Positions 1 through 64,000 of a DNA stretch of 64,000 bases are shown piece by piece; within the stretch, counting starts at the first letter, position 1; each line of letters starts with the position of its first letter. The stretch comes from Oscillospiraceae bacterium (lineage in GTDB: Bacteria; Bacillota; Clostridia; Oscillospirales; UBA929): NCBI GenBank assembly GCA_009782385.1, contig WRJE01000001.1:1-64000 (forward strand), in the 5' to 3' direction. The notes beneath the pieces are model-generated. The model was not told where the DNA came from and did not search any database. It worked only from the letters and a program-made list of their open reading frames with translations. The translations under genes were made by a program, and so were the position numbers.

Positions 1-166
1 AAAGGTTACTCGAAAAGTCCCCGGCAGTCAAGTCAAGTATGCCTTTCTCCGTCTGTCCGATTGTTTTGCAGCGCGGAATGGAAACCGCCCAATAAACTGT
101 GCCGCTGACCAGCAGCAGGGCAAGCAGTATGGTAAAAAAACGAATACTTTCTTTGCGGTTACTCAT
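1..166 (-). CDS. Partial CDS running off the left edge; N-terminal membrane-anchored protein (MSNRKESIRFFTILLALLLVSGTVYWAVSIPRCKTIGQ...)
   Basis: Open frame on the minus strand from ATG at 166 to the window edge, with a hydrophobic N-terminal segment; not in the ORF track because it is truncated. Confidence 0.6.
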   Translation of the reverse strand, partial: MSNRKESIRFFTILLALLLVSGTVYWAVSIPRCKTIGQTEKGILDLTAGDFSSNL

Positions 167-212
167 GCGCGGTGTCCTCCGTTTTCTAACGCACAACAAT
201 TCGTTGTGCGTC

Positions 213-338
213 CGTAGGGGACGATGGCAATCGTCCCGCCGTTGATTATGAAACATCGCGTCCATAGGGGCGGTCATTGGCCGCCCGAACGGTTGGGGTT
301 GCATCGTTAATAACGGGGCGATTGCCATCGCCCCCTAC
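213..338. repeat. Cluster of three dispersed palindromic elements
   Basis: CCGTAGGGGACGATGGCAATCGTCCC; CCATAGGGGCGGTCATTGGCCGCCC; GGGGCGATTGCCATCGCCCCCTAC. Confidence 0.85.
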
Positions 339-408
339 TAAGGGGTAATTAACAATGAACAATTAACAGATAACAATGGGGGGTTCGGGGGTATCCCCCC
401 GCATAGGC

Positions 409-816
409 TTATATCTCTTCTAATTTTTTGCTAATTGCCAGGATGTTTTTATTATCCTCGCGCCGATACTCCACCGAATCCATCATTTTCTTAACCATAA
501 AGACCCCCAACCCGCCGATTTCGCGCTCTTCCGCACCGATTGTAATGTCGGGGTCGTCTCTTTCCAAAGGGTTATAGGGCTTTCCGTTGTCTTCAAATTC
601 AATTACTACCTCATCACCGACGGCAACGCGGATTACCGCGCCGCCGACTTCGGGACTGTAGGCATAATGCGCGATATTCACGAAAATCTCCTCAACGGCA
701 ATCGCAATCTGTGTCTGTGTTTTCATGGGGCAGTCGGCGGATTCCAGTTCGGCGTTTATAAATTCCAGAACAGCGTCAAAGTTCTCGATTCTCGCTTCAA
801 TACGCAATTCTTTCAC
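409..816 (-). CDS. ATP-binding protein, RsbW/SpoIIAB-like anti-sigma factor (HATPase_c)
   Basis: N-box EEIFVNIAHYAY, DNGKPYNP and GLGVFMVKKMMD motifs; overlaps the SpoIIE-like gene by 4 nt. Confidence 0.85.
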   Translation of the reverse strand: MKELRIEARIENFDAVLEFINAELESADCPMKTQTQIAIAVEEIFVNIAHYAYSPEVGGAVIRVAVGDEVVIEFEDNGKPYNPLERDDPDITIGAEEREIGGLGVFMVKKMMDSVEYRREDNKNILAISKKLEEI

Positions 817-2933
817 GAAACATCGCCTCCCTTATACCGCAATGCCAGCATGGTAATATCATCCGCCTGTTCCGCGCCCTCGGCGAATTTGTCAATCTCA
901 CGCTTGATAGATACCGTGAACTCCTTCAGCGGTAAATCAAGATAACGGTTTGCCGTCTCCGGCAGACGCGGATCGGTGAACAACTCGTTCTCATTGTTGA
1001 CCGCCTCGGTCACGCCATCGGTATAGAGAAACAGTTCGTCCCCCGGATTCAACGTGATTTCTTGCTGTTTGTAGAACATATCCTCCATGCCCGCCAGAAC
1101 AAAGGCGGGTTTGGTTGGCAGCCAGTCATAGTTTTCTCCCTCTCTCCTAATAAGGGGCGGGTTATGTCCCGCGTTTACATAGGTAACCCGCCCTGTCGGT
1201 ATGTCGAGATACCCCATAAACGCCGTTACGAACATCCCCGCATCGTTGCCCTCACAGAGCAGATTGTTTACCGTCTCAAAGACTTCTTTAGGGCTTTTGC
1301 CGTATTGTGCGTTGTTCTTAATCAGCGTTTTTGCGATTACCATAAACAGCGCGGCGGGTACACCTTTACCCGACACATCTGCCATGACGACTGCCAAGGT
1401 ATTCCCGTCAATCAAGAAGAAGTCATAGAAGTCGCCGCCTACTTCCTTTGCGGGCAGCATACAGGCGTATATGTCAAACTCGGCGCGGTCGGGGAAAGCG
1501 GGGAAGATGCAGGGCAGCATACTGGCCTGTATTTTTGTGGCAACGTCCAGTTCCGCGCCGATGCGTTCCTTTTCGGCGGTGATGGTTTGGATATTTTCTA
1601 TATATTCTTTCAGCTCCAGTGTCATGCTGTTAACGCTGTTGCCCAAACGCTCTATTTCATCGCCTGTTTTGATGTCGATGAGCGTATCAAGGTCGCCTCC
1701 TGCAATTATCCCTATGCTGTTCTCCAACGAGATGATCGGGCTCGTGATTCTGCCTGATATGCGAGCCGTCATCCAAATAACAAAGGCGATAATAACGGCG
1801 AACATACCAATCAAAACTAGGTTGGAGTACAGGATTTGCCTGTCCATACTGCGGATTGTCTCGTTCGTCAGCCTCTCAATAGTTTCGCGAGCCTCGTATG
1901 CCGGGGCGAGAATATCATCTGCGGGCAGGGCGAAAATCAAATTCCAGCCAACGGCATCAACCGTTGTCCAAATGATATACATTTCCGTTTCTTCGCCGCC
2001 GCGCGACACCGCCGACTTTACCGTCCCGTCCCTCCGCGTCCGCGTTTCATTGAGTATTTCGCTATAATTATTTCCAAGAAACATCTCCATATCCCGTTCG
2101 TTTTCCTCGTTCAGACCGGGCGCGGAGATGATTTTTTCACCGTTTCTGAGCAAGAACGCATAGCCGCTCTCGCCGACAACGGTTTGCGTCACCATTTCAT
2201 TCAAATCCTCAATCAGTATGTCCAACCCTAAGACACCCACAAACCGATTGTTTTCACCGTAACAGGGTATTGAGAGCGACAGTGTAAGCCCCCTGCCAAA
2301 CGAATCCTGATAGGTATCGGAGAATACCAGTTCCCCGGCATCCCTAGCATCGGTATACCACGCGGAGAACCGACCCTCAAACTCCTCGGGCTTGTACTCC
2401 GCGTAAGCATCGTAGCCGGAATTTATTCCCGTTACCGTAGTTAAATAGATACTTGTTATCCCATTGTTGTTATTCATAACGGCGGCGTATACCGTCTCCA
2501 TATTACCGTGCAAATAGATTTCATCACGCACACTCTCAAAATCCATACCGGGAGACAAGACCCACTGCATAACCGGAACTCCGTTCGGGCTGTTCTTGGG
2601 GTGGTTGTAAGGTATGGGGTTAAAATTCTCCTTGCCGGTATACAAACGGTTTACATAGGCGGCAACTAGCTTTAGGTCATTTGCCACCCGCGTAATCTCG
2701 CCGCCGATGACCTGCGCCTTTGCTAAAGCCAACGCGGATGCATCGTCAACAGCCTGATTCGTAAGCGCGGTTTCACTGCTGTCGGCCGACTCGAATCCGA
2801 TTTGTTCGTTGCCATGTGTCGAAATTCCGCGCAGGTTAAACATGATGACCTCGGTCAATATCCCCGTCAGCACAAGAGATATAAGCGATACCGCTAAAAA
2901 TGATTTTAATATTTTCGACCTTATGCTCTTCAT
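813..2933 (-). CDS. SpoIIE-family PP2C serine phosphatase with extracellular sensor and HAMP domains
   Basis: N-terminal TM, Cache-like region, second TM, HAMP, then SpoIIE motifs (KEVGGDFYDFF, DVSGKGVPAALFM, NAGHNPP, LYTDGVTEA). Confidence 0.9.
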   Translation of the reverse strand: MKSIRSKILKSFLAVSLISLVLTGILTEVIMFNLRGISTHGNEQIGFESADSSETALTNQAVDDASALALAKAQVIGGEITRVANDLKLVAAYVNRLYTGKENFNPIPYNHPKNSPNGVPVMQWVLSPGMDFESVRDEIYLHGNMETVYAAVMNNNNGITSIYLTTVTGINSGYDAYAEYKPEEFEGRFSAWYTDARDAGELVFSDTYQDSFGRGLTLSLSIPCYGENNRFVGVLGLDILIEDLNEMVTQTVVGESGYAFLLRNGEKIISAPGLNEENERDMEMFLGNNYSEILNETRTRRDGTVKSAVSRGGEETEMYIIWTTVDAVGWNLIFALPADDILAPAYEARETIERLTNETIRSMDRQILYSNLVLIGMFAVIIAFVIWMTARISGRITSPIISLENSIGIIAGGDLDTLIDIKTGDEIERLGNSVNSMTLELKEYIENIQTITAEKERIGAELDVATKIQASMLPCIFPAFPDRAEFDIYACMLPAKEVGGDFYDFFLIDGNTLAVVMADVSGKGVPAALFMVIAKTLIKNNAQYGKSPKEVFETVNNLLCEGNDAGMFVTAFMGYLDIPTGRVTYVNAGHNPPLIRREGENYDWLPTKPAFVLAGMEDMFYKQQEITLNPGDELFLYTDGVTEAVNNENELFTDPRLPETANRYLDLPLKEFTVSIKREIDKFAEGAEQADDITMLALRYKGGDVS

Positions 2934-3712
2934 AGCGTACCCTCCCGCGTAAATGATATTTCCAACCCCAAATCCGTCAATTTTTGTCCCAGTCCGGGGA
3001 GCATGGCGGCGTAATCAAAGCAAAAAGCTCTTGGAACAATCGTCACCGTCACAGAACCTATATCCACCTCAAACTCAGATGAATCTCCGATATATTTACC
3101 GCCTGTACCCGCCGTCACATTGAAAGAACGCTCGTTTAACATATTGATTTCCACCGCTCGTTTTCCGTCTTTATATCCCCGCACACCGTAAACCTCGCCC
3201 AGCGAATGGGTATACCCGTTTTGCCGCATAACGGTGAAAATGGTGTAAAACATCGCGTGGGAGACACCCGGCAGCTTTCGTCCGCCGTTGACAATCAACT
3301 CCCTCGGATAGATGACTTTACTCGCCCGCAATGCGTCTGTGAGCGTACACTGACAGGAACGGCAGCCGAACATCGTGTCGGGAGTAAACTCTGAAAAATG
3401 CGGGTCTTCTTCGGAGACCCAAAAAGACGCGGCAATGTCTCCTTTGTCATCTTTCAGCACCGCGAAATAAGAACGCCCGCTTTTGATTTCGGTCTCAATG
3501 CTTTCTCTCGTGTGTATCTCAAACATACCGCCGACACGGGCAAAGCTCCGCTCGCTCGAAGGGTCGAACCTGATTCTATAATTTTCAGCGTTTATTGATA
3601 TATTTGCGTACATTTCGGCGAGCTGCTCCGCATCGCTCATTTCCGCGCGTGAAAACAGGAAGCTGTTTCCGTTGTATTTGATTGTTCCCTGATAATTCTC
3701 GAAACGGTTCAT
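2930..3712 (-). CDS. GNAT-like N-acetyltransferase domain protein in the signalling cluster
   Basis: FSRAEMSDAEQLAEMYANI...YFAVLKDDKGDIAASFWV resembles GNAT strands; weak assignment. Confidence 0.5.
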   Translation of the reverse strand: MNRFENYQGTIKYNGNSFLFSRAEMSDAEQLAEMYANISINAENYRIRFDPSSERSFARVGGMFEIHTRESIETEIKSGRSYFAVLKDDKGDIAASFWVSEEDPHFSEFTPDTMFGCRSCQCTLTDALRASKVIYPRELIVNGGRKLPGVSHAMFYTIFTVMRQNGYTHSLGEVYGVRGYKDGKRAVEINMLNERSFNVTAGTGGKYIGDSSEFEVDIGSVTVTIVPRAFCFDYAAMLPGLGQKLTDLGLEISFTREGTL

Positions 3713-3722
3713 CTTCTGCTCC

Positions 3723-5510
3723 CTATAATATCACTGTAATATTGTTCACCCCGAAGGTGTTGCGGTAGTCCACCGTTTCGGCTAAACTGAGAATCATTTT
3801 TATGCCGAGCATATCGGTCATCGCCAAATCGTCTCCCGCCGCGCTCTGCCGCTCGTAATGCTCGATGGGATTGAACGGCTTACCGCCGTTGCGGATACGC
3901 AGCACAGTCATATCCTCATATATCAGCACGCGGACATTCATGGTGTGTCCGCTGTCTTTTGAAAAACAATACTCGCCGATAATTACCAGCATTTCTTCGA
4001 TAGAAAGTGAAATAGCCATTGCCTGTTTTGGACTGAGATTGTTGACTTCGCAGAACTCGCTGATTCCCGCCGCGCTTTCGGTGATTGATTCGGCTCGGTT
4101 TTGCACGGAAAAGGATTTATATGTACCCTTTGCCTCCGCTTCGGTATCAAGTAAGAACAGCCGCGACAAATATTTGTTTTTCCTGCGGTAATATACGCTT
4201 ATCGGCAACGCCAACGTAAGCGCAAGCAGTTCCGCAATCCAAAAGCTGTGCCAGACACCCGCAGCTTCTATGTGCGGCGTTAGGACGAACGCGGCTAAAA
4301 CCACCCATAGGAGTGAACGCCCGAGCGTCAGGATATTGGCGGCGGTTGTGCCGCGATTTGCTTGGTACAGGCAGACCAAGATATTATTCAGCCCCGCAAG
4401 AGGCAGACTTAACGAGAATATGCGTATGGCGGAGAACGCGGACGGCTCTGCCATGCCGAACAGCCCCGCCGTTTGCCGCGCGAAAATCAGGCATACCGCT
4501 GTGAACGCGATAATCGCTATACCGCCCCATTTTAAGGCGAGTACCAGAAGCTGCCGTATGCTGCGAGTATCTTTTTCCGAACCGAATACCCCGACAAACG
4601 GTATCATTGAACCCGCCGCTCCCGCGATGAAAATTTGAGCAAAGGAGTTAATCGAATCGGTTACCTTGAACGCCGAGAGGGCGGTCATGTCATGGAGCAT
4701 AGACACCAGAATCCAGTTAAGGACGATGGTGCGGGTCAGAATACACAGGTTTTCCAACGCGCTAGGACTGCCTGACACCACAATATCCAACGCCAAACGG
4801 TTGACCTTGACCTTTTCCTCTCCGGGTTTGGATTTACCCGGAAGTGCGAAACGGAAATTTTTACTCCCGTTGAACAGCATTACCGCGCCAAGCAACCCCG
4901 AAACCGCCGCGCCGCATACGGTAGCCCGCGCCGCGCCGGCAACGCCGGAATCCAGTACCAAAACCAAAATATAGCTCATCATGATGTTGACCCCGGACAT
5001 GACAAAGAAAATGACGGCGGTCGCCCTGTTGCGCCCGTCTAAACGAAGGAGGTTAAAAGCCGGGTAGATGCTCATGATTCCAATGCCGCCTACAGACAGG
5101 ATTTCCATATACTCCTTGACCTTTGGATAGAGCTCCATTTCGGGCGTTACGCCCAGAAGCGTTGTAATCTGTCCGGAGAATATAAGCATTACTGCGGTTA
5201 GGACAGCGGCTATTGCAAGCATGAGCAGATAGACAACGGTAAAGGCAACCCGGCTTTCCTCAAATCGGTTCTGCCCCATTAGCCGAGCGCAGACCGCCGT
5301 GCCGCCGACACCCAACAACGCTCCCACTGTGGCGTACAGGTAATAGACCGGAAGGGTGATTCCGATGACGGACAGTTCCCCCTGTCCTAAAGCGCGCCCG
5401 ATGACAGCGGCAATGACAATTTGACCGAGGGTGCTGCCGAGAATCGCTAGCACTGATGAGAACAGGCATCTCCTGTACAGCATCCGTATAAAAGCGTTGT
5501 TGTCATCCAT
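3723..5510 (-). CDS. MATE-family transporter fused to a C-terminal HATPase (anti-sigma-like) domain
   Basis: Polytopic MATE-like N-terminal region (~450 aa) followed by a HATPase_c_2-like region (AISLSIEEMLVIIGEY...NGGKPFNPIEHY...DMLGIKMILSLAETVDYR). Confidence 0.8.
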   Translation of the reverse strand: MDDNNAFIRMLYRRCLFSSVLAILGSTLGQIVIAAVIGRALGQGELSVIGITLPVYYLYATVGALLGVGGTAVCARLMGQNRFEESRVAFTVVYLLMLAIAAVLTAVMLIFSGQITTLLGVTPEMELYPKVKEYMEILSVGGIGIMSIYPAFNLLRLDGRNRATAVIFFVMSGVNIMMSYILVLVLDSGVAGAARATVCGAAVSGLLGAVMLFNGSKNFRFALPGKSKPGEEKVKVNRLALDIVVSGSPSALENLCILTRTIVLNWILVSMLHDMTALSAFKVTDSINSFAQIFIAGAAGSMIPFVGVFGSEKDTRSIRQLLVLALKWGGIAIIAFTAVCLIFARQTAGLFGMAEPSAFSAIRIFSLSLPLAGLNNILVCLYQANRGTTAANILTLGRSLLWVVLAAFVLTPHIEAAGVWHSFWIAELLALTLALPISVYYRRKNKYLSRLFLLDTEAEAKGTYKSFSVQNRAESITESAAGISEFCEVNNLSPKQAMAISLSIEEMLVIIGEYCFSKDSGHTMNVRVLIYEDMTVLRIRNGGKPFNPIEHYERQSAAGDDLAMTDMLGIKMILSLAETVDYRNTFGVNNITVIL

Positions 5511-5545
5511 CGGCGTTCACCCCCGTATTGCCCGTCTTACATTCC

Positions 5546-5641
5546 CTACGCAATGGTTAGCATATCGGCAAAGCCCGTCATTTCAAATACTTCCATGATT
5601 TCCTGCGAAACGCCGATTAGTGTCATGGACGCGCCTTTAGA
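5546..5641 (-). pseudogene. 3' fragment of a STAS-domain anti-sigma factor antagonist gene
   Basis: Minus-strand translation KGASMTLIGVSQEIMEVFEMTGFADMLTIA* resembles the C-terminal end of STAS antagonists; an in-frame stop lies just upstream and there is no N-terminal part. Confidence 0.65.
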
Positions 5642-5790
5642 TTCATGTTCTTACTTTAACACAAGATAGCCCCGGTAGTCAAATGAATAATAGGATTCGG
5701 TAAGCAGAAATTTTCCACCCCACCCAATATCTCCACATAGTCGAAGTCATGGCTCGTTACCTCATAATTGAACGAACGGGTGTTGTGCCG

Positions 5791-6534
5791 TTATTTGCGC
5801 TTATCTCTATTGTCTAAGCCGCTTACACCGTATAAATAATCATATAAATATTGCTGTGTTCTTTGCTCTTGCAACAATATGAACGGCAACGGCTTATGCT
5901 GTGAGTGATTCAATACCTTTTCTCTTTTTACTTCGCCCCCTGCTTCTTCATCTTGCATTGCAGAAGGACCATCGCCAACGGTATGATAATACCCTATTTC
6001 TCCATCCTCATTAATATAGACAGCTTGCGATATGCTTTTTACGGAATCGGGATTGATAGCTTCGTTTATTCTAACATCTGTTTCAAAATGATTTTTTATC
6101 TTTGCCACAACTTTTTTTGCATATTCAGGGTCATTGTCCATTTTGCTTTGACATTTTGGATGTATTAAGACAGAATGTAGTCCTTTTGGTATTGTACCAA
6201 GACTATGCTGCACATTGGGTTCGTATCCTGTTGCTGATGAAACTGTGGGTTTCCATGAGTTAAGGTAATCCATATTGATAGTGTCTTTGTAAAACTCGTG
6301 GACAGGAAAATCAAGGCGTTCCCGATACTTAAATTGAGATACATCCGCAACATGGTATTTCAAGCCGGGATATATTTCTCGCAAACTTTGTTCCGCGCTT
6401 ACAAATCCTCCTGTTTCTTGCATTGCGGTACTCATTATCTTTTGAAAATCAAGTCCGGGCAACAGGTTATTGTTAAGCGTGTTAGTGCCATTAAACGGGC
6501 TTGTATGTGTCGAAGTAATACCTAATACGTTCAT
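5791..6534 (-). CDS. Hypothetical protein, 247 aa
   Basis: Long ORF with an AAAGGGGAAG-like RBS upstream of ATG; no family recognised. Confidence 0.6.
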   Translation of the reverse strand: MNVLGITSTHTSPFNGTNTLNNNLLPGLDFQKIMSTAMQETGGFVSAEQSLREIYPGLKYHVADVSQFKYRERLDFPVHEFYKDTINMDYLNSWKPTVSSATGYEPNVQHSLGTIPKGLHSVLIHPKCQSKMDNDPEYAKKVVAKIKNHFETDVRINEAINPDSVKSISQAVYINEDGEIGYYHTVGDGPSAMQDEEAGGEVKREKVLNHSQHKPLPFILLQEQRTQQYLYDYLYGVSGLDNRDKRK

Positions 6535-6598
6535 GGTGGCTTCCCCTTTGCGGTAAATATTTCAATCAGTATATCGGGCAAACGATACTTTTCTTTAG

Positions 6599-6754
6599 CT
6601 TGAAGCGGACATCGGGCGCGGCGACACGCCGCCGCGCGAGGGTGTGGGGCTGTCGTCCGTCAAAGCCGTCTGCGCGAAATACGGCGGACGCGCCGTGTTT
6701 GAAGTGAACGGCGGCGCGTGGCGTTCGTCCGCCGTGGTGGTGATGGGGGAATGA
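6599..6754 (+). pseudogene. 3' fragment of a GHKL-type sensor histidine kinase
   Basis: Plus-frame reads LEADIGRGDTPPREGVGLSSVKAVCAKYGGRAVFEVNGGAWRSSAVVVMGE*, resembling the G2-box/C-terminus of GHKL ATPase domains; no upstream coding part. Confidence 0.65.
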
Positions 6755-6822
6755 TAATCTCCCAAACAAATGGCATTTTTTAACTGACATAAAACAGATA
6801 ACAATTAGCAAATAATAGAATT

Positions 6823-8205
6823 ATGATTGACACAAACATTACAAAAACGCGGGAGATGTTCGAGCGAGCATTCAATTTCCCGCTGAATAAAGACATCGTT
6901 TTCAGGGATTTCAGGCGCGGCGGCAAGAGCGGTTTTGCCGTCTATATAGACGGTATGGCGAGCGGCGAGAAAATCGGCGATTATATTCTGCGCCCACTGC
7001 TGCGGTCATCAGGAATGTCCTCAATTCTCGATGCGCTCACCATATCTGCGGTATCCGCTGAAACGGATTTTGAAAAGGTCGTATCCGCCGTTTTGAGCGG
7101 CGATACCGCCGTCTGCGAGGACGGCGACGCGAACGCTTATATCTGTGAGACAAAGGGCTTTGACAGGCGCGGCGTTGACAAGCCGATCGTTGAAAACTCT
7201 ATCGTTGGCTCGCAGGAGGCATTCAACGAGTCTATTCGTACCAACACAACGCTGTTACACCGTATCGTCAAACACCCGGGGCTTACCACCGAAATGCTGA
7301 CACTCGGCGAGCTTAACAACTTGGTCTGCGGCATGGTATACATCAACGGCGTAGCGGACATGGAACTGGTCGAGGAAGTCAAACGCCGCCTTAACGGCGT
7401 TGAGGCTAACTTTGTGCAGAGCGGCGGCATGGTCGAGCAGTTCATCGAGGACAGGGCGTTGTCGCTCTTTCCGACAGTGACAACCACGGAACGCCCCGAC
7501 AACACCGCCGCTCTGCTTATGCAGGGGCGCGTTGCCGTTATCGTTGACGGAAACCCGCGCGTGATTGTCGTACCCGTGACGCTTTTTACGATGCTTAAAA
7601 CCAGTGACGAAACCGCGCTCCGCGTTCCCGTGGCCTCCGCCGTGAGGGCTGTGCGTATGCTTGCGGTTTTCGCGGCGTTACTGCTGCCCGCGCTCTATCT
7701 GGCGGCAACGACATACCACGCCGATATGCTTCCCGCCGGGCTTTTGCTCGCCATAGCGCGGTCGCGTCTCGTCATTCCCTATCCCGCCATACTGGAGCTT
7801 CTGCTTATGGAAATTTCATTTGAACTCGTTAAAGAGGCGGGGCAGCGCATTCCGGGACCGATAGGCAGTACGGTCGGCATAGTCGGCGGCTTGATTCTGG
7901 GTGAAGCCGCTGTTTCGGCGGGACTTGTCAGCCAAGTCTGCGTTGTAATCGTTGCGTTTTCGGGATTGGGAAACTTTGCCGTGCCGCAGTATCAGCTCTC
8001 ATACACGGCAAGGCTTCTGCGCCTTGGATTCATAATCTGCGCGGGTCTGATGGGGTTCTTGGGTGTCGCCGCCGCGTTTCTGCTGCTGGCGGGTTATATA
8101 AACTCACTGACTTCGTTCGGCAAGGATTATGTGCCGCCGATTTTGTCCGCCCCTCCCCTGTTCCCGAAAATGCCCGTGTGGAAGTATGATAATTGGAGAA
8201 ATTAG
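6823..8205 (+). CDS. Spore germination protein, GerA family (GerAA-like)
   Basis: GerA signature (NTTLLHRIVKHPGL..., RLVIPYPAILELLLMEISFELVKEAGQRIPGPIGSTVGIVGGLILG); first gene of an A-B-C operon. Confidence 0.92.
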   Translation: MIDTNITKTREMFERAFNFPLNKDIVFRDFRRGGKSGFAVYIDGMASGEKIGDYILRPLLRSSGMSSILDALTISAVSAETDFEKVVSAVLSGDTAVCEDGDANAYICETKGFDRRGVDKPIVENSIVGSQEAFNESIRTNTTLLHRIVKHPGLTTEMLTLGELNNLVCGMVYINGVADMELVEEVKRRLNGVEANFVQSGGMVEQFIEDRALSLFPTVTTTERPDNTAALLMQGRVAVIVDGNPRVIVVPVTLFTMLKTSDETALRVPVASAVRAVRMLAVFAALLLPALYLAATTYHADMLPAGLLLAIARSRLVIPYPAILELLLMEISFELVKEAGQRIPGPIGSTVGIVGGLILGEAAVSAGLVSQVCVVIVAFSGLGNFAVPQYQLSYTARLLRLGFIICAGLMGFLGVAAAFLLLAGYINSLTSFGKDYVPPILSAPPLFPKMPVWKYDNWRN

Positions 8206-9279
8206 ATGAAATACCGTGTGTATGACGGCGTTGCCGCCGCCTGTCTGCTGACACTGCCCGCACTGCTCTATACGGGCTTGCGGGACTGTATTTCAATGTA
8301 CGGTACGGCGGCATGGCTGGCGATGCTCGCCGCCGTTCTGCCGCCGCTCCTGCTCTTCCCGTTTTTGGCTTTACTGATGAAGCGGCATGAGGGTAAAAAT
8401 CTTATCGAGGTATCGGCAAGTGTTATCGGAAGACCTCTGACCGCGCTGTACGGCATTGTTTTGGGCGCGTACTGCGCGTATCGCGCGGGCATACACGCGC
8501 GTGAGTGCGCCGAGATACTAAAGCAAAACGATTATAAGTTCATGCCCGTTTACGTCATTATAGGAGTTATTATTCTGTCCGCGCTTGTGATGAATTTTTA
8601 CGGACAGCGGACGATTTTCAAATGCGCGGGTTTTTTCTTCGCGCTGTTGATTATCGGCGTTCTGTTTGTAGTATTACTGGGATTGAATCGTTACGATTAC
8701 ACGCGCTTATTCCCCATCTTCGGCAATCATGAACGCTTCTTTGAATTTCCGCAGCCCGCTTCTATATATGACGGTGTGTTTCTTTTGGCTCTGTTCGCGC
8801 CCGGTTTCAAAAGCGCGCGCGCTTTCCGCGCTTCCGGTCTGCTGTCTGTGATTATCGCGGGAGTTGCCGCGGCGGCGTTATGCGCCTGTTATATTATGAT
8901 GTTCCCTATGAGAATCGCCGCCTCAACGGACTGCGGGTTTATTGAAGTGGGTAAATCCGCGTATTACAATCACTTTTTCTACCGTTTCGAGTCTCTGCTT
9001 CTGTTTTTCCTGATATTTTCGTCCGCGATGTATGTCACACTGGGAATCCTCGCGGCGAAGGAGAGCGTTTCGCGCTGTTTGAATATAAAGCACAACAAAA
9101 TCGTTGTAACCGTCTGCGCGGCGGGCGCGGGCGTTGCCGCGCTGATTCCGTCCGGGCTTGGCGGCGTACAACCGCATTTGGCGTTTTTACGCGATTACGG
9201 GTTGTTCTTTCTCGCGGGCGCACCGCTTGTGATACTGCTGATTTACGGCGTTAAGAGGTTATTCAAATGGGGAAAATAA
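8206..9279 (+). CDS. Spore germination permease, GerB family (GerAB-like)
   Basis: Polytopic, APC-superfamily-like, positioned between gerA- and gerC-type genes. Confidence 0.88.
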   Translation: MKYRVYDGVAAACLLTLPALLYTGLRDCISMYGTAAWLAMLAAVLPPLLLFPFLALLMKRHEGKNLIEVSASVIGRPLTALYGIVLGAYCAYRAGIHARECAEILKQNDYKFMPVYVIIGVIILSALVMNFYGQRTIFKCAGFFFALLIIGVLFVVLLGLNRYDYTRLFPIFGNHERFFEFPQPASIYDGVFLLALFAPGFKSARAFRASGLLSVIIAGVAAAALCACYIMMFPMRIAASTDCGFIEVGKSAYYNHFFYRFESLLLFFLIFSSAMYVTLGILAAKESVSRCLNIKHNKIVVTVCAAGAGVAALIPSGLGGVQPHLAFLRDYGLFFLAGAPLVILLIYGVKRLFKWGK

Positions 9280-10463
9280 TTAAAATCTGTTGTCTGTTAT
9301 TTGTTATCTGTTATCTGTTATCCGCTTGTTGGGACAAGACCGAGCTTGAGGACGCGACATATGTTATCCTTTTAGGGTTGGACAGGGCGGATTCTCAGGA
9401 CATCGGCGTAACCGTTGCGTTCCCGCTTAGTCAGCAAATGGGCGGCGACAAGGAGATGCAGTACACCGTCATGTCCGTAAAAGCTCCGAATGTGACGGAG
9501 GGTATCAATCTGCTAGCCGCAAAAATAGCGGGGTCGATGTCGCTTAACACCGTCAAAACAGTGATTATATCGCGCGAACTGGCTGAGAGCGGAGAGCTGA
9601 GACAGACACTTTCATCGCGGCAATTTATCGAAGTCAGAAACACCGCGAACATCTGCGTTGCGGATTGCACGGCGGCTGAATTTATTAAGGCGCGGATTGA
9701 AAATCCGCTCATTGACACACTAAGGCAGGAAGATTTACTGCTAGAGCAATCCTCCGGCAGTCTGTTATACAGACCTCTGGAACTGCTTGACTTAAAGGAA
9801 GCTGTTGAAACGGACGGGGCTTGTGCCTCGATGCTCGGAGGGGTTGTTAAGCAGAGCGGCGAAGATAATAATAATGATGACGACAAACAAGAAGATAAGA
9901 AGGGTGAAAAAGAAGCACCCATTGACGGCGACAATATAAAAATGCCTGTAAGAAGCGGCTATACGGCGGGCAAAGTGCCGATTAGGGCGGAAAACGAGAC
10001 GCAAATCTGCGGTCTCGCGGTTTTTAAGGACGGCAAGATGGTCGGAACTCTGGATTCGGACGAAGCGCAGACGTATACACTTCTGACACGCGGCAAAGCT
10101 CAGAAGACGCTCATAATGCGCGGCAACGGCGGCGACAGATTCTCGGTTTTGCTGCGCCCGGCGGGTCGGCGGCAAGTGTCATGCCGACTTGATGGCGGGA
10201 TTCTCGTGTTCGATATACGGCTTAATCTGCGGTATGAATCGGATTTACCCGGCATTGATGAAAATATTATCGCGGAGGCTGCCGCCGGGGAGGTACGCGC
10301 TCTGCTGAACAGACTTCAACGGGAGTTTGATGCCGATATACTGGGTTTTGAAGGCAAGGTAAGGCGGCATTTCGGCACGCAGAGAGTGTGGGACGAGTAC
10401 AGTAAAAACGATTGGTTCAGGGACGCGGTTATAAATGTGGAGATTTGCATAAAAAAACAGTGA
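9267..10463 (+). CDS. Ger(x)C family spore germination lipoprotein (GerAC-like)
   Basis: Lipobox LLSAC followed by WDKTELED; GerAC-type C-terminal domain. Confidence 0.9.
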   Translation: MGKIIKICCLLFVICYLLSACWDKTELEDATYVILLGLDRADSQDIGVTVAFPLSQQMGGDKEMQYTVMSVKAPNVTEGINLLAAKIAGSMSLNTVKTVIISRELAESGELRQTLSSRQFIEVRNTANICVADCTAAEFIKARIENPLIDTLRQEDLLLEQSSGSLLYRPLELLDLKEAVETDGACASMLGGVVKQSGEDNNNDDDKQEDKKGEKEAPIDGDNIKMPVRSGYTAGKVPIRAENETQICGLAVFKDGKMVGTLDSDEAQTYTLLTRGKAQKTLIMRGNGGDRFSVLLRPAGRRQVSCRLDGGILVFDIRLNLRYESDLPGIDENIIAEAAAGEVRALLNRLQREFDADILGFEGKVRRHFGTQRVWDEYSKNDWFRDAVINVEICIKKQ

Positions 10464-10545
10464 ATATCCGATTCTGAAATACCCCTTGAAAATCTAAAAG
10501 AAACGGGGTATAATATCTTATAGATTGATTGAGGAGGCGAACAGC

Positions 10546-10815
10546 ATGACGAATGTACAGCCCAGCACTATTTTGGGAACTAATTACAATGACATATCCG
10601 CTTTCTGTAACGAGAGCCGCGAGCCTATGTTCATTACCAAAAACGGTCAAGACGACCTCGCCGTTATGAGTATGGATATATACGAGGCTCTCAGCAAACA
10701 GGAATTATACCGTTTACTGGATGAAGGCAGGGCGGATGCTAAGGCGGGGCGGATGCGTCCTTATGAGGAAGTTTTTGATGAAATTGAGCAGAGGATTTTA
10801 GATGGAAGCATATAA
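10546..10815 (+). CDS. Type II antitoxin, Phd/YefM-like
   Basis: Small acidic protein with ...REPMFITKNGQDDLAVMSMDIYEAL; overlaps the downstream toxin; ATG at 10546 preferred over 10525. Confidence 0.8.
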   Translation: MTNVQPSTILGTNYNDISAFCNESREPMFITKNGQDDLAVMSMDIYEALSKQELYRLLDEGRADAKAGRMRPYEEVFDEIEQRILDGSI

Positions 10816-11116
10816 AGTTAAAGTAACAAATTCGGCAGATAACGATTTGAATGACATCGCTCAATATATTTCTTCTGAATTGAACGCTCCGCAAACAGCA
10901 CTGAAAATGACACGGGCAATTAGAGAAGCCATTTCCAAACTGGAAAAGACAGCTCTTTTGCGTCCGCTTGTTAGAGATAAACGCCTTGCGGCATTGGGTT
11001 ACCGTCCGTTAGTGATAAAAAACTACATAGCATTTTATGTTGTGAATGAAAAAGAAAAACTCGTTGCGGTTGACCGTATTATTTATGGTCGCAGAGACTG
11101 GCAAAATATCCTGTGA
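10802..11116 (+). CDS. Type II toxin, RelE/ParE family
   Basis: YKVKVTNSADNDLNDIAQYISSEL...RPLVIKNYIAFYVVNEKEKLVAVDRIIYGRRDW. Confidence 0.85.
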   Translation: MEAYKVKVTNSADNDLNDIAQYISSELNAPQTALKMTRAIREAISKLEKTALLRPLVRDKRLAALGYRPLVIKNYIAFYVVNEKEKLVAVDRIIYGRRDWQNIL

Positions 11117-11177
11117 CGACATCTATCTCCCAACGCCCGACTTCGCGGGATATGCGCGATAAAAAACAGTGAATCTA

Positions 11178-11207
11178 TTGACAACTTGAGCCATACTGTT
11201 GTAGAAT
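11178..11207 (+). promoter_or_regulatory. Putative sigma-A promoter for the pilus locus
   Basis: TTGACA - 18 nt - TAGAAT. Confidence 0.5.
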
Positions 11208-11274
11208 AATATAAAGGTGTTATTTCTGTGTTCCGTATCGGTGCGGCATATACAATCCGGATTTTTGAAGAGAG

Positions 11275-11967
11275 GTGGCGGACGTGCGAAGCAACAGGCT
11301 TTTTAAGGTTTTGAAGAATCAAAAAGGCGTGTCGTTCGTGTTTGTTTTGGGTATCATGCTGGTACTTATGGCGATATCCGTCTCCGTTCTTGTCGCCGCC
11401 AGCACAAACTCGGGCTTTTTCGCGAACCAGAGGGAACACAATCAAATACGCATTCTGGAGGATTCCGTGCATAAGAATATAATGTACGGCTTGCAGATTG
11501 GCGATTTGGGCGATCAGATTGCCACGGAAATCTATAACGCGCACGATATTAACCGCGAAAGTGAGCTTGCGCGTTATGGAATCGAATTGGAGGTTGACCT
11601 CTCAGCCGCCGATGATATAAGAATCGGCAGAATCAGCGTTGAACCCGTAAAACTGTATTTTGAGCGTATGGCGGTTATGATTTATGACGCTCAGCCCGCC
11701 GTTTTTGACGAGTTTAATAATGTGTTATTATTTGAGGAAGTACCCAAATCCGCAACCGTTGACGCAACCGTTGTGGTTTCGGTTGAGATTTTTGTGAGAG
11801 GTAATTTCGGAACGCGGGATAAATCCGTTTACTCAAGAGCTACTTACGAATATATAGGCGGTACGTTGGAGCAGCAGCCTAACGGCGTGATGGATTTCGC
11901 GTATGAAGGTTATGAACGGCTCAACGGCGAATGGAGGTTGATTAAACTTGAAAAAGCCGAAGCGTAA
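11275..11967 (+). CDS. Type IV pilus-associated protein, PilX-like
   Basis: KNQKGVSFVFVLGIMLVLMAISVSVLVAAS prepilin-like N-terminus; GTG at 11275 or more likely 11284. Confidence 0.65.
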   Translation: MADVRSNRLFKVLKNQKGVSFVFVLGIMLVLMAISVSVLVAASTNSGFFANQREHNQIRILEDSVHKNIMYGLQIGDLGDQIATEIYNAHDINRESELARYGIELEVDLSAADDIRIGRISVEPVKLYFERMAVMIYDAQPAVFDEFNNVLLFEEVPKSATVDATVVVSVEIFVRGNFGTRDKSVYSRATYEYIGGTLEQQPNGVMDFAYEGYERLNGEWRLIKLEKAEA

Positions 11968-12283
11968 AGCCGGGAAAATCCTCCGTTCAAGCAGGGGTGA
12001 AACTCTTATCGAGAGTATCGCCAGTTTAGTCATGTTAACCGTCCTTCTGCTGACCGTCTCGGTAATGCTTGCGTCCGCTATGAAGATGACAAGCGTTTCA
12101 ACGCAGGATTCGATAAAAATGCAGGAGGAAGAAGTGAACCCCGTGCTGATGTCGGATTATTCAAACATTAACGCGAGAATCAGCGTTATTACTTTCAGGT
12201 CTCCCAACAGCGGGATACATTCATCGCACCAAGTAACTCTGATAGAAGAATATAACGTTTTAGCCTTTGTCCCTGTGAATTGA
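11948..12283 (+). CDS. Prepilin-like protein (PilV-like minor pilin)
   Basis: SSRGETLIESIASLVMLTVLLLTVSVML class III signal peptide. Confidence 0.7.
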   Translation: MKKPKRKAGKILRSSRGETLIESIASLVMLTVLLLTVSVMLASAMKMTSVSTQDSIKMQEEEVNPVLMSDYSNINARISVITFRSPNSGIHSSHQVTLIEEYNVLAFVPVN

Positions 12284-12293
12284 AGGTGACGGT

Positions 12294-12818
12294 ATGAAAA
12301 AGATTCTTAAAAATAAAAAGGGTACAACTCTCGTTGAGCTTTTGGTCGCGATGCTTCTGTTCGTTATCGTAACGACCTCCGCCTCGACTATTATGTTCCC
12401 CATGCTCAAATTGCAGATAGGCGCGAACGAATACGCCGAGTACAACACACTGCTTGACACTGTGGCGAACTATATAATCAGCGAATTCTCCGGCGCGGTG
12501 CCCGATGGAACGCCCATTGCCGCCGGCAGTAATTATCTCGGTTTTTTCAAGGGGACAGGAACTGCGGAACTGACCGTTGTACCTGTTGCCGGAAGTAACA
12601 GCGGCGGAATACTTCACAGGAACGGCAGACCCGTTCTGCACGAGGACTACTATAAGATGAAGACGGTGGGTTTTTTCTGCCGCGACGTATCGTCTGTGTA
12701 CGCGGGAACGGCGTTTGAGCTTACAGTTTTTGTATATGACAGAAAGGGCAGCGAGGTAATTAACAGGGTATATGCCGTTAGACCGCTCGCGCTTAATCAG
12801 TATATTGAAGATTTTTAA
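12294..12818 (+). CDS. Prepilin-like protein (PilW-like minor pilin)
   Basis: KNKKGTTLVELLVAMLLFVIVTTSASTIMF class III signal peptide. Confidence 0.75.
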   Translation: MKKILKNKKGTTLVELLVAMLLFVIVTTSASTIMFPMLKLQIGANEYAEYNTLLDTVANYIISEFSGAVPDGTPIAAGSNYLGFFKGTGTAELTVVPVAGSNSGGILHRNGRPVLHEDYYKMKTVGFFCRDVSSVYAGTAFELTVFVYDRKGSEVINRVYAVRPLALNQYIEDF

Positions 12819-12837
12819 TAAATATAGAATAAATTTG

Positions 12838-12866
12838 TTGACATTTGTCGTATAATAATATAAAAT
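12838..12866 (+). promoter_or_regulatory. Putative sigma-A promoter upstream of the pilB-like gene
   Basis: TTGACA - 17 nt - TAAAAT. Confidence 0.5.
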
Positions 12867-12902
12867 CAGCGATGATATATTCATGGTATAGGGGAGTGTG
12901 CT

Positions 12903-14588
12903 ATGGCGAGGCTGCGCTTGGGTGATCTTCTGGTCGAAGACGAAATCATAACACAGCAACAGCTCGAAACCGCACTGGCTGTTCAAAAGGCCGACCCGGA
13001 TAAGCGGCGGTTGGGCGAAGTCCTTATAGAAACGGGTATTCTGTCTGAGGACACAATGAAAACCGCGCTGTCCAAGCACCTTAATCAAAGGTATGCCGCT
13101 ATAAGCGACATACCCATTAATGTTGACGCGGTGGGTTTGATACCTAAAGCCGTGGCGACAAAATACTGCCTCATCTCCGCGTATGAGAGCAACGGCGTTT
13201 TAACCGTGCTTGTCGATGACCCTCTGGATTTCTACGCGCTTGAAGACGTAAAACTGATTGTAAGCATGGCTCTTGACGTTGTTATCTGTAAAAAAGAGGA
13301 TATCGTCAAGGCTATTTACTATTGGTATTCTGAGATTGAGACAAAGCAGGCGGCGCAGAGCGCGAACCTCAGCACCGCCGGCGCGGCGGGCGCGCTCGCG
13401 TATACGGATTTGTCCGAATCCGCCGATGATACCCCCGTTGTAACATTAGTCAACTCTACTCTGTTTAAGGCTCATAACTCCGGAGCGAGTGATATTCATA
13501 TAGAACCGTTCGATCAGTATACGATGATTCGTATCCGTATTGACGGGCAGATTGTCGAGTATCTTCAGCTCTCGCAGGGATTGCACAACTCCATTGTGGC
13601 AAGGATTAAAATTCTGGCGAACCTTGACATCGCGGAGAAACGTGCTCCGCAGGACGGGCATTTCCGCTCGAAGCTGCAAGGCGTTGACCTTAACGTGCGC
13701 GTTTCTACCATACCGACTATTTACGGCGAAAAGATAGTCATGCGTTTTCTCAGTCAATCGGCGCAGATGGACAACGCCGGAACATTCGGTATGGAACCCG
13801 ATGACTATGAAAAGATGATTAACATCCTGCGCGTGCCGCACGGATTGATATATGTCACGGGACCTACCGGAAGCGGCAAAACCACGACATTGTACATGGT
13901 TTTGGAAATGCTTTCAAAGAAAATGGTTAACATCGCGACGATTGAAGACCCCGTTGAAAAAAACCTTGAGCGCATCAACCAAACTCAGATTAACCCGGCG
14001 GCGGGCGTTACTTTCGAGAGCGGCCTGCGCTCCATACTGCGCCAAGACCCCGATATTATAATGATTGGTGAGACACGCGACAACGAAACCGCCGTTATAT
14101 CGGTGCGTTCCGCGCTCACAGGTCACTTGGTTCTCTCAACTCTGCATACCAACGATGCCGTATCGGCGGTTGTAAGGCTGTCCGACATGGGCGTTGAGAG
14201 CTACTTGCTTGCAAACTCACTGGTGGGCGTTGTGGCGCAGCGTCTTGTTAAGAAGATATGCGCGTTCTGTAAGGAGAGGTATTACCCCTCGGAGAGCGAG
14301 CTGTTCGCGCTTCCCGAAGAAGCGCGTAACTCGCCGATGTACAGGGGCAAGGGCTGCCACAACTGCAATAACACGGGCTATAAGGGGCGGCTCGCCATCC
14401 ATGAAATACTCACCATTGATAACGAGATACGCGAGATGATTTCAAAGAAAGCTCCCACGGAAGACATCTACGAGTATTGCCGCACAAGCGGAAAAATGAA
14501 AGCACTGCGGGCAAGCCTCGCGAAACTGGTCGCAAACGGCACGACTTCACTTGAAGAACTCTTCAAACTGACATACTACGTTGAATAA
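12903..14588 (+). CDS. pilB: Type IV pilus assembly ATPase (GspE/PilB family)
   Basis: N-terminal MshEN-like domain, Walker A GPTGSGKTTTLY, tetracysteine region CAFCKERYYP...CHNCNNTGYKGR. Confidence 0.93.
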   Translation: MARLRLGDLLVEDEIITQQQLETALAVQKADPDKRRLGEVLIETGILSEDTMKTALSKHLNQRYAAISDIPINVDAVGLIPKAVATKYCLISAYESNGVLTVLVDDPLDFYALEDVKLIVSMALDVVICKKEDIVKAIYYWYSEIETKQAAQSANLSTAGAAGALAYTDLSESADDTPVVTLVNSTLFKAHNSGASDIHIEPFDQYTMIRIRIDGQIVEYLQLSQGLHNSIVARIKILANLDIAEKRAPQDGHFRSKLQGVDLNVRVSTIPTIYGEKIVMRFLSQSAQMDNAGTFGMEPDDYEKMINILRVPHGLIYVTGPTGSGKTTTLYMVLEMLSKKMVNIATIEDPVEKNLERINQTQINPAAGVTFESGLRSILRQDPDIIMIGETRDNETAVISVRSALTGHLVLSTLHTNDAVSAVVRLSDMGVESYLLANSLVGVVAQRLVKKICAFCKERYYPSESELFALPEEARNSPMYRGKGCHNCNNTGYKGRLAIHEILTIDNEIREMISKKAPTEDIYEYCRTSGKMKALRASLAKLVANGTTSLEELFKLTYYVE

Positions 14589-14610
14589 TATAAATATTGC
14601 GGTATTTCCA

Positions 14611-14662
14611 TGTAGGGACGACCTTTGGTCGTCCGCGGACGGTCGGGACGACCGTCCCTACA
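14611..14662. repeat. Bipartite inverted palindromic element
   Basis: TGTAGGGACGACCTTTGGTCGTCCGCGGACGGTCGGGACGACCGTCCCTACA. Confidence 0.9.
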
Positions 14663-14694
14663 ACAAATCAACATTGTAAGAAAGGTGGGGGTTT

Positions 14695-15750
14695 ATGAAT
14701 ATTTCAGAATTGATTATTGCCGGCAGGCAAGCCCGAGCGAGCGACATCCACATAACAATGGACAAAAATCCGCTTTTTAGGGTTGACGGCGTGCTGAGAG
14801 AGACAGATTATGCCCTTTCAAAAGAGGAAAAGGGTCAGATGATTCGCTCGATGATGGACAATAAACAGCTCGCCCGTTTTGACGGCGGCGAAGACGTGGA
14901 CATGAGCTACGCTGTTTCCGGCAATCTGCGTCAGCGTGTCAATGTTTACCGCCAGCAGAAAAAAATTACCGCGTCTATCCGCATTATCAACGAGAACATT
15001 CCGACATTCGATGAACTCCAACTGCCGGAAGTCTTACGGCAGCTTGCCGATGAACCGAGAGGACTGATACTTGTAACCGGTCCGACAGGCAGCGGCAAAT
15101 CCACCACCCTCGCGGCTATGATTGACTACATAAATCAGAGCCGAGCGTGCCATATTATAACCATTGAGGATCCCGTTGAGTATGTATATACGCACAAGAA
15201 GTCACTCGTGCATCAGCGCGATGTCGGAGAAGATGTTAGCAGCTTCGGCGCGGCTCTCCGCTCCTCACTGCGTGAAGACCCTGACGTGATACTTGTCGGC
15301 GAAATGCGTGACTTTGAGACAATTACGGCGGCGGTTACGGCGGCTGAGACGGGTCACTTGGTTTTATCAACACTGCACACAATCGGCGCGGCGAATACCA
15401 TCGACAGAATAATAGACGTGTTCCCACCGCACAGTCAACAGCAGATACGCACACAGCTCGCGGCTATATTAAAGGGCATTGTAACGCAGACACTCCTCCC
15501 CCGCGCTTCGGGTGTCGGGCGCACAGCGGCATTCGAGATTATGCTCGGCACAGACGCGATATTGAACCTTATACGCGAGAACAAAGGACATCAGATTAAC
15601 TCCGCGATACAGACCGGCGGGCGGCAGGGCATGATACTTTTGGACACATTTCTCTCGAATCTGGTAATGCAAGGCACAGTTACAAAAGAAGCCGCGTTGG
15701 AACACGCGAACAATAAACTGGAAATGATTAATAATCTGTCGAGATTTTAG
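14695..15750 (+). CDS. pilT: Twitching motility / pilus retraction ATPase PilT
   Basis: ASDIHI, GPTGSGKSTTLAAMIDYIN, HQRDVGEDVSSFGAALRSSLREDPDVILVGEMRD. Confidence 0.93.
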   Translation: MNISELIIAGRQARASDIHITMDKNPLFRVDGVLRETDYALSKEEKGQMIRSMMDNKQLARFDGGEDVDMSYAVSGNLRQRVNVYRQQKKITASIRIINENIPTFDELQLPEVLRQLADEPRGLILVTGPTGSGKSTTLAAMIDYINQSRACHIITIEDPVEYVYTHKKSLVHQRDVGEDVSSFGAALRSSLREDPDVILVGEMRDFETITAAVTAAETGHLVLSTLHTIGAANTIDRIIDVFPPHSQQQIRTQLAAILKGIVTQTLLPRASGVGRTAAFEIMLGTDAILNLIRENKGHQINSAIQTGGRQGMILLDTFLSNLVMQGTVTKEAALEHANNKLEMINNLSRF

Positions 15751-15765
15751 TAAAGGAGAATTACC

Positions 15766-16206
15766 ATGTTGAGGAGAATGACACTGCTCAGGAACAAAAA
15801 AGGTTTTACTATGATTGAGATGATAGCGGTTTTAATTATCATCGCTATTCTCGTTGTAGCAACGCTTCCTGTCATGATCGGCTTTATAAACGATGCTCGC
15901 AACAAGGCTGTCGCCGCTTCCGCGAGAACGGTTTATACCGCGTGCCAGAAAATCGCGACCGAGATAATCGGTAACGGCGGAGACGCAAACACCAGCGGAG
16001 TATTTCCGAGGGGAAGAGACAAGTTGGACTGGGGAACGGCTATTGACGAGTATGTAACCGACATTGACATCCGCCCCGCTTCAATCACGGTCAGATTTGA
16101 AGACCCGAACGAAAAAGGCAAGGTTACCAGTATAACGTATGAGCAAAAAGACGGCGGAAAAACAGTCTTTTTTGACCCGACTAACGGCGAAATAAAGGTT
16201 AGCTAA
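15766..16206 (+). CDS. Type IV pilin (major prepilin candidate)
   Basis: RNKKGFTMIEMIAVLIIIAILVVATLPVMI class III signal peptide. Confidence 0.85.
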   Translation: MLRRMTLLRNKKGFTMIEMIAVLIIIAILVVATLPVMIGFINDARNKAVAASARTVYTACQKIATEIIGNGGDANTSGVFPRGRDKLDWGTAIDEYVTDIDIRPASITVRFEDPNEKGKVTSITYEQKDGGKTVFFDPTNGEIKVS

Positions 16207-16208
16207 AC

Positions 16209-16673
16209 TTGCTTGAAATTATTGCGAGCATCGCGGTAATTCTCATTCTGCTCGCCATCACGGTCATTGATTTCCGCAAGATGGAGATACCGGATTTACT
16301 TGTCGTTGCGCTCGTGCCGTTCGCGGTGTTTGCCGCGTTTGACGGCAGGCCGCTGTGGCACAGGATTTTGGGGTTCTTTATAATCAGTGTGCCGATGTTG
16401 GTTATCGCGCTGATTATCGACTCCGCTTTCGGCGGGGGCGACATCAAGCTCATAGCGGTGTGCGGTTTTATGTTGGGCTTTGACCGCGTTCTCCTCGCAA
16501 TGTTCATAGCGATTCTTCTGGGCGGCACAGTAGCCGTTGCCCTGCTTGCGCTGCGTAAGAAGGAAAAGGGCGCGCACATCCCGTTCGGGCCGTATATCTG
16601 CGTTGGCGTTGCCGCCGCTATGCTGTTCGGCGACAACATAATCGGGTGGTATTTGGGATTATTCGGGTTATAA
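16209..16673 (+). CDS. Prepilin peptidase (A24 family, catalytic domain only)
   Basis: DFRKMEIPDLLV and FGGGDIKL motifs. Confidence 0.85.
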   Translation: MLEIIASIAVILILLAITVIDFRKMEIPDLLVVALVPFAVFAAFDGRPLWHRILGFFIISVPMLVIALIIDSAFGGGDIKLIAVCGFMLGFDRVLLAMFIAILLGGTVAVALLALRKKEKGAHIPFGPYICVGVAAAMLFGDNIIGWYLGLFGL

Positions 16674-16712
16674 CCGCGCAGAGTGCGGCAGGTGCTGAAG
16701 GAGTGTGTTTGT

Positions 16713-16937
16713 ATGTCTCGCAATTATACAGCGTATATCGAGTGGGATGGAGAAAGCGGCACATATATCGGAAGAGTACCCGGAATTACAGGGGCGCATA
16801 CTTTTGCGGAAACGCTTGATGAATTGCAGGTAAAACTTAAAGAAGTGGTATTGCTTTGTTTGGAATGTATGGATAAGGATGAAATAAAAAATCTTCCTGT
16901 CTTCACGGGAATTTCACAAATAGAGATTGCAGTATGA
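16713..16937 (+). CDS. hicB: HicB-family antitoxin
   Basis: MSRNYTAYIEWDGESGTYIGRVPGITGAHTFAETLDELQVKLKEVV; overlaps hicA by 4 nt. Confidence 0.85.
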   Translation: MSRNYTAYIEWDGESGTYIGRVPGITGAHTFAETLDELQVKLKEVVLLCLECMDKDEIKNLPVFTGISQIEIAV

Positions 16938-17158
16938 GCCGATTGGTTTTAATAAGCGCAACGGAAATGGAAAAAATTTTATTTCATTTGGGATTTGATA
17001 GATTGCGTAAAAAAGGCAGCCATGTGTTTTATCAACATTCTGACGGACGAACAACAACAATACCGTTTCATGGAAACAAAGACATACCACGCCCGCTTTT
17101 GCGCGATATTTTGAGAGAGATAAATATAAATGTTGACGAATACAATGAGCTTCGCTAA
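16934..17158 (+). CDS. hicA: HicA-family toxin
   Basis: KILFHLGFDRLRKKGSHVFYQHSDGRTTTIPFHGNKDIPRPLLRDILREI. Confidence 0.88.
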   Translation: MSRLVLISATEMEKILFHLGFDRLRKKGSHVFYQHSDGRTTTIPFHGNKDIPRPLLRDILREININVDEYNELR

Positions 17159-17193
17159 CTGCACACTGATATACCACACGGGGTTGTACGGCT

Positions 17194-17260
17194 TGTAGGG
17201 ACACCATACATGGTGTCCGCGAATATAGTATATGACAACGGACACGATGTATCGTGTCCC
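17194..17260. repeat. Dispersed palindromic element pair between hicA and pilC
   Basis: TGTAGGGACACCATACATGGTGTCC ... GGACACGATGTATCGTGTCCC. Confidence 0.85.
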
Positions 17261-17298
17261 AACGGGTGAATTTTATAGATGTTAAAGGGGGGGACGTT

Positions 17299-18495
17299 TT
17301 GCCGAGATATAATGTCGTTGCGAAAAATCTGGACAACAAGACAATAAAAAGTACGATAGAAGGCAGGGACGATGCCGACCTTAACAAACGTTTGCGCGAT
17401 GCCGGGCTTACGCTGATTCGCTATACCGAAATAATTGAGAAATCCGCCGGATATAAAATGAAAGCCGATGAAGTAGCGGAATTTTCGCGCCAGTTGGCGA
17501 GTATGCTGAGTTCAGGCATAACCGCCGCCCGCGCTATGGATATTATACGTGACCGCTATGTTAAACCTCAGCTCAAATCCGTCTACGACCGTATGTACAA
17601 AGACGTTCAGAGCGGTCTTACGCTGTCGGAGGCTATGCGCGCGCTGACCCCTGTATTCCCCGAACTGTTCGTTAACATGATTGCTTCCGGTGAGGCGAGC
17701 GGTCAGCTCGACAAAGCCGCGGAGAAGATGGCGATACACTACGATAAAGAAGACAGGCTTAATAAAAAAATCAAATCCGCGATGACATACCCCATCATTT
17801 TGGTTTGTTTTTTGGTGGTGGCGGTTATAGGGCTGTTCACCTTTATACTGCCGGAATTTTTCGTGCTGTTCGATGATTTTGACGGTGCGTTGCCGCTGAT
17901 TACAAATGTCGTCATCTCGATAAGCGAATTTATGGTGAACAACACGCTCTTCCTTATCATAGGGATACTGTTGCTGCTCGTATTCTTCGGCTGGCTGTTG
18001 TCATTGGATAATATCAGATGGGCGGCGGACAAGGCAAAGCTGCGCGTCCCTAAAATCGGCGCGTTACTTCAGATTATATACACCGCTCGTTTTTCAAGAA
18101 CACTCAGTTCCCTTTACACAAGCGGATTGTCTATGACGAACGCACTGGATATTTCCTCGACAATAATGGGCAACAAGTATATAGAAAAACAGTTTGAAGA
18201 AGTTATTAAAGATGTACGTAACGGCGAGCCTTTGAGCGACTGCCTCTCAAAGGTAGACGGTTTCGACAGGAAGCTCACGGCATCGGTTCTCATAGGAGAG
18301 GAATCGGGGCGGCTCGACACCATGCTTGTAGCCGTTGCCGACAGCTTCGATTACGAGGCCGAGATGGCGACAACGCGCATGGTGCAGATGATTGAGCCTA
18401 TTCTGATAGTAGTCATGGCATTCTTGGTCGGCACGGTTATACTGTCGGTTTTAATGCCGATACAGACGCTTTATAACAGCATCGGAACTTATTAA
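17299..18495 (+). CDS. pilC: Type II secretion / pilus inner membrane protein, GspF/PilC family
   Basis: Two T2SSF repeats; likely TTG start at 17299 preceded by AAAGGGGGGG; the ORF-track start at 17254 lies in a palindromic repeat. Confidence 0.9.
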   Translation: MPRYNVVAKNLDNKTIKSTIEGRDDADLNKRLRDAGLTLIRYTEIIEKSAGYKMKADEVAEFSRQLASMLSSGITAARAMDIIRDRYVKPQLKSVYDRMYKDVQSGLTLSEAMRALTPVFPELFVNMIASGEASGQLDKAAEKMAIHYDKEDRLNKKIKSAMTYPIILVCFLVVAVIGLFTFILPEFFVLFDDFDGALPLITNVVISISEFMVNNTLFLIIGILLLLVFFGWLLSLDNIRWAADKAKLRVPKIGALLQIIYTARFSRTLSSLYTSGLSMTNALDISSTIMGNKYIEKQFEEVIKDVRNGEPLSDCLSKVDGFDRKLTASVLIGEESGRLDTMLVAVADSFDYEAEMATTRMVQMIEPILIVVMAFLVGTVILSVLMPIQTLYNSIGTY

Positions 18496-18518
18496 CAGCA
18501 TCTGATGGGGGGCGCGAT

Positions 18519-19940
18519 TTGATGAAGTCCGCGATTTATATAGGACAGGAACACATAGAGGTTGTCGGCTATTCCGGCGAAGCAGGCGGCGTTAAGGTGT
18601 CGCATTATGCGTATGCCGATTTACCCGAGAGAACGATGATTAACGGTAACATTACCGAGTCATCGGCTCTTGCCGAGCAGTTAACGCAGCTTAAACTCCG
18701 CTATCCACGGCTTTTCAGTGACATTACACTGGTAATCGACTCTAACGCCCTGTCGGTGAAAGAGATACCCGTGCCGAAGCTGAACCACAAGCGGTACTTG
18801 CAAACCGTGCGTGAGGAACTCAACATCAAACCGGGCGACGACATCGTGTTCGACTATGATATTCTGCGTAAGCCGGACGGCAAGACCGCGCTGCTCGCTA
18901 TAAGCTCGCCGCTCTCTTTTCTGGCGAGCTACCTCGATGTGTTCACGGAGGCCGGTATAAAACTGAGTGCCGTTCGCGTTGGCTCGGAGTCGATTGTTGC
19001 GTATATAAAATCGCGGAAAGACTTGAGGGACAAAACCTTTGTCATAAATATTGTAGACGGCATATCTATGCACTCCGTAATATTCAGCAATGGGCAGAAC
19101 GTGTTTTCCACGCGCTCAAGATTGGCGTTCGACAATGAAATGAGCTTGATTCAGAGCATCGCCAACAACTACCCTTCGCTTGTACGGTTTATGAGCTCGG
19201 AAAAATTACCGGAAATCGAAAACAGCTATTATCTGGGACTTACCGACCATCAGTTGGAAATGCTCAAAATGCACGGTGACAACCTTCACGGCTTCAATCT
19301 CTTCGGGCATTCCAGAAGGGCGGCGGCGGCAGTCACCAACACTTGCCATATGTCTTTCATCGGCGCGTATAACAACGGTATTAACCTGTTAGACAGCCTA
19401 AAGAACATGAAGAAGTATATGCGCGAGTATAAACCGCTCAGTCCGATGTGGGCAATACCTGCCGCAGGCGTTATGATAATAGCGGCGTTGTATCTCGTTC
19501 CGACACTTTTAACAAGACCTATACAGAACGAGATAGACTCTATCAATCGTTGGCTCAATGACCCGGAAACTAACGCCAAATTAAATGAAATTGACGAAAT
19601 TACAAACAAAACCACAAATATGATAGCGGTCATTATCGAGATGGAGGAAGCACTGCTCGATGGTGAGCGTTACGACCAGCTGTCGGAGGAGTTGCTTAAT
19701 CTGTTGGTAACAACGGACAGGAATGTTATTGTCGAAACTTTGCGGCTCGATGAAATGGGTATTATCATCTTAAACGGCAGCAGCGACACGGAGACCGACA
19801 GTGCGCGTTATGTCGCTATGCTGTCCGCGAGCGACCTTGTCGGTGATGTCAGTTACACCGGATACAGATATGACAACGCCGAACGGTACAGATTTTCATT
19901 GCAGATTAATCTTCCGATTATAGAAAGCGAGGAGGAATAG
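18519..19940 (+). CDS. PilM-like actin-fold protein with C-terminal PilN-like region (apparent fusion)
   Basis: N-terminal PilM-like fold, then a single TM (MWAIPAAGVMIIAALYLVP) and a PilN-like periplasmic-type region. Confidence 0.7.
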   Translation: MMKSAIYIGQEHIEVVGYSGEAGGVKVSHYAYADLPERTMINGNITESSALAEQLTQLKLRYPRLFSDITLVIDSNALSVKEIPVPKLNHKRYLQTVREELNIKPGDDIVFDYDILRKPDGKTALLAISSPLSFLASYLDVFTEAGIKLSAVRVGSESIVAYIKSRKDLRDKTFVINIVDGISMHSVIFSNGQNVFSTRSRLAFDNEMSLIQSIANNYPSLVRFMSSEKLPEIENSYYLGLTDHQLEMLKMHGDNLHGFNLFGHSRRAAAAVTNTCHMSFIGAYNNGINLLDSLKNMKKYMREYKPLSPMWAIPAAGVMIIAALYLVPTLLTRPIQNEIDSINRWLNDPETNAKLNEIDEITNKTTNMIAVIIEMEEALLDGERYDQLSEELLNLLVTTDRNVIVETLRLDEMGIIILNGSSDTETDSARYVAMLSASDLVGDVSYTGYRYDNAERYRFSLQINLPIIESEEE

Positions 19941-19942
19941 AC

Positions 19943-20497
19943 GTGGAAAAGAAAAAACTGACCGGGCGTGAAAAAATCCTAATATCAATAGTCATAGCCG
20001 CGGGTGCGCTGTTCCTTGCTTTTAATTTTCTCATAGTGCCGGCTTTCAATAATTACAGTGATAAATCCGAAGAGGTTGAGATTCTGAAAACAGAAAAAGC
20101 TCTTGCCGAGGATAAAATCGCGACTTATCTGAGCAAAGTCGAGAATTATAACAGAACGCGCGAAGAGTTTGACGAAATAAAAGCCCTGTTTCCCGAATCG
20201 CTGACAAGCTACGAGTTGGATCAGCTGTTGACGGAGCTGTGCAAGCGTCACGGGCTTGATCCGACATACTTGGATATATATTCAAGACCTCCGGCAGAGG
20301 GCGCGGCTATGACGAACGCCACGCTTAGAGTTTCCGTTTCGACCCAGTACCCCGACATCACGCGGTTTGTCACAACGATTAACAGCATAGATTATTTGCA
20401 GTTGTCGTCGTTCAACTATATTTTGAAAGAAGATTTTATTACCGTTGATATGGGCGTTAATGTTCAAATGTATGTGTTGGGAGAGAATTTTGACTGA
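19943..20497 (+). CDS. PilO-like type IV pilus protein
   Basis: N-terminal TM, coiled coil, ferredoxin-like C-terminal region; directly follows the pilM/N gene. Confidence 0.7.
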   Translation: MEKKKLTGREKILISIVIAAGALFLAFNFLIVPAFNNYSDKSEEVEILKTEKALAEDKIATYLSKVENYNRTREEFDEIKALFPESLTSYELDQLLTELCKRHGLDPTYLDIYSRPPAEGAAMTNATLRVSVSTQYPDITRFVTTINSIDYLQLSSFNYILKEDFITVDMGVNVQMYVLGENFD

Positions 20498-20562
20498 TAC
20501 CGGAGCTTAATTCCTCCCGGCAATAAATTTTTCCAAATCGCGGATTTTTTCTGTTTTTCGTA

Positions 20563-20591
20563 TTGACAAACTGATAAAGCGGTATTATAAT
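20563..20591 (+). promoter_or_regulatory. Sigma-A promoter for the tRNA pair
   Basis: TTGACA - 17 nt - TATAAT, 15 nt before tRNA-Leu. Confidence 0.8.
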
Positions 20592-20606
20592 GTCAAAGTA
20601 GCTCTC

Positions 20607-20693
20607 GCCGGAGTGGCGGAACTGGCAGACGCCCGGGACTTAAAATCCCGTGTTCGCAAGAACGTACCGGTTCGAGCCCGGTCTCCGGCACCA
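20607..20693 (+). tRNA. tRNA-Leu (anticodon TAA)
   Basis: GCCGGAG/CTCCGGC acceptor, anticodon loop CTTAAAA, long variable arm, TTCGAGC T-loop, encoded CCA. Confidence 0.95.
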
Positions 20694-20702
20694 TGTAAAT
20701 AT

Positions 20703-20778
20703 CGCGGAGTGGAGCAGTTGGCAGCTCGTTGGGCTCATAACCCAAAGGTCAAGGGTTCAAATCCCTTCTCCGCAACCA
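20703..20778 (+). tRNA. Initiator tRNA-Met (anticodon CAT)
   Basis: Anticodon loop CTCATAA with GGG/CCC stem, C1-A72 mismatch (CGCGGAG/CTCCGCA), A11-U24 D-stem pair, encoded CCA. Confidence 0.92.
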
Positions 20779-20780
20779 CG

Positions 20781-20815
20781 AAAATCCCTTGAACCGCAAC
20801 GGCTTGAGGGATTTT
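20781..20815. repeat. Imperfect hairpin downstream of the tRNA genes
   Basis: AAAATCCCT...AGGGATTTT 9-bp stem with inner CCG/CGG; no T-tract. Confidence 0.6.
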
Positions 20816-20945
20816 GCTCTGCTTGTAGTTTCCCGCAGTTTGCTTCTCTTCCCGATGTTCATACACATTGGCGGGCTTCCGCCGTTTATATAAATTATTG
20901 CTAAACACCCCCTCCTCATGGTATAATAACTGTAGAGGTGATTTT

Positions 20946-21230
20946 ATGAGCAAGACATATCGATTTGTGAATCATACCGAGCCTATTCCCAAAGCTGAAA
21001 TAGAGCGTTTGTATGATGGTTACTGGGTTTATGTCGTTAAAGCAAGGGCGGAAGATACGGGACGGCTTTTAGAGGGTATTCCCGTTATTATAGGTTCTGT
21101 TCCGTATGACGGAGCAGAGGACGGAATTTATGAGCAATATAAAACAGATGAGTATAACAGTCGTGTCGGTATTTCATTTCGACATGACGAGGGATTTATA
21201 TCTTCATTACGACTGGCGGGTACTGCTTAA
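20946..21230 (+). CDS. Small conserved-looking protein coupled to a retropepsin-like gene
   Basis: ATG at 20946; 1-nt overlap (TAATG) with the next gene. Confidence 0.65.
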   Translation: MSKTYRFVNHTEPIPKAEIERLYDGYWVYVVKARAEDTGRLLEGIPVIIGSVPYDGAEDGIYEQYKTDEYNSRVGISFRHDEGFISSLRLAGTA

Positions 21231-21718
21231 TGACTAATTATTTGAATTTTGCTTATACCTCGGAAATGGACTTGGAATATCGCGCAGAAGACGGACATCG
21301 GCATATAATGATACCCGTGTTTTACAAAGACAACAGTTACTCAAATGACACGGTAGATTTTATCATCGACACAGGTGCATACATAACCGTACTTACAAAA
21401 GAGACCGCGCTTATGTTTGGATTTGACAAGTTGGAGCCTATCAAACGAAATATCCCTCTGACAGGATTCGCGGGGTTTCGCATTGAAGGTGATTTGGTGG
21501 AAATATCTATGCTTTTAGGTGGCAGACGGCTTGTAAACGCCAAAGTTGCCATACCACACGAACATACCACCGACAACATTTTAAGTCTTAATATATTGGA
21601 ACATTTTAACTATCTCGTAGATAATCTTAACGATAAGATATTCTTTGCGGATAATCCCGAATATAAAGCACGGATTGAACTAAAATGCGGTAGTGTGTTG
21701 GTTGTTACGGACAAATAA
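21230..21718 (+). CDS. Retropepsin-like aspartic protease domain protein
   Basis: VDFIIDTGAYITVLTKETALMFG (DTGA catalytic motif), ...NILSLNILEHFNYLVD. Confidence 0.75.
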   Translation: MTNYLNFAYTSEMDLEYRAEDGHRHIMIPVFYKDNSYSNDTVDFIIDTGAYITVLTKETALMFGFDKLEPIKRNIPLTGFAGFRIEGDLVEISMLLGGRRLVNAKVAIPHEHTTDNILSLNILEHFNYLVDNLNDKIFFADNPEYKARIELKCGSVLVVTDK

Positions 21719-21800
21719 ACTTTCTGCTCACGAAAAACGCAGTAATATAAGTGAACCGCCTGTCTGTTTCTAACACACTGGACGAGCGGGGCTTACAAAG

Positions 21801-21828
21801 CGGGACGCGCGGGGGCGCGTCCCCTACT
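21801..21828. repeat. Dispersed palindromic element
   Basis: CGGGACGCGCGGGGGCGCGTCCCCTACT; the same 22-bp core recurs at 24987. Confidence 0.85.
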
Positions 21829-21881
21829 TGACTTATGTCCTCAAGTTTTGTATAATCAAGGTGTTTTGAGGTATATGAGTT

Positions 21882-24065
21882 ATGAATAAGCTAAATCCCC
21901 GTCAAATCGAGGCAATTACCGCGCCGGACGGTCCCGTACTCGTTCTCGCGGGCGCGGGCAGCGGAAAAACCACAGTCCTGATAGAGCGTATCGCGTATCT
22001 CATACGCGAACGCGGCGTACTCCCCTACGCGATATTAGCCATCACTTTTACTAAAAAAGCCGCCGAGGAACTGCGCTCACGGCTTACAAAGCAGCTCGGC
22101 ATCGGCGCGAACGATGTGTGGGCGTTCACGTTCCACGCCGCCTGCTCAAAAATACTCCGCCGCGACATCGAGCGGTTGGGTTACACCAAGGACTTCACCA
22201 TTTACGACACCGATGACAGCGCGCGTATCGTTAAGATGTGCCTTAATGATTTGCAGCTCGACCCCAAGCAGTTCAACCCAAGGGCGATGCACGCTTGTAT
22301 TTCCCGCGAGAAGAACGCCGATGTGCCGCCCTCGCGTTATGAGGAAAACTTCGGCGGCGGCAAGCAAATACAAGAAATTTACACCCTGTATGTAAAAAGA
22401 CTGCGCTTGAACAACGCGTTGGATTTTGACGATATACTGCTGAAAACCGTGGAGCTTTTCGAGAAAAACCCCGATGTTTTGGAGTTCTATCAAAGAAAAT
22501 TCCGCGCCCTGCTCGTTGACGAATATCAGGACACGAACACCCTGCAATATAAACTCTGCGCCATGCTTTCCGCAAAAAGCCGCAATATTTTTGTCGTTGG
22601 AGATGATGACCAGAGCATTTACCGTTTTCGCGGCGCGACAATCGAGAATATACTGAGCTTTGAAAAAGAATACCCCGATGCCACTGTTATCCGCCTTGAG
22701 CAAAACTACCGCTCCACACAGAACATACTTACAGCCGCCAACAATCTAATCGAAAACAATCTCGGGCGCACGGGAAAATCACTGTGGACGGATACGGGCA
22801 GCGGTCAGCCCATATCGTTGTGCCGCGCCGAAAATGACTACTACGAGGCCGACTACATAGCCGACTGTATTGAGCGGCACGTCAACGGCGGCGGCAAGTA
22901 CAGCGACATGGCGATTCTTTACCGCATAAACGCGCTGAGTAACCGTATTGAGGAGGCGTTAAGGCGGCGGAGCATACCCTATCGTGTGATAGGCGGCACG
23001 CGCTTCTTTGACCGGGCGGAAATCCGTGATATGCTGGCATATCTGCATATACTTAACAACCCCGCCGATGACTTGCGGCTCACACGTATCATCAACATAC
23101 CACCGCGCGGTATAGGAGACAAGACAATCGGGGGCGTTATCGCCGAGGCCGCCGCGAAAGGCGTTCCGATGATGGATATAATAAAACAGTCCGCTCACCC
23201 CGCGTTGGCTCGCTTTTACAAGATATATGAGAATCTCCGCGATTTGATAGATACCATGCCGCTGACAGAACTCTACGATACCCTTCTTGAAACTACGGGA
23301 TATGTTCGCGTTCTTAGGGAAAAGAACGACTTTGAATCTGACGGACGCGCGGAGAACGTCATGGAACTGAAGTCCACTATAAAGAAATTCGGTGACGACT
23401 TCGCGGAGGGTACACTGTCGGAGTTCTTGGAGAGCGTATCACTTGCCACGGATGTGGAAAACTATGACGCGGGCGCGAACGCCGCCGTCTTGATGACTAT
23501 ACACAGCGCGAAAGGTCTGGAATTTCCAACAGTTTTCATCGCCGGACTTGAGGAGGGTATATTCCCCTCCCTGCGCTCGCTCGACCCGATGGATTTGGAG
23601 GAAGAGCGGCGGCTCTGCTATGTCGCCATCACACGCGCGAGGCGGCAGCTTCACATCACATACTCGGCAAGCCGCACATTGTACGGGCAGTCCAATTACA
23701 GCCCCGTTTCACGCTTTATCGGGGAACTGCCGAATGAATGTGTCGAGAAAGCGGAACACGCGGTGAAAGCCGCGCCGTATGGTGATATGCGCGTTGAGGC
23801 GACAGTTCGGCGGACGACCGAAGGTCGTCCCTACGGGGTATCTTCCCAACGGGCGACCGGTAGCCGCCCCTACAGTGTGACACCCTCCCCGGAGGTGTCG
23901 TTTACCAAGGGTTCGACCGTCAATCACAAGGCGTTCGGGCGCGGCACGGTAACAAACGTGTCGCCGATGGGCGGCGACGCGCTGATTGAAGTGGCTTTTG
24001 ATACGGTCGGCACGAAACGGCTCATGCAAAAGACCGCGTCGGCGCATATGACGGTTGAAAGTTAA
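21882..24065 (+). CDS. pcrA: UvrD/PcrA-type ATP-dependent DNA helicase
   Basis: Walker A GAGSGKTTVL, VDEYQDTN, GDDDQSIYRFRGA, IHSAKGLEFPTVFIAGLEEG. Confidence 0.93.
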   Translation: MNKLNPRQIEAITAPDGPVLVLAGAGSGKTTVLIERIAYLIRERGVLPYAILAITFTKKAAEELRSRLTKQLGIGANDVWAFTFHAACSKILRRDIERLGYTKDFTIYDTDDSARIVKMCLNDLQLDPKQFNPRAMHACISREKNADVPPSRYEENFGGGKQIQEIYTLYVKRLRLNNALDFDDILLKTVELFEKNPDVLEFYQRKFRALLVDEYQDTNTLQYKLCAMLSAKSRNIFVVGDDDQSIYRFRGATIENILSFEKEYPDATVIRLEQNYRSTQNILTAANNLIENNLGRTGKSLWTDTGSGQPISLCRAENDYYEADYIADCIERHVNGGGKYSDMAILYRINALSNRIEEALRRRSIPYRVIGGTRFFDRAEIRDMLAYLHILNNPADDLRLTRIINIPPRGIGDKTIGGVIAEAAAKGVPMMDIIKQSAHPALARFYKIYENLRDLIDTMPLTELYDTLLETTGYVRVLREKNDFESDGRAENVMELKSTIKKFGDDFAEGTLSEFLESVSLATDVENYDAGANAAVLMTIHSAKGLEFPTVFIAGLEEGIFPSLRSLDPMDLEEERRLCYVAITRARRQLHITYSASRTLYGQSNYSPVSRFIGELPNECVEKAEHAVKAAPYGDMRVEATVRRTTEGRPYGVSSQRATGSRPYSVTPSPEVSFTKGSTVNHKAFGRGTVTNVSPMGGDALIEVAFDTVGTKRLMQKTASAHMTVES
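23811..23874. repeat. Two palindromic elements inside the uvrD/pcrA coding sequence
   Basis: CGGACGACCGAAGGTCGTCCCTACGG and CGGGCGACCGGTAGCCGCCCCTACA, in frame (RRTTEGRPYGVSSQRATGSRPYS). Confidence 0.85.
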
Positions 24066-24067
24066 TC

Positions 24068-24979
24068 ATGAAAACATTCACGGCAACCGAAAACGACGCG
24101 GATATGCGCCTTGACCGCTTTATTACAAGACTTCTGCCGCATTTGCCCCCGTCACTAATACAGAAGTCAATAAGGCAGAAAAAAGTGCGCCTTAACGGCA
24201 AGCACCCAAAGCCCGACGCGCGTATCGCGGCGGGCGACTTAATCACGCTCTATCTGCGCCCGGAGCAGTTAACGCCGCCGACCGCGTCCGCTCCACAAAT
24301 CCCCATATACCAAAGCACGCCGTTCGTTGATGTTGTATATGAAGATAAGCACGTACTCATTGCCAACAAGCCAATCGGGCTGCTGTCACAGGACGACTCA
24401 TCGCCCGATTCTCTGGCTTCACGCATATGCGCTTATCTCTATGACAGCGGGGAATGGCGGCCGCAGAACGGTTTCAAGCCGGAGTTGTGCCACCGTATAG
24501 ACCGCAATACAAGCGGGTTGGTAATCGCCGCGAAAACCCATACCGCGCTGACAATCATGTGCGAGAAAATACGCCTGCGTGAGGTCGAAAAATACTATCT
24601 CTGTTTGGTACACGGACAGCCGAGTGACGGCACATTCAAAGATTTTATCTTCAAGCACACAAACGAAAGCCGCGTTACCTTAACTTCAAATCCGGTACGC
24701 GGCGCGAAAACGGCGGTAACACACTGCCGAACGCTTGAAAACAGAGGGGATTTATCGCTTCTGGAGTGCCGCCTTGAAACGGGACGCACACACCAAATTC
24801 GGGCGCAGCTCGCCTTTCACGGTCACCCGCTGTACGGTGACGGAAAATACGGACACGACAAGGGTACGCAATGCCTGTGCGCTTATAAATTAAAATTCGC
24901 TTTCAAGACTTCGGCGGGATGCCTTGGATATCTGAACGGTAAAACGGTTGAATTGAAGGAACTGCCGGAATGGACGTAA
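24068..24979 (+). CDS. RluA-family pseudouridine synthase
   Basis: N-terminal S4-like region, CHRIDRNTSGLVIAAKT, ETGRTHQIRAQLAFHGHPLYGD. Confidence 0.92.
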   Translation: MKTFTATENDADMRLDRFITRLLPHLPPSLIQKSIRQKKVRLNGKHPKPDARIAAGDLITLYLRPEQLTPPTASAPQIPIYQSTPFVDVVYEDKHVLIANKPIGLLSQDDSSPDSLASRICAYLYDSGEWRPQNGFKPELCHRIDRNTSGLVIAAKTHTALTIMCEKIRLREVEKYYLCLVHGQPSDGTFKDFIFKHTNESRVTLTSNPVRGAKTAVTHCRTLENRGDLSLLECRLETGRTHQIRAQLAFHGHPLYGDGKYGHDKGTQCLCAYKLKFAFKTSAGCLGYLNGKTVELKELPEWT

Positions 24980-24986
24980 CGCAAAT

Positions 24987-25060
24987 GGGACGCGCGGGGG
25001 CGCGTCCCGTTGATAATAAACGTCATATTTTATGCGGACGACCAAAGGTCGCCCCTACGA
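24987..25060. repeat. Two dispersed palindromic elements
   Basis: GGGACGCGCGGGGGCGCGTCCCG; GCGGACGACCAAAGGTCGCCCCTACGA. Confidence 0.85.
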
Positions 25061-25063
25061 TAA

Positions 25064-25099
25064 AAAATGGCGGATTGCCATCCGCCATTTTATTTTTAC
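25064..25099. terminator. Putative bidirectional Rho-independent terminator between convergent genes
   Basis: AAAATGGCGGATTGCCATCCGCCATTTTATTTTT: GC-rich stem with T/A-rich flanks. Confidence 0.75.
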
Positions 25100-25104
25100 C
25101 TATT

Positions 25105-26133
25105 TTACAATATTCTTCTCGCACCTACAAAGTACCTTGTGTAATAATTCTCCGACATTGAGGTTATAATTACCCCGCCCCTTCTCGATGATGCGTGTAT
25201 AAATTTATCGTCTCCGATAAATATACCCACATGACTGGCTGCGGCTTTGTTAATGCTCGGGTCGCGGAACAGAACCAAATCTCCGACTTGCAACTCCGCT
25301 TTTGAGATAGTCACGCCGTTGTTCAACTGCCCCGCCGAACTGCGGTTGAGCGAGTATCCGAAATTTTTGTATACATAGGTCGTAAATCCGGAGCAATCAA
25401 ACGTATTCGGCCCGGAAGTGCCGTATTTATACTTTTTGCCGAGATAACTTTTCGCAAAATTAACTATTTCAGTCTGTATGTCCGTCAACGCGCCCGTTGG
25501 CACCGCGACATCTTCGATATAAATATTCGCTTCGCCGTCATCGGCATAGTCGCCGTCACCGTCCATAAGCTCGGGTTCAACGTCATCGTCAATCATATCA
25601 ACTTGAACAGGCTGTTCCATAACACGGGCGGGTCTTTCAACATTGAGATAATCGGCGTGGATATAGCCCACAGTCCCGTCACGGCTGACCTTAAACCAAC
25701 CCGCTGAAACACCGATTATGTTAACACGGTCACTCGTATTAAGTTTCGTCTGTATATTCGCGTTTAACGAGGGTTCACCGCGCACGTTAACGTTTGTGCC
25801 GTTAATGACACCGTCACCGATATCCATATCGGCATCGCCGATGAGCTTAACATATTCCGCCGACACATAGCCGATTTGATAGTTATGTACGACCTTGTAC
25901 CATTCCCCGTTTTCAACGGAATCTAAAATGAGAATTGTCGCGCCGTTCGATATGCGTCCCATTTCCTTGCCGCTCAGTGACGGCGCGGCGCGGAAACGAA
26001 GAGAGCTTGCTTTAACCTGACCCATTTGTGCTTCGGCTGCCAATGAATTTGCTGAAATTGCAAATAAAACGATAAATAGCAGTGCCGATGCCGTTAACAG
26101 TTTCTTTAGCGAAGATAGCATAGATTCCTCCAA
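25105..26133 (-). CDS. Secreted SH3-domain NlpC/P60 endopeptidase
   Basis: Signal peptide, two SH3b-like repeats, NTFDCSGFTTYVYKNFG...HVGIFIGDDKFIHAS. Confidence 0.9.
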   Translation of the reverse strand: MEESMLSSLKKLLTASALLFIVLFAISANSLAAEAQMGQVKASSLRFRAAPSLSGKEMGRISNGATILILDSVENGEWYKVVHNYQIGYVSAEYVKLIGDADMDIGDGVINGTNVNVRGEPSLNANIQTKLNTSDRVNIIGVSAGWFKVSRDGTVGYIHADYLNVERPARVMEQPVQVDMIDDDVEPELMDGDGDYADDGEANIYIEDVAVPTGALTDIQTEIVNFAKSYLGKKYKYGTSGPNTFDCSGFTTYVYKNFGYSLNRSSAGQLNNGVTISKAELQVGDLVLFRDPSINKAAASHVGIFIGDDKFIHASSRRGGVIITSMSENYYTRYFVGARRIL

Positions 26134-26146
26134 AAATTCTTGCTTT

Positions 26147-26524
26147 CTAGGACGCGAGAGCGCGTTCTAACCAAACCGTCGCCAAATCCATGGCGGCGTA
26201 AAGCCCGTCTTTTGTGCTGTTTTTAATAACCCTATCCCTAGCCTTTACATCCGGCGAGGTGTACTGAAGCTGAACCGATACGCGTGTCGCCACATCGAGT
26301 TCGCCCTCGGTCTGCTTGTCGGGTGTCTGTTTCGTCTCCAAAACTTGGAGCATGATGATATACCTATCCGCCATGCTGCCATAGTAGATTATGTTCTCAT
26401 AACGCATGAGCGGCTTGCCTTTGTACATCATGCCCTCACCCGGTTTCATCTTTGTCACGGACAACTGTTCCACCTCGTTTTCGATTTGTAACCAAATTGT
26501 AACATACATACAATTATTTGTCAA
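26147..26524 (-). CDS. Conserved hypothetical protein
   Basis: ORF with MMYKGKPLMRYENIIYYGSMADRYIIMLQVL; family unnamed to me. Confidence 0.6.
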   Translation of the reverse strand: MTNNCMYVTIWLQIENEVEQLSVTKMKPGEGMMYKGKPLMRYENIIYYGSMADRYIIMLQVLETKQTPDKQTEGELDVATRVSVQLQYTSPDVKARDRVIKNSTKDGLYAAMDLATVWLERALAS

Positions 26525-26560
26525 CTAGATTTTGACAAATTTTTTTCGGAAAATTTTTCC

Positions 26561-26625
26561 TGTTGGGGCGGATGGCAATCCGCCCGTTGTTTTTGGACGG
26601 CGCGCCGGGGTCGTTGCGCCCTACA
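26561..26625. repeat. Two dispersed palindromic elements
   Basis: TGTTGGGGCGGATGGCAATCCGCCCG; GGACGGCGCGCCGGGGTCGTTGCGCCCTACA. Confidence 0.85.
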
Positions 26626-26631
26626 ATGGGG

Positions 26632-27474
26632 TTACGATGAACCGCACAATTTTTTATAACTATCATATCTGCTTTGATATATGCCGCCGTCTCTGACGGC
26701 GTTTATAACGCCGCAGTCCGCACCCTCTCCGATATGAGCGCAGTCGCTGAACCTGCACGAATAACCCTCAAATTCGGGGAACATATCCTTAATATCCCGC
26801 TTGTCTCCCAAGTCTAAATCGTCAAACGCGGAGAAACCGGGCGTGTCGGCAAGCCATGTATCCTCTCCCATCTTGAACAGCTCCACGTGGCGTGTGGTAT
26901 GTCTACCGCGCCCGAGCCGCTCGCTGACCTCCCCTATCGGCATATTCGCTTCCGGAAGCAGAATGTTTAATATACTGGACTTCCCTACCCCCGAATGCCC
27001 CGAAAAAGCCAATATTTTACCCCTAATTGCTTCCCGCAGTTCGTCAATCCCCTCTTTAGCCGGAACGGCGGTGCGGACAACGGTGTACCCAATGCTCGCG
27101 TACATCTCCGCTATACCGGAGGTATCGCCGATGTCGCTCTTGTTCAAACAAAGAATGGGCGTGACCCCTTTTTGCAGAGCCAAGCCCAATATCTTGTCAA
27201 TCCACAGCGTTCCGCTGACAGGCGGCGCGATACTGGCAACCATAACCAGCGCGTCCAAGTTAGCGACCGGGGGGCGCGTAAAAACATTCTTGCGCGGCAG
27301 AATCTCCTCAAGCCGCCCCTCGCCGTTTTTTACGGTTATTCTTACCCTATCGCCCGGTAACGGGGCGATTCCGTCCAAACGGAAGCGTCCCCGCGCCTTG
27401 CAGGTGACCGTCTCGTCTCCGTGGGCGACATAATAGAATCCGCCGATACCGCGCGTTATAATCCCCTCTGTCAT
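26632..27474 (-). CDS. rsgA: Ribosome small subunit-dependent GTPase A
   Basis: Circularly permuted GTPase motifs LCLNKSD, GHSGVGKSSILN, DTPGFSAFD; zinc-binding C-terminus. Confidence 0.93.
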   Translation of the reverse strand: MTEGIITRGIGGFYYVAHGDETVTCKARGRFRLDGIAPLPGDRVRITVKNGEGRLEEILPRKNVFTRPPVANLDALVMVASIAPPVSGTLWIDKILGLALQKGVTPILCLNKSDIGDTSGIAEMYASIGYTVVRTAVPAKEGIDELREAIRGKILAFSGHSGVGKSSILNILLPEANMPIGEVSERLGRGRHTTRHVELFKMGEDTWLADTPGFSAFDDLDLGDKRDIKDMFPEFEGYSCRFSDCAHIGEGADCGVINAVRDGGIYQSRYDSYKKLCGSS

Positions 27475-29550
27475 CTATTGCAGCGAATGAGTATCGACAA
27501 CGGTGTCGCCGAAGTAAACCTCTACCGAATCTCCCACGTTGCCTTTAATTTCATATGTTCTCTGTCCCACTGAGTTATTCACCTCAGACGAATGTATGAT
27601 GATACCGTTTTTGCGTATCCTCAGCTGCGTTGAGCCGGACTCACTCGGGAATGTCACGGTTATCTCGTTCGTGACTTCCTGTTGGGGCGGCGGCGTGGGC
27701 GTAACATCATCGGGCGGCGGCGTAATATCGTCCGGCGGCGGTGTTACATCATCGGGCGGCGGCGTAATTTCAGAGCCGATACTGACATGAACTTGGATTG
27801 TCGTCTTCGCTTCTATTTCATCGCCCGCGTCAACACTCTGCCATACAATCTCTCCGGCGGGGGCTTCGGAGTCGACATTCAATACCGATAAAATCAAGTC
27901 TTGGCGGTCGGCTTCGCGCTCGGCATCCTCAAACGTCATTCCAATAAACTCCGGAACAACTACAAGCGTTACTTTCGGCCCCATGCTGACATACAGTTTT
28001 ACTACCTGACCCTCATGCACATTTTCGCCCGCCGGCGGGTCTGTGCGTATAACATGGTCTTTTACAATGTCCTCATGGGTTTCCCATTCTATTTCCGGGT
28101 GGTAACTCAGATTATACTCCGCGCGGATAAGAAGATTCTGCGCTTGGCGGTACTCGTAGTTTACGACCGAAGGCATCGGGAACTCCCTCGCGCCCCTGCT
28201 GAGTGTCACCGTAACAACCGTGCCTTTCTTTACGGGTCTGTTTGCCTTGGGTTCTTGGTCGAGTATATATCCTTCCGTAAATTGATTGGAATATTCGGCA
28301 TCCGGGCCGGCAACTATGTTAATATGAACATATTCGGGGTACTGCTCTTTGTTATGCTCTTTATCATATAAGACTTCCGTATACACCCTTCCGATAAGGT
28401 TCGGTATGATAACCGTATCATCGTTGTTTCCGCCCGGCAAGCCGCCCTCCGGGCCGGTAAGGCTGCTCAAGAAGTTGATTACAAGATATGCCATGCCGAC
28501 AATAAACAGCAGAACAAACGCCAGACCCGTTGCCATAGTGAGCGATTTGTTACGGCGGCGTGCGCGGTCAACCTCTTCGTCCGCAGCGTTTGATACGCGC
28601 CTTTTTCTGACAGGCGCGTCTTCCGCCGCGTTTCTTTTTGGCGCGGGTGCTGTCGTCAGTTTTCTGGTCGGTTCGTCCTCATCGCGCATCATAAGCTCGG
28701 TTATATCATAATCAAAACTGATACTCGGATTTTTGCGGAACTCCTCAAGGTCGTGCAGCAACGCTTCCGCCGTTGGATAACGCTTTGATAAGCTCGCGGA
28801 CATCGCCTTCATCGTGATGGTTTCCAACGCCTCGGGTATACTGTGGTCAACCTCGCGCGGTGTCAGCGGTATGGAATTTATGTGCTGTATGGCGACCGAA
28901 ACGGGCGAATCGCCCTCATACGGCAGGCGCATAGTCAGCATTTCATACATAACAACGCCTAACGAGTAAATGTCGGAACGCGCGTCAATGTGCGAACCTC
29001 TCGCCTGTTCGGGTGAGATATAATGCACCGAACCGAACGCTTCCTGTGTCAGCGTGTTCTGCTTGTTCGAGAAGCGGGCTATGCCGAAGTCCGCGACTTT
29101 AACGCTTCCGTCGCGCAGAATCATTATATTATGCGGCTTAATGTCACGGTGTACAATGCCCCTGCTGTGCGCGTGACTGAGTGCTTTCGCGATTTGCGTT
29201 GAGAAATGAAGCACCTCGCGCCAGCTAAGTCTGCCCTTCTTGGACATATACTGCTTCAGCGTTATGCCGTCAATGAGCTCCATAACTATATACTCGATGT
29301 TACCCGAACGCGAAACATCGTAAACAGCGACTATATTGGGATGACTGAGCATGGCGACAGCTTGGCTTTCGGCGTGGAAACGGCGTTTGAAGTCCGCGTC
29401 CTGCGCGTAATCGTCCTTTAATATCTTTAGGGCGACAAGACGGTTCAAGCGGTGGCATTTCGCCTTGTACACAACCGCCATACCGCCAACGCCTATGACT
29501 TCCATTATTTCATACCGGTTATCCAGCATTTTTCCTAAGTATTTATCCAT
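27475..29550 (-). CDS. prkC: PASTA-domain Ser/Thr protein kinase (PrkC/Stk1)
   Basis: Kinase motifs HRDIKPHN, DFGIARF; TM then PASTA repeats. Confidence 0.93.
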   Translation of the reverse strand: MDKYLGKMLDNRYEIMEVIGVGGMAVVYKAKCHRLNRLVALKILKDDYAQDADFKRRFHAESQAVAMLSHPNIVAVYDVSRSGNIEYIVMELIDGITLKQYMSKKGRLSWREVLHFSTQIAKALSHAHSRGIVHRDIKPHNIMILRDGSVKVADFGIARFSNKQNTLTQEAFGSVHYISPEQARGSHIDARSDIYSLGVVMYEMLTMRLPYEGDSPVSVAIQHINSIPLTPREVDHSIPEALETITMKAMSASLSKRYPTAEALLHDLEEFRKNPSISFDYDITELMMRDEDEPTRKLTTAPAPKRNAAEDAPVRKRRVSNAADEEVDRARRRNKSLTMATGLAFVLLFIVGMAYLVINFLSSLTGPEGGLPGGNNDDTVIIPNLIGRVYTEVLYDKEHNKEQYPEYVHINIVAGPDAEYSNQFTEGYILDQEPKANRPVKKGTVVTVTLSRGAREFPMPSVVNYEYRQAQNLLIRAEYNLSYHPEIEWETHEDIVKDHVIRTDPPAGENVHEGQVVKLYVSMGPKVTLVVVPEFIGMTFEDAEREADRQDLILSVLNVDSEAPAGEIVWQSVDAGDEIEAKTTIQVHVSIGSEITPPPDDVTPPPDDITPPPDDVTPTPPPQQEVTNEITVTFPSESGSTQLRIRKNGIIIHSSEVNNSVGQRTYEIKGNVGDSVEVYFGDTVVDTHSLQ
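27690..27772. repeat. In-frame tandem repeat encoding (T)PPPDDV/I linker in prkC
   Basis: Three near-identical copies of roughly 24 bp, encoding TPPPDDVTPPPDDITPPPDDVT. Confidence 0.8.
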
Positions 29551-29562
29551 AGTACCTCCCGG

Positions 29563-30291
29563 TTAAACGGACAGCAGCGCAACGGTTATGTTATCGGGTC
29601 CGCCGCGTGTGTTGGAGAGCGTCACCAGTCTGTTGCAGCAACTCTCAACCGCTCCTCCGTGTATCACCTCGTAGAGTATCTCCTGATCGTCAACTATATT
29701 AGTCAGCCCGTCTGAGCAGAGCAACAGAAAATCGCCCGGCTTAGGCTCAATTTCGTATATATCACACGCGACATCCATCTCCGTGCCTAAAACGCGGGTT
29801 ATAAGATTCTTCTTGGGGTGGGCGCGGGCTTCCTCATCGGTCAGCGTGCCTTGATGCAGTAAATCCTCCACGACCGAGTGATCGCGCGTAACACGCCGTA
29901 TGCCGTCATCACTTATAATATACGCCCTGCTGTCGCCGATATTTGCCACATACGCGGCACGCGCGGTAATGACGGCGCATACAAGGGTCGTACCCATACC
30001 TTTATAGTCCATGTTGGTCTTTGATAAATCCCAAACGGTTCTGTTGGCGTGATATATCGCTAGCTCGAGAGCCTGTTTCAATGACCTTGCGCTCATGTTC
30101 GGCTTGATAACCGATTTAAGCTCGCTTGAGACAGTGTCCGTCGCGAGGCGGCTTGCTATGTTGCCCGCCTTAGCTCCGCCCATACCGTCGCACACAATCA
30201 AAACAGCGTATTCGGACTGTACATCCAAATAATGGCTGTCCTGATTCTGTTTTCTGACCCTGCCCTTGTCCGAATCGCCCCAAGCGTTCAT
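29563..30291 (-). CDS. prpC: PP2C-family protein phosphatase (PrpC/Stp)
   Basis: GRVRKQNQDS, VCDGMGGAKAGNIAS, NIGDSRAYI, LCSDGLTN. Confidence 0.93.
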   Translation of the reverse strand: MNAWGDSDKGRVRKQNQDSHYLDVQSEYAVLIVCDGMGGAKAGNIASRLATDTVSSELKSVIKPNMSARSLKQALELAIYHANRTVWDLSKTNMDYKGMGTTLVCAVITARAAYVANIGDSRAYIISDDGIRRVTRDHSVVEDLLHQGTLTDEEARAHPKKNLITRVLGTEMDVACDIYEIEPKPGDFLLLCSDGLTNIVDDQEILYEVIHGGAVESCCNRLVTLSNTRGGPDNITVALLSV

Positions 30292-31292
30292 TGTTTCACA
30301 TCCTTCGACTGTTTAAGCTGACCGCACGCGGCATTAATTCCATGCCCCAGTTTGCGCCTTACAGTGACCGACAGCCCGCTCTTGCCCAGTATCTCAGTGA
30401 ATCTTTTTATGTTCCGTGACGGCTTAAAGGGTTTCCCCTTTACGGCGTTATACTCTATTATATTCACATGACCGCCTTTTAGTTTTTTTGTCAGCATTTC
30501 CGCCTGTTCCGCGCTGTCGTTAATGCCGTCAAGCATGATGTATTCATATGATACGCGCCGTGACGTAATCCTAAAGTATTCTTCCGCCGCTTTAATTACG
30601 GCGTTAACGCCGTACTTCTTGTTAATCGGCATTATCCGCGAACGGGTTTCGTCATCGGGCGCGTGAAGCGACACGGAGAGCGTCACGGGGATTTTACTTT
30701 TCGCCAACTCAATGATTTTATCGGGTATCCCGCACGTTGAAACGGATATGTGTCTCGCGCTCATGTTTCCAACGCCCGTAACATTATGAAGAAACTTGAT
30801 AGCTTCTCCTAAATTATCTAACGGCTCACCCATGCCCATCAGCACGGCTCTTGAAATTTCACAGCCGGACTCGCGCTTCAAGCCCATAAGCTGTCCCATC
30901 ATTTCACCCGAGGTCAGATTCCTGACAAGCCCGCTCTCCCCTGTCGCGCAGAACGCGCAGTTCATCCTGCATCCTATCTGGGTTGAGAGACACGCGCTGC
31001 CGCCGTATTTGTAGCGCATAAGCACGGATTCGGCAGTGTTATCATCGGCAAATTTCCATAAAACCTTAACCGTACCGTCTTTTGACGTTTGAACCTTCAA
31101 CGGTTCGGGAAGTTTAACAGACGCGATTTCAGTCAATTTCTCCCGCATGGGTTTAGGAAGTGCGCTCATTTCGGAAAAATCCGCGTCTCCCGCGTACATA
31201 CGCTCACAAATCTGTTTCGCGCGGTACTCCGGCCACCCCTGCTCTTTGACGAACGCCTTGATTTCGTCAAAAGTCATGTCCCAAAAATTCAT
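30288..31292 (-). CDS. rlmN: 23S rRNA (adenine2503-C2)-methyltransferase RlmN
   Basis: Radical SAM CxxxCxxC (CRMNCAFCATG), STCGIPDKI, SLHAPDDETRSRIMPIN. Confidence 0.94.
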   Translation of the reverse strand: MNFWDMTFDEIKAFVKEQGWPEYRAKQICERMYAGDADFSEMSALPKPMREKLTEIASVKLPEPLKVQTSKDGTVKVLWKFADDNTAESVLMRYKYGGSACLSTQIGCRMNCAFCATGESGLVRNLTSGEMMGQLMGLKRESGCEISRAVLMGMGEPLDNLGEAIKFLHNVTGVGNMSARHISVSTCGIPDKIIELAKSKIPVTLSVSLHAPDDETRSRIMPINKKYGVNAVIKAAEEYFRITSRRVSYEYIMLDGINDSAEQAEMLTKKLKGGHVNIIEYNAVKGKPFKPSRNIKRFTEILGKSGLSVTVRRKLGHGINAACGQLKQSKDVKQ

Positions 31293-32617
31293 TTTATCTT
31301 CCTCAGCTTCGCGTAGAAGAACCCGTCAATATCATGTTCCGCGAACGGTGTGAGGAAAAAACCTTCCGGAGCTGAACCATACGGCGTTTCAAACGGCTCA
31401 AGCTCAAAATCCGTATGAACTTTCAGAAAATCACGCACGACATCTTGATTCTCGCGGCTAAGTACCGTACAAGTCACATAGACCATTCTCCCGCCCGGTG
31501 ACACATAACGCGAAAGGTTGTTAATGATACTCCTCTGAATCTCAGCCAACGGCTCTCCGAAGCTCGGCTCTTTGAATCGTATGTCCGGCTTCTTGCGGAT
31601 TATTCCCAAGCACGAGCAGGGTACATCCGCCAAAACCAAGTCGAATACCCCGTCAAACACGGGATTATGTTCTCTCGCGTCAACCACGTTACATTGTACA
31701 CCATCCATACCGTGTTTGGCAAGTGTTTCTTTCAATTCCATTACTTTATACGGATATTTATCACAGCAAACAAGCTCTATCCCGCCGCCGGAAGCGTGAT
31801 AGAGCATGACGCTTTTGCCGCCGGGGGCGGCGCAAGCGTCAAGAACACGCTCGCCTTTTTGGGGCGCGGCTATTTCAACGGCAAGCCGCGCGGCATTGTC
31901 CGCGACAATAAACGCGCCGTTTTTATATCCGGGCAAATCGGCGATGTTGCCCTTGTATGTGAACTGTTCCCATTGGACGGGCGGCCAATGACCGCCCCTA
32001 CAATCCGTTATCTGTTCACTGCGGTCGGACGGCCAAAGGCCGCCCCTACAGGCACCCGCTTCAATCAATTTTTCTCTGTATTCCGGTTTGAGCAGCTGCA
32101 AGTACGCCGGGGGCGCGGTGTTGTTGAACTTCATCAGTTCTACGGCGCGTTCGGGGAACTCCTCCGTATAGAGCTTTACAAGCCAGTCAGGATGCGAATA
32201 CTCAACACCCGGGTCATCGAATACCGGCGCGTTCTCCCACTTCGCCGCGTTTCTCAAAACGGCGTTAATAAACGACTGCGCCCCTTTGTTTACTTTCAGA
32301 TACTTACCCAGTTCAACGCTCTGGTCTGCCGCCGCAGATTTGGGAATCTTATCTAAGAAAAGCATTTGATACACCCCAAGGCGCAGTACGTCGCGAACCT
32401 GCGGCTGTACCTTGCGTTTCTCGCATATCAAATCTATACAGGCATCGAGCTTGCGGTAATTCTGTATCACACCGTAAACAAGCTGTGCCGCCAACGCTTT
32501 ATCGCGCGGCGGCAACCCGGCGGCACGCCTGTTAAGCGGCTTATCCGCGCCCGTTTGCGGACGGGTGCGGAAATCCATCAGGGCAAGCAGGGCGGCGCGT
32601 CTCGCGTTATTGTTCAC
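31289..32617 (-). CDS. rsmB: 16S rRNA (cytosine967-C5)-methyltransferase RsmB
   Basis: NusB-like N-terminal region, DACAAPGGKS, DVPCSCLGIIRKKPDIR. Confidence 0.92.
   Translation of the reverse strand: MNNNARRAALLALMDFRTRPQTGADKPLNRRAAGLPPRDKALAAQLVYGVIQNYRKLDACIDLICEKRKVQPQVRDVLRLGVYQMLFLDKIPKSAAADQSVELGKYLKVNKGAQSFINAVLRNAAKWENAPVFDDPGVEYSHPDWLVKLYTEEFPERAVELMKFNNTAPPAYLQLLKPEYREKLIEAGACRGGLWPSDRSEQITDCRGGHWPPVQWEQFTYKGNIADLPGYKNGAFIVADNAARLAVEIAAPQKGERVLDACAAPGGKSVMLYHASGGGIELVCCDKYPYKVMELKETLAKHGMDGVQCNVVDAREHNPVFDGVFDLVLADVPCSCLGIIRKKPDIRFKEPSFGEPLAEIQRSIINNLSRYVSPGGRMVYVTCTVLSRENQDVVRDFLKVHTDFELEPFETPYGSAPEGFFLTPFAEHDIDGFFYAKLRKIK
31975..32051. repeat. Two palindromic elements plus AT-rich linker inside the rsmB coding sequence
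   Basis: Minus strand: TGTAGGGGCGGCCTTTGGCCGTCC...AACAGATAACGGATTGTAGGGGCGGTCATTGGCCGCCCG. Confidence 0.9.
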
Positions 32618-33321
32618 CGTCTGCCTCTTCTGCCGCTGTAAATAATGAGCAAACGGAAAAGCTGCATTAGCGATACCGCCAACGCGGCGACATACGTCAG
32701 CGCGGCGGCGGACAGCACTTTTTTCGTCTTTGCCAGTTCGTCTTCGTCTAGTATGCGCGTTGTTCCAAGCGTCTCCAACGCCCGCGCTGAGGCGTTGAAC
32801 TCAACGGGAAGTGTAATAAGCTGAAAAACCGCCGCCAGACCGAAAAGTATTATCCCAATCAGAAACAGCATCTGCCCCAGTTCACTTGCGAAAAACATCC
32901 CTATCAAAATAAGCGGCATACTGAGCGATGAACCGATTTTTGTAACGGGTATAATCGCCTGCCGTACCTTAATCGGGCCGTAACCCTGCGCGTGCTGTAC
33001 GGCGTGTCCCGCTTCGTGAGCTGCTATTCCCACGGCGGCCACCGAAGTGCTGTCGTGAACGTTTTGAGACAGTCTAATAACATTTGTTCTCGGGTCATAA
33101 TGGTCGGTCAAATTTCCCGCAACGCCCTCTATCTTCACGTCATAGACACCGTGCGCCCTGAGAATCTCCTCCGCCGCCTTCGCCCCGGTCATTCTCCTGT
33201 AAGTTCTTATATCCGAGTATTTGCGGAAACGGCTCTGCACCATTTGCTGTGCCGCAAAGGCGAAAATAATAGCCGGAAGCACCAACAGCAAATAATACGA
33301 ATCAAAATAGTAAAACGGCAT
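32614..33321 (-). CDS. Membrane zinc metallopeptidase (YugP family)
   Basis: HEAGHAVQHAQGYGP with multiple TM segments. Confidence 0.88.
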   Translation of the reverse strand: MPFYYFDSYYLLLVLPAIIFAFAAQQMVQSRFRKYSDIRTYRRMTGAKAAEEILRAHGVYDVKIEGVAGNLTDHYDPRTNVIRLSQNVHDSTSVAAVGIAAHEAGHAVQHAQGYGPIKVRQAIIPVTKIGSSLSMPLILIGMFFASELGQMLFLIGIILFGLAAVFQLITLPVEFNASARALETLGTTRILDEDELAKTKKVLSAAALTYVAALAVSLMQLFRLLIIYSGRRGRR

Positions 33322-33323
33322 CG

Positions 33324-33497
33324 TTACTCCTCCTTCTTATCCTCTTTTGCTTCTTCCATATCAATTACATTGTCTTTGATTATTACTACTTTTCTGTTCT
33401 TGTCCATCAACTCTTTAACAATCATGTAAACCGTTCGCAGAATATAGGCGATTAACGCGCCGATAATGATAATCAAGAAAAGCCGAACAATAATCAT
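33324..33497 (-). CDS. Small membrane protein, 57 aa (absent from the ORF track)
   Basis: ATG at 33497: MIIVRLFLIIIIGALIAYILRTVYMIVKELMDKNRKVVIIKDNVIDMEEAKEDKKEE*; RBS GGGAGGTGA upstream; overlaps the fmt 3' end by 4 nt. Confidence 0.65.
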   Translation of the reverse strand: MIIVRLFLIIIIGALIAYILRTVYMIVKELMDKNRKVVIIKDNVIDMEEAKEDKKEE

Positions 33498-34363
33498 AAG
33501 TCACCTCCCGGAAAATTTCCGTTTCCTCTTAGATATTCTTCCGCCGTCACGCGGCGTTTACCCGGAGCTTGCAGCTCCGTAATATAAATCTCACCATCGG
33601 CGCATTTCAGCGGAATCCCGCCGCCGCAAAGATTTGCGGCGTGTATCTTGAATCCTCTGTAAGCAGCGCACGGGAACGGCCGAAGCCCGCGTATTAAATT
33701 ATACGCCTCACGCGCGGTTTTGCCTGTGTCAATCTCCCTGTCCTCTTTCGTAATCGGCGGCGCGAACGTTACCAAAGTCTCGTCTTGCACAATCCTCGGG
33801 GCTGTCCCGTTTTTCAGCAGCGGCAAAGTCTCAAGCAACACCTCCGCGCCCAACACTTTCATCTTGTCATGCACATTTCCGAAGGTGTCGGTCTCTCCAA
33901 TCGCAAATGTCTTTGACAGAATCACATCGCCCGCGTCCATCTCCTTCGCCATGTGCATGGTGCATACCCCGGTCTCCGTTTCGCCGTTCATAACGACCCG
34001 CTGAATCGGCGCGGCTCCTCTGTACCTCGGCAGCAGTGAACCGTGGACATTTATACACGCGGCACTCGGCAGTTCCAAGTATCTCTTGGGCAGAAACAAC
34101 CCATAAGCCACAACAACGATGAACTCCGGTTTCAGCGCGGCGGCGGCTTCATAGACAGCATCGTCTTTAAGAGTTTCGGGCTGATAAACCGTCAGATTTT
34201 GTTTAACGGCATATTCCTTTACGGGTGAAAACGCTAGCTTCATTCCGCGTCCCTGAGGTTTGTCGGGTTTGGTAAACACGGCGGCGATGTCGTAACCCGC
34301 GTTTGTCAGAGCCGTCAGGCTCTCCAACGCGAATTCCGGCGTTCCCATGAAAATTATGCTCAT
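33494..34363 (-). CDS. fmt: Methionyl-tRNA formyltransferase
   Basis: MSIIFMGTPEFALESL, HGSLLPRYRGAAPIQRVVMNGE; start placed at 34363 rather than 34426. Confidence 0.92.
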   Translation of the reverse strand: MSIIFMGTPEFALESLTALTNAGYDIAAVFTKPDKPQGRGMKLAFSPVKEYAVKQNLTVYQPETLKDDAVYEAAAALKPEFIVVVAYGLFLPKRYLELPSAACINVHGSLLPRYRGAAPIQRVVMNGETETGVCTMHMAKEMDAGDVILSKTFAIGETDTFGNVHDKMKVLGAEVLLETLPLLKNGTAPRIVQDETLVTFAPPITKEDREIDTGKTAREAYNLIRGLRPFPCAAYRGFKIHAANLCGGGIPLKCADGEIYITELQAPGKRRVTAEEYLRGNGNFPGGDL

Positions 34364-34370
34364 AAATTTC

Positions 34371-34868
34371 CTACCTTCTGTATCCTTGTCTTTTGCGGTC
34401 CGCTTCGGCTTCTTCGCGGTCAACATATTCCGTCACGTGTTCCGTGAACACGACCCCGTTGAGATGGTCTATTTCGTGGCACAACGCGCGTGCCAGCAAT
34501 TCGTTGCCGATAATTTTTATTTCCTTGCCATACCTGTCAAACGCCTTGACTTCCACATTTACCGCGCGTTCAACCATACCGTAAATACCGGGGAAAGAGA
34601 GACATCCCTCACTCGCGTTTTGACTGCCCTCGGCAGAGATGAGTTCCGGATTTATAATTTCTATAAGCTCACCCTCGGTTAACTCGATAATCGCCGCTCG
34701 GCGCAGAACGCCGACCTGCGGCGCGGCAAGCCCAACGCCCCCCGCGCTGTTCAAAGTTTCTCTCATGTCATCAAGTAATATATGCAGGCGCGTATCGAAA
34801 TTTACTACCTCGCGTGAGCGTTTGCTCAACGCGCCCTCATCGTTGTTGAGAATTGTGCGTAATGCCAT
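34371..34868 (-). CDS. def: Peptide deformylase
   Basis: GGVGLAAPQVG, EGCLSFPG, CHEIDHLNGVVF. Confidence 0.94.
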   Translation of the reverse strand: MALRTILNNDEGALSKRSREVVNFDTRLHILLDDMRETLNSAGGVGLAAPQVGVLRRAAIIELTEGELIEIINPELISAEGSQNASEGCLSFPGIYGMVERAVNVEVKAFDRYGKEIKIIGNELLARALCHEIDHLNGVVFTEHVTEYVDREEAEADRKRQGYRR

Positions 34869-34888
34869 TCGTAATCTCTCCTTGTGAC

Positions 34889-37129
34889 CTAAAAATCGTT
34901 CGGATGCAAATCCGCGTATATCACAACGCCCTTGTTAGCCGGATTCGTGCGGAATCCTCTCAGCAATGCCGCCACATAACGGCGCGTTGTTATATCAGCC
35001 TTGCCGCACAGTGTAATATGACGGCGGTATCTGTTGTTTATTTTCGCCACCCTTGCGGAAGCGGGCCCGAATATCCTAACCTCAAGCCCCAGTTCCTTGA
35101 CGGCGTTATCTATCTCATCGCGGAGCGCGGCGCAAATACGCATCAGCACCTCATCGTCACCGCTGAAAAGGTTCAGCATTATCATCTCGCCGAACGGCGG
35201 GTATCCCTGCGCGGCTCTAAGCTGCGTTTCGCTCTCAAAGAAGCTGTCATAGTCCTGCATTGCCGCCTGTAACAGCACCGGATGTTTCGGTGACATCGTC
35301 TGTATAACGGCGCGTCCGGGCTTGCCGCCGCGTCCCGCGCGGCCTATAACTTGGGCAATCAGGGCAAACGCCCTCTCATTCGCGCGGTAATCGTCAACGT
35401 ACAGCATCATATCCGCCGCGACAACGCCGATTAGAGTTACATTTTCGATGTCAAGCCCTTTTGTTATCATCTGCGTACCCACCAAAACGGGAACTTTCGA
35501 GCGTGAAAACTTTTTCAGCAGTTCTTTATGCGCTCCCTTGTATCCCGTGGTGTCGGTATCCATACGCATTATCTCGACACCGGGGAACAGGACATTCAAA
35601 TCTTCCACCACTTTTTGTGTACCCGCTCCGAAAAACACAAGACCGCCGCCGCATTTCGAGCATCTGCCCTCACGCGGCGCGGAAAATCCGCAGTAGTGGC
35701 ACAACAGGCGGTCGTTATGCGCGTGGTATGTCAGCGGCACGGAGCAGTTTTGGCATTGGCGCGTTTCGCCGCAGTCCGAGCATAGCGACACGCGGTGAAA
35801 ACCGCGCCGATTAAGAAACAGTATCGTCTGCTCCCCTGCTTCAAGATTTTTTGCAATCTCCTTTGCGAGCGGCTCGCTTATTGTAGAGTCGTTGCCTTTT
35901 CTGAGTTCCGCCCGCAAGTCCGCCATTTCAACCAGCGGCAGTGTTTTCTTGTTGTACCGCTCCTTTAGGGTAAAACTCTCATATGAACCCTTCGCCGCGC
36001 AATACGCGGTTTCGAGTGACGGGGTCGCGCTGCCTAACAGCAGTAACGCGCCGTGTTGTACGCAACGGAACTTAGCGATGTCACGCGCGTGATACCGCGG
36101 TGAATTTTCTGATTTATAAGTATATTCCTGTTCTTCGTCAATTATTATAACGCCTAGACGTTCCAACGGCGCGAACACCGCCGAACGAGTTCCGACAACC
36201 ACATCCGCGAACCCGGCGCGTATCGACCGCCACGCTTCACGCCGTTCGGAGACCCCCAACGCGCTGTGCAATACAAAAGCCCTCTCCCCGAAATAATCGG
36301 AGAACACCGCTATCAACTGCGGCGTTAACGCAATTTCGGGTACAAGCACAAGTGCCTGTCCTCCATCGGCGATAACTCTCTGTATAATCTTTATATATAC
36401 CAACGTTTTGCCCGACCCGGTAACACCTTTCAGCAGAGCGCAGCAAGCGTTTTTCCTCTCCGTGAGCTTTACAATGCCGGTATATGCCGCTTCCTGCTCC
36501 GCGTTCAGCGTTATTTCAGGTACTGAGACGGGCGGTTCGGGTATAACAAGCCGCTCGACTTCCTCAATTACCGCAATGCCGTTGTTTACAAGTTTTCTGA
36601 ACGTTGGCGCGGACGCGCCCGAATATTCTAGCAGTTCCGCGACGGGTATACTGCCGCTCATCAGAAGTTTTAAGATTCCGCGCTGTGCCGCCGCCGAGCG
36701 CGGCAGTGCGTCATAATAAGATATTACTTCTTCCAAAGGTTGGGCGAGTGCCGCAATCCTTTCAACTTTATCGGAGGCGCGTTTCGAGCCGCGCGAAGTG
36801 CCGATATCCGGCGGCAGCATCGCGCGGAAAGCGTCATAGGCGGTGCAATAAAACCTGTCGTTCATCCAGAGCGCGAGGCGTATCGCGTTGCCGTCAACAA
36901 CGGGTTCGGTATCCAAAAGCTCTATGACTGATTTAAGTTTTTCCGCGTTACTCTCCTCAACAACGGCAAGCACCATGGCTTCGGTTCGGCGGTTGCCGTT
37001 CCCGAAAGGGACAATGACCCTCTGCCCGGGTTCGAGGTTCATACCCGGCGGTATATGGTAATCATACGGTCTGTCAATATGGAATAACGCCGTATCGACC
37101 GCCGTTCTGGCAATTCTAACCGTTTCCAA
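34889..37129 (-). CDS. priA: Primosomal protein N' (helicase PriA)
   Basis: GVTGSGKTLVY, IDEEQEYTYKSE, zinc-binding cysteines, GTQMITKGLDI. Confidence 0.94.
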   Translation of the reverse strand: METVRIARTAVDTALFHIDRPYDYHIPPGMNLEPGQRVIVPFGNGNRRTEAMVLAVVEESNAEKLKSVIELLDTEPVVDGNAIRLALWMNDRFYCTAYDAFRAMLPPDIGTSRGSKRASDKVERIAALAQPLEEVISYYDALPRSAAAQRGILKLLMSGSIPVAELLEYSGASAPTFRKLVNNGIAVIEEVERLVIPEPPVSVPEITLNAEQEAAYTGIVKLTERKNACCALLKGVTGSGKTLVYIKIIQRVIADGGQALVLVPEIALTPQLIAVFSDYFGERAFVLHSALGVSERREAWRSIRAGFADVVVGTRSAVFAPLERLGVIIIDEEQEYTYKSENSPRYHARDIAKFRCVQHGALLLLGSATPSLETAYCAAKGSYESFTLKERYNKKTLPLVEMADLRAELRKGNDSTISEPLAKEIAKNLEAGEQTILFLNRRGFHRVSLCSDCGETRQCQNCSVPLTYHAHNDRLLCHYCGFSAPREGRCSKCGGGLVFFGAGTQKVVEDLNVLFPGVEIMRMDTDTTGYKGAHKELLKKFSRSKVPVLVGTQMITKGLDIENVTLIGVVAADMMLYVDDYRANERAFALIAQVIGRAGRGGKPGRAVIQTMSPKHPVLLQAAMQDYDSFFESETQLRAAQGYPPFGEMIMLNLFSGDDEVLMRICAALRDEIDNAVKELGLEVRIFGPASARVAKINNRYRRHITLCGKADITTRRYVAALLRGFRTNPANKGVVIYADLHPNDF

Positions 37130-37325
37130 AATCGGACATCTGATACGCCGTAAGCCTGCCGCTCGCTATATCCTGAATAGCCAGTGATATGGGCTTCTCT
37201 CTCAACTGAACGCCGCGTTCATCGGCTTCATCGGCAATAACGCGGGCTCTCTGCGCCGCGATATTGACCAGATAAAACCGCTCAGGGATTACATTCATCA
37301 GTTCCTTTACCGAAGGTTCAAGCAT
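37116..37325 (-). CDS. rpoZ: DNA-directed RNA polymerase omega subunit
   Basis: Small ORF with ERFYLVNIAAQRARVIADEADE...KPISLAIQDIASGRL; located between gmk and priA. Confidence 0.82.
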   Translation of the reverse strand: MLEPSVKELMNVIPERFYLVNIAAQRARVIADEADERGVQLREKPISLAIQDIASGRLTAYQMSDFGNG

Positions 37326-37905
37326 AGTTAAGTCGTCTCCTCTTATTAATTATTTCGGCTAATTGCGCCGCCGCCTCATCTATTTCGGTGTTCACAATTA
37401 TATGGTCATATAAAACCTTATTATCATAGTCTACCCGCGAGATTTCAAGACGCGCCTCTATCAGCTCTTCATTCTCCGTACCCCTGCCGCGCAGCCGCTT
37501 TCTCAGCTCATCCCAATCAGGCGGGGTTACAAACACAGTCACGGCATCGGGTGCGCGTTCTCTAACCTGAAGCATACCGTGCGATTCTATGTCTAAAATA
37601 ACGCATTGACCCTTTGCCATCGCTTCACGTATCGGCTCTTCGGGAGTTCCGTAAAACTGCCCGGCAAACTCGGCATACTCAAGCAATTCATTGTGTTCAA
37701 TGGCAAAGAGAAATCTGTCACGCGAAACAAAATGGTAGTTAATGCCTTCAATTTCGCCCTGTCTCGGTAAACGTGTAGTCATAGACACAGAGAACACACA
37801 TTCACACTCGGCAAGCCCCGACACGAGCATATGCTCGATTATCGTACTCTTGCCGACACCCGACGGACCCGATATTACTAACAACAGCCCGCTAATTGTA
37901 ACCAT
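37318..37905 (-). CDS. gmk: Guanylate kinase
   Basis: VISGPSGVGKSTI, TTRLPRQGEIEGINYHFVSRD. Confidence 0.94.
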   Translation of the reverse strand: MVTISGLLLVISGPSGVGKSTIIEHMLVSGLAECECVFSVSMTTRLPRQGEIEGINYHFVSRDRFLFAIEHNELLEYAEFAGQFYGTPEEPIREAMAKGQCVILDIESHGMLQVRERAPDAVTVFVTPPDWDELRKRLRGRGTENEELIEARLEISRVDYDNKVLYDHIIVNTEIDEAAAQLAEIINKRRRLNYA

Positions 37906-37912
37906 CTCCCGC

Positions 37913-38788
37913 TTACTCCAGATTCTGTACCTGTTCGCGTATTTTCTCTATCTCGGCCTTGAGGTCTACCACAATACGCGACAGCTCCGCGTCATTCCCC
38001 TTTGAGCCTACCGTGTTTACCTCGCGGTTAAACTCCTGCATTAAGAAATCCGCCTTGCGTCCATACGCGCCGTTCTTTTTAAGCATCGCCCTGAGTTCCG
38101 AAATATGGCTTCCAAGGCGCACAAGCTCCTCGTTGTTAGCAATTTTATCCGCGAATATGGCGGCTTCGGTCAGTAATCTGGCTTCATCCGCCGCCGTTCC
38201 AAGCAGCTCGCGCATACGGGTCTCCAGTTTCGCGCGGTACTCGGCGGCGACAATGGGTGTGCGAACCCCTGCTTTTTCCGCAAGCTCCTCAATAACCGTT
38301 ACGCTGTCCAGTATGGAGCGGCACAGCCGCTCGCCCTCGCTTAAACGCATGGCTTCCAGTTCGTCCAGCGCGGCGTTGGTGAGGTTTATCACCGTTTCCG
38401 CCGTCTCTTCCGCGTCTAACTGTCCTCGTTCCGATGAAAATACCTCCGGCATACGCGCAAGCATTTCCAGTCTTACCTCGCCGGGCAAACCCATCTCGTC
38501 TCTCATTTCGATAAGCGCGTCATAGTACGAACGCGCCACAGACTTGTTAAGAGATACCTTTACGATATCAGCTCCGCGCGTGTCCGCCGACAGATAAGCG
38601 TCAATTTTTCCGCGTGAGAGCCTCTTTGTGACAGCGGATTTAATCACATCCTCGGCAAACGCCATTATGCGCGGCACACGCGCGTTAATGTCAAGATAAC
38701 GGTGATTGACGGCACGCAGTTCAAGTGTGAACTCAATCCCCATCGCGCTGACCGCCGCTCTCCCGAATCCTGTCATTGATTTGAGCAT
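37913..38788 (-). CDS. YicC/YloC family endoribonuclease
   Basis: MLKSMTGFGRA..., ELRAVNHRYLDINARVPR, C-terminal QEFNREVNTVGSKGND. Confidence 0.92.
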   Translation of the reverse strand: MLKSMTGFGRAAVSAMGIEFTLELRAVNHRYLDINARVPRIMAFAEDVIKSAVTKRLSRGKIDAYLSADTRGADIVKVSLNKSVARSYYDALIEMRDEMGLPGEVRLEMLARMPEVFSSERGQLDAEETAETVINLTNAALDELEAMRLSEGERLCRSILDSVTVIEELAEKAGVRTPIVAAEYRAKLETRMRELLGTAADEARLLTEAAIFADKIANNEELVRLGSHISELRAMLKKNGAYGRKADFLMQEFNREVNTVGSKGNDAELSRIVVDLKAEIEKIREQVQNLE

Positions 38789-38953
38789 AATAATCTCCTT
38801 GAATCCGCCTAATTTATAATTGAACTCCTCGGACTATATTACCATATGATGTATTAGCTGTCAAATTATTTTGAATCCTCCGCATATTCCTCCGCATATT
38901 GCCAAACCTTCTCTTTTAGGTTATACTGTAAGCAGAGGAAGGAGCGATATACC

Positions 38954-39178
38954 ATGAGTAACCGTGATTACGCAAAAATACAAATTGACACCCTGCCGGA
39001 GAGCGCGTTGGAAAAGGTAATTGAATTTATTTCTTTTCAACGCTATAGTCTTGGTTTATTCGATGATGACGATGATTATTTGGCTTCGATACCGGGTATG
39101 ACTGAATCAATAAAGGAAGGTCTGGCAACGCCGCTAAGCGAATGTGTGCCGCTGTCAAAGGTTTGGTCGGATGTATGA
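38954..39178 (+). CDS. Antitoxin-like protein (DUF2281-type N-terminus)
   Basis: IQIDTLPESALEKVIEFISFQ...; overlaps the toxin gene. Confidence 0.7.
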   Translation: MSNRDYAKIQIDTLPESALEKVIEFISFQRYSLGLFDDDDDYLASIPGMTESIKEGLATPLSECVPLSKVWSDV

Positions 39179-39470
39179 CATTCAATTTACGAAACGAGCG
39201 GAGAAAGATGCCATACTCATTGAAAGAGCCGGACTGAAACCTAAAGCGATTGAATTGATTGGCATTGTTAAAACAGATCCTTTCCAAAACCCGCCGCCAT
39301 ATAAAACTCTGAAAGGTGACAGAAAGGGCGCATATTCACGCCGTATCAATCGGCATCACCGTTTTTTGTATGGAGTCTTACCTAATGCCGACAATCTAAA
39401 AGACGGGAACGGAACACTGTATGATGGTGTTGTAAAAATCATCCGTATGTGGACACATTACGATGAATAG
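39171..39470 (+). CDS. Txe/YoeB-family toxin
   Basis: MYDIQFTKRAEKDAILIERAGL...PPPYKTLKGDRKGAYSRRINRHHRFLYGV...IIRMWTHYDE; ATG at 39171. Confidence 0.85.
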   Translation: MYDIQFTKRAEKDAILIERAGLKPKAIELIGIVKTDPFQNPPPYKTLKGDRKGAYSRRINRHHRFLYGVLPNADNLKDGNGTLYDGVVKIIRMWTHYDE

Positions 39471-39483
39471 GGTTTATCTGAAC

Positions 39484-39511
39484 AGGGCGCGGCATAACAG
39501 CCGCGCCCTTC
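39484..39511. terminator. Possible terminator hairpin between convergent genes
   Basis: AGGGCGCGGCATAACAGCCGCGCCCT; no clear T-tract. Confidence 0.45.
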
Positions 39512-39525
39512 AGCATATCAGTCTG

Positions 39526-41328
39526 TTAAGCTAATCTTTTTTCCAGTTTTGAGAGCTCTTCATCGAGTTCCTTCGGTAATCTGTCGCCGTAGCTCTTGTA
39601 GTTCTCTCTGATTGACGCGATTTCCGCAATCCAAGCCTCTTTGTCTACCTCAAGAAGATGATCTAAATCATCGGCGGATACGCTTATGCCGCTGATGTCG
39701 ATTGCGTCCGGCGTTGGCAGATTGCCTATCGGTGTCGAGACAGCTTTACCTGTCCCCGCGATACGCTCGACAATCCATTTCAGCACGCGGCTGTTGTCGC
39801 CGAATCCGGGCCACATAAAGTGACCGTCTTCGCCTTTGCGGAACCAGTTGACAAAATAAATCTTGGGCAGTTTGTCGGCTGACGCTTTAGCCCCGATGTC
39901 AATCCAATGCTTGAGATAGTCGCCCATGTGATAACCCATGAAGGGCAGCATGGCGAACGGGTCGCGCCTGACCTGCCCGACTTTGTCGGTTATGTCGGCG
40001 GTGGTAATTTCCGACCCCATAATCGAGCCGAGGAAAATCCCGTGATTCCAGTCTAAGCTCTCGTTGACCAACGGTATTGTCGTCTTGCGCCGTCCGCCGA
40101 TTAGTATTGCCGAAATCGGCACGCCGTTGGGGTCTTCCCACTCGGGCGCGATAACCGGGCAGAGGGCGGCGGGTGTTGTGAAACGGGCGTTGGGGTGGGC
40201 GGCGGGTTCTTTAGAATCCGGTGTCCAGTCATTGCCTTTCCAGTCAATCGCGTGTGCCGGCGCGGGGATTCCGCTGCCTTCCCACCAAACATCGCCATCG
40301 TCTGTCAACGCTACATTGGTATAGACCGTATCCGCCTGTATCTGAGTAAAAGCGTTCGGGTTCGAGGTCATTGATGTCCCGGGTACAACTCCGAAGAATC
40401 CCGCTTCGGGATTAATGGCATAGAGCCGCCCGTCATCGCCGAAGCGCATCCAAGCAATGTCATCACCAACCGTCTCGACCTTCCAACCGGGTATAGTCGG
40501 TTTCATCATAGCCAGATTCGTCTTGCCGCAGGCACTCGGGAACGCGCCCGCCACATAGTACGACTGACCTTCGGGATTTGTTAGCTTAAGAATCAGCATA
40601 TGCTCGGCAAGCCATCCCTCGTCACGCGCCTGTATACCCGCAATACGCAGAGCAAAGCATTTTTTACTGAGCAGGGCGTTTCCGCCGTAACCCGAACCGA
40701 TAGACCATATCATGCGCTCTTCGGGGAAGTGGCTGATGTACTTCTCATCGACATTGGGAATGCACGGCCATTTCGCGTCTTTCTCACCCTCGGCAAGCGG
40801 CTTGCCGACAGAGTGCAGGCAGCGTACAAAGTCGCCGTCCGTTCCGAGCTGTTCAAGAACAGCCGTACCGATTCTCGTCATTATTTTCATGTTAAAAACA
40901 ACATACGGGCTGTCTGTTATCTCAACGCCGATTTTGGATATGAAAGAGCCGATTGGTCCCATCGAGAACGGGATAACGTACATAGTACGCCCTTTCATAC
41001 ATCCTTTGTAAATCGCTTTCATATCCGCTTTCAGTTTGTCCGGTGCAATCCAGTTATTTGTGGGGCCCGCGTCTTCTTCTTTCTCACAGGCAATGAAAGT
41101 GCGTTTTTCAACGCGAGCGACATCCGAGGGGTCACTGCGGAACAGGTAACAGCCCGGCTTTTTATCTTGATTCAGTTTTGTGCCTAAACCCGCGTCTACC
41201 ATAGTGTCAATCATTCTCTGATACTCTTCTTGAGTTCCATCGCACAAATAGATGTCGTCCGGCTCGCACATTTCGGCGATTTCTTTAATCCACGCATTCA
41301 GCGCGGCGTGTTTTGTGTTTATTGACAT
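39526..41328 (-). CDS. pckG: Phosphoenolpyruvate carboxykinase (GTP)
   Basis: [50 protein letters not shown]. Confidence 0.94.
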
Positions 41329-41408
41329 TTATATGCCTCCTTCTATATATTTAGAGCATTCTATACTATTTTGCGTATAAATGCAATAGTGGAAATGTAA
41401 AATTTCCA

Positions 41409-41834
41409 CTACTTTTCTATGATATTCTCGTCATCTTCACCCTGCGGCGGCACTAACGGTTTCAGCGGCGCGGGTGTGGGTGTCGGTACTTCAATCGGTT
41501 CGGGCGTTACCTCCGGTGTGGGCGTTGGTTCATCCTCCGGTTCAGGCGTGGGTTCGGGGTCGTCTTCAGACGGCGCGCCGGGGTCGTCGCGCCCTACATC
41601 GTTGTTATCCGGATTATCACTGTTATCTGTATTGGACGGCGCACCGGGGTCGTCGCGCCCTACGTCCGGTGTAACCATCGGGTCAACTAATATCGTGTTG
41701 GGCGGCGGGTCGATTTCACTCGCCGCGTTCAAGCCGCTAAGGGCGGCGGCAATAGAGACCGCGCCCAACGCGACAGATACTACTAAAATTGCCAGAACGA
41801 GCATTCCGCGTCCTGTTATCTTATAATGCCCCAT
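41409..41834 (-). CDS. Membrane-anchored Pro/Glu/Asp-rich protein containing two in-frame copies of a dispersed repeat
   Basis: N-terminal TM; DVGRDDPGAPSNTDNSDNPDNNDVGRDDPGAPSEDD, then PTPEP-rich tail. Confidence 0.6.
   Translation of the reverse strand: MGHYKITGRGMLVLAILVVSVALGAVSIAAALSGLNAASEIDPPPNTILVDPMVTPDVGRDDPGAPSNTDNSDNPDNNDVGRDDPGAPSEDDPEPTPEPEDEPTPTPEVTPEPIEVPTPTPAPLKPLVPPQGEDDENIIEK
41570..41663. repeat. Two palindromic elements plus linker inside the 41409-41834 coding sequence
   Basis: ACGGCGCGCCGGGGTCGTCGCGCCCTAC and GACGGCGCACCGGGGTCGTCGCGCCCTAC, both near-identical to 26595-26625. Confidence 0.9.
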
Positions 41835-41854
41835 ATTACCCCCTCTTCGCCTAT

Positions 41855-41964
41855 GCGGGCGGCATATATGCCGCCCCTACATCGCCATCGGGCGGCTGTC
41901 AACCGCTATCATCCGCTATCGGGCGGCTACTATCCACCATCGGGCGGCATATATGCCGCCCCTA
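41855..41964. repeat. Cluster of palindromic elements
   Basis: CGGGCGGCATATATGCCGCCCCTAC present twice, with partial copies between. Confidence 0.9.
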
Positions 41965-42699
41965 CTTGGTTACAAAATCCAAAACTTCTTTTAATCTCTG
42001 CGCTTCGTTCTCGATTGATAAGAATTGTTTTTTATGCAGGTTCTTTCTCTCACCAATAAGCTCACGCACACGCTGTATCTGTTTTTCAAGCGCGTCAAGC
42101 TCACCGTTGTGCCGCGCAACGATTTTATCCGTCTGCTGGGCGAACGTTGCCGCGTACTCGTTAAGTTTGGTAACACGCTCGATACCATCGTTCAAGAGCC
42201 TGTCAAAGTCAAAACCCGACGCTCCGACAATTTTCATTATTATCGCGCGTCTTGACTCGGCGGGAAGCGAATCAGGCAGCGTCTTCATGTACTCTTCAAT
42301 GAGATATATGGTATCCGTACCCCCGATTTTCATACTGAGAGCCCGATAAATCTCCTCAACTTCCATGAATTTATCGGTATCCGTACTAAGCGCGGGGGAA
42401 TCATCCCAAAATGAGGAGTCATTCATTCTCTCACCAGCTTCGCTCGTTATTCCCAATTCGCCCCATTTGTCACTCGGTGTCTGCGCGAAAGGATTGGAGA
42501 CCGACTGCTCAACCCGGACTTCCTCCGGCTCCGCAATCATCTCAACGTCAGGTATAACGACAGGCGTTGACTCAAAAACCGTCGTTTCCGTCTCATTCTG
42601 AGTTTCCGTAATGTCCGCGGCTTCCTCAGTTTTCCTTACCATTCCCATGCGTTCCAACACGTTCATAACCTTGGGCGGGTCATTCTTCATAGGTTTCAC
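41962..42699 (-). CDS. Hypothetical coiled-coil protein; stop codon lies in a dispersed repeat
   Basis: ORF of 245 aa with good codon usage; ends ...LDFVTK*. Confidence 0.6.
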   Translation of the reverse strand: MKPMKNDPPKVMNVLERMGMVRKTEEAADITETQNETETTVFESTPVVIPDVEMIAEPEEVRVEQSVSNPFAQTPSDKWGELGITSEAGERMNDSSFWDDSPALSTDTDKFMEVEEIYRALSMKIGGTDTIYLIEEYMKTLPDSLPAESRRAIIMKIVGASGFDFDRLLNDGIERVTKLNEYAATFAQQTDKIVARHNGELDALEKQIQRVRELIGERKNLHKKQFLSIENEAQRLKEVLDFVTK

Positions 42700-42828
42700 C
42701 CCTTAATCAGGTATCGGGTCAAAGTTCATTATATGTTAAATTTTTCCCCATGTCAACCCCTGAACCTTTTCATTTCTACAACTTTTGCATTTTTGAGTAA
42801 ATTTTTCAAAAAATATATAAAATATGTC

Positions 42829-42857
42829 TTGACATATATCCATTTTGGGTTTACAAT
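42829..42857 (+). promoter_or_regulatory. Sigma-A promoter overlapped by repeated operator-like elements
   Basis: TTGACA - 17 nt - TACAAT; CCATTTTGGGT (42840) and CCATCTTGGGT (42871). Confidence 0.7.
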
Positions 42858-42904
42858 CAATATAACAAACCCATCTTGGGTATATTCATTAGGGGGTCGT
42901 CATA

Positions 42905-43339
42905 ATGACATTAATAACGCAAAAAGAATTATGTGAGTATTTGGCGTTAAAGCGCGAAATAGAATCACAGAAACAGCGAGCAGACGCGCTCGAGTATCAG
43001 GTGCGGCGCGGGTATGAGACAAGCTGGTGGACAAGGCATAAACCGCCTGCCGCCGTAAAGACCAATCTTATCGCCAAGAAGGTCGGATTGGAGGTCAGCA
43101 TCTTCAAAAACCTAGAAATCTTGGAATCGCAAACTCTCAGAGTTGAAGAGGCTATTCAAGCCATTGACGACTCGCTTCTGCGCGAAATCCTGCGGCTAAG
43201 GTACATAGACGGTCTTGAGTGGGACAAGCTCGGTGACAAAATCGGTTATGTTACAAGGCAGTGTTTCCGTTTTCACCGAAAGGCTCTGAACGAGCTTTAT
43301 CGCACACAATGTGTAGGTGAGTTGGAATTTGTAAAGTGA
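42905..43339 (+). CDS. Phage-type sigma-like/DUF1492-like HTH protein
   Basis: LREILRLRYIDGLEWDKLGDKIGYVTRQCFRFHRKALNEL region-4-like HTH. Confidence 0.65.
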   Translation: MTLITQKELCEYLALKREIESQKQRADALEYQVRRGYETSWWTRHKPPAAVKTNLIAKKVGLEVSIFKNLEILESQTLRVEEAIQAIDDSLLREILRLRYIDGLEWDKLGDKIGYVTRQCFRFHRKALNELYRTQCVGELEFVK

Positions 43340-43341
43340 CT

Positions 43342-43368
43342 AAAGGGCGCGTATTTCGCGTCCTTTTT
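43342..43368 (+). terminator. Rho-independent terminator
   Basis: AAAGGGCGCGTATTTCGCGTCCTTTTT. Confidence 0.75.
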
Positions 43369-43374
43369 GTCCGC

Positions 43375-45780
43375 TCAACTGTCCATGCGCTCCTTAACCC
43401 CTTGCCACTGCTCAAATGACACCAATATCTGTCTCGGTTTCGAGCCTTCGCCCGAACCGAGCAAGCCCCGTTCTTCAAGTTGGTCAACTACACGCGCCGC
43501 GCGTGCGTAACCTAATTTAAGGCGGCGTTGCAGCATTGAGGTCGAGGCTTGTCCGACCTCTAAAATTATATCCATCGCCTGTGTCAAAAGGGGATCCGTA
43601 TCATCGTGACTGCTGAAAGACTGTGATTTTTTATCGTCCTCGGGCGGACGGCTGATTTGCTCAAGCACATCATCGTCATACGCCGAAGCGGAGTTGTCTT
43701 TAATAAACTTCACAACCTCTTTGACTTCCTTTTCATGCACAAAGCAGCCCTGAACACGCGATATTTTAGAGCCGAGCGGCGCGTAGAGCATATCCCCTTT
43801 TCCGATAAGACGCTCCGCGCCCGTTGAATCGAGGATTATACGCGAATCCATGCCCGAAGCGACAGTAAAAGCAATTCTTGACGGGATATTGGACTTCATC
43901 AATCCCGTGATTACGTCCGCCGACGGTCTCTGCGTTGCCACTACCAAGTGCATTCCGGCGGCTCGCGCCTTTTGGGCAATCCTTATGACCGAATCCTCGA
44001 CTTCTTTGCCCGCGACCATCATCAAATCGGCAAGCTCATCTATTATTATAACCATTTGCGGGACTTTAGGCAACTCCTCGCCGTTAATCGCCATATTATA
44101 AGCGAAAATATCACGCACGCCGCGCTCCTGCATGAGCCTGTACCGCTTTTCCATCTCATACACCGCCCACTGCAAGGCGGACGATGCCATCTTGGGGTCT
44201 GTGACGACAGGCACGAGCAAATGAGGTATACCGTTGTAAATGTCCAACTCGACCATCTTAGGGTCAATGAGTATGAGCTTCACTTCCTCCGGGCTTGCTT
44301 TGTATAAAAGGCTGATTATCAATGAATTAACACACACGGATTTACCCGACCCGGTCGTTCCCGCGACAAGCAAGTGCGTGAGCCTGAAAATATCACCCAC
44401 GATACTCGTACCGCCTATATCCTTGCCAAGCGCGAAAGCGAGCCGCGAATCCGCGTTGGAGAACTCATCGCTCTCCAAAACATCGCGCAGATAGACCATA
44501 CTTACAAGCCTGTTGGGAACTTCAATACCCACCGTTCCCGCTTTGCCGGATACCGGAGCGATACGCACTCTGTCAACGCCCAGAGCGAGCGCGATGTCGT
44601 CCGCGCGATTTGTCAGCTTGTTAAGCGTCATCCCCTGAGCGATTTCAAACTCATAACGCGCAACGGACGGGCCGCGCACGACATTTACCAAATCGGCTTC
44701 TATGCCGAAGCTCTTTACGGCTTCACAGAGGCGCAATGAGATATTCCGCGTCTCCTCGGAGTGATCGGGCGCGTTCGTTATAGAGCTTCCCGGCAGCAGT
44801 GACAGCGGCGGGAACACATACTGCGGTGATTCTATGGGCGGTCTCAGCACAGACGGCGCGGGGCGCGTAATACGCGGCGCGGCGGCTTGCGCTATTGGCG
44901 CGGGTGTAGGTTTGCCCGGCTGATAGTCCTTCAATGAGATAAACCCCGGGGGCGGTTGATTACTCACCTCTTCGGCTTCAACGCTCTCAACGATGGGAGA
45001 GGTTTTCCCCAACGGTTCATCGCTGTCCCCGAACGATTTGCCGCGATTTACAGGTTCGTCAAACGGCAAGTCATTATCTTCCTCAGAGATGCGGCGCGAA
45101 GCTCCGGGGCGGTCAATATCAATGTCCTCGGCAAAACGTTTTTTAATCGGCGGATTGTCAACAGGCACATCATATTCAAAGCGTTTGGGACGCGCAACTT
45201 CCATCTTCGCGTACTTAGGTCTTTCGGGTTCAGGTTCATATTCCTGCGGGCGGTGGTCGCGTATAGCGTCAATCACGCCGACAACGTTAACGCGGAACAC
45301 GATTACCGCAATTATAAACGCTCCGATTATGAACAGTATCCCCGCTCCAACGCCGCTGAACAGCGTTTTGAAAAGTACGGCAAGCAAACCGCTGATTACT
45401 CCGCCCTCCGCCCATAGCGCGGGAAATACTCCCCACCCGACCTCCGAAATTTCGGGCAGCTTGCCAATCCACAGATATAGCAGTCCCCCCAGCCACAGCG
45501 GCGAGAGCAGAGCGCACCAGACGCGCAGACGTACCGGACGACCCCTGTGGAATAGAAGTATGAACGCGGCGGCAAGTAGGACGAGCGGGAACACATACGC
45601 GCCGTAGCCTATAAACCGCGACATAACTCCGGTCAGAAAGTTAAGAAACAACGCTTTTACCCCGACAAGCCCCAGAAAGCAGAAAATGGATAAAAGGGCG
45701 CAGCAAAGCGCACCCACCTCACGTCTTATCGGTGCGGGTTTAGCGGCAGCCTTTTTTGTTGGTGTCTTTTTTTGGGGCAT
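43375..45780 (-). CDS. FtsK/SpoIIIE family DNA translocase
   Basis: N-terminal TMs, GTTGSGKSVCVNSL, gamma-like winged-helix C-terminus (TSMLQRRLKLGYARAARVVDQLEERG). Confidence 0.94.
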   Translation of the reverse strand: MPQKKTPTKKAAAKPAPIRREVGALCCALLSIFCFLGLVGVKALFLNFLTGVMSRFIGYGAYVFPLVLLAAAFILLFHRGRPVRLRVWCALLSPLWLGGLLYLWIGKLPEISEVGWGVFPALWAEGGVISGLLAVLFKTLFSGVGAGILFIIGAFIIAVIVFRVNVVGVIDAIRDHRPQEYEPEPERPKYAKMEVARPKRFEYDVPVDNPPIKKRFAEDIDIDRPGASRRISEEDNDLPFDEPVNRGKSFGDSDEPLGKTSPIVESVEAEEVSNQPPPGFISLKDYQPGKPTPAPIAQAAAPRITRPAPSVLRPPIESPQYVFPPLSLLPGSSITNAPDHSEETRNISLRLCEAVKSFGIEADLVNVVRGPSVARYEFEIAQGMTLNKLTNRADDIALALGVDRVRIAPVSGKAGTVGIEVPNRLVSMVYLRDVLESDEFSNADSRLAFALGKDIGGTSIVGDIFRLTHLLVAGTTGSGKSVCVNSLIISLLYKASPEEVKLILIDPKMVELDIYNGIPHLLVPVVTDPKMASSALQWAVYEMEKRYRLMQERGVRDIFAYNMAINGEELPKVPQMVIIIDELADLMMVAGKEVEDSVIRIAQKARAAGMHLVVATQRPSADVITGLMKSNIPSRIAFTVASGMDSRIILDSTGAERLIGKGDMLYAPLGSKISRVQGCFVHEKEVKEVVKFIKDNSASAYDDDVLEQISRPPEDDKKSQSFSSHDDTDPLLTQAMDIILEVGQASTSMLQRRLKLGYARAARVVDQLEERGLLGSGEGSKPRQILVSFEQWQGVKERMDS

Positions 45781-45793
45781 TTCAATAATATCC

Positions 45794-46621
45794 TTATGTA
45801 ATAATAAATGACGCTATAAGCGTTGCCGCGCCAACCATCAAGCAGTAGTACGAAAAACCTCTGAACGAACTCTTAACGACAAGGTATCTGATAAAACACA
45901 GCGCGAAATAGCCCGTCACGGCGGCAACAACCATTCCTAATATGTATACGGGAAAAACGCTCCAGTCAAAATCCGCCGAAAAAGCGTCCTTGACTTTGAA
46001 CACGGTCGCGCCCAATATTGCAGGGACTGACATCAGAAATGACAGCTTCACGGCGAACTTTCGGTCAAAACCTCTGAACAAACCCGTTGAAATCGTAAAT
46101 CCCGAACGCGAAAACCCCGGTATCATCGCGGCAAGCATCTGCATCAATCCAACAAACAGCACATCAATGACGGTCGCGGACTTTTCGTCTTTGTTACCCT
46201 TGGGCAAAGTGTCTGACAGCCACAGAATCCCACCCGTAGCCATCAGCGCGATACCGATAAACAATGACTCTGTTGACAGATTTTCCACCGTGCCGGAAAA
46301 AAACGCAACGACTATCAGCGGCAGCGATGCAACTATAATTAGAAACAACAGCCTTCGAGCGGGCGGAACTCTCACCGAGCGGTAGCTCTGCGGATTAAAC
46401 AGTTTCGTAAACTCAATGAACATAGCCTTTATATCGTTCCAGAAGAATATACATACAGCTATCAATGTGGCGAAATGCAGCAGCACCTCAAAGAGAAGCC
46501 CTCCGGTTTCACTCATTGAGAAAAAGTTTTGAAAGATTGCCAGATGTCCCGAACTGGACACAGGCAGGAACTCGGTTACCCCCTGCACAAATCCCAAAAA
46601 CATCGCCCACCATACCGACAT
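45794..46621 (-). CDS. uppP: Undecaprenyl-diphosphate phosphatase
   Basis: GFVQGVTEFLPVSSSGHL, IPGFSRSGFTISTGL. Confidence 0.94.
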   Translation of the reverse strand: MSVWWAMFLGFVQGVTEFLPVSSSGHLAIFQNFFSMSETGGLLFEVLLHFATLIAVCIFFWNDIKAMFIEFTKLFNPQSYRSVRVPPARRLLFLIIVASLPLIVVAFFSGTVENLSTESLFIGIALMATGGILWLSDTLPKGNKDEKSATVIDVLFVGLMQMLAAMIPGFSRSGFTISTGLFRGFDRKFAVKLSFLMSVPAILGATVFKVKDAFSADFDWSVFPVYILGMVVAAVTGYFALCFIRYLVVKSSFRGFSYYCLMVGAATLIASFIIT

Positions 46622-47190
46622 TAATGTTTAACCCCCTTTCCCCTCAGCACACTCGAAACAGTTCTTATAACTATCTTAAAATCCGTCATAAAACCAATCT
46701 TCTCAACATAATCCCCGTCATATCGCGCTTTGTCGGGTATAGGCAGTTCATCGCGCCCCATAACCTGCGCCAGTCCGGTCAATCCCGGCCTTATGCCGTT
46801 CGCGCCGTATTTATCCCGCTCCGCTATGAGGTCGTCTTGATTCCACAGAGCGGGCCGCGGACCCACCGCGCTCATATCTCCGCGCAGAATATTCCAGAGC
46901 TGCGGCAGTTCGTCAATGCTGGAGCGGCGCAGGAACGCGCCGAGTTTCGTTACATATCCGCCGCCCATGAGGTGGGTCGGCACATCTTTAGGCGTATCTG
47001 AGCGCATTGTACGCAGCTTGTACAGCCAAAACAGCTTTTTGTCCTTGCCTGCACGCTTCTGCTTAAAGAAAATCTTTCCGGGGCTGTCCAGCTTTATCGC
47101 GGCGAAAACGAACGGCATGAACGGAAGCAGGACTATCAGCCCCAAAGCCGCCGCAATTATATCTATAAAACGCTTAATAAATCTATACAC
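46621..47190 (-). CDS. Bacterial sugar transferase (undecaprenyl-phosphate glycosyl-1-phosphate transferase)
   Basis: IKLDSPGKIFFKQKRAGKDKKLFWLYKLRTM, RRSSIDELPQLWNILRGDMSAVGPRP. Confidence 0.93.
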   Translation of the reverse strand: MYRFIKRFIDIIAAALGLIVLLPFMPFVFAAIKLDSPGKIFFKQKRAGKDKKLFWLYKLRTMRSDTPKDVPTHLMGGGYVTKLGAFLRRSSIDELPQLWNILRGDMSAVGPRPALWNQDDLIAERDKYGANGIRPGLTGLAQVMGRDELPIPDKARYDGDYVEKIGFMTDFKIVIRTVSSVLRGKGVKH

Positions 47191-47221
47191 GTTCCACCTA
47201 TTTTAATCGTATATCGTTCTT

Positions 47222-47271
47222 CGTAGGGGCGGCTATTAGCCGCCCGCGGACGACCAATGGTCGTCCCTACA
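47222..47271. repeat. Bipartite inverted palindromic element overlapping the 3' end of the O-antigen ligase-like gene
   Basis: CGTAGGGGCGGCTATTAGCCGCCCGCGGACGACCAATGGTCGTCCCTACA. Confidence 0.9.
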
Positions 47272-48891
47272 CGCCGCAATTCCCATCATCACGAAAAACA
47301 ACGGAGTAACCATCGGTGTGCTGATTCCGAAAAACGCTTGCACACAATACGCGCCGATGGCGGCGGCGGCAGCCATCAAAACCGGATTGTCCCACACTTT
47401 CGGGAACACCTTTACGGCAAGCGCGCCGATAAACAGCAGAAACGCCGCTAATCCCAAGAAACCGTTGCAAATTGCTATTTGCAAATAGTCGTTGTGCGCC
47501 TTGTCAAATGTCGTGTTGGTGACTTCATATAAATGCTTCTGATGTTCCGTTAACGCCCACTCGAACGCATCCGGCCCATGCCCCAGCCACGGACTGTAAA
47601 ACAGCTCCTGCACAGACGCTTTCCATAAAACGGCACGTCCCGATCCGAACATATCCTCGAAGTTACCGTGCAAAATCTCACGCGCCTGCCACACGATATT
47701 GGAGAAATACGCCGGGTCGTCCGGTGTAAGATGCGTATCGAGCCTTCCCATGAACTCAATACCCGCGAAAGCGACAACGATTATAACCGCAACCGCGATA
47801 AGCGCAAGTATACCTTTTCTTTTCACATTGAACCACACGGGTATAAAATGCAGTCCAAGCCCGATAATCAAGCAGGCAATCGCTCCCAGAAAATACATAC
47901 TCCTGTACCAACCCGCGCCCCAGTACAGAACCTTCTCTATTCCTGTTTCACGGTAATGATCCCGCGCCGCGTAGACGAGCGGCTCAAGCACACCCAACAG
48001 AAATCCGGGCGACATCACAAGGAAAAGCCTTGATAACGCTTTCCTATCAGTAAGATTTAACACAATTATCAGCGTAATACCCGCCAGAACGCCGACCTTG
48101 CCGCCGTCCGCTCCTGCGGTCAGCATAAGTCCTATGGACAAAACCGTTGTTGCGGCGTATAACCAACGTATTTTCTTCTCCTCGCGTATAAACAGCACGG
48201 CGAAGAAGCAGACGGCGATTGCCACATACGCGCTGATAATATCAACATTGCCCAGCGTTGTTCTGAAAACCGCTTCGAGATAGTTATAGGGATAAATCCC
48301 CGCGACAGGTGTAGTGGAGGATTCAAGCCCGTATGGATACAGTTTGAATACATCCCAACCGACAAATTGCAGTATACCCAGAATTGATACTATGCAAGCC
48401 GAAACCCCGAATATGCTCCAATCGCGTTCTTTTGCGCGGAACATCCGCGAAGCGATAAAATATAATATCACATAAACGGTAATGCTGAGAATCCCGTCGT
48501 TCCTCTCCGGATAACCCTGCATGAAGAACGAAAATTCCTCTGTAAACCCAAGGTCTGAAAACACGGCGGACAGTACGACAAACAGCCAATACGCCGTTAC
48601 GGCGATGTCCGGCACAGTGATGGTTTTTAAGCCGCCTTTTTTGCCTTTGGACTTAATCGTCCCCATAAACATCAGTTCCGCAAGCACAAGTATAGCGAGC
48701 AAAACAAATGTTGTTATCCATAGATACTTTGCCTTATGTCCTGTAAGTAAGATATATTTATCCGCGAGGAACAGCGGAAACACCGCGAGAATATTTATCA
48801 CGCACAACTCTGCCCAGTACGAGCGGAGCTTGGTTCTCATGCCCTGCGCTTCCGCCTCTAAGTTCGCTTTACTGCCTGTTTTCTTTGCCAT
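47236..48891 (-). CDS. O-antigen ligase / Wzy-type polymerase family membrane protein
   Basis: Polytopic; LGHGPDAFEWALTEHQ...FDKAHNDYLQIAICNGFLGLAAFL; C-terminal tail encoded by a repeat. Confidence 0.85.
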   Translation of the reverse strand: MAKKTGSKANLEAEAQGMRTKLRSYWAELCVINILAVFPLFLADKYILLTGHKAKYLWITTFVLLAILVLAELMFMGTIKSKGKKGGLKTITVPDIAVTAYWLFVVLSAVFSDLGFTEEFSFFMQGYPERNDGILSITVYVILYFIASRMFRAKERDWSIFGVSACIVSILGILQFVGWDVFKLYPYGLESSTTPVAGIYPYNYLEAVFRTTLGNVDIISAYVAIAVCFFAVLFIREEKKIRWLYAATTVLSIGLMLTAGADGGKVGVLAGITLIIVLNLTDRKALSRLFLVMSPGFLLGVLEPLVYAARDHYRETGIEKVLYWGAGWYRSMYFLGAIACLIIGLGLHFIPVWFNVKRKGILALIAVAVIIVVAFAGIEFMGRLDTHLTPDDPAYFSNIVWQAREILHGNFEDMFGSGRAVLWKASVQELFYSPWLGHGPDAFEWALTEHQKHLYEVTNTTFDKAHNDYLQIAICNGFLGLAAFLLFIGALAVKVFPKVWDNPVLMAAAAAIGAYCVQAFFGISTPMVTPLFFVMMGIAACRDDHWSSAGG

Positions 48892-48926
48892 ATGTTAATT
48901 TCTCCTTTTATTGTTCGTCTGCCTTC

Positions 48927-49042
48927 GGTCGGGCATGGAAACCCGACCCTACGGGAAACGCGAATTTGTAGGGTGCGGCTTCCATGCCGCACCGTGCATG
49001 AAAAATTGGGCATATGCGGGCGGACGAACGGCCGCCCCTACA
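48927..49042. repeat. Three palindromic elements with different stems
   Basis: GGTCGGGCATGGAAACCCGACCCTAC; TGTAGGGTGCGGCTTCCATGCCGCACC; GGGCGGACGAACGGCCGCCCCTACA. Confidence 0.85.
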
Positions 49043-49044
49043 TA

Positions 49045-49572
49045 TTATTTTAATAGGTATTCCAATTCTTGGCGGATTTGTTCGGGCGGTGGTGTCTCCC
49101 CGAACAGTATACATCGCAGAAGCATATTGTCAACAACGCGCAGCACCAAAACCGCGAACGCGGGGTCGCCCGTAACGCTCTCTATCACGGCGCGTTCGGA
49201 ACTCAGCCGATTGTTCTCCCACACGGAGAGCCGTTCTATGGCGGACGCGAACCCGTCAACGCCGAACTGAATCTTCAGAGCTATACGAAAAACACGTTTT
49301 TCATCCGGCATGAGCATAAGCCTTTGCATGACGGTGTAGTAATATCTGTCGATAAGCGGCATACCCTCCGGCAGCTGTTCGTCAATCTGCGATGTAATCC
49401 GCTCATACTCATCGCATACCGCCGCCTCAAACAGTTTTTCCTTATTCTCAAAGTAGTAGTATAAGGTGGGCAGGGAACATCCGGCGAGTTTCGCTATATC
49501 GCGAATACCCGCCTTGAAGAATCCCTTCTCATCAAAAACTTCCAGCCCCGCACTGATAATTGTTTCTCTCAT
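49045..49572 (-). CDS. TetR/AcrR family regulator
   Basis: ETIISAGLEVFDEKGFFKAGIRDIAKLAGCSLPTLYYYFENKEKLF. Confidence 0.9.
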   Translation of the reverse strand: MRETIISAGLEVFDEKGFFKAGIRDIAKLAGCSLPTLYYYFENKEKLFEAAVCDEYERITSQIDEQLPEGMPLIDRYYYTVMQRLMLMPDEKRVFRIALKIQFGVDGFASAIERLSVWENNRLSSERAVIESVTGDPAFAVLVLRVVDNMLLRCILFGETPPPEQIRQELEYLLK

Positions 49573-49638
49573 CCGTCCCCACCCATTGTTAATTGTTAAT
49601 TACCATTATTAATTGTTAATTGTTATCTGTTAATTGCA

Positions 49639-51090
49639 CTAAACCGCCGACCCGAACACCAGCCCGTCCTCGCCTCTGGTTATGCGGCAATTCGGTATTT
49701 GCGCCGAAACCAACTGCTGCTCCGTGCCGATTATAATTCTCACACCCGGATATACGGCGACACGCGCCCTGACCGTACCGTACCCCTCCTCAGCGAGTTT
49801 TATCTTAACTTCCTCCGTCTCTGCTTTAACCGCAATCAACCTCTCGTTGGTAGTACGCCGTGTGTACAACGAACGCTCCATCATTTCACGTTTATCGGGC
49901 GGCAGACGATTCTGCGACTCGAGCTGTTTGAAAAGCAGAAGCAAACGGTCTAAATCCGCGATATTTTTCTTGCAGACAATCTCCTCTTTCTCCAGCTCAT
50001 GAGCGCGTACTATGAGCTGCGGGTCACTCCCCACTTCGATAACGGTAGGTACGGGGTTGTTCTTACCCCCTATGTGATAGCAGTCGATTTCATTTTTGGC
50101 GACAACGCGCCCTCCCATAATTATCGACCGCTCGCCGATTAGTTTTACAGAATCGGCGGTTTGTATATTCGCCTGCATAACAATCTGGGACTCAATAAAA
50201 CTGGTCGCCATAACGCGCCCGGCCTGTATATACTTACTTCTAACAGAACCGCCCGCAATGATTTCACCCTTATACATACCGTGAAAGCCATCGCGTATAA
50301 GCACATTACCCGCCGCGTTAATAAAACCGCCCTCAACGCAACCGTGTACCTCAACGTTGCCGCCGGCCTGTACGGCAAATCCCGCGACAATATTCCCGTT
50401 GATAACCACATTGCCGATGAAGTTAATGTTCCCCGTCGATGTTGACACATCGCCGTTGACGGTATACGTCTCCATAACGCTCAGTTTGCGGTCATGGTAA
50501 TCACACTGCCCGTTTATATGAGCGTAAAGCGAAAGCCCGTCTTCAGAAATATATGTGTTTTTCCCGGTTGGCAGTGCCGCTTCCTTGCCCTTCTGGGCTC
50601 TGACTACAATACCTTTTACCGTCATGCCGTCAACACCCGGTTCGGGCAGTGTTTTCGATGCCAGCAACTGACCCTGCGTAACATTTTCTATAAGTCCAAG
50701 GTCTTTATAATCCACCATGCCGTCTTCTTTTTGCTTGGGCGTGGCATTCCTCGAAATCCTGACATGAATCGTCATCTCCGCGTCCTTGCCCTTAACCGGC
50801 GGCGTTCCTTCCGCTATAAGCACTTCGCGGTCAAAAAGCGGCTCTTCCGCCATCTTGTTTATTGTCAGCTGACGCAGACCGTATACAATTTTCGCTTTTG
50901 CCAGCAAATCGTGTATTTCGGCAAGGGTAAGGTGTTTACCTCCGAACTTAGGCATTGTCATATGGATATTTGCTCGCATACCGTCCGCGGAAGCGATTAC
51001 TTTGCCAACGCTGTCTATAGGCGGCGGCTTGGGAGGTTCCTGCGGCACTTCCGGCTGTTCGAGTGCTGTGTTTTCTATTATATCCGCCAT
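49639..51090 (-). CDS. FapA family protein (DUF342)
   Basis: Beta-helix GNVVINGNIVAGFAVQAGGNVEVHGCVEGGFINAAGNVLI. Confidence 0.9.
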   Translation of the reverse strand: MADIIENTALEQPEVPQEPPKPPPIDSVGKVIASADGMRANIHMTMPKFGGKHLTLAEIHDLLAKAKIVYGLRQLTINKMAEEPLFDREVLIAEGTPPVKGKDAEMTIHVRISRNATPKQKEDGMVDYKDLGLIENVTQGQLLASKTLPEPGVDGMTVKGIVVRAQKGKEAALPTGKNTYISEDGLSLYAHINGQCDYHDRKLSVMETYTVNGDVSTSTGNINFIGNVVINGNIVAGFAVQAGGNVEVHGCVEGGFINAAGNVLIRDGFHGMYKGEIIAGGSVRSKYIQAGRVMATSFIESQIVMQANIQTADSVKLIGERSIIMGGRVVAKNEIDCYHIGGKNNPVPTVIEVGSDPQLIVRAHELEKEEIVCKKNIADLDRLLLLFKQLESQNRLPPDKREMMERSLYTRRTTNERLIAVKAETEEVKIKLAEEGYGTVRARVAVYPGVRIIIGTEQQLVSAQIPNCRITRGEDGLVFGSAV

Positions 51091-51125
51091 TTTACCTCCC
51101 CCTCCCCCTTTTTGATACTGCGCTT

Positions 51126-51175
51126 TGCAGGGGCGGCTATTAGCCGCCCACGGACGACCAAAGGTCGCCCCTACA
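51126..51175. repeat. Bipartite inverted palindromic element
   Basis: TGCAGGGGCGGCTATTAGCCGCCCACGGACGACCAAAGGTCGCCCCTACA. Confidence 0.9.
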
Positions 51176-51215
51176 TAAAATTAATTGTCGCATTGTTAAT
51201 TATAATTGTTCATTG

Positions 51216-52418
51216 TTAATTGTTAACTGTTAATTGTTTAGTGTCCATTGCTATTACCAATTCCTCATTAGTCGGCACAACCAGTGTTTTCACACGCGCG
51301 GATGCCGCCGAGAGGTCGCCCTCACCCCGGCATGATTGGTTCTTTTCTGCATCAACTTCAATGCCCAGAAACTCAAGCCCCTCTAATATAATAGCACGCA
51401 TACGGACATGATTTTCCCCCACGCCTGCGGTAAACACCAAAACATCAATCCCGCCCATAGATGCCGCCAACGCGCCTATGCTCTTTCTGACACTGTGTCC
51501 GAATATGCTTATCGCGAGCTTCGCGCGTTCGCTGCCTTTTTCGGCTTGGTCGAACAAATCCCGAAAATCGGATGCGCCACCCGACACACCGAGCATACCC
51601 GACTTTTTATTAAGAACATCCGTCACCTCTTTAACGCTCATACCGCGCTGTGAGCAGAGGTACTCCACAATCGCGGGGTCAATCAGCCCCGAACGAGTTC
51701 CCATGGGAACGCCCTCAAGCGGCGTAAGCCCCATAGTTGTATCAACTGAACGCCCACCGTCTATCGCCGCGAGCGATGAACCGTTGCCCAGATGGCACGT
51801 AATTATTTTAAGTTCCCCGATTGGCTTGTTCAACATTTCGGCGGCGCGAGCCGCGACAAAGCGGTGAGACGTGCCGTGAAAGCCGTAACGGCGTATCTTG
51901 TTCTCCGTATAATATTCATAAGGCAGGGCGTATATATACGCCTTAGGCGGCATCGTCTGATGAAATGACGTATCAAAAACGGCAACCTGAGGAACGCCCG
52001 GCATAACCTCAGCACAAGCGCGTATGCCAACCAGATTAGGCGGGTTATGAAGCGGGGCAAGCGGCACACAAGCCTCGATTGCCGCAATTACCTCATCGGT
52101 TATAAGCGCGGACTCTGAGAACTCCTCGCCGCCGTGGACGACACGATGCCCGACCGCGCCGATTTCATTCATATCTTTAATAACGCCGTACTCATTATCG
52201 GTAAGCAAAGCAACAACGGCTTTTACGGCTTCGGCGTGATTGTTAAGCGGAGTAAGTTTATCATAAGTTTTGCCGTTTCCGGAATGCTTAACATGACCGT
52301 CAACACCGATTCGTTCACATAATCCCTTTGCCAAAACGCTGTTGTCGTTCATCTCTATCAACTGGTATTTCAGCGAGGAACTGCCCGCGTTTATTACAAG
52401 TATATTCATACCGCACAT
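51216..52418 (-). CDS. ackA: Acetate kinase
   Basis: ILVINAGSSSLKYQL, FHGTSHRFVA, GVGENHVRMR; ATG ILVINAG at residue 4 is the likely start. Confidence 0.94.
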   Translation of the reverse strand: MCGMNILVINAGSSSLKYQLIEMNDNSVLAKGLCERIGVDGHVKHSGNGKTYDKLTPLNNHAEAVKAVVALLTDNEYGVIKDMNEIGAVGHRVVHGGEEFSESALITDEVIAAIEACVPLAPLHNPPNLVGIRACAEVMPGVPQVAVFDTSFHQTMPPKAYIYALPYEYYTENKIRRYGFHGTSHRFVAARAAEMLNKPIGELKIITCHLGNGSSLAAIDGGRSVDTTMGLTPLEGVPMGTRSGLIDPAIVEYLCSQRGMSVKEVTDVLNKKSGMLGVSGGASDFRDLFDQAEKGSERAKLAISIFGHSVRKSIGALAASMGGIDVLVFTAGVGENHVRMRAIILEGLEFLGIEVDAEKNQSCRGEGDLSAASARVKTLVVPTNEELVIAMDTKQLTVNN

Positions 52419-52540
52419 TCTTTCTATCGGTTAATAATATCCATTGTACACGAAGTCTCCGTAAAAATCAATATATAGTTGACAATTTTTTCATACTATT
52501 ATATTCTCATACTAACAAAAAACACGGCGCAAAAAAAACA

Positions 52541-52565
52541 CGGGCGGCCAATGACCGCCCCTACA
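52541..52565. repeat. Palindromic element at the 3' end of the ClpP-like gene
   Basis: CGGGCGGCCAATGACCGCCCCTACA. Confidence 0.88.
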
Positions 52566-53265
52566 AATTCTCTCCATTGTTTTTCCTGTTTTCGTCAATT
52601 CTCTTGTGCAGATACTCCAGCGCGTCCGCTAGTCCGCCGACCGCGTCAATCAGCCCCTCTTCCACCGCATCGTCTCCGTATATGACACTGCCGACATCAC
52701 CCGCGAGTTCCCCTGTCCTGAGCATAAGCTCCTTAAACCTTTCCTCGGAAATACGCGAAGTTTCCGTCACAAACCTGACAATGCGCTCCTGAATTTTCTC
52801 AAAGTACGCGAATGTCTGCGGTACGCCTATTACAACCCCCGTCAGGCGCACGGGATGTATCGTCATCGCCGCCGACGGCGCGATTAGCGAATACTGCGCG
52901 GCGGTGGCAAGCGGAACGCCGATTGAGTGTCCGCCACCCAATACAAGCGATACCGTGGGTTTTCTCATGCCGCGTATAAGCTCGGCAAGCGCAAGTCCCG
53001 CCTCTATATCACCGCCCACGGTGTTAAGGAGTATCAGCAGCGCGTCAATCTCGTCAGATTCCTCGATAGCGGCGAGCTGCGGCATTACGTGTTCATACTT
53101 CGTGCTTTTATTCTGCGGCGGCAGAAGCTGATGTCCCTCAATCTGCCCCACAATAGTTAAAGCGTGGATTGTCCCACGGCTCGAACGCGCCGTCAGCGAC
53201 CCGAACTCCGTTACCTCCGCGCGTCTGTCCTCCGACATCTCTATGTTTTGATTTTCATCGGTCAC
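52561..53265 (-). CDS. ClpP-like/TepA-type protease-fold protein
   Basis: [53 protein letters not shown]. Confidence 0.85.
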
Positions 53266-53333
53266 GCAAAAACCCCCTCTTTTCCCCTTAATGTTTCCGA
53301 ATTACACCGTATTTATGCGTAAAAACTAATTGT

Positions 53334-54443
53334 GTGAGGCCGCATATGAACGCTGTAGGTATCATCTCCGAATACAACCCCCTTCACTCCGGACACGTTT
53401 GGCACATCGAGCGCACCCGCGCCCTGTTGGACGTTGACGCGGCGGTCGTGTGCGTCATGTCCGGAAGCGTTGCCCAGCGCGGAGACATAACAATCCTGCC
53501 CAAATGGGAACGCGCCCGCGCGGCTGTTCTGAACGGCGCGAATCTTGTCGTAGAACTGCCCGCGCCTTACGCTTGCGCGTCCGCCGAGCAATTCGCTTTC
53601 GGCGGCGTGTATCTCCTAAACGCGATGGGAATTATTAACCATATTTCATTCGGAAGTGAGAGCGGCGATTTAGACGCGCTGAAAACCGCGCAATCCGCGC
53701 TTGAAACCTCAACGGATGAATTTAAGGCTCTGATGTCACAGGGTCTTTCATACGCGGCGGCGCGTTCACGCGCGGCGAATTTCCCAAGCGGCGCGAACGA
53801 CCTTCTCGGAATATGTTACCTTAGCGCGATAAAATCAATGGGCGCGGACATCACTCCGATAGCAATAAAACGTACAAACTGCCTGTCGGCATCGGAAATA
53901 CGCCGCCGCCTGTTTGCCGGGGAATTTCCCGAACTGCCCGAACCGCCCCGTAGCGAGCTGACATCGCTCCAATCCGGCGAACAGTTGGTATTGGCGGCTC
54001 TGCGCGACATGAGCGTTGATGATTGGGCGGACTTACCCGATATAAGCGAAGGCTTGGAACACAGATTTTTCGCCGCCGCCCGTTCTGCGAAAAATCTTGA
54101 CGGGCTGTATATGTCGGTAAAATCAAAACGCTACTCGCTGTCGCGTATCAGGCGCATTGTTCTATGCGCGTTCCTCGGTATTCCGCGCACAGACGACCCG
54201 CCGCCGTATATAAGGGTTCTGGCGTTTGACAAAAGGGGCGCGGAACTGCTCAAACGCATGAAAAAAACATCATCGCTGCCCATAATAACAAAGCCCACGC
54301 ATTATCGCGAGCTTGGCTCGGCGGCAAAATCTTTTTTTGAACTGGAGTGCCGCGTAACCGATAAAATCGGAATGTTTTACAGTGATATTCGCCCCTGCGG
54401 TCAGGAATTACGGGAAAATCCATTTATTTATACATCGATTTAA
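53334..54443 (+). CDS. tmcAL: tRNA(Met) cytidine acetate ligase (nucleotidyltransferase family)
   Basis: AVGIISEYNPLHSGHVWHIERTR..., MSGSVAQRGDITILPKWERA, FGSESGD. Confidence 0.9.
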   Translation: MRPHMNAVGIISEYNPLHSGHVWHIERTRALLDVDAAVVCVMSGSVAQRGDITILPKWERARAAVLNGANLVVELPAPYACASAEQFAFGGVYLLNAMGIINHISFGSESGDLDALKTAQSALETSTDEFKALMSQGLSYAAARSRAANFPSGANDLLGICYLSAIKSMGADITPIAIKRTNCLSASEIRRRLFAGEFPELPEPPRSELTSLQSGEQLVLAALRDMSVDDWADLPDISEGLEHRFFAAARSAKNLDGLYMSVKSKRYSLSRIRRIVLCAFLGIPRTDDPPPYIRVLAFDKRGAELLKRMKKTSSLPIITKPTHYRELGSAAKSFFELECRVTDKIGMFYSDIRPCGQELRENPFIYTSI

Positions 54444-54453
54444 TTTTGTAAAT

Positions 54454-54480
54454 TGTAGGGCGCGCATTGCGCGTCCGCCG
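54454..54480. repeat. Palindromic element between tmcAL and the pfkB-like gene
   Basis: TGTAGGGCGCGCATTGCGCGTCCGCCG. Confidence 0.85.
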
Positions 54481-54499
54481 CTCTAAAGGAGGAATTGTT

Positions 54500-55429
54500 A
54501 TGAAAAATCACGAAATCTACCTGTACGGAATGGTGACAAAAACCAACGGTTTTTTACTGAGGGGAGACTTCCCGAAAGCCGATGATTATGGCGAGGTAAA
54601 GGAGCGTTACACGCTCCCGGGCGGTGAAACAGGCACGGCGGCGATTGTGCTTGCTTCGCTTGGGTGTAAGGTGAAGTTAGACGGCAACTATCTTGGAAAG
54701 TACACAAAGGATTTAACACACGACTTCTATAAAAGAATCGGGGTTGACGCGTTGGCTCTGCGTTACGACCCCGCTTATGACGGTATCGAAGAGTTTGTTA
54801 TGGTTGACAGCACTACACGCACTAATTTTTCCACATTCGCCGCTTATTTCGAGGATTATTGGCAGCGCGGAATCATACGTTGGAACACTCCCAATGAAGA
54901 TGATATTCGCAACGCAAAAGTTGCGGGTATTGACCCGTTTTTTGACAAACAGGCGATTCTCGCCGCCGAATATTGTCACAAGAATAATATTCCTTATGTT
55001 ACAATCGACGAAAAACCGGATAACGAAGTGATTAAACACGCAAGCATAGCCGCCGTTTCAAGTGAATATATACGCAACCATATTTCGGATTACCACACTC
55101 CCGGCAACGAGAAAGACGGCAAAATCAAACTGCTTAAAAAGTTTGCTGAGTACACAGACGCTCTTGTGATTCTCACGGGCGGAGGCGGCACGACTTATTA
55201 CGGCAGGGGCGGTGAAGTCAAGGAATTTGACGCATACAAAGTCGATGTGGTAAGTACGCTCGGCGCGGGCGATTCGTTCAAGGCGGGGTGTATCTATGCG
55301 TTAATGCGCGGTTATGACGATGACACGACCGTGCGGTTCGCGGCGGCTGTAGCGGCAGTTGCCTGCACGAAATTTCCGATTGGGTTGAATCCTCCAACCC
55401 TAAGCGAGGTTGAAGCGTTGATGTTGTAG
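54500..55429 (+). CDS. PfkB-family carbohydrate kinase
   Basis: VSTLGAGDSFKAGCIYALMRG signature; start at MKNHEIYLYG. Confidence 0.88.
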   Translation: MKNHEIYLYGMVTKTNGFLLRGDFPKADDYGEVKERYTLPGGETGTAAIVLASLGCKVKLDGNYLGKYTKDLTHDFYKRIGVDALALRYDPAYDGIEEFVMVDSTTRTNFSTFAAYFEDYWQRGIIRWNTPNEDDIRNAKVAGIDPFFDKQAILAAEYCHKNNIPYVTIDEKPDNEVIKHASIAAVSSEYIRNHISDYHTPGNEKDGKIKLLKKFAEYTDALVILTGGGGTTYYGRGGEVKEFDAYKVDVVSTLGAGDSFKAGCIYALMRGYDDDTTVRFAAAVAAVACTKFPIGLNPPTLSEVEALML

Positions 55430-55454
55430 AGGTATGAACCTCAAATCGTGTTGA

Positions 55455-55483
55455 TTGACATATCGTCAGATATATAGTAAAAT
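55455..55483 (+). promoter_or_regulatory. Putative sigma-A promoter
   Basis: TTGACA - 17 nt - TAAAAT. Confidence 0.6.
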
Positions 55484-55513
55484 GCGGTATGCTTAACGTG
55501 AGGTGGAGAAACT

Positions 55514-56410
55514 TTGAGTGTGCGCCGTGATTATGAACTGATTGACTGCTCATCGGGCGAACGCCTTGAGCGATGGGGCGAATATATCCTCATACGCCCC
55601 GACCCGCAGATTATCTGGAAAACCCCGAAAACCCACAAACTCTGGAAAACACCACACGCCCGCTATGTCCGCTCCGACAGCGGCGGCGGGCATTGGGAGT
55701 ACAACGCCGAGCTGCCGAAACGCTGGGAACTCACTCACGGCGGTCTGAATTTTTACATTGGCGCGACAAATTTCAAGCATACCGGGCTGTTCCCCGAGCA
55801 ATCCGAAAACTGGGAATTTCTTAAAAATTCCAAAGGCTTGAAGGTCCTCAACCTATTCGCCTATACCGGCGGCGCGACGCTCGCGTGCGCCAAAGCCGGA
55901 GCTCTGGTGACGCATATAGATGCCGCCAAGGGCATGATACAGTGGGCAAAAGACAACGCCGCGCTGAACGGCATCACAAATGTGCGTTGGATTGTTGACG
56001 ACTGCTCCGCGTTTGTTGCCCGTGAGACAAGACGCGGCAGCCGTTACAACGCTCTCATACTCGACCCGCCCTCCTACGGGCGCGGTCCCGGCGGGCAGAC
56101 ATGGAAGCTCGAGGATAATCTGTACGATCTGCTCACACTCTGCAAGGATATTTTAAGCGAAGACTACTCATTCGTACTGCTCAACACTTACACAACCGGG
56201 CTGCCGCCGCTCGCTCTGGCGCGGCTTTGCGAATCTGTATTCGGCGGCAAATCCCGCGCTTATGAGCTTGGGCTGCCCATAACCACAGGCGGCGTTTTAC
56301 CCTGCGGCGCGTCATGTGTTGTAACAAATAAGAAACCAATCTATGGCTCCGGCAAAGGAAAAATGTGGATATCTGATGATTTTGAAGCTCCTCTTGAATG
56401 GGAACTTTGA
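55514..56410 (+). CDS. Class I SAM-dependent methyltransferase (RlmI/RlmK-like)
   Basis: LKVLNLFAYTGGATLACAKAGALVTHIDAAKGMIQWAKDNA, LILDPPSYGRGPGG. Confidence 0.88.
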   Translation: MSVRRDYELIDCSSGERLERWGEYILIRPDPQIIWKTPKTHKLWKTPHARYVRSDSGGGHWEYNAELPKRWELTHGGLNFYIGATNFKHTGLFPEQSENWEFLKNSKGLKVLNLFAYTGGATLACAKAGALVTHIDAAKGMIQWAKDNAALNGITNVRWIVDDCSAFVARETRRGSRYNALILDPPSYGRGPGGQTWKLEDNLYDLLTLCKDILSEDYSFVLLNTYTTGLPPLALARLCESVFGGKSRAYELGLPITTGGVLPCGASCVVTNKKPIYGSGKGKMWISDDFEAPLEWEL

Positions 56411-56446
56411 CGATGATATAATATAAATATTAGGAGGGTTGCCATT

Positions 56447-56668
56447 ATGACACAAGCCCATGATTTTCTATATAACGAGGTATCAAAACTCCCCGTTGAA
56501 AAAGTAGATACAGCCATATCATTTATACGTTTTTTAAGAACACAGCAAGAACTCGAGCTTTTAATCGACCCTGTCGAAGAAAATGAGCTGCACGGCATAT
56601 TGAAATCCGGCGAATTTATCGGCTCATCGGAAGTCTTTGACAAAATTATGGCAATGCCCAATGATTAA
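56447..56668 (+). CDS. Antitoxin-like protein (DUF2281-type N-terminus)
   Basis: LYNEVSKLPVEKVDTAISFIRFLRTQ; overlaps the toxin gene. Confidence 0.7.
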   Translation: MTQAHDFLYNEVSKLPVEKVDTAISFIRFLRTQQELELLIDPVEENELHGILKSGEFIGSSEVFDKIMAMPND

Positions 56669-56903
56669 GTATAGTAAAGAAGCCGAGAAATTTATATTAT
56701 CGCAGGGCAAAGCTGTTGCTCTGCGGTTGTATAAATCTATCGAAAAGCTCCCGCTTGGTGACGTGAAGCGATTGCAAGGAAAGAAAAAACTGCCGCTGTA
56801 TCGATTGCGTGTCGGCGATTTTCGTATTGTATTTTCATATGAGCGGGACACTATTTTAGTTTTACGCGCGGATAACCGAGGAGATGTGTATAAGCGAATA
56901 TGA
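56661..56903 (+). CDS. RelE-family toxin
   Basis: MIKYSKEAEKFILSQGKAVALRLYKSIEKLPLGDVKRLQGKKKLPLYRLRVGDFRIVFSYERDTILVLRADNRGDVYKRI; ATG at 56661. Confidence 0.9.
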   Translation: MIKYSKEAEKFILSQGKAVALRLYKSIEKLPLGDVKRLQGKKKLPLYRLRVGDFRIVFSYERDTILVLRADNRGDVYKRI

Positions 56904-57736
56904 ACCCATTTATTCAAATTGAAAACATAACATATAAATACCGCAACGAAGAGCTTGCGCTTGACGGTGTATCGCTCGGCATAGAAAAAGGCTCGTTTGT
57001 CGCCATAGTCGGTCATAACGGCTCGGGCAAATCCACACTGGCAAAGCATCTCAACGCCATCCTGCTCCCAACCTCCGGGCGCGTGCTGATAAACGACATG
57101 GATACATCCGACCCCGCAAACACGATAGAGATACGGCGCACTGTCGGCGCGGTGTTCCAAAACCCCGACAATCAGCTCGTTGCGGCGGTCGTTGAGGAGG
57201 ATGTGGCTTTCGCGCCCGAAAATCTGGGCGTTCCGCCGTCTGAAATACGCGAGCGCGTTGACAAGGCGTTGAAAGACGTTGGTATGTACGACTACCGTGA
57301 ACACGCCCCGCACAGATTATCCGGCGGTCAGAAACAGCGCGTGGCAATCGCCGGGGTTATAGCAATGCGCCCCGGGTGCATTGTTTTTGACGAACCGACC
57401 GCCATGCTCGACCCATCCGGGCGGCGCGAGGTATTGGCGACAATCGGCAAACTCCGCGATACTTACGGGATTACAATGATATTGGTAACACACCACATGA
57501 ACGAGGCGGCTCTCGCCGACCGCCTTATCGTGATGAATAGAGGCAAAATCTTTCTTGACGGTACGCCGGAAGAGATATTTTCGCAGGTGGACAGGCTTGC
57601 CGAAGCGGGCATGAACCCGCCGCACACCGTAATGCTGCTACACAGGCTGAAAGAGGCGGGATGGGACATCCCTGACGGCGCGCTGACACATGACGGCTGC
57701 GCCGAAGCGATACGAACGGCATTGGGGGTGCGCTGA
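56900..57736 (+). CDS. ecfA1: ECF transporter energy-coupling ATPase EcfA1
   Basis: GHNGSGKSTLAKHLNAILLPTSGRV, LSGGQKQRVAIAGVIAMRPGCIVFDEPTAMLDPSGR. Confidence 0.93.
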   Translation: MNPFIQIENITYKYRNEELALDGVSLGIEKGSFVAIVGHNGSGKSTLAKHLNAILLPTSGRVLINDMDTSDPANTIEIRRTVGAVFQNPDNQLVAAVVEEDVAFAPENLGVPPSEIRERVDKALKDVGMYDYREHAPHRLSGGQKQRVAIAGVIAMRPGCIVFDEPTAMLDPSGRREVLATIGKLRDTYGITMILVTHHMNEAALADRLIVMNRGKIFLDGTPEEIFSQVDRLAEAGMNPPHTVMLLHRLKEAGWDIPDGALTHDGCAEAIRTALGVR

Positions 57737-57737
57737 T

Positions 57738-58598
57738 ATGTACCTCTCCACCGAAAACCTCACGCATACTTACGGCGCGGGAACGCCGTTTGAACGCCGC
57801 GCGTTGGACGGCGTTAACTTCAGCGTTGAACTCGGCGAAATGCGCGGCATAATCGGGCATACAGGCTCGGGTAAATCCACACTTATACAGCACTTGAACG
57901 GCTTGTTAAAACCCGGTTCAGGGCGCGTTCTTCTCGATGGCAAGGATGTCTGGGAGGGCAGCATACGCGAACTGCGTTTCAAAGTCGGATTGGTGTTCCA
58001 ATACCCTGAGTATCAGCTTTTTGAGGAGACAGTAGCGGCGGACATAGCGTTCGGCCCTAAAAACATGGGATTGCAGGGTGCGGAACTCGAAACCCGCGTG
58101 GACGAGGCGTTGGCGTTTGTAGGTCTTGACGAAAGCGTTAAGACTAAATCGCCTTTCGACCTCTCAGGCGGTCAGAAACGCCGCGCGGCAATCGCGGGAG
58201 TTATCGCCATGCGCCCTCAAGTACTTATACTCGATGAACCGACCGCCGGGCTTGACCCTCGCGGGCGTGACGCGCTGTTGGAGCGCATAAAATCCTACCA
58301 CCGCGAGCGCGGCGGCACGGTAATACTGGTAACCCACAGCATGGACGAACTGGCAAAGACAGTTGACAGCGTTACCGTCATGTCAAAAGCCAACATTCTG
58401 CTTGAGGGAACACCGCGCGAAGTGTTCGGGCAAGCCGATGTGCTTGAGCGGCACGGTCTGACCGTACCGGGCGTGACAGCGGTCTTCCGCCGCCTCGCCG
58501 CAATGGGCGTTGACGTTGACCCCTCGGTGCTGACAGTAGATGAAGGTGTAAAATCGTTGTTGGTGTTGAAAAATTCGCAGGGAGGTGATATATCTTGA
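57738..58598 (+). CDS. ecfA2: ECF transporter energy-coupling ATPase EcfA2
   Basis: GHTGSGKSTLIQHLNGLLKPGSGRVLLDG, LSGGQKRRAAIAGVIAMRPQVLILDEPTAGLDPRGR; start at 57738. Confidence 0.93.
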   Translation: MYLSTENLTHTYGAGTPFERRALDGVNFSVELGEMRGIIGHTGSGKSTLIQHLNGLLKPGSGRVLLDGKDVWEGSIRELRFKVGLVFQYPEYQLFEETVAADIAFGPKNMGLQGAELETRVDEALAFVGLDESVKTKSPFDLSGGQKRRAAIAGVIAMRPQVLILDEPTAGLDPRGRDALLERIKSYHRERGGTVILVTHSMDELAKTVDSVTVMSKANILLEGTPREVFGQADVLERHGLTVPGVTAVFRRLAAMGVDVDPSVLTVDEGVKSLLVLKNSQGGDIS

Positions 58599-59602
58599 CC
58601 AATCCTAATTTTATTGATTTATTTGCCGGCATTGGAGGATTTCATCAAGTTTTTACTTCGCTCGGAGCAAATTGTGTATATGCAGGTGACTATAACACAT
58701 CGGCAAGAAAAACTTACGAAACAAATTACGGTTTTGAACCTGATGGAGATATTAGAAAATTAAATCCGCAAAATATACCGGATTTTGATATTTTGTGTGC
58801 CGGCTTCCCATGTCAGCCTTTTTCCATTGCCGGAGTATCTAAGAAAAAATCGCTTGGAATGGAACACGGTTTCGAGGATAAAGAACAAGGAAATTTATTT
58901 TTTGAAATTATCAGAATTATTCAAACCAAAAGACCAAAAATTATGTTTTTAGAAAATGTAAAGAACTTGAAATCTCATGATAATAAAAACACATGGAAAA
59001 TAATCCATCAAACTTTAATTGATAATAATTACTATGTATTTGAAAAAATTATTGACGCTCAATATTATGTTCCGCAGCACAGAGAAAGAATATTCATAAT
59101 TTGTTTTGACAAATATGTTTTCCCTGATATTAACTTTGAGTTCCCTGAATGCCCTCAAAAGAGAATTGTTGAATTGAAAGATATTGTTGAAAAAAAAGTT
59201 GACAGTAAATATACCTTAACTGATAAATTGTGGCAATATTTGCAACTGCATAAAGAAAACAGTCTTAAAAAAGGAAATGGGTTTGGTTTTGGTTTGGTTG
59301 ATTTAGAAAAAGATACAGTTACACGGACAATGAGTGCCAGATACTATAAAGACGGTTCTGAAATCTTAATAAAACAAAAAAATGACAATCCGAGAAGGCT
59401 GACCCCAAATGAGGCAAAACGGCTTTTCGGTTATCCGGAAAATTTTATTATTCCGGTATCTGACTGCCAAGCGTATAAGCAATTCGGAAATACAGTTGTC
59501 ATTCCCGCAATTAGACATATAGCAGAGCGAATATTTGAGACAACGGAAGAATACGCAAAAGGCAACGCCAGGGTTAATTCCGTACAAATGAGTTTATTTT
59601 AG
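58595..59602 (+). CDS. DNA (cytosine-5)-methyltransferase
   Basis: FIDLFAGIGGFHQVF, GFPCQPFSIAG, FLENVKNL, QHRERIFII, QFGNTVVIPAI; TTG start overlaps the ecfA2 stop (TTGA). Confidence 0.95.
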   Translation: MTNPNFIDLFAGIGGFHQVFTSLGANCVYAGDYNTSARKTYETNYGFEPDGDIRKLNPQNIPDFDILCAGFPCQPFSIAGVSKKKSLGMEHGFEDKEQGNLFFEIIRIIQTKRPKIMFLENVKNLKSHDNKNTWKIIHQTLIDNNYYVFEKIIDAQYYVPQHRERIFIICFDKYVFPDINFEFPECPQKRIVELKDIVEKKVDSKYTLTDKLWQYLQLHKENSLKKGNGFGFGLVDLEKDTVTRTMSARYYKDGSEILIKQKNDNPRRLTPNEAKRLFGYPENFIIPVSDCQAYKQFGNTVVIPAIRHIAERIFETTEEYAKGNARVNSVQMSLF

Positions 59603-59614
59603 GGTGGTGAAGTA

Positions 59615-60343
59615 ATGTTAAACCAAGATGAAAGAAAAACAGTAAAGGAAATTGAAAGCAAATACTATATGCCCCCTCTAATCACAAGGTTAAACAACTT
59701 GATTGAAACATATGGATATAAGGACGCTTTTAGATATTTACATCCAATTATTAGAGACGCTCAAAATGAGGTAATTGAAATAATCGAAGAGAGAAAGAAA
59801 CAGGGAATAATAAAAGATGTAAGTCAAGCATCTAAAACTGTTGTGGGAGCTGTCTTTTCAAATTGTATTGAGTATCTTTTTCTTAAAGCCAAAGAAGCAG
59901 GAGAGGTTAGAGCGGATATATATGTAACATCAAAAGTGAAAAAATTCGGAGATATAATTTCAATTATTGTGGACGGGGAAAGCCAAAAACCGGATATGGA
60001 TCTTGTTTTTTATACCCTCGAAGATGAAATACCTAAGAATATGATGATTATTTCTCTTAAAACATCCCTAAGAGAAAGAGCGGGACAGACATATAAATGG
60101 AAACTATTATTAGAAATCGCAACGACAGAAAATCCGATTAAGGATAAATATAATATCGTATACCCGCTTAATAAAACCCCGCTTGTCTGTTTTGCGACTG
60201 TTAATTTCTATAATGAAATAAATAACCCCCAACACAGAGGAATGTTCAAGTTTTTTGACAAATCATTTATTGGAAAACCAATAGACGCAAATTTTATTGA
60301 TAATCTATCAACACTTATTGATTATGTAAATGAGGAGTTATAA
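59615..60343 (+). CDS. Probable type II restriction endonuclease
   Basis: QKPDMDLVFYTLEDEIPKNMMIISLKTSLRERAGQTYKW: PD...SxK core with KTSLRER motif; adjacent to the cytosine methyltransferase. Confidence 0.8.
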   Translation: MLNQDERKTVKEIESKYYMPPLITRLNNLIETYGYKDAFRYLHPIIRDAQNEVIEIIEERKKQGIIKDVSQASKTVVGAVFSNCIEYLFLKAKEAGEVRADIYVTSKVKKFGDIISIIVDGESQKPDMDLVFYTLEDEIPKNMMIISLKTSLRERAGQTYKWKLLLEIATTENPIKDKYNIVYPLNKTPLVCFATVNFYNEINNPQHRGMFKFFDKSFIGKPIDANFIDNLSTLIDYVNEEL

Positions 60344-61131
60344 TGCTTAAAGACGTAACCCTCGGGCAATACTTTCCGGGAAAATCATTTATACATCGGC
60401 TCGACCCTCGTGTTAAACTCGCGTTGGTGACGCTGTTCATCATCGCGCTGTTCGCCGCGAAGGGCATATACGCCTACGCGCTTGTCTTCGCGTGGCTCGC
60501 CTGTGCCGTTACATCGTCAAAACTGTCCCTGACAGTCTTCTTCCGCGGCCTGAAACCCCTCATATTCATCCTCGCGTTCACGGTGATACTCAACGCCCTG
60601 TACACACCCGGCGAACAGCTCGTAAAATGGTGGATTTTTTCCGTAACGCTCGAAGGCCTGCAAATGGGCGGTTTTATGCTCGCAAGAATACTTATGCTTG
60701 TAACCGGGACATTTCTGCTCACATACACAACATCACCCATCATGCTGACCGACGCGCTTGAGCGCGTGATGAGTCCGCTGAAAAATATAAAGCTCCCCGT
60801 TCATGAACTGGCAATGATGATGACGATTGCCCTGCGTTTCATCCCCACACTTATCGAGGAAACCCAAAAAATCATGAGCGCGCAGCAGGCACGCGGCGCG
60901 GATTTTGAAAGCAAGAACCTCATAAAGCGCGTCAAAGCCCTGATACCACTGCTCATACCGCTGTTCATCAGCGCGTTCCAACGCGCCGAGGATTTAGCCG
61001 TTGCCATGGAATGCCGCTGTTACAACGGCGGCGAGGGCAGGACACGTATGCGCGTCATGCGCGTGGAGTTCATTGATTACGCCGCGCTAACCGTAACACT
61101 CGCGCTCTGCGCGGCGGTCATAATCCTATGA
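60343..61131 (+). CDS. ecfT: ECF transporter transmembrane protein EcfT
   Basis: IHRLDPRVKLALVTLFIIALF, QQARGADF, EDLAVAMECRCYNGG. Confidence 0.93.
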   Translation: MLKDVTLGQYFPGKSFIHRLDPRVKLALVTLFIIALFAAKGIYAYALVFAWLACAVTSSKLSLTVFFRGLKPLIFILAFTVILNALYTPGEQLVKWWIFSVTLEGLQMGGFMLARILMLVTGTFLLTYTTSPIMLTDALERVMSPLKNIKLPVHELAMMMTIALRFIPTLIEETQKIMSAQQARGADFESKNLIKRVKALIPLLIPLFISAFQRAEDLAVAMECRCYNGGEGRTRMRVMRVEFIDYAALTVTLALCAAVIIL

Positions 61132-61871
61132 CGCGCAATATTGCTCTGACCCTGCGTTATGACGGCACGCGCTATCACGGCTGGCAGATACAAAAAAACG
61201 TCATAAGCGTGTGCGGCACGGTGCAGAACGCGCTGTCGCAAATCTGCGGGCATGAAGTGAGCCTTATGGGCTGCGGACGCACGGACGCGGGCGTTCACGC
61301 CGAGCGTTACACCGCCAACTTTCGGACAAGCTCAACCATACCCGCCGAACGTCTGCCGTTCGCGCTCAACAGCAACCTGCCCGACGACATCGCCGCCCTT
61401 GACGCGCGTGATGTGGAATACGAGTTCCACTCCGTGTTTTCCTGCGTGCGTAAAGAGTATACCTATCGTCTGTACCATTCCGCCCACCGCGACCCGCTGC
61501 TGGCTACACGTTCCCTGCACTATCCGAAGAAACCTCAACTCGAGGCGTGGCGGAACGCCGCCGAAAACTTTTTGGGAACGCATGACTTCGCCGCCGTCCG
61601 CTCAATGAACAGAAACCCGACCATAAAAAACACAATCAGGACGGTGTACGCTTTTGATGTGTACGAGGAATTTGAGAACCATTTCGCGTTCCGAATCGCC
61701 GCGAACGGCTTTTTATACAACATGGCTCGCGCAATGGTGGGTACTGTCCTCTACGCCGGGTTGGGCAAAATCGAGAGCGTCCCGGAACTGTTGGCATCGC
61801 TGAACCGCACCGCCGCAGGTCCGACCCTCCCCCCCTACGGCTTGTACATGACAAACGCGGAATACCCGTAG
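61128..61871 (+). CDS. truA: tRNA pseudouridine(38-40) synthase TruA
   Basis: LRYDGTRYHGWQIQ, GCGRTDAGVHAERYTANF; ATGA overlap with ecfT. Confidence 0.94.
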   Translation: MTRNIALTLRYDGTRYHGWQIQKNVISVCGTVQNALSQICGHEVSLMGCGRTDAGVHAERYTANFRTSSTIPAERLPFALNSNLPDDIAALDARDVEYEFHSVFSCVRKEYTYRLYHSAHRDPLLATRSLHYPKKPQLEAWRNAAENFLGTHDFAAVRSMNRNPTIKNTIRTVYAFDVYEEFENHFAFRIAANGFLYNMARAMVGTVLYAGLGKIESVPELLASLNRTAAGPTLPPYGLYMTNAEYP

Positions 61872-61911
61872 GGCGGAATATCCGTAGGGCGCAACGCCCT
61901 CGGTGCGCCGT
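61867..61911. repeat. Palindromic elements at the 3' end of truA
   Basis: CCGTAGGGCGGAATATCCGTAGGGCGCAACGCCCTCGGTGCGCCG. Confidence 0.85.
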
Positions 61912-61951
61912 CTCAAACAACATATTTACTTCACAAAAAGGAAAAAATCAA

Positions 61952-62989
61952 ATGGATAACAGGAAACACTATCTTGACAATCTGCGGGCATTTACAATCT
62001 TGCTGCTTTTCCCCTTCCATATTTTTATGATTTATAATAATTGGGGCGAGGAGTTCTATGTCCGCGGCGAAGCTCTGTTGATTACAAGCGAATTTAACTC
62101 AATAGTCAGCTTTTGGATGATGCCGCTGCTCTTCGCGGTTGCCGGCATAAGCTCACGCTACGCGCTGAAAAAACGGAGTGCGGGTGAATACGCAAAAGAA
62201 CGTGTCAGCAAACTGCTTTTGCCTCTGATTTTCGGATTGCTCTTAGTCGTCCCCATACAACCGTACCTTGCGGGGCTATTCTATAACGGGCAAGCTAACT
62301 ATTTCGATTCATTCACAAAAGTCACGGATTTTAGCGGATATGACGGAGCATTCGCTCTCGCGCATTTATGGTTCATTCTTTTTCTGTTTGTGATTTCAAT
62401 GGTGTGCCTGCCTTTTATGATTTGGTATAATAACAAAGGTAAAGGGACACTCGGCGATAAAGTGCCGCTGATATTTGTTATACTAATGGGGCTTCTCCCC
62501 TGTATCGGAAGTCTGGTTAAAATCGGTGGGCAGAGCTTAAAAAGCCCAACGGAGTATTTAGCGTATTTCCTATTAGGATACTTTTTCCTAAGCAATGATA
62601 AATTGCTCGAAAAATTGGATAGATACCGCTTCTTACTGTTGGGATTGACTGTCCTGTATTCCGGGTTCACAAGATTTATCATTGACGGTGAATTTTACGA
62701 AATGGCTTCTTGGCTTTGGATATTGATGATTTTGGGAATGGGCAGACATTATCTCAATTTCAAAGGTAATATCACCGCCTATCTATCAAAATCGTCATTC
62801 GGCATATACATTTTTCATCAGTCGTGGATTGTTATTGCGGCATTCTTTATATTTAAGGTGACAGACAGTCCTGTTCTGCAAATCCCGATAATTTTCCTGT
62901 CGTCAGTTGTTTTAACGTACTTAACATATGAAGTCTGCAAACGGGTGTCCGTTTTCAGCCGGATGTTCGGATTAAAGAAATCCCCGTAG
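61952..62989 (+). CDS. Acyltransferase family 3 membrane protein
   Basis: RKHYLDNLRAFTILLLFPFHIFMIYN, about 10 TM segments. Confidence 0.85.
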   Translation: MDNRKHYLDNLRAFTILLLFPFHIFMIYNNWGEEFYVRGEALLITSEFNSIVSFWMMPLLFAVAGISSRYALKKRSAGEYAKERVSKLLLPLIFGLLLVVPIQPYLAGLFYNGQANYFDSFTKVTDFSGYDGAFALAHLWFILFLFVISMVCLPFMIWYNNKGKGTLGDKVPLIFVILMGLLPCIGSLVKIGGQSLKSPTEYLAYFLLGYFFLSNDKLLEKLDRYRFLLLGLTVLYSGFTRFIIDGEFYEMASWLWILMILGMGRHYLNFKGNITAYLSKSSFGIYIFHQSWIVIAAFFIFKVTDSPVLQIPIIFLSSVVLTYLTYEVCKRVSVFSRMFGLKKSP

Positions 62990-63112
62990 GGGCGGCCGTC
63001 CCGTCCGCCCGCCGAAATTCCCCCGTCCCCCGTAGGGCGCAACGCCCTCGGTGCGCCGTCTCAAATAACGCGACCCCATCCCCCGTAGGGGCGGTCGTCC
63101 CGTCCGCCCGCG
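62985..63112. repeat. Cluster of three palindromic elements after the acyltransferase gene
   Basis: CGTAGGGGCGGCCGTCCCGTCCGCCCG; CGTAGGGCGCAACGCCCTCGGTGCGCCG; CGTAGGGGCGGTCGTCCCGTCCGCCCG. Confidence 0.88.
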
Positions 63113-63158
63113 TCAAATGTAATGTTTCTATAAAATCTACAATTATTGGTGATTGAAA

Positions 63159-64000
63159 ATGTCAGATTACAAAAACGGCAAATGGGCAAAAAAGATTATC
63201 GAGCTTCAAAAGCCGGATGGCAGCTGGGGATATTTTCATAGTTTGTCCATTCCGCAATCCGGGCAAGCGATAACCACGGAGCAAGCAATAAACAGATTGC
63301 GAAGATTAGGCTTTACAAAAGATGACGCGGTGATAAAAAAAGCACTCTCTTATATGCGCGACTGTTTTAAGTCTAAGGCAATACCCGATGGAAAAGAAAA
63401 GCGTATGGACTTTGATATTTTTTTAGACCTTATGCTTGCCGTTTGTATTAGAAAGTTTACCCGCGATGACGTTCTCGCAAATGAAGTTGCCGGAAAATGG
63501 CGTTGTATTGTTGAGGCGGCATTTTCGAGCGGCAAATATGACGGTGACGCATATATCAACACTTTGTATGAGGTGTTTGAACCAAAATACGGCACTGTGA
63601 AAAGACATAAAGAGCTTCTGCGGATAGATTATTATTACCCCATATCACTACTGGCGGGAGAGATAGACTCAAATATTGAAAAAGCGTATTTTGACTATAT
63701 AATGAGTTCCGAAACAGGTTATTATTACGGATATTACGGCGCGATTACACGGCTTCCAAGTAATTTTTGCTCTAAAGAAGCGAGCTTATATTTGGCGGCG
63801 GTTGAGCTTTATTGCGAATATCCGAATAAATATTGCAAAGACAAATTGAAATTTGTCGTTGAATGGCTAAATAATAATAAAAACGCAAGCGGCAGGTGGG
63901 ATATGGGCGCGATTGTAAAAAACGGCACATATTTCCCGCTTTCCGATTCGTGGAGGACATCCGAATCGAGAGAAAAAGACTGCACTTATCGAATACAAAA
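63159..64000 (+). CDS. Partial CDS running off the right edge; prenyltransferase/terpenoid-cyclase-fold-like protein
   Basis: Open frame from ATG 63159: MSDYKNGKWAKKIIELQKPDGSWGYFHSLSIP...YYYGYYGAITRLPSNF; QxxDGSWG-like motif; absent from the ORF track because truncated. Confidence 0.6.
   Translation, partial: MSDYKNGKWAKKIIELQKPDGSWGYFHSLSIPQSGQAITTEQAINRLRRLGFTKDDAVIKKALSYMRDCFKSKAIPDGKEKRMDFDIFLDLMLAVCIRKFTRDDVLANEVAGKWRCIVEAAFSSGKYDGDAYINTLYEVFEPKYGTVKRHKELLRIDYYYPISLLAGEIDSNIEKAYFDYIMSSETGYYYGYYGAITRLPSNFCSKEASLYLAAVELYCEYPNKYCKDKLKFVVEWLNNNKNASGRWDMGAIVKNGTYFPLSDSWRTSESREKDCTYRIQ

Follow-up and report, generated by a model that had tools for sequence, protein, structure and literature searches.

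In-frame GTAG REP elements in the rsmB gene of an Oscillospiraceae bacterium and inverted REP pairs within RAYT genes

The rsmB gene, which encodes a 16S rRNA methyltransferase, was located on the minus strand of the analysed window, a stretch of 64,000 nucleotides from an Oscillospiraceae genome (contig WRJE01000001.1). The product was identified by NCBIfam model PRK14902 (E 7e-92), the Pfam domains NusB and Methyltr_RsmB-F and the PDB entry 1SQF (E 4e-44). Both catalytic cysteines (in DVPCS and VTCT), which were invariant across the aligned RsmB sequences, were kept. Within the RsmB ORF, positions 31975-32051 of the minus strand read CTGTAGGGGCGGCCTTTGGCCGTCC-GACCGCAGTGAACAGATAACGGATT-GTAGGGGCGGTCATTGGCCGCCCGTCC and contained two GTAG REPs separated by a spacer (Table 1). 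In each of them the GTAG tetranucleotide was placed at the foot of a perfect 7-8 bp hairpin, in agreement with the 6-13 bp stem and short loop that characterise GTAG REPs. The DNA minimum free energies were -8.5 and -7.7 kcal/mol (z of approximately -3.3), and folding indicated that both elements are still intact hairpins. The 23-mer of REP 1 was identical to REP 1 of purL, and approximately 33 exact copies of REP 2 were present genome-wide. An earlier sequence-only reading had placed two palindromic elements in frame inside rsmB, in the linker preceding the catalytic domain; the sequence, the ORF, the hairpin folding and a copy number beyond chance all bore this out, and the frame was kept. 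The same reading had regarded AACAGATAAC as the linker between the elements, but the actual linker comprises 25 nt and thus more than AACAGATAAC alone. AACAGATAAC was also considered as a recurrent part of a composite element and rejected, as only 2 of its 27 copies were found near a REP.

Table 1. REP elements and the genes that carry them in the window.
Feature	Position	Strand	Remarks
rsmB, 16S rRNA (cytosine-967-C5)-methyltransferase, host gene of the insertion	31292..32617	minus	442 aa
GTAG REP 1 of rsmB, GTAGGGGCGGCCTTTGGCCGTCC	32027..32049	minus	in-frame peptide CRGGLWPS, aa 190-197
25-nt spacer between the rsmB REPs	32002..32026	minus	contains AACAGATAAC; encodes DRSEQITD
GTAG REP 2 of rsmB, GTAGGGGCGGTCATTGGCCGCCC	31979..32001	minus	in-frame peptide CRGGHWPP, aa 206-213
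uvrD/pcrA helicase, second REP-decorated gene of the window	21882..24062	plus	UvrD-helicase E 2e-90, PcrA tudor domain
REP in frame in uvrD	23812..23834	minus	RTTEGRPY, aa 644-651; linker before tudor domain
Second REP of the uvrD head-to-tail dimer	23851..23873	minus	RATGSRPY, aa 657-664
Convergent REP pair, 2-nt spacer (GC)	14612..14661	.	no listed ORF >=120 aa over the pair
Single REP	25036..25058	minus	no listed ORF >=120 aa over the REP
Convergent REP pair, 2-nt spacer (GC)	47223..47270	.	no listed ORF >=120 aa over the pair
REP	51152..51174	minus	outside predicted coding regions
Exact copy of rsmB REP 2	52542..52564	minus	outside predicted coding regions

The RsmB loop was compared with that of 29 relatives. 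The segment between EAGA and LPGY spanned 38 residues, whereas 28 of the relatives had 20-22 and the nearest congener (G002) had 16; palindrome-free orthologues with a loop of equal length, which would have spoken against an insertion, were not encountered. The extra segment was absent from the site in all 29 aligned relatives, and the homologous region of E. coli RsmB (1SQF) aligned with gaps at the insertion point. The expectation that the alignment would display a longer loop was therefore confirmed, but the predicted clean insertion of about 25 residues was not seen: the net gain was 16 residues in comparison to the family, the length encoded by two 24-nt units (T plus REP), and 22 in comparison to the congener. 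Between GA and Y[KR]GNI, 31 residues were counted here versus 9 in the congener, so a local replacement of native residues is possible. Residues that separate the palindromes (the inter-REP spacer) or follow them represent either native loop or spacer. The single-sequence AlphaFold model of RsmB had a mean pLDDT of 39, too low to place the loop, which probably lies at the surface. A search of the genome-contig collection with RsmB returned no relative.

The REP family was evaluated across the window and the draft genome (104 contigs, 88% complete). An 11-mer seed with one mismatch allowed gave 15 matches in the window versus 0.7 expected, and a strict REP pattern gave 296 matches in the genome, including some nested double matches of one site, versus none for the reversed-pattern control. 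A total of 309 REP-like hairpins were detected in 1.48 Mb of genome; 24 had coding flanks on both sides, and approximately six of these were judged to be chance hairpins and left uncounted. With a stricter pattern, 190 REP copies were recovered, 25 of which fell deep within predicted ORFs and 5 close to ORF ends; the other 160 had no predicted ORF over them, consistent with the numerous and chiefly extragenic copies typical of GTAG REPs. REPs were under-represented in coding DNA, with approximately 13% of them inside coding regions, compared with 88% of the sequence being coding. Among 41 close REP pairs in the contigs of this genome, head-to-tail pairs were common (18), unlike in most published GTAG families, and the exact 2-nt GC spacer was frequent in convergent pairs. 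The window additionally contained two other repeat families, one AT-rich (ATTGTTAATTGTTATCTGTTAATTG; 9273-9317, 49592-49636 and 51192-51236) and one with the ends GCGCCCTAC and the starts GTAGGGCGC (26586-26634, 41559-41673, 61882-61921 and 63030-63069), the latter being possibly another REP type.

The rsmB gene was not the sole target, as at least a dozen REP-decorated genes, rsmB included, could be identified in the genome. The identified hosts were rsmB, uvrD/pcrA, purL, trpC, tsaD, wecB, polC, an E1 dehydrogenase and a GatA-like amidase, together with M15 and M23 peptidases, SpoIID, a radical SAM protein and a TIM-barrel protein; the REPs of SpoIID and the TIM-barrel protein are close to the predicted N-terminus and could be start-site errors. 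Alignments indicated lengths of 45 for the REP-bearing purL loop versus 26-27 in orthologues, 34 for the E1 dehydrogenase linker versus 15-19 in most relatives, and 19 for the wecB loop versus 12-15 in orthologues. Several reading registers, and both orientations of the elements, occurred among unrelated proteins (CRGG.., VGA.., R..DDRPY and ..PPL.), which argues that no common peptide has been selected. Two purL haplotypes of the same assembly (L031 and L247, on G000:C55 and C52; 96% DNA identity) both carried the REP cassette. Downstream of the insert they differed by 29 synonymous and 6 non-synonymous changes, and the resulting dN/dS of approximately 0.06 indicates that the insert-bearing purL is still under purifying selection. 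REP-derived peptides were also observed in the interdomain linker of the fused E1 dehydrogenase in two genera (L071, 14282-16819, and L268), apparently as separate insertions.

Weak Y1_Tnp matches led us to RAYT genes in the genome and its relatives, and profile searches found such genes in 26 of 118 genomes (the studied genome and 25 of 117 relatives). Their products matched the NCBIfam model NF047646 (REP_Tyr_transpos) at 64-72 bits, below the curated cut-off of 80 bits, and matched the E. coli TnpA-REP protein (4ER8) by sequence. The model fold was nearest to REP-bound RAYT 4ER8 and, in line with assignment to RAYT (TnpA-REP) proteins, the HUH motif and single tyrosine were present. REPs were found within the coding sequence of many RAYTs. 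An inverted matching pair was located in frame in 56 of 118 RAYT ORFs, drawn from these genomes plus wider public genomes, the forward copy being approximately 41 codons before HUH and the inverted copy approximately 14 after it. RAYT-internal REPs had the opposite orientation in 1 and 2 genes, versus 62 and 76. The REP similarity was 0.94 within a gene versus 0.61 between genes and was not reached in any of 2000 permutations, a figure that is not a strict probability because the RAYT genes are related by descent. The RAYT of Oscillospiraceae RGIG6242 (L144) carried rsmB REP 2 exactly, with the inverted partner one mismatch away. In its structural model, both REP-encoded stretches were modelled as coil, the first of them with low confidence, and its genome contained the RAYT pair plus one related hairpin and nothing more of the RsmB-type REP. 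The RAYT of congener G002 carried the second purL REP exactly. No RAYT with an RsmB-type REP was found in the studied genome (88% complete), and the wider genome scan found the cognate RAYT solely in L144, so that the association of the rsmB element with a RAYT gene is drawn from another Oscillospiraceae genome. An exact-gap search of 396 genomes of the order found no RAYT with an exact inverted RsmB-type pair.

The rsmB cassette is very probably a head-to-tail dimer of GTAG REPs, that is, mobile hairpins which were inserted into a variable loop of RsmB and whose encoded peptide is tolerated. As such, the elements would be short, non-autonomous and mobile, and RAYT/TnpA-REP most likely copied them in the form of single-stranded DNA, their movement presumably being driven by RAYT. 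The dimer would have entered a loop of variable length that separates the N-terminal part of RsmB from the methyltransferase domain. Since the 24-nt unit (T plus the 23-nt REP) equals eight codons and is stop-free in five of six frames, rsmB stayed open. The same process would have hit at least a dozen other genes, with gene-breaking insertions presumably purged by selection. The REP-encoded peptide is probably neutral, and RsmB with the insert is presumably made and active.

Among the alternatives, an action of the hairpins in rsmB mRNA or DNA (stability, ribosome pausing, a gyrase or terminator-like site), with the coding change as a by-product, appears unlikely. Both hairpins fold well, and effects of REPs on mRNA stability, termination and supercoiling have been proposed for other bacteria (PMC3733652). 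However, neither position nor orientation was conserved among the decorated genes, most copies were outside genes and no relative shared the extra segment. We regard it as slightly less likely still that the peptide was recruited for RsmB function (RNA contact or regulation) and kept by selection. The insert is situated beside the catalytic domain and both hairpins are intact, but intact hairpins are also expected of recent insertions; unrelated proteins use the same DNA in several registers and in either orientation, and 29 relatives manage without the insert. An assembly artefact joining unrelated repeat copies within rsmB, conceivable in a draft of 104 contigs at 88% completeness since assemblers can be misled by short repeats, is very improbable, as the REPs are only 23 nt long, both flanks continue one RsmB in frame and an equivalent purL cassette was present in two separately assembled haplotypes.

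The rsmB elements have close counterparts among published systems. GTAG REPs were defined by a short GC-rich hairpin with the tetranucleotide GTAG at its foot; they are present in high copy number and mostly intergenic, some are in frame in ORFs, often as dimers that encode 20-30 residues, and the intragenic targets include repair genes such as those of UvrD type (Di Nocera et al. 2013, PMC3733652). TnpA-REP cleaves REPs at CT, with GTAG involved (PMC8266576). The tag, hairpin, copy number, in-frame dimers and UvrD-type targets are common to that superfamily and to the elements described here. The sequence-only reading overlooked that the elements belong to this RAYT-associated superfamily, which had already been described. 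The GTAG repeats listed in the published survey come from Proteobacteria, Cyanobacteria, Chloroflexi and the PVC group; neither Firmicutes nor Clostridia turned up when its text (PMC3733652) was searched, whereas the present host belongs to the Clostridia. The analogy in principle with the Rickettsia palindromic elements (RPEs), also drawn previously, was upheld, since in both cases palindromic repeats are inserted in frame into genes for functional proteins that are unrelated to one another. RPEs include longer elements of approximately 150 nt, and the short intragenic ones of R. conorii are CGTC-tagged (PMC3733652, PMC10969869); the rsmB elements carry GTAG and are set apart from the RPE family by this description of the tag. 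Subclass 2.4 RAYT/TnpA-REP genes contain REPs in a peripheral region of their own gene with the frame undisturbed (Quentin et al. 2018, PMC6006769). The RAYTs studied here resemble them as HUH-Y1 transposases with in-frame REPs in their own gene, a likeness by feature and not a subclass placement. The inserts of subclass 2.4 are generally located between HuH and Y, whereas here the inverted pair was found in loops at two nearly constant positions, one on either side of HuH.

REPs within genes, RAYT genes included, have already been published (PMC3733652, PMC6006769). Our literature search, which did not include most subscription papers or the main RAYT classification, found no published report of Firmicutes or Clostridia cases or of a fixed co-varying inverted pair. 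A more tentative proposal, which we advance with considerable doubt, is that REPs in this clade are carried as coding sequence: RAYTs would hold an inverted pair of their own REP in frame, in two loops around HUH, the two copies co-varying within each gene, which would keep the REPs compatible with translation and make them mobile elements able to spread into housekeeping ORFs and between genes. REP/RAYT-type elements thus go beyond extragenic repeats and alter proteins in these presumably gut-dwelling Clostridia, and orthologue pairs with and without inserts are now available for direct tests. The inverted co-varying pair in RAYT genes additionally offers a natural substrate-enzyme pairing for studying REP recognition by RAYTs.

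RAYT loci with their own inverted REP pair included L063 (2543-3025, on G000:C48) and members of L083-L210. In another RAYT of the studied genome (L113, 1261-1965, on G000:C20), the second REP site contained an expansion of approximately 70 residues. A strong Y1 transposase match on G000:C10 was rejected as a RAYT, since it overlaps the end of an IscB-like ORF; the locus (L059, 200-1866) was read as an IS605-type unit in which an IscB-like RNA-guided nuclease gene, named by sequence motifs only, overlaps a Y1 TnpA gene.
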